The position numbers were made by a program, and so were the translations under genes. A DNA stretch of 40,320 nt from an uncultured Bacteroidota bacterium. GTDB taxonomy: Bacteria; Bacteroidota; Bacteroidia; Bacteroidales; WCHB1-69. Every line of letters starts with the position of its first letter. Position 1 is the stretch's first letter. The notes under the pieces are model-generated. The model was not told the origin of the DNA. It saw nothing but the letters and a program-made list of their open reading frames with translations, and ran no database searches. This document shows, piece by piece, positions 1 to 40,320 of the stretch. The stretch covers positions 1 to 40,320 of the forward strand of contig CACYHG010000015.1 of the NCBI GenBank assembly GCA_902774175.1, written 5' to 3'.

Positions 1-435
1 GCCAGCGATTTGGTGGAGGGCGGATACAGCTCCGCCGAAATGACCAATTTCGACAAGGAGTCCCCCTGGGAGGACGAGGGCGGCATGCCGCAGGAGATCA
101 GGCACAAGATTTATGTGCAGCGGTTGAACGGCCCCATCTTTTTCGGCACCATCACCCGTTTCCAGGAGGTGATGCATGATGTGCCGGACAATGTCAAGAT
201 TGTCATTATCCGCATGAGGCTTGTCAGTTTCATGGACCAGTCCGGCCTGTATGCCATGGAGACAGCAATCAAGGATCTTCAGGCCAAGGGGATGACAGTT
301 CTGATGACCATAATCCAGCCACAGCCAATGTACATGTTGAAGACCATGAAGGTGATACCGGAGCTGGTTCCGGAGGAGCATACCTTCCCCACATTCGAGG
401 CCTGCACCGACTTCCTGCGCACCGCTTTCGTATAG
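1..435 (+). CDS. SulP-family anion transporter, C-terminal STAS domain (partial, 5' end outside window)
   Basis: The frame is open from base 1, so only the last 144 residues of a longer protein are seen. They form a STAS domain (about residues 35-140): beta strand IYVQRLNGPIFFGT, then the conserved loop MDQSGL (D79, S81) that anchors STAS domains, then helix and strand AIKDLQAKGMTVLMTII. In SulP permeases this cytosolic domain follows a 10-14 helix membrane transporter for sulfate, bicarbonate or other anions and affects gating or trafficking. The membrane part lies upstream and cannot be checked, so the substrate is unknown. An anti-sigma-factor antagonist is a less likely alternative, because those end soon after the domain and do not have the long polar lead-in seen here. 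A hairpin follows the stop. Confidence 0.75.
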   Translation, partial: ASDLVEGGYSSAEMTNFDKESPWEDEGGMPQEIRHKIYVQRLNGPIFFGTITRFQEVMHDVPDNVKIVIIRMRLVSFMDQSGLYAMETAIKDLQAKGMTVLMTIIQPQPMYMLKTMKVIPELVPEEHTFPTFEACTDFLRTAFV

Positions 436-460
436 TTTTCCGCTTGAAAAGAATTTGACA

Positions 461-494
461 AAGGGACGGTTGAAAATTTTATCTTCCGTCCCTT
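461..494 (+). terminator. Hairpin after the SulP gene, possible terminator
   Basis: AAGGGACGG at 461-469 pairs perfectly with CCGTCCCTT at 486-494 over a 16-base A/T-rich loop, 25 bases after the SulP stop. No T run follows directly, so an intrinsic terminator is plausible but not certain. Its right arm overlaps the -33 box of the next promoter. Confidence 0.4.
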
Positions 495-523
495 GTTGCG
501 TATTGTAAAATTTTATATATTTG
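493..523 (+). promoter_or_regulatory. Bacteroidota-type promoter for the GH3 gene
   Basis: TATATTTG at 516-523 matches the phylum -7 consensus TAnnTTTG, and TTG at 493-495 lies 20 bases upstream as a partial -33 box (consensus TTTG). The GH3 start codon is 53 bases downstream of the -7 box. Confidence 0.5.
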
Positions 524-576
524 CAGCGTTTTATTTTTGGGGAATAGTCCCCGGCGTATTTTAAAATAACAGTCAG

Positions 577-2979
577 ATGAAAACAGATTTGAAGGTTGTG
601 GCTGCCTTTTTTATGCTACTATTAATCAATCCGTTCCAATCTACATTTTCACAGAATACACGTCCTTCCTCTGTGGAAAAGGCTTTGAAGTCGCTGTCGA
701 TGGAAGAAAAGGTTGCGCTGCTTGTCGGCGCACATGATGTTCTTATTGACACTACGGAAACGTCGCAACGGATGCGTTCCGTGCCCGGAGCATGGGCCTA
801 CACGCACGCGCTTTCCAAATGCAAAATCCCATCCGTTACCTTTGCCGATGTTAATGGCGGCCTTAAAATGGACAATCCGTCATCAACTGCCGTAAAGACG
901 AACTTTCCGGTTCCTTATGTCCTTGCCGCCTCCTGGAACAAGGATCTGCTTTATGAGGTTGGCGCGGCTATCGGCCGTGAGGCGGTTGCCTCAGGTGTTG
1001 ACGTGGTGACAACTCCGGCGGCGAATGTGGTTCGTAATCCGCTCTCCGGCCGGAACGGGGAGTATTTTTCGGAGGATCCGGTGCTGGCGGCGAAGCTTGC
1101 TTCGGCCATCGTCAGGGGATTGCAGTCCCAAGGGGTGAAGGCCTGTTTGAAATACTGGTATATTGACAATCAGGAGGCCAACCGCACCAATGTGAATGTG
1201 CTGGCCAGCCAGCGCACTATCCGTGAAATATATCTGAAGCCGTTTGAAAAGGTTGTCCGTGAAGCCGCCCCATGGGGCATTGTGGCCGCATATCCGCAGG
1301 TCAACGGCCATTATCAGACCGAGGACAGCGTGATGTTGTCCGGAGTGTTGCGCGGCAAATGGAAATATGAGGGCGTGGTTATCACGGACCGCTATGCAGG
1401 ACACGATCCTGTTGCCCAGCTTTTGGCCGGCACCGACTGTCTGATGCCCGGAAGCAGGGAACAGTATGATGCCTTGTGTGAGGCATGCCGTTCCGGAAAA
1501 ATCAGTGAGGAGAGGCTCAATGAGGTGACTGGCCGTCTGCTAGCCGCCATCATGCGCACTCCGACCTATACAAGATACAAGGCGTCACGGCCGGATATGG
1601 CCTCTCATGCGAAACTTGCCTACAGGGCCGCCACCGAAAGCATCGTGCTGCTGAAGAATGTCGGGGAGAGTCTCCCTTTGGACACCCATATGAAAAAGGT
1701 CGGCTTCTATGGAGTGGGCTCATATCATAATGTCTCCTGTGACCTGCGGCAGCAGGCAGCAGGCAAATCCTCTCTTGCCCTAGAGTTCATGAAGGCCGGG
1801 TTTATTCCCGATCCGACAGTGACCGGCTCCTTTCTTACACACTTGAAAACATTCATTCCGCAGGAGAAGAAGGAGGCCGCTCCGGCTGCACCGGCAAAAA
1901 ACAAGCCCGGAACCGCTCCAAAGACTGCTGCGAAAGGGACGCCTGTCCGTCCGAAGCCGCTTACCGCCGCCCAGCAGATGGAGAAGGATCTGCAGCAGGT
2001 TGCCGAGGCAAAGTTCACCCAATGGCCGCAGGAACTGCTGCCTTCAAAGGGGGCTTTGCAGCAGCAGGTGAAGACTGCGCAGTTCGCAATTGTCACCATC
2101 AGCAGGCTGGCTGTGGAGGAGGGTAGGGACCGTTCCCTTGAAAACGGGTACAGGCTTTCCGAAATGGAGCTTTCGCTGATTCGCGATGTCTGCGCCGCCT
2201 ATCACAAATGGGGCAAAAAGGTTTATGTCATCCTTGATGTTGAGGGTATGGTGGATGTGTCTGACTGGCAGGAATACCCGGATGCCATTCTCTATTGCGG
2301 CCATGCTGGGCAGGGAGCCCCGGCCGCTCTGTTTGACATCATTGTCGGAAACAGCAACCCCTCCGGAAAACTGGCCATGGTCTGGCCCAAGCAGTACAAC
2401 AATATCCCCTCATCCCACAATTTTCCTGAAAAATATACCGGGAAACCAAGGCTGCCCAAGGTAGGCAACGACAATCCCATGACCGGCTACATGTTTGTGG
2501 ACGAGGTGGCGTATGCGGAGAACATTCGTATCGGATACCGCTTTTTTGACGAGCATCAGGATCAGGTGCAGTATCCCTTCGGCCACGGATTGTGCTATAC
2601 CTCATTCGCCTGTGACAAACTGAAGGCTGAACGCAGGGGCGATTCGGTGTATGTCCAGGTGCGGGTAACCAATACCGGAACCAAGGAGGGCAAAGAGTCT
2701 GTGCAGCTGTATGTGAGCCAGCAGCGCAAGAACCTGAGTATGGAGAAGCCGCTTAAGGTGATGGTCGACTTTGCCAAGACACGGCTGCTGAAACCGGATG
2801 AGAGCCAGATGCTTTCAATGAGCTTTTCCGTCTGGGACATCGCCTCTTTCGATGAGGCCCACCTCTGCTGGGTGCTTGAAAAAGGCAACTACACTCTCAA
2901 GATTGGAGGCTCCTCGGCTGACATTCGGACCCAATGGCCACTCCAAATCATGGAGACGCGGACTCTTCCTGTCGAATAA
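577..2979 (+). CDS. Glycoside hydrolase family 3 protein (beta-glucosidase-like), exported, altered active-site motifs
   Basis: 800 residues with a signal peptide (hydrophobic VVAAFFMLLLINPF, cleavage near FSQ). Order: GH3 barrel (about 35-310), alpha/beta sandwich domain (about 345-660) and fibronectin type III-like domain (about 690-790). Family members remove terminal beta-linked glucose, xylose or similar sugars from oligosaccharides in the periplasm. The nucleophile position is kept as D271 in VVITDRYAG, but the usual Trp after it is Arg. The substrate-binding KHF motif reads KYW (192-194), followed by DNQE instead of NNQE. Acid/base candidates are E514 and E515 in VEEGRDRS. A Pro/Ala/Lys-rich insert (about 433-466) sits inside the second domain, where relatives often carry PA14. 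The fold is sure; the substrate, and even activity, are not. The gene has its own promoter. Confidence 0.85.
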   Translation: MKTDLKVVAAFFMLLLINPFQSTFSQNTRPSSVEKALKSLSMEEKVALLVGAHDVLIDTTETSQRMRSVPGAWAYTHALSKCKIPSVTFADVNGGLKMDNPSSTAVKTNFPVPYVLAASWNKDLLYEVGAAIGREAVASGVDVVTTPAANVVRNPLSGRNGEYFSEDPVLAAKLASAIVRGLQSQGVKACLKYWYIDNQEANRTNVNVLASQRTIREIYLKPFEKVVREAAPWGIVAAYPQVNGHYQTEDSVMLSGVLRGKWKYEGVVITDRYAGHDPVAQLLAGTDCLMPGSREQYDALCEACRSGKISEERLNEVTGRLLAAIMRTPTYTRYKASRPDMASHAKLAYRAATESIVLLKNVGESLPLDTHMKKVGFYGVGSYHNVSCDLRQQAAGKSSLALEFMKAGFIPDPTVTGSFLTHLKTFIPQEKKEAAPAAPAKNKPGTAPKTAAKGTPVRPKPLTAAQQMEKDLQQVAEAKFTQWPQELLPSKGALQQQVKTAQFAIVTISRLAVEEGRDRSLENGYRLSEMELSLIRDVCAAYHKWGKKVYVILDVEGMVDVSDWQEYPDAILYCGHAGQGAPAALFDIIVGNSNPSGKLAMVWPKQYNNIPSSHNFPEKYTGKPRLPKVGNDNPMTGYMFVDEVAYAENIRIGYRFFDEHQDQVQYPFGHGLCYTSFACDKLKAERRGDSVYVQVRVTNTGTKEGKESVQLYVSQQRKNLSMEKPLKVMVDFAKTRLLKPDESQMLSMSFSVWDIASFDEAHLCWVLEKGNYTLKIGGSSADIRTQWPLQIMETRTLPVE

Positions 2980-3010
2980 AGAAAACACAAAACAAAGTAC
3001 TGGAATATTT

Positions 3011-4081
3011 ATGAAGATTACCGAAAAACAGGTGACGGATGCCCTTTCCCATGTGAACGACCCTGATTTGGGACAGGATCTGGTCACCTTAAAAATGATT
3101 GACAACATTGCCATTGATGGCAACAAGGTGTCATTTGACCTTGTGCTTACAACACCTGCCTGTCCGATGCGCAACCGGATGCGGGAGGATTGCACCAACG
3201 CCATCCGCCAATACATCGGTCCGGAGGTTGAGGTGCAGGTGAATCTGACCGCTAAGGTGCGCGGAAACGCCCCCACGCCCGAACTTACCGGTGTGAAAAA
3301 CACCATTCTGGTCGCTTCCGGCAAGGGCGGTGTGGGCAAATCCACGGTTGCGGCGAACCTTGCGGTGGCTCTTGCCAAGACAGGCGCGCGCGTCGGTCTG
3401 CTGGACGCCGATTTTTACGGCCCCTCCATTCCGATGATGTTCCGTCTCTCCAAAGTGCCAATCCAAGGCATCGAGCGTGACGGGAAAACCTATATGCTAC
3501 CGGTTGTGAAATACGATGTGCAGCTGATGTCGGTCGGTTTCATGATGGAACCCGACAAGGCACTTGTGTGGCGCGGCCCCATGGTCTCCGGCGCGTTGAA
3601 GCAGCTTGCCACCGAAACGGCATGGAACGATGTCGACTATCTGGTGGTGGATCTGCCTCCGGGAACGGGCGATGTCCAGCTGACGGTGGCGCAAAGCCTG
3701 CCGGTGAGCGGGGCGGTGGTTGTGAGCACACCGCAGCAGGTGGCACTTTCGGATGTGAGGCGTGCAGTTGAAATGTTCCACGCGGAGGAGATAAACATCC
3801 CGATTCTTGGCTTTGTGGAGAACATGGCCTATTTCACTCCCGCCGAACTGCCCGAAAACAAATACTACATTTTCGGCAATGGCGGATGCCGCCGGCTTTC
3901 CGAACAGATGAACATCCCGCTGTTGGGCGAGATTCCGCTTGTCCAGTCCATCGCAGAGGGCGGCGACAACGGCGAACCTGCCGCATTGGATGAGAAATCC
4001 CCGGAGGGCGCGGCCTTCATGCACATTGCGGAGGAGGTGGCCAAGCAACTTTCGCTGATACAGTTCAATAAAAAGAAATAA
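3011..4081 (+). CDS. mrp: Mrp/ApbC-type iron-sulfur cluster carrier P-loop ATPase with MIP18 domain
   Basis: 356 residues. The N-terminal 90 residues form a MIP18/DUF59 domain (NDPDLGQDLV, then TTPACPM with the conserved Cys). A ParA-like ATPase with deviant Walker A GKGGVGKS (104-111) follows, then the Mrp signatures LLDADFYGPSIP, VDLPPGTGDVQLT and ENMAYFTP. Mrp proteins bind a 4Fe-4S cluster across a dimer and pass it to apoproteins. I chose ATG 3011, where homology to the MIP18 domain begins; the open frame runs back to 2852 inside the GH3 gene, but that part has no family similarity. The gap to the GH3 stop is 31 bases, so co-transcription is possible. sufB at the far end of the window belongs to the same general process. 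Confidence 0.93.
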   Translation: MKITEKQVTDALSHVNDPDLGQDLVTLKMIDNIAIDGNKVSFDLVLTTPACPMRNRMREDCTNAIRQYIGPEVEVQVNLTAKVRGNAPTPELTGVKNTILVASGKGGVGKSTVAANLAVALAKTGARVGLLDADFYGPSIPMMFRLSKVPIQGIERDGKTYMLPVVKYDVQLMSVGFMMEPDKALVWRGPMVSGALKQLATETAWNDVDYLVVDLPPGTGDVQLTVAQSLPVSGAVVVSTPQQVALSDVRRAVEMFHAEEINIPILGFVENMAYFTPAELPENKYYIFGNGGCRRLSEQMNIPLLGEIPLVQSIAEGGDNGEPAALDEKSPEGAAFMHIAEEVAKQLSLIQFNKKK

Positions 4082-4101
4082 TAAGCATTAATAACAATAC
4101 T

Positions 4102-6096
4102 ATGAACGATTTCCAAAAAGAGATACTGGCCGGCATTCCGGATTTTCTTCCGGAAGTGAAGCCCTATGACCCGAACATCAACCATGCCCCGAAGCGCAAG
4201 GACATACTTACGCCGGAGCAGAAAAAGCTTGCGGTGCGCAACGCGCTTCGTTATTTCGATCCACGTTTTCATGAGACGCTGGCTCCGGAATTTGCTGAGG
4301 AGCTTGAGAAATACGGACGCATCTACATGTACCGTTTCCGTCCGGACTATCCGATGTATGCCCGTCCCATCGACGAGTACCCGGCCAAGTGCCGGCAGAC
4401 GGCGGCCATCATGCTGATGATCCAGAACAACCTTGATCCGGCGGTGGCGCAGCATCCGCACGAACTTATAATCTACGGCGGTAACGGAGCCATTTTCCAG
4501 AACTGGGCGCAGTACCGTCTGACAATGAAATATCTGGCCGAAATGACAGAGGAGCAGACGCTGGCCATGTATTCCGGCAACCCTATGGGTCTCTTCCCGT
4601 CGCACAGGGATGCGCCGAGGGTGGTTGTCACCAACGGCATGATGATCCCCAACTATTCCAAACCGGACGATTGGGAGCGTTACAATGCAATGGGAGTCAC
4701 CCAGTACGGTCAGATGACCGCAGGCTCCTACATGTACATAGGGCCGCAGGGCATTGTGCACGGCACCACCATTACGGTGATGAACGCCGCGAGGAAACAG
4801 GGCGGTGAAATCGCCGGAAAACTGTTTGTGACCGCCGGTCTTGGCGGCATGTCGGGTGCGCAGCCCAAGGCTGGCAACATAGCAGGTGTGGTCTCCATCA
4901 CCGCCGAAATCAACCCTAACGCCACGCAGAAGCGTTTCCGTCAGGGCTGGGTGGACGAGGTACATGACAATCTGGAGGAGCTCTTCCGCCATGTGCGCGA
5001 ATCCATCGCAAAAAAGGAGGCCCGTTCCTATGCCTATCAGGGGAACGTGGTCGATTTGTGGGAATATGCCGCTGAGCATGACATCCACATCGATTTGGGT
5101 TCAGACCAGACCTCCCTGCATAATCCATGGGCGGGCGGATATTATCCGGCCGGCCTGAGTTTTGAGGAGTCCAAACGGATGATGGCGGAGCAGCCCGAAA
5201 AGTTCCGCGAGGCGGTGCAGGCCAGTCTGCGCCGTCAGGTGGCGGCCATCAACAAACTGACGGCAAAGGGGATGTATTTCTTCGATTACGGGAATGCCTT
5301 CCTGCTTGAGTCAAGCCGTGCCGGTGCAGATGTGCTCAAACCGGACGGCAGGTTCCGCTATCCTTCCTACGTGCAAGACATCATGGGACCGATGTATTTT
5401 GACTACGGTTTCGGCCCGTTCCGTTGGGTCTGCACCTCCGGCAAGCCGGAGGATTTGGATGCCAGCGACCATATCGCCATGGAGGTGCTTGCTGAGATAG
5501 CGTCACGTTCGCCAAAGGAGATCCAGCAGCAGATGCACGACAACATCCAGTGGATAAAGGGTGCAAAGGCCAACCATCTTGTGGTGGGTTCGCAGGCGCG
5601 AATCCTTTACGCTGATGCCGAGGGGCGCATACTTATAGCCGCTGCATTCAACAAGGCGATAAAGGAGGGCAGGATTACCGCTCCCATTGTGCTGGGTCGT
5701 GACCATCACGATGTTTCCGGCACCGATTCGCCATTCCGTGAAACTTCCAACATCTATGACGGTTCCAGCTTCACTGCCGACATGGCGGTGCAGAATGTGA
5801 TCGGCGATTCGTTCCGCGGAGCAACATGGGTTAGTATCCATAACGGAGGCGGCGTCGGCTGGGGCGAGGTCATAAACGGCGGTTTCGGCATGGTGATTGA
5901 CGGCTCCGACGACAGCGACCGCCGCTTGCGCTCCATGCTCTTCTGGGATGTGAACAACGGCATTTCCCGCCGTTCATGGGCCCGCAACGAAGGTGCCATG
6001 TTCGCCATCCGTCGTGCTATGGAGAAAGAGCCGCGCCTGCGCGTGACCGTTCCGAACCTGGTGGATGATGACATTCTGAACCGTTTGTTTCTGTAG
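4102..6096 (+). CDS. hutU: Urocanate hydratase (urocanase)
   Basis: 664 residues, the long form seen in Bacteroidota (proteobacterial enzymes have about 557). It converts urocanate to 4-imidazolone-5-propionate in histidine breakdown, using tightly bound NAD+. Signatures: GGNGAIFQNWAQYRL, MYSGNPMGLFPSH, GGMSGAQPKA, QTSLHNPWAGGYYPAG, and FGPFRWVCTSG with the conserved active-site-region Cys at 444, then HNGGGVGWGE near the C terminus. It starts 20 bases after mrp. No other histidine-degradation gene (hutH, hutI, ftcD) is in the window, so the pathway is either split or lies elsewhere. The TAG stop lies inside the left arm of a 28-base palindromic repeat. Confidence 0.95.
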   Translation: MNDFQKEILAGIPDFLPEVKPYDPNINHAPKRKDILTPEQKKLAVRNALRYFDPRFHETLAPEFAEELEKYGRIYMYRFRPDYPMYARPIDEYPAKCRQTAAIMLMIQNNLDPAVAQHPHELIIYGGNGAIFQNWAQYRLTMKYLAEMTEEQTLAMYSGNPMGLFPSHRDAPRVVVTNGMMIPNYSKPDDWERYNAMGVTQYGQMTAGSYMYIGPQGIVHGTTITVMNAARKQGGEIAGKLFVTAGLGGMSGAQPKAGNIAGVVSITAEINPNATQKRFRQGWVDEVHDNLEELFRHVRESIAKKEARSYAYQGNVVDLWEYAAEHDIHIDLGSDQTSLHNPWAGGYYPAGLSFEESKRMMAEQPEKFREAVQASLRRQVAAINKLTAKGMYFFDYGNAFLLESSRAGADVLKPDGRFRYPSYVQDIMGPMYFDYGFGPFRWVCTSGKPEDLDASDHIAMEVLAEIASRSPKEIQQQMHDNIQWIKGAKANHLVVGSQARILYADAEGRILIAAAFNKAIKEGRITAPIVLGRDHHDVSGTDSPFRETSNIYDGSSFTADMAVQNVIGDSFRGATWVSIHNGGGVGWGEVINGGFGMVIDGSDDSDRRLRSMLFWDVNNGISRRSWARNEGAMFAIRRAMEKEPRLRVTVPNLVDDDILNRLFL

Positions 6097-6120
6097 GGAC
6101 AAGGCATACCTTGTCCCTAC
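6093..6120. repeat. Palindromic intergenic repeat overlapping the hutU stop, with a degenerate half-copy
   Basis: GTAGGGACAAGG (6093-6104) and CCTTGTCCCTAC (6109-6120) form a perfect 12-base-pair stem with the loop CATA. A degenerate second right arm, TGCCTTGTCTCTACA, follows at 6131-6145. This resembles the small GTAGGG...CCCTAC palindromes scattered between genes in many bacterial genomes. It can also act as a terminator or mRNA-stabilising hairpin for hutU. The stop codon TAG (6094-6096) is part of the left arm. Confidence 0.7.
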
Positions 6121-6158
6121 AAAATTATCATGCCTTGTCTCTACAGAAACAAAACAAA

Positions 6159-6659
6159 ATGTCACCTGTTATGCGGATGACCACCCTCTGTTACCTGGAA
6201 CGCGACGGCCGCTACCTTATGCTGCACCGCACAAAGAAGGCGGTGGACGACAGCCATGACAAATGGATCGGCGTCGGCGGCAAGTTCGAGCCTGACGAAA
6301 GCCCGGAGGAGTGCATGTTGCGCGAGGTGCGGGAGGAGACCGGCCTGGTTGTGACACGGTGGCGCTATCACGGAATTGTCACTTTTGTCTCAGATGTGGC
6401 GCAGAGCGACTACATGCATCTCTTTTCCGCAACGGAATGGGAGGGGACTTTGCATCCGTGTGACGAAGGCGAACTCCAGTGGATACCCAAGGATGAACTC
6501 GGCTGCCTGAACCTGTGGGAGGGCGACCGGGTTTTCCTTTATCTTATGGCGCAGGAGCGGCCATTCTTCTCCCTGAAGCTCACCTATCACGGCGACCTGC
6601 TGGTGGAGTCGGTCCTGGACGGGGTGCCGATTGATGCGGACAAATACAAAATCCGATGA
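6159..6659 (+). CDS. Nudix hydrolase (MutT-like, 8-oxo-dGTP or related nucleotide pyrophosphatase)
   Basis: 166 residues from ATG 6159. The Nudix box begins at G41 (GKFEPDESPEE, then REVREETGL) and has every residue of the Gx5Ex7REUxEExGU pattern, so Mg2+-dependent pyrophosphohydrolase activity is expected. Overall it is closest to the MTH1-like type that cleans oxidised purine nucleotides, but Nudix substrates cannot be read from the box alone. The frame extends upstream to a TTG at 6111, but those 16 residues are only translated palindromic repeat, so I reject that start. The end overlaps the next gene by ATGA (6656-6659), which suggests translational coupling to the lytic transglycosylase. 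Confidence 0.88.
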   Translation: MSPVMRMTTLCYLERDGRYLMLHRTKKAVDDSHDKWIGVGGKFEPDESPEECMLREVREETGLVVTRWRYHGIVTFVSDVAQSDYMHLFSATEWEGTLHPCDEGELQWIPKDELGCLNLWEGDRVFLYLMAQERPFFSLKLTYHGDLLVESVLDGVPIDADKYKIR

Positions 6660-8071
6660 CCTTTTCCGCCGCAGGGAAACGGTTTGTACTGTTCAGTGCA
6701 ATTGAGGCGGCGGTGCTCTGCTGTATATGTGCCTTGCTTTTCCGCTGGAATGCATTGTCCGGTGAAAAGGGATTCCATACACTTGGTGAAATCCGGGAGG
6801 AGGGTGTGATTCATGTCGGGGTGCTGATGAATCCGATGGAATACTACCTGCACCAGGGCAAGGTTGGAGGTTTTGCCTACGAACTTGTACAGGTGATTGC
6901 CGATTCGATGCTGGTTAAGCCATCATTCCATGTCTATTACACCTACGAGGACATCAATATGGCATTGCTGCGGAACGATGTTGACCTTCTGGCTGCGGCG
7001 GAAACCCCGACACCGGAATGGCGCGCCTTCTTCTCCTTCACACACCCTTTGTATGTCTCGGACGTTGTTTCCCTTTCCCGTCGGGGTTCCTCCGATTCGG
7101 CAGTGGATTTCGGAACGCTTCCCTCTCCGGTGTTTGGCGGATTGTCGGCACGAGTTTTCCGCGAGCATCCCCAATGGAGGATGCACATCTATCGCACGTC
7201 GGAGGACCAGCTGCTGGAGGTGATGGACCGTGATGGAAAGCCTGATGCCGCATTGGCGATGGGGGTATATTGGCGGGCATATTCGGCGTTGTTCCCAAAC
7301 CTTGCTGTGAAGGATATACTGCCGGGAAAGTTGCCTTTATGCTGGGCGGTGCGTCGCGGGAACGACTCCCTTTTGCTGACTGTGGACAGATTTTTGAAGA
7401 ATTACGGAAAGGAGCGTGATTTTGCGCGGCTCCGCAGGAAATACACCGACCCAAATTCCAGCGAGCGCAACCGCATGGCGGAGAATTCCCGCCGGATACC
7501 TTTCGGGTCGATTTCCCGTTACGACGACCTTCTGAAAAAATATTCGGCGGAGCATGGTGTGGACTGGCGGCTGATGGCCGCGCTCATCTATCAGGAATCA
7601 AAGTTCCATCTGGATGTGGTTGGCAAGGGTAACACCATAGGTCTGATGCAGTTCGCCCCGGCAACTGCATCGCGCTTCGGGGTGCATGCCGCCTCGTCGC
7701 CTGCCAAACAGATTGAGGGCGGCTGCCGTTATGTTGAGGTTCTCAAGCGGAAAATTATGCGTGAAGGGGTGACCGATTCAATGCAGATTGTGCCGATGAT
7801 TGTTGCGGCCTACAATGCCGGCGGAGGGCACCTGACCGATGCCATTGCCTTGGCGCGAGAGGTTGATGGGCTTGACCCGACCAGATGGGAGGGAGGAGTG
7901 AAGGAGGCCCTGCTGCTTTTGGCGGATTGGAAACACTACCGTATGCCGGTGGTGAAAAACGGCAGCTATCACGGTGGCCGCCATACCCTGCGGTATGTCA
8001 AGTCCGTGATGGAGCGAACCGCACATTATCAGGCTGTTGTAGACAGGGACAGCCTGGTTGAAATCCGCTGA
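6656..8071 (+). CDS. Membrane-anchored lytic transglycosylase, MltF-like (solute-binding domain plus SLT domain)
   Basis: 471 residues. There is one N-terminal hydrophobic segment (about 8-24, FVLFSAIEAAVLCCICALLF), with no lipobox. A family 3 solute-binding-like domain (about 40-260) follows, then a soluble lytic transglycosylase domain (about 295-430). Catalytic Glu is E314 in YQESKFH, followed by the family motifs GLMQFAPATASRFG and VAAYNAGGGH. Enzymes of this kind cut peptidoglycan glycan strands with 1,6-anhydro-muramic acid formation. In MltF the N-terminal domain regulates activity by binding muropeptides. It is translationally coupled to the Nudix gene and ends 2 bases before the convergent mgtC stop. 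Confidence 0.9.
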   Translation: MTFSAAGKRFVLFSAIEAAVLCCICALLFRWNALSGEKGFHTLGEIREEGVIHVGVLMNPMEYYLHQGKVGGFAYELVQVIADSMLVKPSFHVYYTYEDINMALLRNDVDLLAAAETPTPEWRAFFSFTHPLYVSDVVSLSRRGSSDSAVDFGTLPSPVFGGLSARVFREHPQWRMHIYRTSEDQLLEVMDRDGKPDAALAMGVYWRAYSALFPNLAVKDILPGKLPLCWAVRRGNDSLLLTVDRFLKNYGKERDFARLRRKYTDPNSSERNRMAENSRRIPFGSISRYDDLLKKYSAEHGVDWRLMAALIYQESKFHLDVVGKGNTIGLMQFAPATASRFGVHAASSPAKQIEGGCRYVEVLKRKIMREGVTDSMQIVPMIVAAYNAGGGHLTDAIALAREVDGLDPTRWEGGVKEALLLLADWKHYRMPVVKNGSYHGGRHTLRYVKSVMERTAHYQAVVDRDSLVEIR

Positions 8072-8073
8072 CG

Positions 8074-8532
8074 CTACTCGTCCGGTTTTTCGGATCTCCT
8101 TTTCTCAAGCCGGTGCTCCAGCCATTTGAAGAACCAGTTGGTGATCAGTATTGCAATGGAGGAGACCATGGCCTCCTTCCACAATCCGTATCCGCAGAGG
8201 CAACCCACAGCGGCGGAACACCATAGGGTTGCGGCGGAGTTCAGACCGTGGATTGACACGCCGTCCTTCAATATAACGCCTGCGCCCAAAAAGCCGATGC
8301 CTGTCACCACTTGGGAGAGCACCCGCAGGTTGTCGTTGTTGACCGGACCGCCCGCCTGGATAGAGGCTGTGATGATGGTTTCGGAAATAAGGATGAATGA
8401 GCATGCGCCGATGGCAACCAGCGTATTGGTCACCAGTCCGGCGTTCCTTTTGCGGATTTGCCGTTCCAGACCGATGCAGAACCCGAAAAAGAGTGCGCAT
8501 GCAATTCTGAATATATAAATGTATATGTCCAT
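8074..8532 (-). CDS. MgtC/SapB-family membrane protein
   Basis: 152 residues from the ATG at 8532; a TTG 18 bases further out (8550) is possible but less likely. It has four or so hydrophobic helices and the MgtC signatures GFCIGLERQIRKRNAGLVTN, GIGFLGAGVILKDG and GLNSAATLW with the conserved Arg, Gly and Asp residues. It lacks the C-terminal ACT-like domain of Salmonella MgtC, as most members do. In pathogens MgtC affects survival in low Mg2+ and inhibits F-type ATPase, but the wider family (SapB, YhiD) has no settled function. It is the last gene of the minus-strand run after uvrD, 25 bases downstream of its stop. Confidence 0.88.
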   Translation of the reverse strand: MDIYIYIFRIACALFFGFCIGLERQIRKRNAGLVTNTLVAIGACSFILISETIITASIQAGGPVNNDNLRVLSQVVTGIGFLGAGVILKDGVSIHGLNSAATLWCSAAVGCLCGYGLWKEAMVSSIAILITNWFFKWLEHRLEKRRSEKPDE

Positions 8533-8557
8533 ATAAAAACAGTTTGTCAAATTTGTA

Positions 8558-10924
8558 TCATTTCAACACTATTTTAAGTTTCGCGAACTGGAGCAGCATG
8601 GTCTTCTGACCGAACTGGTCGAATGTGATGATTACCTTGCCGTTGCTGCCGGTTTCCAGGATTTCATCCAAGGTTCCAAGACCGAATTTGTTATGATACA
8701 GTCTCATTCCTGTTTGAAGTTGCTTCGTGTCCGTCACCAGGTCGCCCAAAGGCAGACTTTCCGGTGCGGGAACGGCAGGAGCGGCCGGACGTGGTGCTGT
8801 TGTGTTTGCAGGACGGAATGCCGGTCTGGATACAGGTTTTGAGTATGCCTGTTCCTTGGTGCTGTATGTGGTCCGTGACCTGAAAGTCGGGGCTGTTGCT
8901 TCATTGCGTCTTCTGACCGTTTTGGACTCAACATATACCGGAAGCGTATATTTCGAATCAATTTCCTGTATGAAACGGCTGGGTTCGTGAATGTTGGTGC
9001 TCCCGAACGTAAAGCGTGCATGCGCCAGGGATAGGCAAAGATGCCGTTGTGCGCGTGTTATGGCCACATAAAAAAGCCTGCGTTCCTCCTCAAGTTCCGC
9101 TGAAGAGGAAACCATGAAGCTTGGAAAAAGGTTCTCCTCCAGTCCTGTAATAAAGACGCTTGGAAATTCCAATCCTTTGGCGGCGTGGATGGTCATCAGT
9201 TTTATACGGTCAACGGAATCCTTATCATCCTCATCGCCTGTGGTCAGCAGCGACACTTCGTTCATGAACAGGTCCAAGGAGGGGAATTGCGGCGGCCGTT
9301 CCTCACCGGTCTCCATGTCGATAGGATTGTCAGGCTCCTTTTCCACAAAGCCTTTCATGGCATTGAAAAGCTCTCCGAGGTTCTCATATCGTTCAGGCTC
9401 ATCCTCCATGGAACGCAGCTCCTGTGTCATGCCGGAGGTGTCCGCAATGTATTTGCCAAGTTCAAAGGCGTTTTTCTCGGTTAGAAGTGTCTGGTATGAT
9501 TTGATTTTCTGGATGAAATCATCTATTTTCTTGAATGTGGCGGGAGAAAGTGCAAGACCATGGCTCTCCGGCTGGCAAAGGCAGTTCCAGAGGGATACAT
9601 TGCTTTGGCTGGCTGCAGTCATCACCTTTTCCATGGTGGTGAGACCGATTCCCCGTTGCGGCTTGTTGATGATCCGGCGCAGCGATTCGTCGTCGTTCGG
9701 ATTGATTGTCAGTCTGTAATAGGCTAATATATCCTTTATTTCAGCGCGTTTGTAAAATGACATGCCGCCATAGATGCGATAAGGCAGTCCTTTGCGCCGC
9801 AAATATTCCTCAAACGGGCGCGATTGGCTATTGTTCCGGTAAAGGATGGTGAAGTCGCTGTTCTGCAGATTGTTCTCTTTCTTCTGTTGTATAATTTCAT
9901 CAACAACAGCTTCCGCTTCAGTATGATCGTCATCTGTCTCAAGAACCTTGATCTTTTCACCTTCGGTGTTGGTCGTCCAGATTGTTTTGGGAATCTGTTT
10001 GATGTTGTGTTCAATCACATTGTTTGCGGCTTCAAGGATGTTCCGGGTCGAACGGTAGTTCTGTTCCAGCTTGTAAAGCGTATAGTCCGGATAATCCTCC
10101 TTGAAGTTCAGGATGTTCTGGATGTTCGCCCCACGGAAGGCATAGATGCTCTGCGCATCGTCGCCAACCACGCAGAGGTTTTCGTTCAGGGCGGCCAGCT
10201 TGCGGACAATCTGGTACTGGACGTAGTTGGTGTCCTGATACTCATCCACCAGGATGTACTGGAACTTGTGCTGGTATTTGTAGAGCAGTTCTGGAAAATC
10301 CCTTAGCAACAGATACATGTAGAAAAGCAGGTCGTCAAAGTCCATGGCGTCCGCACGGTGCAGCCGGTTGTTGTAGCGGCGGTAGATTTCGCCCATTGCC
10401 GGGATTTTCCTCTGGACGTTCTCCTGCTGTAGCAGTTGGTTGTTGTTGTATTCGTCCGGATCCATCAGGTTGGATTTGGCGGAGGAGATCACATTGAGCA
10501 CCATTGTGGGACGATAGACCTTGTCATCCAGATTCAGCTCTTTCAAAATGCTTTTGACCAGTGCTTTCGAGTCGTCCGTGTCGTATATGGTGAATTTGGG
10601 TGTAAAGTTGATGTACCCGGCTTCTATGTGCAGGATTTTGCTGAAGATGGAATGGAAGGTGCCCATCCATACATTGCGCCCGTTGCTGTCCCCCAACAGC
10701 TGGCATATCCGGTTGCGCATCTCTTCCGCAGCCTTGTTTGTGAAGGTAAGAGCCAGAATGTGGAAGGGGCTTACCCCTTGGGAAATAAGATATGCGATAC
10801 GGTGGGTCAGAACCCTTGTCTTTCCTGAACCTGCTCCGGCAATGACCATCATCGGGCCGTCCACATGCTGGACCGCAACAGCCTGCGCCTTGTTTAATCC
10901 TTCAAGTATTTCCGATTGTTTCAT
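8558..10924 (-). CDS. uvrD: ATP-dependent DNA helicase UvrD/PcrA
   Basis: 788 residues, the usual length for the family. Superfamily 1A helicase: Walker A GAGSGKT (30-36), motif Ia TFTNKAAEEMRNR, motif II DEYQD, motif III GDDAQSIYAFRGA, motif IV QNYRST, motif V TIHAAKGLEFP and motif VI EEERRLFYVAITRAQ. A basic, low-complexity linker (about 680-725) leads to a small C-terminal Tudor-like domain (KFGLGTLDEI) as in PcrA, which binds RNA polymerase. It unwinds 3'-5' in nucleotide excision and mismatch repair and in clearing RecA or stalled polymerase. It lies 27 bases downstream of rpoN on the same strand. pcrA is an equally fitting name. Confidence 0.95.
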   Translation of the reverse strand: MKQSEILEGLNKAQAVAVQHVDGPMMVIAGAGSGKTRVLTHRIAYLISQGVSPFHILALTFTNKAAEEMRNRICQLLGDSNGRNVWMGTFHSIFSKILHIEAGYINFTPKFTIYDTDDSKALVKSILKELNLDDKVYRPTMVLNVISSAKSNLMDPDEYNNNQLLQQENVQRKIPAMGEIYRRYNNRLHRADAMDFDDLLFYMYLLLRDFPELLYKYQHKFQYILVDEYQDTNYVQYQIVRKLAALNENLCVVGDDAQSIYAFRGANIQNILNFKEDYPDYTLYKLEQNYRSTRNILEAANNVIEHNIKQIPKTIWTTNTEGEKIKVLETDDDHTEAEAVVDEIIQQKKENNLQNSDFTILYRNNSQSRPFEEYLRRKGLPYRIYGGMSFYKRAEIKDILAYYRLTINPNDDESLRRIINKPQRGIGLTTMEKVMTAASQSNVSLWNCLCQPESHGLALSPATFKKIDDFIQKIKSYQTLLTEKNAFELGKYIADTSGMTQELRSMEDEPERYENLGELFNAMKGFVEKEPDNPIDMETGEERPPQFPSLDLFMNEVSLLTTGDEDDKDSVDRIKLMTIHAAKGLEFPSVFITGLEENLFPSFMVSSSAELEEERRLFYVAITRAQRHLCLSLAHARFTFGSTNIHEPSRFIQEIDSKYTLPVYVESKTVRRRNEATAPTFRSRTTYSTKEQAYSKPVSRPAFRPANTTAPRPAAPAVPAPESLPLGDLVTDTKQLQTGMRLYHNKFGLGTLDEILETGSNGKVIITFDQFGQKTMLLQFAKLKIVLK

Positions 10925-10951
10925 GTTTTTGAAAATAAGGATAGTAGTATA

Positions 10952-12454
10952 TTATTTCCGCATCCTGGAAGGCATGAACCCCATTTGCTCGCGATATTTT
11001 GCCACTGTACGGCGTGCAATGTTGTAGCCTTTGTCGGACAGAATGTTACGTATTTCATCATCCGTCAGAGGATGATCCTTGTCCTCGTCTTGTATGGTGT
11101 CCTGTATTATCTTTTTGATTTCCCTGGAAGAAACCTCTTCGCCCTCCTTTTCCATAGACTCGGAGAAAAAGAACTTCAACGGGTACATGCCGTATGGGGT
11201 GAGCACATATTTGCTGCTGGTGATTCTGGAAACTGTGGAGATATTCATTCCGATTTTTTCAGCTATATTTTTCAGAATCATGGGTTTGATAGTTGTCTCG
11301 TCCCCTGTCTGGAAAAATGTGCGCTGGTAGTCCATTATGCATTCCATGGTCCGGAGAAGTGTGTTTTCGCGTTGGTTCAGCGATTCGATAAACCATTCTG
11401 CGGCCGTCACCTTCTGCCGCACAAAATCCATGGCGATTTTCCGTTCGTTCTTGTCGATGTTCTTTTTTTCACGAATCTCCTCAAACAGGTTCTTATATGC
11501 TTTCCTGACACATAGTTCGGGGATGTTGTATTTGGGCAGGCTCAGTTCCAGCTGGTCGGTTTTCTCGTTGTAATATACTACAAAATCAGGAGAAATGTAG
11601 GCGGATTCCCGTTCAATGTCGTTGTTGGTGTATCCGGGTTTGGGATCGAGTCTGACCAGCAGTGCGATGGCTTTTTTGAAATCCTCCTCGCTGCAGTGCA
11701 TTTTCGACCTGATTTTATCGTAGTTCTTGTTGGTGAACTCAGGAAAAGTTCTGGTAATAATGCCGGTGGCAAGTTCGGTGGTCGGAGTTTTCGGAAGCCG
11801 TTCCAATTGCAGCAGAAGGCATTCCTGAAGGTTTGTGGCCCCGACGCCGGCAGGCTCTATCCGATGGATGATCTGTTGGATTATCTCATTTATCTTTTCC
11901 GGTGTCACGCGGATGTTCATGTTGAACAGCAAATCATTGGAAATCTCCTTCGCATTGCGTTGCAGGTATCCGCTCTCATCAATGTTACCTAAAATGTATT
12001 CCGCTGTCTGATGGTCCTCTTCGTTAAACTGGAACATGCCCAGTTGTTGCTTCATGCTCTCTAAGAAACTGTCATGGGAAATGATGGGAACCTCCCGCTC
12101 CTCATCATCCGGAGAATAGTTGGAGATGTTGCGGTAAAGCGCATCGCGGTCATCATCGTCCGAAAAAAAGTCCGTCATGTCGTTTTCCGCATCGTATTCC
12201 GGGATGTCGCTCTCCATCTCATCATCCGGCAAATCGTTGCCGATGCGATCGTCCGTTTCCGCGTCCAAATCCCGATTGTCTTTCTCATCTTCCTCATAGG
12301 CGGCAATTTCCAATGCAGGATTGTCCACAAGTTCCTGTTGTATGCGCTGCTCCAGCTGAATGGAGGGAACTTCCAGCAGTCGTGTGAATAGTATCTGTTT
12401 TGGAGATAGTTTCTGTCCCAGTTTGAGGTTTTGTTCCTGTTTGAGTGAGGCCAT
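10952..12454 (-). CDS. rpoN: RNA polymerase sigma-54 factor
   Basis: 500 residues. Region I is Gln/Leu-rich (LKQEQNLKLGQKLSPKQ, then LEQRIQQELVDNPALE), which inhibits polymerase until an activator acts. Region II is long and strongly acidic (about residues 55-125, runs of Asp/Glu such as FFSDDDD). Region III holds the core-binding domain, the helix-turn-helix and the RpoN box ARRTVAKYRE (480-489), which contacts the -24 promoter element. It is 24 bases downstream of the BadF-like kinase gene and is followed by uvrD. A matching AAA+ activator without a receiver domain is encoded at 19646-20878. I found no clear GG-N10-GC promoter in the intergenic regions here. Confidence 0.96.
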   Translation of the reverse strand: MASLKQEQNLKLGQKLSPKQILFTRLLEVPSIQLEQRIQQELVDNPALEIAAYEEDEKDNRDLDAETDDRIGNDLPDDEMESDIPEYDAENDMTDFFSDDDDRDALYRNISNYSPDDEEREVPIISHDSFLESMKQQLGMFQFNEEDHQTAEYILGNIDESGYLQRNAKEISNDLLFNMNIRVTPEKINEIIQQIIHRIEPAGVGATNLQECLLLQLERLPKTPTTELATGIITRTFPEFTNKNYDKIRSKMHCSEEDFKKAIALLVRLDPKPGYTNNDIERESAYISPDFVVYYNEKTDQLELSLPKYNIPELCVRKAYKNLFEEIREKKNIDKNERKIAMDFVRQKVTAAEWFIESLNQRENTLLRTMECIMDYQRTFFQTGDETTIKPMILKNIAEKIGMNISTVSRITSSKYVLTPYGMYPLKFFFSESMEKEGEEVSSREIKKIIQDTIQDEDKDHPLTDDEIRNILSDKGYNIARRTVAKYREQMGFMPSRMRK

Positions 12455-12478
12455 GGCTATAATAGGTTTGTATGATGC

Positions 12479-13357
12479 TTATTTGTTCTGTTGCAGTTGC
12501 TTTTGGTAGTATGAAACCAGTCCTTCAATCGGATAGCGTACTATGCGTTCAATCCGGTAGCCTTCGTCCGCAAACACCTCCTGAAGAATCTCCCTCATAA
12601 GGAAGGCCACGGAGCCTACAAAGCAGATGGGGTAGCTTTCCGCTTCAGGAAAAGGCCGGATGTATTCCTGAACAAATTCTGTGAAGGATTGGCGTACGAT
12701 GTCATTCAAATCCTGAAATTCAAAAGCGTGGTCCAGAATGAAACGGGAGAATGGGGCAATGAAACGGTTGGGCTTATCCTGTTGGTAAATCCCGTTCAGT
12801 ATCTCCTCAAATGACAAATGGAAGTGTTCGTCTGTCGCACGTTTCAATTCCGGGGAGACCCTGTTTTTCAGGTATCGGGTCAGAAACAGCTTCCCGATAT
12901 GTATGCCGCTTCCCTCATCTCCAAGAAAGTAACCGAGGGAGATAGCGTTCCTGACTATGTTTTTTCCGTCATAAACGCATGAATTTGAACCCGTTCCAAG
13001 TATACAGGCTATCCCTTTATCCTCGCCACAGGCGGCTCTTGCGGAGGCCAGTACGTCATGGCTTGCGAAAATGGAAGCATTTGGGGATATCAGGGAAAGG
13101 GCGTCTTGGATCAGTGCAGCCTTCGACGGAGTGGAGCACCCGGATCCGTAAAAGCATATTTCACGGATATTTTCACGATCCAGCTGGGGGAGGGCAGGGA
13201 GCAGCTCCGTTTCCAGAATATGCCTGATTTCCTCCACGGACATGTAATACGGGTTGATACCATTTGTATTTATTTGTTTTTCAAGTCCGTTTTCGGACAC
13301 CAAAGCCCAATTGGTTGATGTGGAACCACTGTCTGCGGCCAATATAGTATTATGCAT
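12479..13357 (-). CDS. BadF/BadG/BcrA/BcrD-type ATPase, probable N-acetylglucosamine kinase-like sugar kinase
   Basis: 292 residues with the ASKHA (sugar kinase/actin) fold. PHOSPHATE 1 motif ADSGSTSTNWALV is at the N terminus, the GTGSN loop in CILGTGSNSCVYDGK is in the middle, and GDEGSG marks the N-acetylglucosamine kinase-like branch of the BadF family. The likely reaction is ATP-dependent phosphorylation of an amino sugar such as GlcNAc, possibly for cell-wall recycling; the lytic transglycosylase in the window fits that, but only loosely. It is the first gene of the minus-strand run with rpoN, uvrD and mgtC. Upstream, TAATTTCG (13422-13415 on the minus strand) is one base off a -7 box. 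The long regulatory region before the XRE gene is shared with it. Confidence 0.82.
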   Translation of the reverse strand: MHNTILAADSGSTSTNWALVSENGLEKQINTNGINPYYMSVEEIRHILETELLPALPQLDRENIREICFYGSGCSTPSKAALIQDALSLISPNASIFASHDVLASARAACGEDKGIACILGTGSNSCVYDGKNIVRNAISLGYFLGDEGSGIHIGKLFLTRYLKNRVSPELKRATDEHFHLSFEEILNGIYQQDKPNRFIAPFSRFILDHAFEFQDLNDIVRQSFTEFVQEYIRPFPEAESYPICFVGSVAFLMREILQEVFADEGYRIERIVRYPIEGLVSYYQKQLQQNK

Positions 13358-13470
13358 GATGTATTTCTTTAGTCTGTAATAATTCTATAACGACAATACA
13401 TTATAAATAATATGCGAAATTAGAAAAAATTTTTTCCATATAAAACGTACTCTAATCCCAACCCGATTAA

Positions 13471-13521
13471 TGTAAATTAGAGTGTAAATTTACATGTAAA
13501 CAGCAGTGTAAACCCTGTAAA
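13471..13521 (+). repeat. TGTAAA boxes at 12-base steps
   Basis: TGTAAA starts at 13471, 13483, 13495 and 13507, exactly 12 bases apart, then at 13516 (9 bases). The second unit with its neighbour forms a perfect palindrome TGTAAATTTACA (13483-13494). The same 12-base step recurs at 13867 and 13879 in the XRE leader. Phased short boxes of this kind are typical of cooperative binding sites; the binding protein is not shown. Confidence 0.65.
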
Positions 13522-13850
13522 CTACTACAATTTCAAGTTGTAAATTATTTGTAAATTGACAGGAAATTTACTTTAATTTACAATTAATCCGGCAACAAAC
13601 CGATTAAATTATATATAAATAACATTAAAACAATTTTTTATGTAGATTTACAGAAGTATTTATATAGATAGTTGTCCTATTTTTAAACGTGTTTACAAAT
13701 TTTGTTTTTATATACGTTAATATATTAAAAATAAATGATATATAGATAATGTTTATACCTATACTTTATATTATTTTGTAAATAATATGTTAATCGAGTA
13801 ATATTTTTAGGGAAATTTTTAATTTTTCCGGATGGTGTTTGAAAAAGTTG

Positions 13851-13902
13851 TACCTTTGCAAAAATATGTAAATGCAAGTGTAAATAACCAACTAATTGTA
13901 AA
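13851..13902 (+). promoter_or_regulatory. Promoter -7 box and TGTAAA-containing leader of the XRE gene
   Basis: TACCTTTG at 13851-13858 fits the TAnnTTTG -7 consensus; no good TTTG -33 box stands 19-21 bases upstream. The 20-mer 13841-13860 is identical in 19 positions to the secG promoter at 22857-22876. Between the presumed start of transcription and ATG 13911 lie three TGTAAA boxes (13867, 13879, 13897), a position suited to repression. Confidence 0.55.
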
Positions 13903-13910
13903 TAGGAACT

Positions 13911-14525
13911 ATGAAAGACCGTTTGAAGACATTGCTTCAGGAAATGGGTATGTCACAAGCAGAATTTGCTGACAGTATCGGTGTCGGACGTCCAAGTATC
14001 ACACATATTATGACTGGTCGTGACAAAACCAGCCAGACTGTGGTATCCAAGACCCTGCTTCGTTTCCCTGAAATTAACCCGATGTGGCTGCTTAAAGGTG
14101 AAGGTGAGATGTTTCGTCCTGGTGTCGGGAAAAATTTTTCTCAGAAAACTGAAAATGTTCCGGATATTGACGAATCAACTCAGGAGCCGCAAATAAAAGA
14201 GACACAAACCGAAATACAGACTTCCATGTTTCAGGATGATTCCGATGAAGGGAATGTTGCTGAAGTTCAAGAAATTCCGCAGCCAGAGGCGATTAAACCG
14301 ATGCCTGAACCTGTTACGCCCAAACCCGAAGTGCGCCAGCCGAGGCCTGTGCCTGTTGCGCCTGAACCCGAAGTGCGCCAGCCGAGGCCTGTGCCGCCCG
14401 TTGCGCCTAAGCCTGAGGAACTTTCAAAACCTGAAACTGCTGGGAAAATAGAGCGCAAGTTGCGTAAAATCGTCTTTTTCTATAGCGACCACTCGTTTGA
14501 GGAATATTTTCCTGGAGATTTGTAA
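13911..14525 (+). CDS. XRE-type helix-turn-helix protein with Pro-rich repeat linker and conserved C-terminal tail
   Basis: 204 residues. The N-terminal 65 form a lambda-repressor-like helix-turn-helix (MSQAEFADSIGVGRPSITHI). A long acidic then Pro/Val/Arg-rich linker follows, with a near-perfect tandem repeat of PEVRQPRPVP. The basic C-terminal tail KIERKLRKIVFFYSDHSFEE resembles a tail found in other Bacteroidales proteins of this type. There is no peptidase or ligand domain. It probably binds DNA, perhaps the TGTAAA boxes in front of its own start codon, which is inference. The last 46 bases overlap the convergent 236-residue gene. Its targets are unknown. Confidence 0.8.
   Translation: MKDRLKTLLQEMGMSQAEFADSIGVGRPSITHIMTGRDKTSQTVVSKTLLRFPEINPMWLLKGEGEMFRPGVGKNFSQKTENVPDIDESTQEPQIKETQTEIQTSMFQDDSDEGNVAEVQEIPQPEAIKPMPEPVTPKPEVRQPRPVPVAPEPEVRQPRPVPPVAPKPEELSKPETAGKIERKLRKIVFFYSDHSFEEYFPGDL
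14323..14395 (+). repeat. In-frame 31-base direct repeat in the XRE gene linker
   Basis: Bases 14323-14353 and 14365-14395 are identical (starting AACCCGAAGTGCGCC) and lie 42 bases apart, so each copy plus spacer encodes 14 residues centred on PEVRQPRPVP. Identity at the DNA level points to recent duplication, so the copy number may vary between strains. Confidence 0.85.
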
Positions 14526-15190
14526 ATCCTTTGCCTGATCTCCTGCTGGCAGATGCTAATCTGGTAGAACAGATGGTCGTTCTCCAGCTGGTTACCGGAG
14601 AGATAGCGGAATTGCAACCCTTCCATTTTCAGGATATGGTTCAGAAATGGAGTGATCCTGTCATAGTCTTCAAACTGGAATGGCATCAGATATCTGAATT
14701 GGCCCAACGGCACGGAATGGCGTGCCATGAATGCCGTCAGTTCGTTCCACCGCCTCAGGTCATCAGGATTGTTATGTTCATATTGTGGGTCTTCAACATC
14801 CAATGTGTCAGGAATATTTTCCTCCCCAAAAAGCGAAAGTTGGTTCGGCAGTGTCCTGCCCGAGTTCTTTATATGGTGGAGAGAGGCCGATTGGAAGGAG
14901 AGAAGCCTTGTTTTTCCATCTGTTGCAGTGTTTTTCAAGATAATGGGCAAGAATTTTTCGGGTCGTCTGGAATAATAGATTTCAAACGAACAATCGGCTT
15001 CGTTGAATTTGCTTGGAAATGCGTTCCTGAAACCCCAGTTCGTGGCGGCATACAGCATCCCCCACCATTCCTCATCCGGTTGCGCAGGTTGCAGGCAGAG
15101 CATGGCAAAAAGCGGCAGGTTCAATGAGGGGGAGGTGATGCGGATGGTTTGTGTTTCCGCCAATCCGAAAGCATTGCGTTTCTGTTTCAT
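14480..15190 (-). CDS. Hypothetical protein, unrecognised, coupled to the vWA gene
   Basis: 236 residues; I do not recognise the family. There is no signal peptide or membrane segment. The composition is that of a soluble globular protein, rich in aromatic residues (DEEWWGMLYAATNWGFRN, FRYLMPFQFEDYDRITPFL). The start ATG overlaps the vWA stop as ATGA (15187-15190), so it is probably translationally coupled and belongs with recJ and the vWA gene in one operon. The last 15 or so residues are antisense to the end of the XRE gene, whose C-terminal tail looks conserved, so the end of this protein is constrained by the opposite strand. With the vWA gene broken, its partner may be lost. Confidence 0.6.
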   Translation of the reverse strand: MKQKRNAFGLAETQTIRITSPSLNLPLFAMLCLQPAQPDEEWWGMLYAATNWGFRNAFPSKFNEADCSFEIYYSRRPEKFLPIILKNTATDGKTRLLSFQSASLHHIKNSGRTLPNQLSLFGEENIPDTLDVEDPQYEHNNPDDLRRWNELTAFMARHSVPLGQFRYLMPFQFEDYDRITPFLNHILKMEGLQFRYLSGNQLENDHLFYQISICQQEIRQRIYKSPGKYSSNEWSL

Positions 15191-16581
15191 GGCTGCTTGG
15201 GGATTTGGACCGTGGTGGTCATGTTGGAGCGGATAACGAAGGTCTGGCTGAGTGTTTCCACTGTCCGGTTGGATTCTCTTGCGCGGAACACAAGGGTATA
15301 GGTGCCGGGCTGCAGCAGGATCGATTCCTGGATGTCATCATCACGAAGATTATATACCCATTCCAGCTGTTGGCCTCGCATCACGTACAAGCTGCCTGTT
15401 CCCAACCTGTTTTTCTGCACGATGGCTGTTCCGGGAGCCGGTATCTTTATCTGTGTGGTTGTGCTTTGGCTGATTTTAACTTGTGGGATGATCAGCCGTG
15501 GCATGCAGAGAATTTCCAGGTCATATTTTCCGACAAGGTATTTGTCAACCATGTCGAAATACTGCACATTGATGGTTTGGCACGAATCAGCCTGTCTGAC
15601 AATAATTGGAATTTGCCTGTAACGGTCGCTTTGTCCGGATACGACCTTCACCTGCAGGCTGCCTTGCGGAGTCTGAATCGGAATGATGTTGTGGCGGCCC
15701 GGTGTCAGCTTGATTGAATCCACTGAAACCGGAGGCAGGGTGTGCACGGTGATTTTGTATTCGGGCATCGGATTAATCAGCAGTGTGTCCGGCAGTCCGC
15801 GGGTGTTCATCGTGTGGATCAGGTTGTAACGTATCTTGTGGCTGTAGCTGTCCTCAAAGGTCATGTTCACATTGGTCTCCGTAGGTTTGCCGGACTGGTC
15901 AAGCAGGCTCACCTGGCAGGTGGTCGGATGGAAAATCTGGTCGATGATTACATGCAGGGCATTGTCAAAATCGGCTTCGCCGGAAGCGTCAATGTAGTTG
16001 CCGATGCAGCGCAGGTCTGATTCGAAATTGCCACCGATACCGATAATGAATGGCTTGAGGATTATTCCTTAGCGTTGGAGCGCGTGGGAGACGGCGCATG
16101 GGTCGCCCGAACACTCCTCAATACCGTCGGTGATGAGCACCACCACGTTCCGGATGTTGCCGGTTGCGGGCGGAAAATCCTTTTCACAGGCCAGCAGAGA
16201 CTGTGCGATTGGGGTCGTGCCCTTGGGATACAATGTTTTCAGTTTCTGTTTTACGCGTGGGAAATTGTTGTATGAGAAGGGAACTTCCAATTTGGTGTCG
16301 TTGCAGTCATGCAGTTTGCTGTCCGCCTGATGACCGTACACGCGCAGGGCAATCTGCACGTCCGGATAGCTCTCAAGGGAATCCACCATCTTCGAGAGCA
16401 GCCTGTTGGCGATATGTATTTTCTTGTCGCTCTGCCATTCGCCCCACATGCTGTTTGAGGCGTCGAAGATGAACAGTATGCGTGTCAGCGCCGGCTGGTT
16501 GCGGTTACCGGTGTTCTGGCAGTTTCCCGAAAGGGGGAGCCACAGGCAGCAAAAAAGCAGGAACCAACGGCAGGCTTTCAT
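15187..16581 (-). pseudogene. von Willebrand factor A domain protein interrupted by one in-frame TAA
   Basis: Two open segments in the same frame, 170 codons then 293 more, are separated only by TAA at 16071-16069. The first has an export signal (CRWFLLFCCLWLPLSG) and a vWA domain with MIDAS residues D40, S42, S44 (DASNS), GTTP and ITDG. It stops in the last part of the domain. Reading through, the domain continues naturally with GIILKPFIIGIGGNF, then a beta-rich C-terminal region (about 290-460) with repeated ligand-like strands. Nothing else is damaged, and no ATG restarts near the break. A single base change from AAA, CAA or GAA explains it. Either a fresh pseudogene, a sequencing error or stop readthrough. 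It starts 3 bases after the recJ stop. The intact protein would act in the periplasm, probably in metal-dependent adhesion or complex assembly. Confidence 0.8.
16069..16071 (-). other. In-frame premature stop codon in the vWA gene
   Basis: On the minus strand the codons read CTC CAA CGC TAA GGA ATA ATC CTC AAG. TAA is used as a normal stop elsewhere in the window (for example recJ and mrp), so code reassignment is excluded. Confidence 0.85.
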
Positions 16582-16584
16582 CTC

Positions 16585-18375
16585 TTATGGTTTTTTGTCA
16601 ATCCTGTCGAATGGGGCGAAATCAAATTTGATATCCTTGATTGTCAGTTGCAGGTTGCGGTGTCCCTGCCATTCATTCTCCTCTATGTGGTAACAGATGT
16701 GGAATGCCTCCCCTTTTCGGATGCGTTCGAGATGCTCGCCCATGTCGAAGGCGATTGCCGGAATGGGGAAGCTCCGCCTGTCACGTTGGTAAACGGTCAT
16801 CTTCAAATGGTTTTTGCCAACGATACGGTAGGAGTCCGCATACACATGCCTTGTTATGAAAAGTGGGGAGGGATTCTCTGGGCCGAACGGTTCAAAAGCG
16901 TTCAGCACGCTGAAAAAACCTTTGTTGATTTCGTCTAAGGAAATCTCCTCGTCAATGTCGATGGTAGGGTATCGCGAGGTCTCCTGGATGGAGGAGGCGA
17001 CAGCCTTTTCAAAGGTTTCCACAAATTCATCCAGTTTCTCCGGTTTCAGTGAGAGCCCAACAGCGTAGGTGTGTCCGCCGAAATGTTCCAGCAGGTGGCT
17101 GCATTCGCATACCGCGCTATACAGGTCGAATCCCTGTACGGACCTGCCTGAACCGGTGATGATACCATTGCTCAGGCTCAGGACGATGGTGGGCTTGTAA
17201 TAGCGTTCCACCAGTCGTGAGGCGACAATTCCGATCACCCCCTTGCTCCAGTCCGGATGATATACCACCAAGGCGCGCTTGTCCTTGAAAGAATGGTTCT
17301 TGTCAATTATCTGAATGGCTTTTTGGGTTATTTCGGAATCCATCTCCTTGCGTTGGGAGTTGTGCTGGTTGATGCGTTCGCCCAACTCGTTTGCCTTCTC
17401 CTTTGTCTCGCTTATCAGTAGGTGGACGGAGCTGCGTCCCGTATCCATGCGGCCTGCCGCGTTGATTCGCGGGCCAACATTGAACACAAGGTCATTGATT
17501 TTGACAAGTTGGTTGAAGATGGTGCCTTTCTTTTGGCTTTCAGGGTTTTCAATACGCACGATGTGGCTGTAGGAGAGGATGGATTCGATGCCTTGCCTCG
17601 GACGTTTGTTTAACAGTTTCAGCCCCCAGTAGGCAAGAATGCGGTTCTCGCCGGTGATGGGGACAATGTCCGACGCTATGCTTATCACCACCAGATCAAG
17701 AAAGCGGTAAACCTCCTTGTCCGATATCCCTCTTGCCCGCGCAAGCGCCTGTGCCAGTTTGAATCCCACGCCGCAACCGGAAAGCTCCTTGAAAGGATAG
17801 GGGCAGTCGTTCCGTTTCGGATCCAGCACGGCATAAGCGTCAGGAAGCGTGTCGTCAGCAAGGTGGTGGTCGCATACGATGGTGTCGATGCCGTAGCTGT
17901 TGGCGAGGGCTATCTGTTCGTGGCATTTGATGCCGCAATCCAGCACGATCATCAGGGTGAAGCTGTTCTCATGGGCGTATTCAACCGCGATGTCGGAGAT
18001 GCCATAGCCTTCGTTGTAGCGGTCGGGAACATAGTATTCCATTGGCAGGTCAAACCTTTTCAGGAAAGAATACATCAGGGCCACGGCTGAAGTTCCGTCC
18101 ACATCGTAATCGCCAAAAATAAGTACTTTCTCCTTATTTTTGCAGGCCTTCTGGATGCGGTTTACAGCCTTAGCCATGTCTTTCATCAGAAATGGGTCGT
18201 GCAGCTGCTCAAGTTTGGGTTGGAAAAAGTGGTTGGCCTCTTCCGGATTATCAATGCCACGCAATACCAGAAGCTGTGCCAATGACCTGGAAATATGTAG
18301 GTTATTTTCCAGAGAATCCACCGCTTCAAGCTTTTTGGCGTCAAAATCCGTGTGTACAATCCAGCGTTTCTCCAT
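16585..18375 (-). CDS. recJ: Single-stranded-DNA-specific exonuclease RecJ
   Basis: 596 residues, the usual length. DHH-family phosphoesterase: motif I FGDYDVDGTSAVALMY, motif II IVLDCGIKC, motif III VCDHHLADD, motif IV DLVVISIASDIVP, then the DHHA1 domain with GRSVQGFDLYSAV and GGHTYAVG, and a C-terminal OB fold. It degrades single-stranded DNA 5' to 3' in RecF-pathway recombination, base excision and mismatch repair, using Mn2+ or Mg2+. It is first in the minus-strand operon with the vWA gene and the unknown 236-residue gene. TACTTTTG (18400-18393) is a good -7 box 18 bases before the ATG, giving a short leader. Confidence 0.95.
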   Translation of the reverse strand: MEKRWIVHTDFDAKKLEAVDSLENNLHISRSLAQLLVLRGIDNPEEANHFFQPKLEQLHDPFLMKDMAKAVNRIQKACKNKEKVLIFGDYDVDGTSAVALMYSFLKRFDLPMEYYVPDRYNEGYGISDIAVEYAHENSFTLMIVLDCGIKCHEQIALANSYGIDTIVCDHHLADDTLPDAYAVLDPKRNDCPYPFKELSGCGVGFKLAQALARARGISDKEVYRFLDLVVISIASDIVPITGENRILAYWGLKLLNKRPRQGIESILSYSHIVRIENPESQKKGTIFNQLVKINDLVFNVGPRINAAGRMDTGRSSVHLLISETKEKANELGERINQHNSQRKEMDSEITQKAIQIIDKNHSFKDKRALVVYHPDWSKGVIGIVASRLVERYYKPTIVLSLSNGIITGSGRSVQGFDLYSAVCECSHLLEHFGGHTYAVGLSLKPEKLDEFVETFEKAVASSIQETSRYPTIDIDEEISLDEINKGFFSVLNAFEPFGPENPSPLFITRHVYADSYRIVGKNHLKMTVYQRDRRSFPIPAIAFDMGEHLERIRKGEAFHICYHIEENEWQGHRNLQLTIKDIKFDFAPFDRIDKKP

Positions 18376-18392
18376 GTTTCAATTCAAACGTG

Positions 18393-18400
18393 CAAAAGTA
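18393..18400 (-). promoter_or_regulatory. -7 promoter box for recJ
   Basis: On the minus strand TACTTTTG, followed by CACG, matches TAnnTTTG and lies 18 bases before the recJ ATG. No convincing TTTG stands 19-21 bases upstream. Confidence 0.45.
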
Positions 18401-18463
18401 GTAAATTTATTTATATGTCATTCGCTGCAGATGAAAAAAAATGGAGATATTTTTTCACAAAAG

Positions 18464-18496
18464 TTGGAAGGGATGTTTATCTTTTTAGTACTTTTG
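18464..18496 (+). promoter_or_regulatory. Promoter for the acidic-repeat gene and sigma-54 activator run
   Basis: TACTTTTG at 18489-18496 fits the -7 consensus and TTGG at 18464-18467 lies 21 bases upstream as a partial -33 box. The first start codon is at 18549. It diverges from the recJ promoter about 90 bases away. Confidence 0.5.
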
Positions 18497-18548
18497 AAAA
18501 AAATTTCCAAATGGTTCCGAGTGTAGGAAAAGATAAAGGTAAAATAGG

Positions 18549-19622
18549 ATGAATAAAGAACGTATTTTTGTTAAAATTAAGGAATTGCAAGATAAAATCC
18601 GGGATCTCGACCAGCGTTTGTCGGCTCCCGGAGAAGCTGTTTCCGCGTTGGATTTGGACACACAGCTGATGTATTTGCGGCTGATGTATGACTGTTACCT
18701 TTCATTGCGGGGTGACCTCCGTCCGGAAGGCCGGAAGCGCGGCAAGGGAAAACAGGAGCCGCAGGTTAAGGAGCAGCCTAAGGAACAGCCTGAAGAACCG
18801 GAGGTGGAGAACGAGCGTCCGGAGGTAATAGAGGCTTCCCTGCCGTTAGTCTTCTCCGAGGCGGAAGAGGTTAAACAGGAGCCTGAACCTGAACAGGAAC
18901 CTAAAACTGAACAGGAACCAGTACCTGAAACCGAAGCAGAACCTCAAACCGAACCTGAAGCTAAAACCGAGCCTGAACCTCAAACTGAACCTGAAGTTAA
19001 AACCGAACCTGAACCTGAAACTGAACAGGCGACAGAGCCTGAACCAGAACCAGAACAGGTCAATCTGGAAGAGGATGCAATCCAAATCCCTGATATTGAC
19101 TTGAACAGCATCGAATTTGAGGATGAACCTGATGGTGACGATGATGTGGATGAGGAGCCTGCGCCTGCAAAAAAATCCATGAGCGATTCATATGGGCCCT
19201 ATTATCCCGGTTTGAACCCGAAGGCGATGGACGGGGAGGTCGAGACAGGCTATCCCTCATATTCCGGAAAAAGCTCCGCGCCTACTTTGGGCGAGCATTT
19301 CGCCAGCCAGTTCCCTTCCCTCAACGACCAGCTCTCAATGAAAAAGGGGGAGGACCGCAGTCTCGGCAGCCGCAAACAGCGGAGCCAGATTAACGACCTG
19401 ACAAAATCCATCGACCTGAACCTCAAGTTCACTTTCGTCCGTGAGCTTTTCAACGGAAACGCCAGGCTGCTTTCGGAGGAGTTGGGCAATCTTAATGACT
19501 GCACCCGCCTGGAAAGCGCGCTGTCCCTTTTTGAGGAGATGAAGCAAAAATACCGCTGGAAAGAGGAGACGGAGGCTGTGCAGCAGTTGTATGAACTTAT
19601 TTTGCGGAAATTTGCCCGTTAG
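18549..19622 (+). CDS. Hypothetical acidic protein with Glu/Pro/Thr repeats
   Basis: 357 residues in three parts. An N-terminal helical segment (1-60) looks like a short coiled coil ([17 protein letters not shown]). A very acidic low-complexity region (about 75-215) has repeats such as [20 protein letters not shown] folded C-terminal region (about 260-357) contains [20 protein letters not shown], then [14 protein letters not shown]. The C-terminal motif, a short helix pair of the type INDRF...ELFNG, is shared by uncharacterised Bacteroidota proteins. There is no signal peptide or membrane segment, so it is cytosolic. It lies 23 bases upstream of the sigma-54 activator gene and is probably co-transcribed, but I cannot assign a function. 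Confidence 0.75.
18880..19056 (+). repeat. Degenerate tandem repeats encoding Glu-Pro-Thr
   Basis: Imperfect units close to GAACCTGAA and ACTGAACCTGAAG fill this stretch and encode mostly Glu, Pro, Thr and Gln. Slippage here would change the linker length in frame when units are multiples of three. Confidence 0.6.
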
Positions 19623-19645
19623 TTTTTCTGTCATTATTTATTCGG

Positions 19646-20878
19646 ATGAGAGACATTGAAATTCAGGAGGTCAAGCGGCGGTATGGCATCATCGGGACAT
19701 CTCCCGCCATTGACAGGGCTATCCAGGTAGCCATCCAGGTGGCCTCCACCGACCTGACTGTGCTGATCAACGGTGAAAGCGGTGTGGGTAAGGAAAACTT
19801 CCCGAAAATCATTCATGACCATAGTGCGGAACGTAAGCACCGGCCTTATGTTGCAATCAACTGCGGCGCAATTCCGGAGGGTACGGTGGATTCAGAACTC
19901 TTCGGTCATGAAAAGGGATCCTTCACCGGAGCGGTCGGGGAGCGCAAAGGCTATTTTGAGGAGGCCAACGGCGGAACCATTTTTCTGGACGAGGTGGGCG
20001 AGCTGCCCGCATCCACCCAGGCGCGGCTGTTGCGCGTGCTGGAGACGGGCGAGTTCATGCGTGTGGGCTCTTCGGAGAGCCGGAAGACAAACGTCCGCGT
20101 TGTGGCAGCCACCAATGTGAACATTCCAGATGCCATTGCCAGCGGCAAATTCCGTGAAGATCTCTATTACCGGCTGAACACAGTTCCAATCATCATTCCG
20201 CCGTTACGGGAGCGGAAAAATGACATTCTTTTGCTTTTCAAAAAATTCGCATTTGATTTTTCTGAAAAATACCGTATGCCCGAGGTGGAGCTCACGCCTG
20301 AGGCCGAACTTGTCCTGAAGGAGTATTATTGGCCGGGCAATGTCCGTCAGCTGAAAAATGTTACGGAACAGATTTCCATTATCGAGCAGGAGCGTCTCAT
20401 CACAGTGGACACGTTACGGAAATACATTGATGTGAATGCAATTCCCTCCACTCTGCCTGTCTTGTACGGCCAGCGGCAGCGACAGAACCCTTCCGACGCC
20501 TCCTTTGAACGTGAACTAATTTTCAAGTTCTTGGCAGACATGCAGAAGGATATCAACGAGTTGAAACGGTATGTCTCCCGCATGAACGGAAAGGAGGGCG
20601 GTGGGATTCCGGCCGAAGAGTCTCCCGTAACTCCGGCGCATTTCCTTCTGGATGAACCTGTGCAGCCTGCCTCCGGACATATGGCTTCGGTCAGTCCGAT
20701 TGCGGTGGATGCCGAAATCATTCCCGATTCCCTCTCCTTGCAGGAAAAGGAAAAGGAGATGATAGTGAAGGCGCTGCAGAAAAACAACGGACGCCGCAGG
20801 GAGACAGCTGTCGATTTGGGCATTTCCGAACGCACATTATATCGAAAACTAAAGGAATATCAATTGGACACAAAATAG
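19646..20878 (+). CDS. Sigma-54-dependent transcriptional activator without receiver domain
   Basis: 410 residues. The protein begins almost directly with the AAA+ domain: Walker A GESGVGKE (43-50), the sigma-54 contact loop GSFTGA (91-96, a common variant of GAFTGA), Walker B TIFLDEVGEL, then RVGSSESRKTNVRVVAATN and sensor II WPGNVRQLKN. A poorly conserved linker (about 265-360) leads to a Fis-type helix-turn-helix (RRETAVDLGISERTLYRKLK). It remodels RpoN holoenzyme by ATP hydrolysis. No receiver, GAF or PAS domain precedes the AAA+ part, so control must come from expression, a partner or the linker. It is followed at 2 bases by lptE. RpoN is encoded at 10952-12454. Confidence 0.93.
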   Translation: MRDIEIQEVKRRYGIIGTSPAIDRAIQVAIQVASTDLTVLINGESGVGKENFPKIIHDHSAERKHRPYVAINCGAIPEGTVDSELFGHEKGSFTGAVGERKGYFEEANGGTIFLDEVGELPASTQARLLRVLETGEFMRVGSSESRKTNVRVVAATNVNIPDAIASGKFREDLYYRLNTVPIIIPPLRERKNDILLLFKKFAFDFSEKYRMPEVELTPEAELVLKEYYWPGNVRQLKNVTEQISIIEQERLITVDTLRKYIDVNAIPSTLPVLYGQRQRQNPSDASFERELIFKFLADMQKDINELKRYVSRMNGKEGGGIPAEESPVTPAHFLLDEPVQPASGHMASVSPIAVDAEIIPDSLSLQEKEKEMIVKALQKNNGRRRETAVDLGISERTLYRKLKEYQLDTK

Positions 20879-20880
20879 CC

Positions 20881-21411
20881 ATGCACCCAAGACGCCCCTT
20901 TATGACCGGCAAATCCGCCAAATGTCTGACAGCCATCTGTCTTCTGCTTACTGTATGCGGATGCACGGTCAAATATTCCTTTTCAGGTGTGGATATCGCA
21001 CCGGAGGTCAGGAGCGTTTCGGTGAAGCAGTTCCGCAACAATGCGTCGATGGTAAATCTGAAGCTGGCTAACGAACTGACCACGAAACTGAAGGAGAGGT
21101 TCCAGTCGCAGACCAAACTGATTGTGACCGACCAGATGGGCGATCTGCAGTTTGAGGGGGAGATAACCGATTATGCCGTTTCAGCCACGGCGGTCGGGAG
21201 CGACAAGGCGGCAATGAACCGGCTGACCATTACGGTCCATGTCAAGTTTGTCAATACATTGGATGAAAAAAAGAGTTATGAGTCCTCTTTTTCTCGGTAT
21301 GCCGATTTCAGCAGCTCCAAAACGCTGGAGCAGGTGCAGGATGCGCTGGTTGCCGAAATTGTGGAGGCACTGATAGATGATATGTTTACAAAAGCAGTTA
21401 CAAATTGGTGA
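20881..21411 (+). CDS. lptE: LptE-family outer-membrane lipoprotein (LPS assembly)
   Basis: 176 residues from ATG 20881; a second ATG at 20902 (M8) would give a more usual signal peptide. A hydrophobic stretch CLTAICLLLTVCGCTV ends in a lipobox-like site, with C28 (or C26) as the likely lipidated residue. The rest matches the LptE-like lipoprotein family of Bacteroidota (YSFSGVDIAPEVRSVSVKQF, then ITDYAVSATAVGSDKAAMNR). LptE plugs the LptD barrel that inserts lipopolysaccharide in the outer membrane. Its place between a sigma-54 activator and a TPR protein upstream of secG is usual in the phylum. The stop (21409-21411) is 8 bases before the next ATG. Confidence 0.85.
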   Translation: MHPRRPFMTGKSAKCLTAICLLLTVCGCTVKYSFSGVDIAPEVRSVSVKQFRNNASMVNLKLANELTTKLKERFQSQTKLIVTDQMGDLQFEGEITDYAVSATAVGSDKAAMNRLTITVHVKFVNTLDEKKSYESSFSRYADFSSSKTLEQVQDALVAEIVEALIDDMFTKAVTNW

Positions 21412-21419
21412 TAAATAAT

Positions 21420-22007
21420 ATGATGGAAAAATACGAATTCAGCCGTATCTGTAAAGATTTTTGCGCACACCCGGCCTCTGTCGACGGTCTGTCCGGTGTG
21501 GTGGAGTCCTATCCGTATTTCCAGCTGGCGCGTCTTATGGCCTGTTACGGCCGGCACGATGCCGCCGCTGACACCGCATTGGCGTTCCGGACGGAAGATC
21601 GTGCATTCCTGTACCGTTTTCTCTCCGGTGAATTCCGGCTTGCCGAGGAGGAATCGTCGGCTTTGTCCGCAGCAACTGCAAACATTCCCAAGGAAATTCA
21701 TTCGCAGGACGGGCGTTCCGCCTTGCAGGTGCTGGATGACATGCTTGAAAAATTCAAGACCAATCCGCCCAAGATCTCCGAATTGCCAGCAGATTTTCCC
21801 GAAGAGGAGCTCTATGAGGATTTGGGCAAGAGCAGCAACATGGAGCGCATGAACTTTGTAAGCGAAACCCTTGCAAAACTATATGTCGAGCAGAAGGAAT
21901 ACGACCGCGCTGTCAAGGTTTACAAGGTGCTGATTGAAAAGCATCCTGAAAACAGCGACGCCTATTCCGCCGCAATTGAATCGGTAAAAAAACTTAAAAA
22001 CGCCTGA
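21420..22007 (+). CDS. Tetratricopeptide-repeat-like protein
   Basis: 195 residues from ATG 21420, with a second ATG immediately after at 21423 and a GTG at 21408 overlapping the lptE stop. The C-terminal part holds one clear TPR unit (LAKLYVEQKEYDRAVKVYKV, then LIEKHPENSDAY). The first half is helical without a clear repeat. There is no signal peptide or membrane helix. TPR proteins bind partner proteins, and the place between lptE and secG suggests an envelope-related role, but no partner is known. The gene is followed after 13 bases by the FecCD-like gene. Confidence 0.75.
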   Translation: MMEKYEFSRICKDFCAHPASVDGLSGVVESYPYFQLARLMACYGRHDAAADTALAFRTEDRAFLYRFLSGEFRLAEEESSALSAATANIPKEIHSQDGRSALQVLDDMLEKFKTNPPKISELPADFPEEELYEDLGKSSNMERMNFVSETLAKLYVEQKEYDRAVKVYKVLIEKHPENSDAYSAAIESVKKLKNA

Positions 22008-22020
22008 GCCATTATTCAAG

Positions 22021-22785
22021 ATGCTGCTAAGTGTCCTTTATATCATCTTGTCCGGTATCGCCCTTCCGATGGGAGGTATCCAGATGCAGAAAATGTGGCA
22101 TAACCAGTTGGGGGATGTCTATTCGGTCGGTTTGGGTTCCGCCGCCTGTCTGGGAGGTGCGTTGGCCGCCATGTTGGGATGGTCAATTCCTGTCGGAGCA
22201 TATCTGATATGTCTTTCCGCCGCCATTATAGGTGCAGTCTTCTATGTTTTCCTCAACAACACCAGATTCATAACATTCGGCATGCTGTTCGGCTCCCTGA
22301 TAGGCTCCTTCGGTACGATTGTGGCCAACAACACCACGCCGGAAAACCTGCAGCTCTATTACCGATGGGCCGGCTGTTCGTTCAAGGTGTCGGGCTATAA
22401 CCATTATATTTATTATCTTTCGTTCCTGCTGTTTGCCATCGGCCTTGTCAGCGCATGGCAGTTTGTAAGGAACCGACCCCATTCCCACGTCTATTATTTC
22501 CTGAACTTGAACCTGCTGGTGATTTCTGTGATTTCTGTCTGCGGCATTGTCGGCATGATTTCGCTTACCGTGCCCAATCTGGTGCGGATTATCTTCAAGA
22601 ACTGCTCCCTGTTGAAGGAATCGCTTTGGTCCATCCTGATAAGTACGGCATTGCTTGCTGTCACTTTCATAATTACAGAATGCAGCAAAGGGTTTTACCT
22701 GCCGATTTCCGCCACCATGTCCATCATTGCGTTCCCAATGGTGATTTTCCTGATGAAATCGGAAAAAGATCATCAGATCCAATAG
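22021..22785 (+). CDS. Short FecCD/BtuC-like permease homologue, orphan
   Basis: 254 residues with about seven hydrophobic helices. The pattern follows iron-siderophore and cobalamin ABC permeases. LSGIALPMGGIQMQKMW fits the family segment LSGALLQ..., SVGLGSAACLGGALAA fits the GxxSGAALG segment, GMISLTVPNLVRIIF fits GLVVPHIxR, and YLPISATMSIIAFPMVIFLM fits the LPVGxxTALIGAPFFxxLL end. It is about 70 residues shorter than the usual 320-340. The N terminus is truly short, because an in-frame TAA lies at 21985-21987. Many glycines of the motifs are replaced. No ATPase or binding-protein gene is near. Either a degenerating permease or a membrane protein adapted to another task. Confidence 0.6.
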   Translation: MLLSVLYIILSGIALPMGGIQMQKMWHNQLGDVYSVGLGSAACLGGALAAMLGWSIPVGAYLICLSAAIIGAVFYVFLNNTRFITFGMLFGSLIGSFGTIVANNTTPENLQLYYRWAGCSFKVSGYNHYIYYLSFLLFAIGLVSAWQFVRNRPHSHVYYFLNLNLLVISVISVCGIVGMISLTVPNLVRIIFKNCSLLKESLWSILISTALLAVTFIITECSKGFYLPISATMSIIAFPMVIFLMKSEKDHQIQ

Positions 22786-22856
22786 ATGACATTGTTGATA
22801 TTCAGCTTGTTTCCTGAAATGCAAAATTTATTTGGTGCAGATGTGAAATCATTTGT

Positions 22857-22876
22857 GAAAAAGTTGTACTTTTGCA
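22857..22876 (+). promoter_or_regulatory. Promoter for secG
   Basis: TACTTTTG at 22867-22874 matches the TAnnTTTG -7 consensus, 44 bases before the secG ATG. The 20-mer is 19/20 identical to that before the XRE gene (13841-13860), including the part GAAAAAGTTG. It shows that secG has its own transcription start inside the cluster. Confidence 0.55.
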
Positions 22877-22917
22877 GCCGCAAAAACTAACGCACATAGT
22901 AATAAATAAAAGTTAAA

Positions 22918-23274
22918 ATGTATATTGCAATTATTGTACTTATCATCATTGTCGCCGTCCTTTTAGGTATCGTTGTCCTGCTACAAAATTCAAAGGGGGG
23001 CGGTCTTGCTTCCGAATTCTCATCATCCAACCAGATTATGGGTGTTCGCAGAACCGCCGATTTTCTGGAGAAAACAACTTGGACGTTGGCCATTGCGCTG
23101 GTGGTGCTGAGTTTCATCACCTGCTTCATGGGTCGGAGCGCCTATCAGAAGAAAGCTGAAGGTGGCAGCAAGGCCCAGCAGGGTCAGAGCGTGGAAGCAC
23201 CGATGAACCAGCCGGCCGCAGCTGCGGCTCCTGAAGCGGCTCCTGTGGAGACTGCTCCTGTTGAGGCGGAATAG
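22918..23274 (+). CDS. secG: Preprotein translocase subunit SecG
   Basis: 118 residues. There are two membrane helices (about 3-22 and 59-77) joined by the conserved cytosolic loop LLQNSKGGGLASEF, then GVRRTADFLEKTTW. A Lys/Ala/Pro-rich hydrophilic tail (80-118) follows, which is common in this phylum. SecG assists SecYE and SecA in protein export. The gene follows the FecCD-like gene after 132 bases and has its own -7 box. tsaD is read in the same frame, directly after the stop. Confidence 0.93.
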   Translation: MYIAIIVLIIIVAVLLGIVVLLQNSKGGGLASEFSSSNQIMGVRRTADFLEKTTWTLAIALVVLSFITCFMGRSAYQKKAEGGSKAQQGQSVEAPMNQPAAAAAPEAAPVETAPVEAE

Positions 23275-23298
23275 TCAGCGCGGCAATCCCATCAGATT

Positions 23299-24315
23299 TT
23301 GGATGCGTTTATCTTAGGTATAGAATCATCCTGCGACGACACCTCTGCGGCGGTGCTGTGTAATCATCGTCTGCTGTCCAATGTCATTGCCGGACAGGAG
23401 GTGCATGCCCAATATGGCGGGGTGGTGCCTGAACTGGCATCGCGTGCTCACCAGCAGAATATAGTGCCTGTTGTGGATGCCGCCTTGAAAAAGGCCGGTA
23501 TCGGTGCAAAGGATCTGAATGCGGTAGCCTTTACCAGAGGTCCCGGATTGCTCGGATCGCTGCTGGTCGGTGTCTCTTTTGCCAAGTCATTTGCTTACAG
23601 CCTTCATCTTCCATTGGTGGAAGTTGACCATCTGCATGGCCATATACTTTCCCATTTCATCTTCAGGGAAGGGTGCGAACAACCCCATTTCCCATTCCTC
23701 TGCCTGCTTGTTTCCGGCGGTCACACCCAGATTGTTAAAGTAAGTTCGCCATCTGAAATGCAGGTCGTCGGTTCCACAATTGATGATGCGGCCGGAGAGG
23801 CTTTTGACAAGGCGGCGAAGATTCTTGGCTATCCCTATCCGGGCGGTCCTGTGATTGACAGGCTTGCGCAAACCGGCAATCCGCACGCCTTCACCTTCAG
23901 TGAGGCCCATGTTCCAGGTTATGATTACAGTTTCAGTGGATTAAAGACATCATTCCTCTATTTTATGCGCGATCGTCTGAAGGATAATCCCCATTTTGCC
24001 GAGGAGAATGCGGCCGATTTGTGCGCCTCTTTCCAATATGCGGTATGCCATTCCCTTATGAGTAAGGTTATTAAGGCAGCCCGTGACTTGAAAATCAGCG
24101 AGGTTGCCATAGCAGGAGGTGTCTCGGCCAATTCCGGGCTGCAGCAGTCGCTACGTGAGGCCGGGGAGAAATACCATTGGACCATACATATCCCCACACT
24201 GAGTTTCAGTACCGACAATGCGGCCATGATAGCCATTGCCGGCTATTACAAATACCTTAAAGGGGAGTTTTCCGATTATAATGTTGTTCCCTACACGCGG
24301 AGCGAAATGCGGTAA
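23299..24315 (+). CDS. tsaD: tRNA threonylcarbamoyladenosine (t6A37) transferase TsaD
   Basis: 338 residues. ASKHA-fold protein with GIESSCDDTSAAV, the metal-binding pair H111 and H115 (HLHGH), SGGHTQIV, DDAAGEAFDKAAKILGYPYP and GGVSANSGL. It transfers the threonylcarbamoyl group from threonylcarbamoyl-AMP to A37 of ANN-reading tRNAs, with TsaB and TsaE. The start must be TTG at 23299: the frame is bounded upstream by the secG stop (23272-23274), no ATG or GTG lies between, and homology begins at the second residue. Initiation is therefore probably weak or coupled to secG. Confidence 0.95.
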   Translation: MDAFILGIESSCDDTSAAVLCNHRLLSNVIAGQEVHAQYGGVVPELASRAHQQNIVPVVDAALKKAGIGAKDLNAVAFTRGPGLLGSLLVGVSFAKSFAYSLHLPLVEVDHLHGHILSHFIFREGCEQPHFPFLCLLVSGGHTQIVKVSSPSEMQVVGSTIDDAAGEAFDKAAKILGYPYPGGPVIDRLAQTGNPHAFTFSEAHVPGYDYSFSGLKTSFLYFMRDRLKDNPHFAEENAADLCASFQYAVCHSLMSKVIKAARDLKISEVAIAGGVSANSGLQQSLREAGEKYHWTIHIPTLSFSTDNAAMIAIAGYYKYLKGEFSDYNVVPYTRSEMR

Positions 24316-24327
24316 AATTATTTTAAA

Positions 24328-24918
24328 GTGTCTGAGAAAGAGTTAAAACGGCTTTTTATCGCAATCACTTTCCATCCGGAGGAGGGTTTTGCCGAAAAAA
24401 TCCGCCAGCTCCGTCAATGCACTTTCCGGACTGATCTAGTAAATTGGGTTCAGCCCGATTTGCTTCATCTAACCTTGAAATTCATTGGCGAGACCGATAC
24501 GGCACGTATGCTTGACATCTGTAGTGCTGTTGAGGCGGCCGTCCGTAATGTGGATCCTTTCACATTCACACTCGACCGTATCGGTGCGTTCGGCAGCCGT
24601 TACCAGCCGCGTGTCATCTGGTTGGGGCCGGTTTACACACCTGATGCGATAGTTCAACTCCATAATCGCATTGATTTGAACCTTGCGAAGAAAGGTTTTC
24701 CGAAAACATTTGGAAATTTTGTCTGTCACCTTACTCTTGCCCGCATACGTCGTATAGATGACAAAAGCTATTTCTGGAAACAGTTTGAGGCTTGCAGGCA
24801 ATTGTTTTCCGAAACGGTGGAAGTGCGGGAATGTGTGCTCTACGAGAGCATTCTGCACAAAGGATACCAGCCGCAGTATGTTGCGTTGGAGCATTTCCGG
24901 CTTTCAGGGAAATCTTAA
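24328..24918 (+). CDS. thpR: RNA 2',3'-cyclic phosphodiesterase (2'-5' RNA ligase family)
   Basis: 196 residues from GTG 24328; no ATG lies near. 2H phosphoesterase with two HxTx motifs, HLTLKFIG (H47) and HLTLARI (H134), and the family start RLFIAITF. It opens 2',3'-cyclic phosphate RNA ends to 2'-phosphate, and many members ligate 2'-5' in vitro; the cell role is unclear. It follows tsaD after 12 bases, so the cluster secG-tsaD-thpR may be one transcript. The stop is 3 bases from the end of the convergent birA. Confidence 0.9.
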   Translation: MSEKELKRLFIAITFHPEEGFAEKIRQLRQCTFRTDLVNWVQPDLLHLTLKFIGETDTARMLDICSAVEAAVRNVDPFTFTLDRIGAFGSRYQPRVIWLGPVYTPDAIVQLHNRIDLNLAKKGFPKTFGNFVCHLTLARIRRIDDKSYFWKQFEACRQLFSETVEVRECVLYESILHKGYQPQYVALEHFRLSGKS

Positions 24919-24921
24919 AGG

Positions 24922-25659
24922 TCAGCTATAGACAATACCGTTTAATTCATAGTTCCGCAGCGTGTTACCGCTACGGATTTCCAGCAGTCCCATGTTATTC
25001 ACACCTTCAATGACTCCTTCAAAGGTTTCGCCGCTCTGCGTGTCGGTGTAAAGGGCCGGAACATGTCTTCGGTACAGCAGCTTCAGGTACTCTTCGTGCA
25101 ATGTTGTGGCATCCGTCTTCCGAAGGCGTGACAGTTGTTCCCTGATATGTATTGCCGTTTCCGTCAAATCGCTTGGTTTACCGTTTTCCAAAATGACAGA
25201 GGTTGGATTTGGCAGCGTGTCGGGAAATTGTTCCTGATTGAGATTAAGGCCGATACCGATTATGCTGCTTGCAATCTCGTTGCTGTGCCAATGGTGGGAG
25301 ATAAGGATGCCTGCAATTTTTTTTCCATTAATGTAAATGTCATTGGGCCATTTGATCTGTGGCTCCAACCCGACATTTTGTCGCAAGTGGTCTGCCAAGG
25401 CCAAAGAAATCCATTCCGTCACCCTGAATTGTGCTTCAACCGGCAGATGAGGATAAATCAAGATGCTCATCAGCAGGTTTTTGCCTCTTTCACTATGCCA
25501 GCTGTTCGTCTGCCGTCCACGTCCGGTCGTCTGAAAGTCGGTCATGACAATCAGTCCGTCCGGACAATCCGGCGTTTTGGCACGGTTTTGACTTTGCAAC
25601 ATCTGTTCCAAATAAGTGTTGGTTGATGCAAGTTGTTGAAAGTGCAGAATATCGTTCAT
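24922..25659 (-). CDS. birA: Biotin--[acetyl-CoA-carboxylase] ligase, catalytic form without DNA-binding domain
   Basis: 245 residues from ATG 25659, where homology begins (LASTNTYLEQ). The frame extends to a GTG at 25695, which falls near the promoter. Biotin-protein ligase motifs: TDFQTTGRGRQTNSW for biotinyl-AMP binding, GKNLLMSI, IKWPNDIYINGKKIAGIL, and GIGLNLNQ, followed by a short C-terminal SH3-like domain. It attaches biotin to carboxylase carrier proteins. It lacks the N-terminal helix-turn-helix, so it is an enzyme and not a biotin repressor. It diverges from rsfS; the two promoters form an inverted repeat. Confidence 0.94.
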   Translation of the reverse strand: MNDILHFQQLASTNTYLEQMLQSQNRAKTPDCPDGLIVMTDFQTTGRGRQTNSWHSERGKNLLMSILIYPHLPVEAQFRVTEWISLALADHLRQNVGLEPQIKWPNDIYINGKKIAGILISHHWHSNEIASSIIGIGLNLNQEQFPDTLPNPTSVILENGKPSDLTETAIHIREQLSRLRKTDATTLHEEYLKLLYRRHVPALYTDTQSGETFEGVIEGVNNMGLLEIRSGNTLRNYELNGIVYS

Positions 25660-25679
25660 TGCAATACGGCGTAAAAAAC

Positions 25680-25728
25680 TTTGCAAAAATAACACGAAAA
25701 CTGTTGGAAAAAAGGGTATTTTTGCAAA
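25680..25728. promoter_or_regulatory. Symmetric divergent promoters of birA and rsfS
   Basis: TTTGCAAAAATA (25680-25691) and TATTTTTGCAAA (25717-25728) form a perfect 12-base inverted repeat around 25 bases. Read outward, each arm is a TATTTTTG -7 box for the gene on its side: birA (-) with ATG 25 bases away, rsfS-ftsH (+) with ATG 16 bases away. No strong -33 boxes are visible. Confidence 0.6.
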
Positions 25729-25739
25729 AAATTATTTTT

Positions 25740-26168
25740 ATGCCAATTGATAAGCAAATAATTGAAAAACAAAAAGTTAAAAAAGAAGGTGAATTCACTT
25801 TGACGCAGGTTGTCGTCGATGCGCTGCAAGAGATCAAGGGAAACGACATCGCGGAAATCGGTTTTGGAAATTGCCAGGAGCAACCGCTCTTTGACACTTT
25901 CATCATCTGCTCCGCCACTTCCACCACCCATGCCGAGGCATTGTGCGAGAATGTGCTGAGGCGTGTGTATGAGCGTCTGCGTCTGGAGCCTTCCCATTAC
26001 GAGGGAAAGGATCAGGCCCAATGGATCCTTATAGATTATTTTAACCTTATTGTGCATATTTTTCTGGAAGATAAGAGACGTTTTTACGACATGGAGGGGC
26101 TCTGGAACGATGCTGACATCCGCTTTTATCCCATCCCTGAATCCTCCCTTACATTTAAAAACAATTGA
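25740..26168 (+). CDS. rsfS: Ribosome silencing factor RsfS
   Basis: 142 residues from ATG 25740, which is 15 bases after the -7 box. The frame extends back to 25623, but that part overlaps the promoter and birA. Family motifs: VVDALQEIKGNDIAEIGFG, DTFIICSATSTTHAEAL, EGKDQAQWILIDYFNLIVHI and DKRRFYDMEGLW. RsfS binds ribosomal protein L14 (uL14) and blocks subunit joining when nutrients are short. It is 3 bases before ftsH, a common pairing in the phylum. Confidence 0.95.
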   Translation: MPIDKQIIEKQKVKKEGEFTLTQVVVDALQEIKGNDIAEIGFGNCQEQPLFDTFIICSATSTTHAEALCENVLRRVYERLRLEPSHYEGKDQAQWILIDYFNLIVHIFLEDKRRFYDMEGLWNDADIRFYPIPESSLTFKNN

Positions 26169-26171
26169 CCT

Positions 26172-28223
26172 ATGGCTCAAAAACAGTTCAATAGTCCCAC
26201 AAATCCGCAACACCGGAACCGCCAACAGTCCCCACAGCAGAAAAAAAAGGGATTCAATTTCTATTGGTTTTACGGTTTGCTGGCATTGGCCATCCTCTTC
26301 ATCGGACTTTATGGTATGGAACCAGGTCCCCAATCGGTCGACAATGTGCGTCTTGAGGAGATGATCCGGAACCATGATATAGAGAAGATTGTGATTGTGA
26401 AGCAGAAGGAGCAGGCCCGCATTTATCTGGACCCTGCCTCTGCCGACAGGGACACTGCCTATGTTAATGCCTTCAAGGCAAACAAGAACGGTCCGCATTT
26501 CTATACCGACATCACTGACGCCTCTTCGTTCAAGGAAGAGGTGGTGAAAATGGAGCTGGCCGCCTATCAGCGCGATACCGTCGGAATGAGCGACGCTGAC
26601 AAGGCGGAGTATGATCAATCGCATAAAAACATTGTAATTAATGTCGATAACAGCAAAAGTTGGGGCAGCGGCCTGCTTGTCTGGCTGTTTCCCATGCTGC
26701 TGCTCTTCCTTTTCTTTTTCCTTTCAACACGCAGCATGGGCATGGGTGCCGGAGGGTCGCTCTTCAATATAGGGAAATCAAAGGCGCAATTGTATGACAA
26801 GGACAACCAGCCATCCGTCACATTCAAGGATGTGGCCGGCTTGGAGGGTGCAAAGGAAGAGGTTGTCGAGATTGTTGATTTTCTTAAAAATCCTAAGAAA
26901 TACACCGCATTGGGCGGCAAAATCCCGAAAGGGGCGTTGCTGGTAGGTCCTCCGGGTACAGGCAAAACCTTGTTGGCAAGGGCTGTGGCAGGAGAGGCCA
27001 AGGTCCCGTTCTTTTCACTTTCCGGCTCTGACTTTGTGGAGATGTTTGTTGGTGTGGGAGCCTCCCGCGTGCGCGACCTTTTCAAAATGGCCAAGGAGAA
27101 GGCCCCGTGCATCATTTTCATAGATGAAATCGATGCCATTGGGCGTGCTCGGGGACGCAATGCCATTTCCGGAGCCAACGATGAACGGGAAAATACCCTT
27201 AACCAGCTGCTTACAGAAATGGACGGCTTTTCCACAAATGCCGGCGTAATAATCCTTGCCGCAACCAACAGGGCGGACATCCTGGATCATGCGCTGCTGC
27301 GTGCCGGACGTTTTGACAGGCAGATACATGTTGAACTTCCTGATGTGGAAGAGCGTAAGGCCATTTTCGGAGTGCACATCCGTCCGCTGAAGCTGGCCAA
27401 GGATGTGGACATTGATTCGTTCGCCAAACAGACGCCGGGATTTTCAGGTGCAGATATAGCAAATGTATGCAACGAGGCGGCGCTGATCGCCGCACGCAAC
27501 GGCAAGAAGGAGATAGAACGTTCTGATTTCCTTGCCGCAATCGACCGGATTATAGGCGGTTTGGAGCGGCGTGGCAAAATCATCTCTCCGGAGGAGAAAC
27601 GGGTGATTGCCTACCATGAGGCCGGACACGCCACCGTCAGCTGGATGTTGCGTTACGCTTCGCCGTTGGTGAAGGTGACAATTGTGCCACGTGGCAAATC
27701 GTTGGGAGCCGCATGGTACATGCCTGAGGAGCGTCAGATTGTGAATGCCGACCAGATGATGGATGAAATTGCAGCACTGTTAGGCGGCCGCGCTGCCGAG
27801 CAGGTGGTTTTCGGCAAGGTCTCCACCGGTGCACTGAACGACCTTGAGAGAGTTACCAAGCAGGCATACGCAATGGTGAAGTATTACGGGTTGAACGACA
27901 AGATAGGGAACCTCAGCTATTTCGATTCAAGCGGGCAGAGCGAATATGCATTCACACCGCCTTACGGCGAAAAAACCGCCCAATGTATCGATGAAGAGGT
28001 GCGCAAACTGGTGGAGAAGGCCTATGCCTGTGCCACAGACATCCTGAACAGTCATCGCGAACAGCTTACACAACTGGCCGAGCTTCTGCTGGAGCATGAG
28101 GTTATTTTCAGTGAGGATGTCGAGCGTATTTGCGGACCGCGCCCGTTTCTGACCAAAGCCGATGAAAATGCCAAGGCAGCCTCGGAGGGTCAGAAGGAGT
28201 TGCTGGAGCAGGAGAAAGAGTAG
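26172..28223 (+). CDS. ftsH: ATP-dependent zinc metalloprotease FtsH
   Basis: 683 residues. Membrane helices lie at about 36-54 and 169-188 with a periplasmic domain between. The AAA+ domain has Walker A GPPGTGKT (259-266), Walker [12 protein letters not shown] and the second region of homology [18 protein letters not shown]. The M41 peptidase domain has zinc site HEAGH (482-486) and a third ligand in the region of LNDLERVT. It extracts and degrades damaged or regulatory membrane proteins. The N-terminal 30 residues are Gln/Asn/Pro-rich and cytosolic. It is co-transcribed with rsfS and stops 3 bases before the end of convergent holB; in many relatives cdsA follows here, but not in this genome. 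Confidence 0.97.
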
Positions 28224-28226
28224 GAG

Positions 28227-29363
28227 TTATTTCAAATATTTGCCGATTGAAAACACCAGGTCGGTAAAGAGCATTTTGGAGTTGGCGTTAGCCTCCACCT
28301 GTTTTACGGCTGTATTCAGCTGTGTGTAGAATGGTGACACATTGTCCGGACGTATGAACGGCTTGAATTTTCCAATCCAGGCCTCTTCGTCCGGAACGGA
28401 AGGAACCAACTGGTCCAATTGCATGTTTTTCAGCATACATTTGCGTATCATCCCCAACGCGTAGCGTAAAAACTGTTTCTGGTTTTCACGCCCGAGCGCC
28501 TCCATTTTCCCAACCCATTGTATTACGGACTGGAATTCAAAGTTACGGATGGGATGATAGAGGGCATAGGCATACCTCATCATCTCCTGGAAAAGGGCGA
28601 ACTGCTCGTTTTCCGTTTCTGTCCTTTCCTGAATCCGGAGAGCGGTTGCCAGGTCGTTTTCGGCCATCAGAGCCTGACGGTGGGCGGTGTCGTAGTCGCA
28701 GTTTTTTTTCCTTTGGATGACCGCTGCCAGTTCATCTGTGCTGAACCGGTTTATTTTCAGCAATTGGCTTCGTGAGACGATGGTGTTGAGCACTTGGTCA
28801 TAATTGGCTGTGATGAGCAGGAACAGGGTTTTGCCGTCCGGTTCCTCAAGGGTTTTCAGCAGTTTTGGCGCTATCTGACCGTTGATTTTCTCCACCATCC
28901 AAATTATGAATACTTTATATTCAGATTCGTATGATTTTAGCGCGGTCTGCTGCATCAGCAGGTCGATGTCATCCTTGTTGATGATGCCCTGTTTGTTCTC
29001 CATGCCGATTTTCCGGTACCATTCGTTGAGCGTGAACAGGCCGTTGGTTTCAGTGAAAATTTCCCGCCATTCGTTGTAGAAATTATAGGATGAGAGGTCC
29101 TTTCCCGCAGGATGTGGAAAATAGAAATGGAGGTCAGGATGTGCAAGCTGGCCGAACTGCCGGCAGGAGGGGCAAACCCCGCAGGAATCCTCTTCGGTGC
29201 GGTTCGGGCAGTTGATGTACTGCGCGTAGGCGAGTGCAAGCGCCAGCACATGGGTCCCTTCCATGCCGTAAAAAAGCTGTGCGTGGCTTACGCGCCCGCT
29301 CAGGACGGTCTGAACAAGTTGTCTTTTGACCGCATCAGGTACAAGCACATCCGCAAACCGCAT
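28227..29363 (-). CDS. holB: DNA polymerase III subunit delta' (clamp loader)
   Basis: 378 residues. Start MRFADVLVPDAVKRQL, then SHAQLFYGMEGTHVLALALA, in which the Walker A lysine is missing; delta' does not hydrolyse ATP, so this is expected. A zinc-binding module has C52, C61, C64 and C67 (CGVCPSCRQF). The AAA+ part ends in LLKTLEEPDGKTLFLLITAN and SRSQLLKINRF. It works with DnaX and delta to load the beta clamp. It lies 2 bases downstream of punA on the same strand and meets ftsH tail to tail. Confidence 0.92.
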   Translation of the reverse strand: MRFADVLVPDAVKRQLVQTVLSGRVSHAQLFYGMEGTHVLALALAYAQYINCPNRTEEDSCGVCPSCRQFGQLAHPDLHFYFPHPAGKDLSSYNFYNEWREIFTETNGLFTLNEWYRKIGMENKQGIINKDDIDLLMQQTALKSYESEYKVFIIWMVEKINGQIAPKLLKTLEEPDGKTLFLLITANYDQVLNTIVSRSQLLKINRFSTDELAAVIQRKKNCDYDTAHRQALMAENDLATALRIQERTETENEQFALFQEMMRYAYALYHPIRNFEFQSVIQWVGKMEALGRENQKQFLRYALGMIRKCMLKNMQLDQLVPSVPDEEAWIGKFKPFIRPDNVSPFYTQLNTAVKQVEANANSKMLFTDLVFSIGKYLK

Positions 29364-29365
29364 GG

Positions 29366-30184
29366 CTAATATTTTGATATTATTTCCTTTACCATGGAAA
29401 TCAGCCGCTCTTCGGATTTCCTGCCCGCTTCCAATATCTCCTCATGGGAGTCCGTGTTGACGGCATCGGGGCGGAACACATTGGTGACAACCGAGATGCC
29501 CAGACATTTCATTCCGCCGTGGTGTGCGACAATTGCCTCCGGAACGGTGGACATGCCGACACAATCGGCGCCGAGCAGCCGGTACATCCTGTATTCGGCG
29601 GGTGTCTCCAGCGACGGCCCCTGCACGCCTATGTACACTCCCTTGTGGCAGCGCAAACCATGTTTTTGGGCGGCGCAGGCCGCGATTTCCAGCAGTTCCC
29701 TGTCATAGACCTCACTCATATTAGGGAAACGGGGGCCGAGAGTCTCCTCGTTCTTGCCACGGAGCGGATGCTCCGGAAAAAAATTGATGTGGTCGGAAAT
29801 CAGCATCAGGTCGCCCACCTGGAAATCGGGATTCATGCCTCCGGCGGCGTTTGAGAGGATAAGTGTTTCCACGCCCATAGCCCTCATCACCCTGATGGGG
29901 AAGGTGACCTGCTGCATGCCATAGCCTTCGTAATAGTGGAACCGTCCCTGCATCACCATCAGTTCTGTTTGGCCCAAAGTCCCGAAAATCAGGTTGCCGG
30001 CATGTCCCTGCACTGTGGATACAGGAAAATGCGGAATGGCTGCATAGGGGATTTTGCAACTCACCTGGATGTGGTCGGCCAGACCGTTGAGTCCGGTACC
30101 CAAAACAATTGCGGTTTTAGGGTTGGAGGCCGTACAGCTGCGGATATAGGCGCAGGTTTCATGAATTTGCTGCAACATAGTCAT
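29366..30184 (-). CDS. punA: Purine nucleoside phosphorylase
   Basis: 272 residues, trimeric class (PNP-I). Motifs: VLGTGLNGLADHI for phosphate binding, HFPVSTVQGHAGNLIFG, LILSNAAGGMNPDFQVGDLM, and VGMSTVPEAIVAHHGGMKCLGISVVTN with the base-binding residues. It splits purine nucleosides with phosphate to the free base and ribose-1-phosphate in salvage. The start overlaps the lpxK end by 26 bases (ATG 30184) or 20 bases (second ATG, 30178), so translation is likely coupled. The pairing with lpxK is common in Bacteroidota. Confidence 0.94.
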   Translation of the reverse strand: MTMLQQIHETCAYIRSCTASNPKTAIVLGTGLNGLADHIQVSCKIPYAAIPHFPVSTVQGHAGNLIFGTLGQTELMVMQGRFHYYEGYGMQQVTFPIRVMRAMGVETLILSNAAGGMNPDFQVGDLMLISDHINFFPEHPLRGKNEETLGPRFPNMSEVYDRELLEIAACAAQKHGLRCHKGVYIGVQGPSLETPAEYRMYRLLGADCVGMSTVPEAIVAHHGGMKCLGISVVTNVFRPDAVNTDSHEEILEAGRKSEERLISMVKEIISKY

Positions 30185-31217
30185 GAATGAATTGGTGGAA
30201 TGATTCTTTATAGGGGGAGTGGAATTCCACTCTAATAGGTAATGTATATATTGGAATGTCGGTCAAGAACGAAGTCAATTCCTTGTTGTACAGTCGCATG
30301 GCATCCTTTTCGGTCACAATTACAGCTTTGTATGGGGATAGTGAACGGTTCAGGTAATGGCGTGCCTTACGTATGTCCTCTTTGCTGAAAGGATGATGGT
30401 CTCTGAATGTCAGCATCTGGAATTCGGTATATTTTGATTTCAGGTAGCTGATAAGCGGCTGCGGATTGGCAATGGCTGTCAGCAGCACCACGCTCTTCAG
30501 TTCAAAATCCTGCTGTTTTGCAACTTGGTTAAAGGGCACAAGCGGCAGGAATTTCATAAAGGAGAAAAATATTTTCTGATGCGGTTTCAGTTTGATTTTG
30601 CGGATGATGTTGCGTTCGTGCATACGTGACAGCACTGACGGGCATTTTGTGATGACAATGGCGTCGGCCTCTTCCGCGGCAGAAATGTGTTCGCGAAGGT
30701 CGCCCCACGGGAAAACATGGTCTTCCGGATAGAGGCGGTTGTATTCCGTGAGCAGAATATTCAGACCTGCCTTCATGTTAAGGTATTGGAAGGCATCGTC
30801 CATCAGAATCAGGTTGGTGTCCGGCAGGGTTTTGCAAATGCGCCGGATACCCTCCACGCGGTTTTCATCCACAGCTACGGGAATGAGCGGGTATTTCTTA
30901 TGAATTTGTAAGGGTTCGTCACCGATTGTGGAGCTGTCGGACTGGTGGTCCGCAAAACGGAACCCTTTGGTGCTCCGTCCGTATCCTCTGCTAAGTACGG
31001 CAAGTGTATAGTCGTTGCGGAGCATCTCGATCAGGTATTCGATATGCGGGGTCTTTCCGGTACCGCCGGTACTCAGGTTACCGATGTTGATGGTCGGTAT
31101 CTTGAAGCGGACACGGTGAACACCGCCGTCACGGTTATAATAGCGTCGCCTGATTCGCATCAAAATGATCCAAACCGCCGCCACAATCACGCCCAATGTA
31201 TTCCTTAAAAGATGCAA
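30159..31217 (-). CDS. lpxK: Tetraacyldisaccharide (lipid A) 4'-kinase
   Basis: Up to 352 residues. An N-terminal hydrophobic helix (about 8-20), then P-loop NLSTGGTGKTPH, LSRGYGRSTKGF, GDEPLQIHKKYP and LMDDAFQYL. LpxK adds the 4' phosphate to lipid A in the inner membrane. The listed outer limit is the TTG at 31217, but this TTG lies inside the predicted -7 box, so the true start is probably further in: TTG 31196, GTG 31190 or GTG 31184 keep most of the helix, while the first ATG (31160) would remove it. The first gene of the lpxK-punA-holB run. Confidence 0.9.
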   Translation of the reverse strand: MHLLRNTLGVIVAAVWIILMRIRRRYYNRDGGVHRVRFKIPTINIGNLSTGGTGKTPHIEYLIEMLRNDYTLAVLSRGYGRSTKGFRFADHQSDSSTIGDEPLQIHKKYPLIPVAVDENRVEGIRRICKTLPDTNLILMDDAFQYLNMKAGLNILLTEYNRLYPEDHVFPWGDLREHISAAEEADAIVITKCPSVLSRMHERNIIRKIKLKPHQKIFFSFMKFLPLVPFNQVAKQQDFELKSVVLLTAIANPQPLISYLKSKYTEFQMLTFRDHHPFSKEDIRKARHYLNRSLSPYKAVIVTEKDAMRLYNKELTSFLTDIPIYTLPIRVEFHSPYKESFHQFIHDYVAANS

Positions 31218-31244
31218 AATTACTCTTTCTTAAATACTTACAAA
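31215..31244 (-). promoter_or_regulatory. Promoter for lpxK-punA-holB
   Basis: On the minus strand TTTG (31244-31241) and TAATTTTG (31222-31215) are spaced by 18 bases, close to the phylum consensus TTTG-N19-21-TAnnTTTG. It is the most complete two-box promoter I found here. Confidence 0.6.
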
Positions 31245-31362
31245 TTTATATTTTTTTTAAATTCAAAAATGCTAAATTAGACATTTTATTATAATGTTCT
31301 GTGATTTGTCCTCTCTTTTTTTTTGCAAGGAAAAAAGAGGGGGGGGAGGTTTGGTGTGTGTG

Positions 31363-31419
31363 TTGCCCCCGAAAATTCAATTATAGTTTTAATATTTGCC
31401 CCCGAAAATTCAATTATAG
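31363..31419. repeat. Two-copy 24-base direct repeat
   Basis: Bases 31363-31386 and 31396-31419 are identical; each starts TTGCCCCCGAAAATTC and ends ATTATAG, with a 9-base spacer TTTTAATAT. With only two copies it is not a CRISPR array. A duplicated regulatory site or the trace of an insertion or recombination event are both possible. Confidence 0.7.
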
Positions 31420-31592
31420 CAATACATGGAATGCTTTAATACGTTGATAAATAATAGTTTGAAAGAAATAGGTTATAATAGACAAAATTTGTTGATTGAT
31501 GTTGAAAGCAAAAGATAATATTGAATAAACAGAAAAAGCAAAATTTTGTACAGAAAAATATACAAAACATACTTTAGTGTTCAAATTTTTAC

Positions 31593-31600
31593 TACTTTTG
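31593..31600 (+). promoter_or_regulatory. -7 box directly before the AbiEi-like gene
   Basis: TACTTTTG at 31593-31600, followed by CAGC, matches TAnnTTTG. The ATG is at 31605, so a transcript starting at the usual distance would have almost no leader. Confidence 0.5.
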
Positions 31601-31604
31601 CAGC

Positions 31605-32246
31605 ATGAATAATTTGGTCACATTACAGAATATTCCGATTAGCAACAGCGTGATAGGTAATTTGTTTCCGGATATTTCGGGGAAGAACCAGAAGGTGCGC
31701 GAGCTGGAGAGGGCGGGTGAAATCATCCGCCTAAAGCGCGGATTGTATGTGGTGAGCCCTGAAATAAGCGGCAAGCCACTCTCCTCCGAATTGGTGGCCA
31801 ATCGTCTGTACGGCCCGTCATATGTGTCGATGCAAACCGCATTGCGCTATTACGGTCTGATTCCGGAAGCAGTGTATGTAACGCAGTCTTTGACCGTAAA
31901 GCATTCCCGTTACTTTGAAAATGCTGTCGGACGTTTTCAGTATTTATCCTGCCATCCCGACTATTTCAGCATCGGATTGGCTCAGATCAGCGAGGACGGT
32001 TGCAATTTTGTGATGGCCTCGCCCGAGAAGGCTTTGTGCGACTTGGTAGTGAATACGCCTGGACTGAATTTACGCTACAGGAAGGAATTGCTGGAATGGC
32101 TGGAGGAGGATATCCGGTTGGACATGGATGCCTTTTCTCGGATGAATCCGGAAATAATTCGCCAGTGTGCCGCTATCGGAAAGAAAAAGAACACATTGAA
32201 CTTGTTGGTCGAACGGTTACTTCGTACAACTGGCGGAAAGAATTAA
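31605..32246 (+). CDS. AbiEi-like winged-helix protein (type IV antitoxin family), orphan
   Basis: 213 residues. The N-terminal winged helix (about 10-55) ends in IIRLKRGLYVVSPE. The AbiEi-type second domain shows SYVSMQTALRYYGLIPEAVY and MASPEKALCDLV. In AbiE systems this protein represses its own operon and neutralises the nucleotidyltransferase toxin AbiEii, encoded directly downstream. Here no such gene follows: nif3 starts 84 bases on. It could be an antitoxin whose toxin was lost, an unlinked regulator, or a phage-defence remnant. The gene is flanked by a direct repeat upstream and a palindromic repeat downstream, consistent with acquisition as a small unit, which is inference. The start at 31605 is needed to keep the winged helix. 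Confidence 0.75.
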   Translation: MNNLVTLQNIPISNSVIGNLFPDISGKNQKVRELERAGEIIRLKRGLYVVSPEISGKPLSSELVANRLYGPSYVSMQTALRYYGLIPEAVYVTQSLTVKHSRYFENAVGRFQYLSCHPDYFSIGLAQISEDGCNFVMASPEKALCDLVVNTPGLNLRYRKELLEWLEEDIRLDMDAFSRMNPEIIRQCAAIGKKKNTLNLLVERLLRTTGGKN

Positions 32247-32275
32247 ATTTGTTTAGAACAAGGATTAAGACCACG

Positions 32276-32302
32276 CGGTGGTTTCGACAAGCTCAACCAC
32301 CG
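32276..32302. repeat. Palindromic intergenic repeat
   Basis: CGGTGGTT (32276-32283) pairs with AACCACCG (32295-32302) over an 11-base loop TCGACAAGCTC. The core GTTTCGACAAGCTCAAC is of a type of short element I know as recurring between genes in many bacteria. It lies between the AbiEi-like gene and nif3 and may also end transcription of the former. Confidence 0.6.
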
Positions 32303-32330
32303 TTAACATAATTTTAAAACCAATCCTATA

Positions 32331-33107
32331 ATGAAAATAAAGGAAATAATCGGATACATGGAATCCTGGGCGCCGCTTGCGTGCCAGGAGAGTTACGACA
32401 ATTCCGGCCTGCAGGTCGGGGATCCGGAGACGGAGTTCCTCGGCGGGCTGGTATGTCTGGATGTCACGCTCGAAAGGGTGGAGGAGGCTGCGGCGGCCGG
32501 CGCCAACCTTATTGTCTCGCACCATCCGGTGCTGTTCCATCCGCTGCGTCAGGTATGCGGTGTCAAGCTTTCGGAACAGATTGTGATAAAGGCCATAAAG
32601 AACGGAATTGCCATCTATTCGGCACACACCTGCTTGGACAACGTGCGCAGCGGGGTTAACGCCTGCCTTGGCCGGACGCTCGGTCTGGAGAACACGGATT
32701 TTCTCCAGCCGAACAGCAGTATGCCCGATGCGGGCGGCGGCATAATCGGGGAGATGGAGGCGCCGATGGAGGAGGGGGAATTCCTTCAGATGGTGAAAAA
32801 ACAGCTGCGGCTCCCCGTGCTCCGGCACAGCCGCCTTCGGGGAAAACCTGTCCGTCGCGTGGCGGCATGCGGCGGTGCGGGAGGGTTCATGCTGCAGGAC
32901 GCCATACGCCGCAATGCCGACGCCTTTGTTGTGGGCGAAGCTCATTATCATGATTTTATAGACTTTCAGGATAACATTCTGATAATTGAGGCAGGACATT
33001 ATGAGAGCGAATGCCTGATAAAATCTGAAATATTCGCCAGACTTAACGAAAAATTTGGTAATTTTGCGGTTTCGGAAAAGGAGCGTTCTCCTTATTATTA
33101 TTTGTAA
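32331..33107 (+). CDS. Nif3-like dinuclear metal-centre protein (GTP cyclohydrolase I type 2 family), short form
   Basis: 258 residues. Metal-ligand motifs: ISHHPVLFHPLRQV, HTCLDNVRSGVN, and near the end GEAHYHDFIDFQDNILIIEAGHYESE. NIF3 proteins form rings with two metal ions per subunit; the physiological reaction is unsettled and the GTP cyclohydrolase name comes from few members. Many Bacteroidota homologues have about 365 residues with a PII/CutA-like insert in the middle. Here the sequence passes from LQPNSSMPDA directly to GGGIIGEMEAP, so the insert is absent, as in E. coli YbgI. The following zinc-ribbon gene is a common partner. Confidence 0.9.
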   Translation: MKIKEIIGYMESWAPLACQESYDNSGLQVGDPETEFLGGLVCLDVTLERVEEAAAAGANLIVSHHPVLFHPLRQVCGVKLSEQIVIKAIKNGIAIYSAHTCLDNVRSGVNACLGRTLGLENTDFLQPNSSMPDAGGGIIGEMEAPMEEGEFLQMVKKQLRLPVLRHSRLRGKPVRRVAACGGAGGFMLQDAIRRNADAFVVGEAHYHDFIDFQDNILIIEAGHYESECLIKSEIFARLNEKFGNFAVSEKERSPYYYL

Positions 33108-33127
33108 TTTAAATTAAGATAGTAGAT

Positions 33128-33919
33128 ATGCAATCAAAGGAAAATCAAGAACAACAGGAATTACAATCCGTTGAAAACAGTCTGATCGCCTTGCGGAAAC
33201 TTCAGATAATTGATTCCAAAATTGATAAAATCCGTACCATCCGCGGGGAACTTCCGTTGGAGGTCCGTGATTTGGAGGCGGCCTGTGAGGGTATTGAGAC
33301 CCGTATACACAAAATTGAAGAGGTGATTAAGGAATTCCAGGCTAAGATCACTGATCGGGAAAACATTAGCAAAAACGCCAGCACCGCCATTTCAAAATAC
33401 AAGGAGCAGCTGGATAACGTCCGCAATAACCGCGAGTACGATGCCCTGAACAAGGAGATAGAATACCAGACTCTCGAAATTGAGTTGAGCAACAAGAAGA
33501 TAGAAGACTACAGGCATTCCATTGACGCCAAAAACGAGGAGATTGCAGCCTGCAATGCCGAGTTGGAGGTGACACAGGAGGAGCTTAAGAACAAGAAATC
33601 CGAACTGGATGACATAATCGCGGAGACCGAAAAGGAGGAAAACAGGCTTCTGGCCAACGTGACCAAATATGAATCCGCAATTGAGCCCCGTCTGCTCACC
33701 GCATTCAAGCGCATCCGCAACAACATGCGTAACGGTCTGGCGGTTGTGAAGATTGAACGTGACGCCTGTGGCGGCTGTTTCAGCAAAATCTCCCCGCAGC
33801 GCCAGCTTGACATCTGCATGCACAAGAAGATCATCGTCTGTGAGTTCTGCGGACGCATTCTGATAGACACCCGCATAGCGGACATTGCCAACCAGGAAAT
33901 GCAGGAGATTGCCGAATGA
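33128..33919 (+). CDS. Coiled-coil protein with C4-type zinc ribbon
   Basis: 263 residues. A long coiled coil (about 10-185) has heptad-rich segments such as LEVTQEELKNKKSELDDII. A C-terminal zinc ribbon carries C214xxC217 (CGGC) and C238xxC241 (CEFC). The family (zf-RING_7, CdsZ-like) is thought to bind nucleic acid, but its role is not established. It follows nif3 after 20 bases, a pairing seen widely in this phylum and others, and its end overlaps the next gene by ATGA (33916-33919). Confidence 0.9.
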   Translation: MQSKENQEQQELQSVENSLIALRKLQIIDSKIDKIRTIRGELPLEVRDLEAACEGIETRIHKIEEVIKEFQAKITDRENISKNASTAISKYKEQLDNVRNNREYDALNKEIEYQTLEIELSNKKIEDYRHSIDAKNEEIAACNAELEVTQEELKNKKSELDDIIAETEKEENRLLANVTKYESAIEPRLLTAFKRIRNNMRNGLAVVKIERDACGGCFSKISPQRQLDICMHKKIIVCEFCGRILIDTRIADIANQEMQEIAE

Positions 33920-34488
33920 AAAAGGGAATAGTAGTATGTGTATTGGCCGGCCTTTTGCTGGTATCATGCGATGCGCTGCAGCAGCTCACGCAGCTTACAA
34001 ATGTCAAAAACTGCACATTTGAATTGGACAAGGTTGAAAGCGTCCAGGTTGCAGGGATCAATGTGATGAACTTGAGCGGTTTTTCCGCAATCGATCTGGT
34101 CAATCTGGCTGCCTGCATCAAGGCGAAGAAGGTGCCCGTTTCACTGGGTGTGCGCGTCGGGGTGGCGAACCCTGGAGCCAGTGCGGCCACTGTCACACGT
34201 ATGGACTGGCTCTGCACCGTGGACAACAAGCAGATGGCCACCGGTGTGATTTCCGACCGCTATTCGGTTCCGGCCGGCGGTTCCGTCTCCATTCCCTTGA
34301 AGGTTAACATGGACGCCTACGATCTGTTCTCCTCTTCCGGTGTGGATGCCATCAAGGCGTTCATCAACAGTTTCTCAAAGGAGGACCATACCTCTTCAAG
34401 GGTGGCGGTCAAGGTCAAGCCGACTGTGGAATTGGGTTCGACAACTGTCACGATGCCGAATTATATTACATTGATTTCAAATAAGTGA
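33916..34488 (+). CDS. LEA type 2/WHy-domain-like lipoprotein
   Basis: 190 residues. A lipoprotein signal peptide with lipobox LLVSC (Cys18) is followed by a helix, then an immunoglobulin-like beta sandwich of the LEA-2/WHy type: VSLGVRVGVANPGASAATV, SVPAGGSVSIPLKVNMDAYD, and repeated alternating strands. Proteins of this fold are linked to stress and desiccation in plants and to envelope functions in bacteria; no specific role can be given. It is translationally coupled to the zinc-ribbon gene and 3 bases before gpsA. Confidence 0.7.
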   Translation: MKKGIVVCVLAGLLLVSCDALQQLTQLTNVKNCTFELDKVESVQVAGINVMNLSGFSAIDLVNLAACIKAKKVPVSLGVRVGVANPGASAATVTRMDWLCTVDNKQMATGVISDRYSVPAGGSVSIPLKVNMDAYDLFSSSGVDAIKAFINSFSKEDHTSSRVAVKVKPTVELGSTTVTMPNYITLISNK

Positions 34489-34491
34489 CCC

Positions 34492-35529
34492 ATGCCATTT
34501 GTATTTGAATCGATAAAAGCGGTCACGCGGCCTGATTACAAAGTCGCCGTTTTGGGAGGGGGCAGTTGGGCAACTGCCATAGTGAAAATCCTCTCCTCAA
34601 ATCTGAAATATGTATATTGGTGGGTGCGGGAGCCGGAAATTGTTGAGGGCATCCGCACATTAGGACATAACCCGATCTATCTGAATGAGGCGCAGCTCAA
34701 CAGCAAACGCATCCGGATTTCCAACAACATGAAGCATGTTGTGAAAAAGGCCGACCTGATAGTGCTGGTTATTCCCTCCGCATTCATTTGCGATTCCCTG
34801 TCCGTGCTGCCAGAGAACGCCTTTGAGGGCAAATATGTCATTTCCGCAACCAAGGGTCTGATTCAGCAGCCGCGGTTACAGATTTCCCTTTTCATGCACC
34901 GTTATTTTGGCGTGCCGGAAGACCGTCTCGGCCTTATCATGGGTCCTTCCCACGCGGAGGAGATTGCCCGTGAGCGGCTTACCTACCTGACGTCGGCCTC
35001 CTGCAATCCCAAGCTGGCTGAAGATGTCGCCAACCTGTTCCGCAACCGCTACGTGGTGACAACCCTATCCGATGACATGCGCGGTATCGAGACCTGCGTG
35101 ATCCTGAAAAACATCTATGCACTTGCAGCGGGCATTTTCCGCGGTTTGGGTGCCGGAGACAACCTGCTTGCCGTCTTCAACGCGAACTGCTATAACGAGA
35201 TGGTGACCATCACCCAGATGCTTCATCCGATGGAGGACCGCAAATATGCCCTTTCACCATATCTTGGCGACTTCCTTGTGACAACCTATTCCCAATACAG
35301 CCGCAACCGCAATTTCGGCTACATGGTGGGGAAGGGCTATTCCGTGCAAACCATCCTGATGGAGATGAAAATGGTGGCCGAGGGCTATTCGGCAGTTTCA
35401 AGCGTTTACCATTTCAATCAGGAGCAGCTTCATGCCGATCTCCCCATACTTACAACCACCTATAAGATTCTTTATGAGAAGGCGCCTGTGAGAACCAGCA
35501 TCCACCGCCTTTTGGACCAATTGAAATAA
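34492..35529 (+). CDS. gpsA: NAD(P)-dependent glycerol-3-phosphate dehydrogenase
   Basis: 345 residues. Nucleotide-binding motif VAVLGGGSWATAIVKIL, then LVIPSAFICDSL, SATKGLI, the family stretch GPSHAEEIARERLTYLT and the catalytic-lysine helix LKNIYALAAGIFRGLGAGDN. It reduces dihydroxyacetone phosphate to sn-glycerol-3-phosphate, the start of phospholipid synthesis. The N-terminal 15 residues before the Rossmann fold fit a short extension. It follows the LEA-type gene after 3 bases and precedes the DUF3078 gene by 25, so one transcript is likely. Confidence 0.95.
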   Translation: MPFVFESIKAVTRPDYKVAVLGGGSWATAIVKILSSNLKYVYWWVREPEIVEGIRTLGHNPIYLNEAQLNSKRIRISNNMKHVVKKADLIVLVIPSAFICDSLSVLPENAFEGKYVISATKGLIQQPRLQISLFMHRYFGVPEDRLGLIMGPSHAEEIARERLTYLTSASCNPKLAEDVANLFRNRYVVTTLSDDMRGIETCVILKNIYALAAGIFRGLGAGDNLLAVFNANCYNEMVTITQMLHPMEDRKYALSPYLGDFLVTTYSQYSRNRNFGYMVGKGYSVQTILMEMKMVAEGYSAVSSVYHFNQEQLHADLPILTTTYKILYEKAPVRTSIHRLLDQLK

Positions 35530-35554
35530 TGTAAAAAGTAAAAAATAAGATATC

Positions 35555-36538
35555 ATGAAACAGAAGTTTTTTTTGCTTATCGGAATCCTCTGCTGTGTGA
35601 ATTCCATCCTGACGGCGCAGGAAATAAAGGACCTGGCCATCAAATCCTATGAAAAGAGCACAAAGGCGGACACCACTGTCAAGGAGAGTTACTGGTCCTA
35701 TGGCGGTATCACACTCCTGACCTTTTCGCAGGACTATACGTTGAACTGGGCTGCCGGTGGTGACCCCGCCCTCAGTCTGAAGGGAACCGGCAACTATTTC
35801 CTCAAATACAGCAAGCAGCGTCTCACATGGGACAACACCCTGAATTTTGACTATGGCATGCAGCGGAATCTGGAGACCAAGGTCAACACCAAGACCACCG
35901 ACAATCTGGAACTGGCCTCAAATCTCGGTTATCTGTTGGGCGGTCATTGGAACGGCGCCGCCTTAGTGAAGATGCAGACCCAGATTTCGGACGGCTACAC
36001 CAACGACAAGGTGACTTCGGCCTTCATGACCCCTGCATATCTGATCACCTCAATCGGTTTGGACTACAAGCAGAAAGACTGGTCAATATTTGTCTCCCCG
36101 ATTACCGGAAAAACAACATTCAAACTTGACGGGCGTTTCTTTGACGGCAATTACTTCGCGGTCGATTCAGGACTGACCCATCATTTTTCGTTCGGTGGAT
36201 TCGCACGCTTCACAATCAACAAGGACATTACGCCGACAATAAATCTCTATTCAAAACTGGAACTCTTCTCCGATTATCTGAACCAGCCGGAAAAGGTGGA
36301 TGTCAATTTTGAGATCCGCTGGCTCTTCAAGATGACGGAATGGCTCTCATTCAGCATTTATGCGGCAGCCATATACGATTATGATGTCAGGTTCCAGGTC
36401 TACGAGGCGGATGGCGTGACCCCATGTGTGCGCGCCGATGGCACCAAGGTCACCACCGACCACCTGCAGTTCAAGGAGAATTTCGGCCTGACCCTCACCA
36501 GCAAATTCCTGCACAAGTCGGGTTCCAGCAAGCGTTAA
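35555..36538 (+). CDS. DUF3078 outer-membrane beta-barrel-like protein
   Basis: 327 residues with a signal peptide (MKQKFFLLIGILCCVNSILT, cleaved near AQ). The rest consists of alternating beta strands rich in aromatic residues (WSYGGITLLTFSQDYTLNWA, LTWDNTLNFDYGMQRN, IGLDYKQKDWSIFVSPITGK) and ends in a strand before SSKR. It matches the DUF3078 family, known from Bacteroidota only by prediction and thought to lie in the outer membrane. No function is established. It is followed by a 63-residue lipoprotein 6 bases later. Confidence 0.85.
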   Translation: MKQKFFLLIGILCCVNSILTAQEIKDLAIKSYEKSTKADTTVKESYWSYGGITLLTFSQDYTLNWAAGGDPALSLKGTGNYFLKYSKQRLTWDNTLNFDYGMQRNLETKVNTKTTDNLELASNLGYLLGGHWNGAALVKMQTQISDGYTNDKVTSAFMTPAYLITSIGLDYKQKDWSIFVSPITGKTTFKLDGRFFDGNYFAVDSGLTHHFSFGGFARFTINKDITPTINLYSKLELFSDYLNQPEKVDVNFEIRWLFKMTEWLSFSIYAAAIYDYDVRFQVYEADGVTPCVRADGTKVTTDHLQFKENFGLTLTSKFLHKSGSSKR

Positions 36539-36544
36539 CCGGCC

Positions 36545-36736
36545 ATGTGCAACAAATGGATCAAACTGTCCGTGTTTTTCGTTCTGATGATTGCTGTCGT
36601 CGGATTGCAGGGGTGTTCCTCCTCCCGTAAGACAACAACATATCCCAAACGGAGGCACAAGTGCAACTGCCCCCATTTTTCATATTCGGACGTTGTGAAG
36701 GACAGTACATGTGTCATTTCAATATCTACACTATGA
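36545..36736 (+). CDS. Small Cys-containing lipoprotein
   Basis: 63 residues. The signal peptide ends in a lipobox LQGC (Cys24), then a Ser/Arg/Lys-rich stretch (SSRKTTTYPKRRHK) and the short motif CNCPHFS. Similar tiny lipoproteins with a basic stretch and a CxCP motif are annotated in other Bacteroidales, which supports a real gene despite its size. The ATGA overlap with manC (36733-36736) and the 6-base gap from the DUF3078 gene also support it. The function is unknown; the Cys pair could bind metal or form a disulfide. Confidence 0.75.
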   Translation: MCNKWIKLSVFFVLMIAVVGLQGCSSSRKTTTYPKRRHKCNCPHFSYSDVVKDSTCVISISTL

Positions 36737-37827
36737 ACAGCAACAATTTTTGCGTGATAATGGCCGGCGGCGCCGGCACCCGTTTCTGGCCTGTCAGCCG
36801 GAATGCCTTCCCGAAACAGTTCATTGATTTTCTCGGCACGGGAAAGTCCCTGCTCCAGATGACGGTGCAGCGATTCCTGCCCGTTGTGCCGATGGAGAAC
36901 ATCTATATCGTCACCAACGAGACATACAGCGACCTTGTGAGGGAGCAGTTGCCGGAACTTGATGCGGGGCAGATTCTGCTTGAGCCTTTCCGCCGTAATA
37001 CCGCCCCTTGCATCGCTTACGCCAATTATAAGATTAAACAGCGCAATCCGGAAGCCAACATTATCGTTGCCCCGTCGGATCATCTGATTCCTGACGAACA
37101 GCTTTTCAACGAGCATATAGCCTCCGCTCTTGCCTGTGCGGAAAACAACTCATGGCTGCTGACACTGGGCATACATCCCACACGTCCGGAAACGGGCTAC
37201 GGATACATCCAGTATGACAACACCAACCGGTACATGCCGGATCCGCGCATTTCCAAAGTCCGGATATTCACTGAAAAACCTCAGTTGGAACTTGCAAAGC
37301 AATTTTTGGAGAGCGGCGATTTCCTGTGGAATGCCGGCATATTTGTCTGGAAGCTGCCTACCATTATGAAGGCGTTTGAACAGCATCTTCCCGCCATCGA
37401 CCAGCTTTTCCAAAGCGTGGAGCAGGATTTGGGGACGGAACGGGAACAGGCCTCAATCCGTCGCATCTATGAGGAATGCACCGCAATCTCAATAGACTAT
37501 GGCATAATGGAAAAGGCTGAGAATGTCAGTGTGCTCGCCTCCAATTTCGCCTGGTCCGATTTGGGCACATGGACCGCGCTGTACGAGCAGATGAAACAGC
37601 CGGATCAGAAAAATGCCCTGGTGGAGCCGACCAACATATTCACCTACAATACCACCAACTGCATCATTACCGCGCCCAAGGAGACTGTGGTGGTGACGGA
37701 GGGATTGGATGACTACGTGGTTGCAGTGACCGACAACGCCGTGCTTGTCTGCCGGAAGTCAGAAGAGCAGAACATCCGTCAGTTTGTGGCGGATGTGCAG
37801 ATATCCAAAGGGGAAAAGTTTGTATAG
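36733..37827 (+). CDS. manC: Mannose-1-phosphate guanylyltransferase (GDP-mannose pyrophosphorylase)
   Basis: 364 residues from ATG 36733, where homology begins ([19 protein letters not shown]). A GTG at 36661 in the same frame would add 24 residues antisense-like to nothing known and overlap the lipoprotein. Motifs: the nucleotidyltransferase signature [37 protein letters not shown] and [12 protein letters not shown]. It makes GDP-mannose from mannose-1-phosphate and GTP for glycans and capsule. The enzyme lacks the C-terminal phosphomannose isomerase domain of the bifunctional type. Translation is coupled to the small lipoprotein gene. Confidence 0.93.
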
Positions 37828-37832
37828 GCGTC

Positions 37833-39287
37833 ATGGAGGAAAAACAGATGGACATACGGTCGGTTGCCGACGAGAACTACAAATACGGTTTCACCAGCGA
37901 TATAGACACCGAATATTTTCCCAAAGGGATAAGCGAGGAAATTATCCGGCGTATCTCCGAATACAAGCAGGAGCCCGAATGGCTTCTTGATTTCCGGCTG
38001 GAGGCGTACAGGAAGTGGCAGCGCATGAAGGAGCCTACATGGGCGCATCTGCATTATCCTCCAATCAATTATGATGATATAATCTATTTTGCCGTTCCGC
38101 GAAAGAAAAAAAAGCTGGACAGCATGGACGAGGTGGATCCCAAACTTCGGGAAATGTTCGACAAGTTGGGCATTTCGCTTGAAGAGCAGAAACGGCTTGC
38201 CAATGTGAGCGAGGTGGCGGTGGATGCCGTGGTGGATTCGGAATCGGTGAAAACAACCTATCAGGAGACGCTCCGCAAACAGGGCATCATATTCTGCTCC
38301 TTCGGCGAGGCGGTACGCGAACATCCCGAACTTGTCCGGGAATATTTGGGCAAGGCTGTGCCATCCGGAGACAACTTTTTCGCCGCACTCAATTCTGCGG
38401 TCTTCAGCGACGGCTCCTTCTGCTACATCCCGAAAGGGGTGCGCTGTCCCATAGAACTCTCCACCTATTTCCGCATCAACGCAATGAACACCGGCCAGTT
38501 CGAGCGCACGCTGATCATTGCCGACGATGATGCGTATGTCAGTTACATGGAGGGCTGCACCGCCCCGCAGCGTGACGAGAACCAATTACATGCCGCAGTT
38601 GTTGAAATATTCGCCAAGGATCGTGCGGAAGTGAAGTACTCCACAGTGCAGAACTGGTATCCGGGCGACAAGGATGGCAAGGGCGGCATATATAATTTCG
38701 TCACCAAACGCGGCATTTGCGAGGGGTTCCGCTCCAAGATATCCTGGACCCAGGTGGAGACCGGCTCAGCCGTCACATGGAAATATCCGGGCTGCGTGCT
38801 CAAGGGCGACGAGTCGGTCGGGGAGTTCTACTCCGTCGCGCTTACCAACAACTACCAGCAGGCGGATACCGGCACCAAGATGATCCATCTCGGTCGTGAC
38901 ACCCGCAGCACCATCATTTCAAAGGGCATTTCTGCCGGACACAGCGAAAACAGCTACCGCGGCCTTGTGCATATCGGCAAAAACGCACAGCGTGCCAGAA
39001 ACTATTCCCAGTGCGATTCGCTGCTGCTTGGCGACCTGTGCGGCGCCCACACATGGCCCTTCATCGAATGCCAGAACGAGACTGCCATTCTGGAGCATGA
39101 GGCCTCCACCTCGAAGATTTCGGAGGAGCAGCTGTTCTACTGCCAGCAGCGCGGCATCAGTCAGGAAAATGCAATCGGATTGATTGTGAACGGATACGCA
39201 AAGGAGGTGCTGAAACGCCTTCCCATGGAATTTGCCGTGGAGGCGCAGCGGCTGCTGTCTGTCTCACTTGAAGTTAAAAACGGATAA
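37833..39287 (+). CDS. sufB: Fe-S cluster assembly scaffold protein SufB
   Basis: 484 residues, the normal length. Signatures: [84 protein letters not shown], and [20 protein letters not shown] near the C-terminal core. SufB forms the SufBC2D scaffold that builds Fe-S clusters. It follows manC after 5 bases and hisS starts 12 bases later. sufC, sufD and sufS do not follow, so sufB is separated from its usual partners here. Mrp (3011-4081) acts downstream in the same process. Confidence 0.96.
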
Positions 39288-39299
39288 ACCACCCAGAAA

Positions 39300-40320
39300 A
39301 TGCAAATCGGAATACCAAAAGGGACACGTGATTTTCTGCCGCAGGAGATGCGGCGGAGAAACTATATTTTCGACACTATCCGGACAGTTTTCAACCAGTT
39401 CGGTTTTGTGGAAATCCAGACACCATCCATGGAGAACCTCTCCACGCTGATGGGCAAATACGGGGAGGAGGGGGACCGCCTGTTGTTCAAGATTCTCAAT
39501 TCAGGCAATTTCCTGGAGAAAGCCGATTTGTCCGAAACAAATCTGAACAGGCTTTCAGCCGTATTGTGCGAAAAGGGGCTGCGCTATGACCTCACGGTTC
39601 CGTTCGCCCGCTTTGTTGTGCAGCACCGGCAGGAGCTTCCCATGCCATTCAAGCGTTTCCAGATGCAGCCGGTATGGCGTGCCGACCGTCCGCAGAAGGG
39701 GCGTTACCGCGAATTCTACCAGTGTGACGCCGACATTATCGGCAGCAATTCGCTGCTGAACGAGGCGGAACTGCTCCAGATGGCCGACGAGGTTTTTTAC
39801 AAGCTTGGCATTGCCGTGCAGATCAAGGTCAACAACCGGAAACTGCTTGCCGGCATCGCCGCCTACATGGGACATCCCGAGCTGCTGACCGACATCACTG
39901 TAGCCATTGACAAGCTGGACAAGATAGGCTGGGATGGTGTATGCCGCGAACTGGCGGAGCGTGGGGTCTCGCAGGAAGGGATCGCACGTCTGGAACCTAT
40001 TTTCCAGCAGCAGGGCACTCCTGCGGATCTGCTGTCCTATCTGCAAAATCTGCTGAAGGATTCGGAAATTGCAATGAAAGGTGTTGAGGAGATGGGCACA
40101 TTGTTCGGCTATCTCGATAAAATCCCGTTCCATAATGAAGTCTCCGTTGACCTTACCCTTGCCCGCGGGCTGAACTACTATACAGGCGCCATTATGGAGA
40201 TAAAGGCAAAGGATTTTGCCATGGGCAGCATCTCCGGCGGCGGCCGCTATGATGACCTGACAGGCATTTTCGGCATGAAGAACATGTCCGGAGTGGGCAT
40301 TTCGTTCGGTGCCGAACGGA
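39300..40320 (+). CDS. hisS: Histidyl-tRNA synthetase (partial, 3' end outside window)
   Basis: The first 340 codons run open to the window edge. Start [17 protein letters not shown], the class II motif 1 region with [12 protein letters not shown], motif 2 [19 protein letters not shown], the histidine-binding stretch [14 protein letters not shown], and motif 3 beginning [10 protein letters not shown] at the edge. It charges tRNA-His. The start ATG at 39300 is 12 bases after the sufB stop, so the two are probably co-transcribed. Confidence 0.95.

Follow-up and report, generated by a model that had tools for sequence, protein, structure and literature searches.

The array of TGTAAA boxes that precedes an XRE-type regulator gene in the window (the 40,320-nucleotide stretch of DNA from an uncultured Bacteroidota bacterium analysed here) is best explained as the operator region through which an XRE protein found across Bacteroidales represses its own gene, with probably cooperative binding, possible looping of the DNA and, in relatives, a location near the replication terminus. 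We put the probability of this reading at about three in four. Comparison among orthologs shows conserved boxes, a dyad form of the putative site, and a proximal and a distal cluster, all tied to the XRE gene. The autoregulation is ordinary in its logic; it is set in an unusually long, order-wide operator region, and the association of this region with the replication terminus is unexpected.

The box array and its conservation

The boxes lie in a 553-base gap (13358-13910, 22% GC) between the XRE gene, which encodes 204 amino acids on the plus strand (13911-14525), and a divergent, minus-strand gene for a BadF/BadG-like ATPase (kinase; 12479-13357). All eleven plus-strand TGTAAA and all four TTTACA reported in a first-pass annotation of this DNA are present. 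A distal cluster (13471-13582, plus strand) holds TGTAAA at 13471, 13483, 13495 and 13507, which follow one another at exact 12-base steps, and at 13516, 13539 and 13550, together with TTTACA at 13489 and 13577; it includes the palindrome TGTAAATTTACA at 13483-13494. There follows an AT-rich spacer (13583-13850) with few boxes (TTTACA at 13647 and 13692, TGTAAA at 13777), a segment that is site-poor in relatives too. Judging by its sequence, TACCTTTG (13851-13858, plus strand) is the probable -7 promoter element of the XRE gene; it is of the TAnnTTTG type, which is the -7 promoter type of Bacteroidota. Three further TGTAAA (13867, 13879 and 13897) form the proximal cluster (13867-13902, plus strand), located between the promoter and the start codon in the probable 5' leader and kept in relatives.

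In 5,000 dinucleotide-preserving shuffles of the intergenic sequence 13358-13910, the mean number of boxes was 1.7 (s.d. 1.3, maximum 7), compared with 15 in the native sequence. The richest other 553-base stretch of the window holds 3 boxes, and elsewhere in the draft genome to which the window belongs three closely spaced boxes occur in one place only, on contig C32. This three-box cluster (C32:8304; L003:1501-1550) is a simple 12-base tandem repeat, GCGATTGTAAAT, and not an array of the XRE type; our impression is that the adjoining gene resembles a REP-type transposase. An RNA element was also considered and rejected: Rfam gave no match above a gathering score, and a weak match to CRISPR-DR50 (23.9 of 47 bits) was taken as chance.

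The upstream regions of 62 orthologs from 27 families (28 from the sample of the window's own family and 34 more) were set to one orientation and compared. TGTAAA/TTTACA was the top-enriched hexamer (380 observed, 96 expected), and 60 of the 62 regions were individually enriched in boxes (p<0.05) in a test for which the motif had been picked beforehand from the same 62-region data; enrichment was not significant in L022 and G109. Across the order, the form of the site is the dyad TTACAnnTGTAA, an inverted repeat TTACA-N2-TGTAA with 49 occurrences where shuffled sequence gives 0.3. In relatives one cluster typically lies at the promoter and leader and another some 350-500 bases upstream of the start codon, with fewer sites between them; in 60 of the 62 regions, TAnnTTTG lies no more than 200 bases from the start codon. 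Conserved candidate operator sites at the gene's own promoter, a defining trait of autoregulating XRE proteins, are thus found here. A genome has only 4-13 perfect dyads, and the gene's own promoter region is the densest place for sites in G226, G253 and G306; the arrays of some other relatives are weak (G322, G278 and G176). A k-mer search for a conserved element in the AT-rich spacer gave weak signals only, such as TAAAGTAT and AATCAG. Counting three-box clusters across the family gave unusable numbers, because simple repeats polluted them. Two genomes of the family, G013 and G045, carry many scattered short tandem repeats (e.g., TGTAAATTGTAAA and TGTAAAGTTTGTAAA), a simple-repeat class that is unrelated to the XRE array.

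The window's clade differs from the rest of its family in the arrangement of the boxes. Among its 12 regions dyads are rare and boxes are many (median 12), and boxes on the gene strand outnumber those on the opposite strand by 108 to 34, compared with 45 to 41 in the rest of the family. Twelve bases is the commonest same-strand step in these regions (14 in the 12 regions, followed by steps of 11 and 9); this step is a trait of the window's clade and does not prevail elsewhere in the order. Given the rare dyads, the mostly one-directional boxes and the commonest step of 12 bases, the phasing appears to have been elaborated within this clade from an older dyad operator.

A gene for the BadF kinase is the divergent neighbour in 11 of 30 family loci and in 11 of the 12 regions of the window's clade. 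The first-pass annotation had suggested that the array perhaps controls this kinase in addition to the XRE gene; this is possible in the window's clade, where the kinase is divergent, but the suggestion does not carry over to other lineages, where the boxes are kept with other neighbours. The persistence of the boxes where another gene takes the place of BadF assigns them to the XRE gene. The annotation's principal proposal, that the XRE protein regulates its own gene, is well supported by this comparison, in which the boxes track the putative autoregulator through all 27 sampled families whatever gene lies opposite. It had also held that boxes unconserved in relatives, or no more frequent than chance allows, would speak against regulation; the boxes are both conserved and enriched.

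The XRE protein and its proposed mode of action

Relatives of the XRE protein were found in 43 of the 59 genomes of the family and in 273 of the 295 genomes of Bacteroidales, and the gene is therefore near-universal in the order. The protein is a member of the HTH_3 family (33.5 bits against a curated Pfam cut-off of 23), and helix-turn-helix (HTH) models are its sole Pfam matches, with no homology to Tus or RTP among them. AlphaFold modelling from 64 sequences predicted, with confidence, an HTH domain at about residues 1-70 and a C-terminal beta-hairpin at about residues 184-203, joined by a low-confidence linker that is probably disordered. The hairpin motif, KIVFFYxDxTFEEYxP, is well conserved among orthologs. 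The top fold match was 434 Cro. Solved structures and NCBIfam returned only generic HTH relatives, and the family is not named by any NCBIfam model that passes its cut-off.

These features suggest how the array might operate. XRE dimers would bind the boxes through the 434-Cro-like HTH domain, probably cooperatively along the array, and filled proximal sites would obstruct RNA polymerase at the TAnnTTTG promoter and in the leader. Bound protein may in addition bridge the two clusters, about 300 bases apart, into a loop, aided by the C-terminal hairpins; looping and hairpin-driven oligomerisation are suggested by the layout of the sites and by structure prediction, and may occur. The level of the XRE protein, or of its complex with DNA, might be coupled to the completion of chromosome replication or to the way in which the terminus region is segregated.

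The closest likeness is to the autoregulating proteins of the XRE/434-Cro type (434 Cro and repressor, the controller proteins C.AhdI and C.BclI, and SinR), with which the XRE protein has in common the HTH fold, small dyad operators at its own promoter and, probably, a dimeric form. Unlike these proteins, it has a long disordered linker and a conserved C-terminal hairpin; its operator region spans about 450 bases and is split into two clusters, and its gene is kept order-wide in the chromosome near dif.

Position of the XRE gene near the replication terminus

Cumulative skew was sampled by 20-kb stretches in single-contig relatives. The XRE ortholog lies at or near the skew maximum, where the skew switches from plus to minus, in G253, G226, G322, G278 and G306; in G176 it lies about 0.2-0.4 Mb beyond that maximum. 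When scored against the known dif sites listed in PMC3025954, G226 and G322 proved to have clear dif sites near the XRE gene. A search with the dif core TATAATTTATATTATGTTAA then gave 47 genomes with dif and the XRE gene on one contig, in which the distance between them is 0.2-153 kb (median 19 kb; at most 50 kb in 41 of the 47) and the XRE gene is oriented toward dif in 44. The one-contig requirement shortens these distances, so genomes of at most 10 contigs were taken separately: in all 12 of them the distance is at most 82 kb (combined p ~2e-14 under a uniform null), a subset that leaves out the near-complete genomes without a clear dif (G176, G253, G334, G342, G348, G136, G140 and G300). 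The association between the XRE gene and dif is strong, although not universal. Among members of the window's own family, the ortholog lies 8-26 kb from dif in five.

The window comprises the whole of its contig (C15), and the clear dif core of the same genome is on a separate contig, at C52:7155 (L199:1501-1520). This core adjoins genes resembling aroC, sufE and queA; queA is also next to the XRE gene in G226, G253 and G322. GC skew in the window is positive to about 34 kb, with the XRE gene on the positive-skew strand, and then briefly negative (34001-38000), a pattern that is compatible with a terminus-type placement of the gene but weak. From the turn near 34 kb, a weak signal, the terminus might lie past the right end of the contig. 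A dif site within the array was also considered and rejected: the best dif-like score in the window, 14.0 at 13393, compares with 23-27 for clear sites, and in relatives dif is located at the distances given above.

Neighbouring genes and known terminus systems

Another possible, but less likely, reading treats the XRE protein as an ordinary self-controlled regulator with few targets (pyrKD or, in the window's clade, the BadF kinase), whose gene owes its place near the terminus to dosage or to an inherited gene order. Six 20-kb stretches around the gene, from six families, have only the XRE gene and a dihydroorotate dehydrogenase (DHODH) gene in common, and the XRE gene directly precedes pyrD or pyrKD (within 3.5 kb) in 18 of the 42 genomes tabulated, with two unrelated DHODH types represented. 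The divergent BadF gene of the window's family fits this reading as well. So does rpoN, a near neighbour in the window: in five closed relatives its distance from dif is 1.4-2.3 Mb, and because it too holds a fairly constant position, genes in general may keep their place on the origin-terminus axis. However, neighbours vary while the XRE gene and its array persist. Specifically, pyrD is elsewhere in the other 24 of the 42 genomes (e.g., at a distance of 0.4 Mb in both G243 and G131, and of 1.4 Mb in G200), and in these the XRE gene is still a median of 21 kb from dif; pyrD alone therefore does not explain its place.

Several observations were made on the genes 3' of the XRE gene. In relatives, the DHODH is encoded immediately after it either by a gene of about 350 amino acids (class-2-like) or by a PyrK-like gene followed by a DHODH gene of about 300 amino acids (class-1B-like), at L101:8324-9388, L150:8541-9584, L128:10332-12016, L163:6340-8033 and L181:9532-11210. 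The type of DHODH has been exchanged while the slot beside the XRE gene stayed. In the window, two opposite-strand open reading frames without Pfam match (14480-15190 and 15187-15912) lie 3' of the XRE gene, with counterparts in the same-genus genome G026.

A role in termination itself may also be envisaged. We consider it unlikely that the XRE gene and array form a Bacteroidales-wide terminus system, in which XRE protein on the array would mark, anchor or slow replication, or duplication of the array would dilute the repressor and time its expression to the completion of replication. The terminus position could be explained by a structural role and equally by one in dosage or replication completion.

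More doubtful is a fork barrier or anchor near dif, formed by XRE protein on the array in the manner of RTP/ter of Bacillus subtilis or Tus/ter of Escherichia coli, with autoregulation secondary. In those systems, too, the gene of a DNA-binding protein lies at the terminus with its own sites in the promoter, as the XRE gene does in relatives, and a ter site there mediates the autoregulation of both tus and rtp (PMC10331603). The orientation of the XRE gene toward dif, its persistence near dif where pyrD is elsewhere, and the asymmetric, mostly one-directional boxes of the window's clade would fit such a barrier. In contrast, the XRE fold (HTH_3) is unrelated to those of RTP and Tus, the site found across the order is a symmetric dyad, unlike the non-palindromic ter sites (PMC6549158), and a single array was seen on one side of dif, with no opposing sets of sites on its two sides. 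MatP/matS of Enterobacteria and Vibrio offers a further likeness, a sequence-specific protein at the terminus region, but MatP belongs to a different protein family, and perfect dyads in the six genomes searched showed no matS-like dispersal around the terminus. With neither opposing arrays nor dispersed sites, the XRE protein is not classed as a fork trap, and its parallel with Tus and RTP appears partial.

An iteron-type origin or plasmid-like partition site, which the first-pass annotation had offered as its second option, is highly improbable: short repeats do adjoin AT-rich DNA and a DNA-binding-protein gene, but the skew has neither a minimum nor a sign switch at the array, the boxes themselves, with one mismatch, account for all DnaA-like matches there, the gene is near-universal in the order, and in relatives it lies at the skew maximum near dif.

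Autoregulation of the XRE gene through its own boxes is thus the reading that we favour, and what is new here is that in relatives this gene is linked to the replication terminus, not to the origin. At a minimum, the XRE boxes define a new operator family. A near-universal small gene whose operators and dif-side position are both conserved is, in addition, a testable candidate for a link, in a dominant gut lineage, between gene control and the completion of replication.
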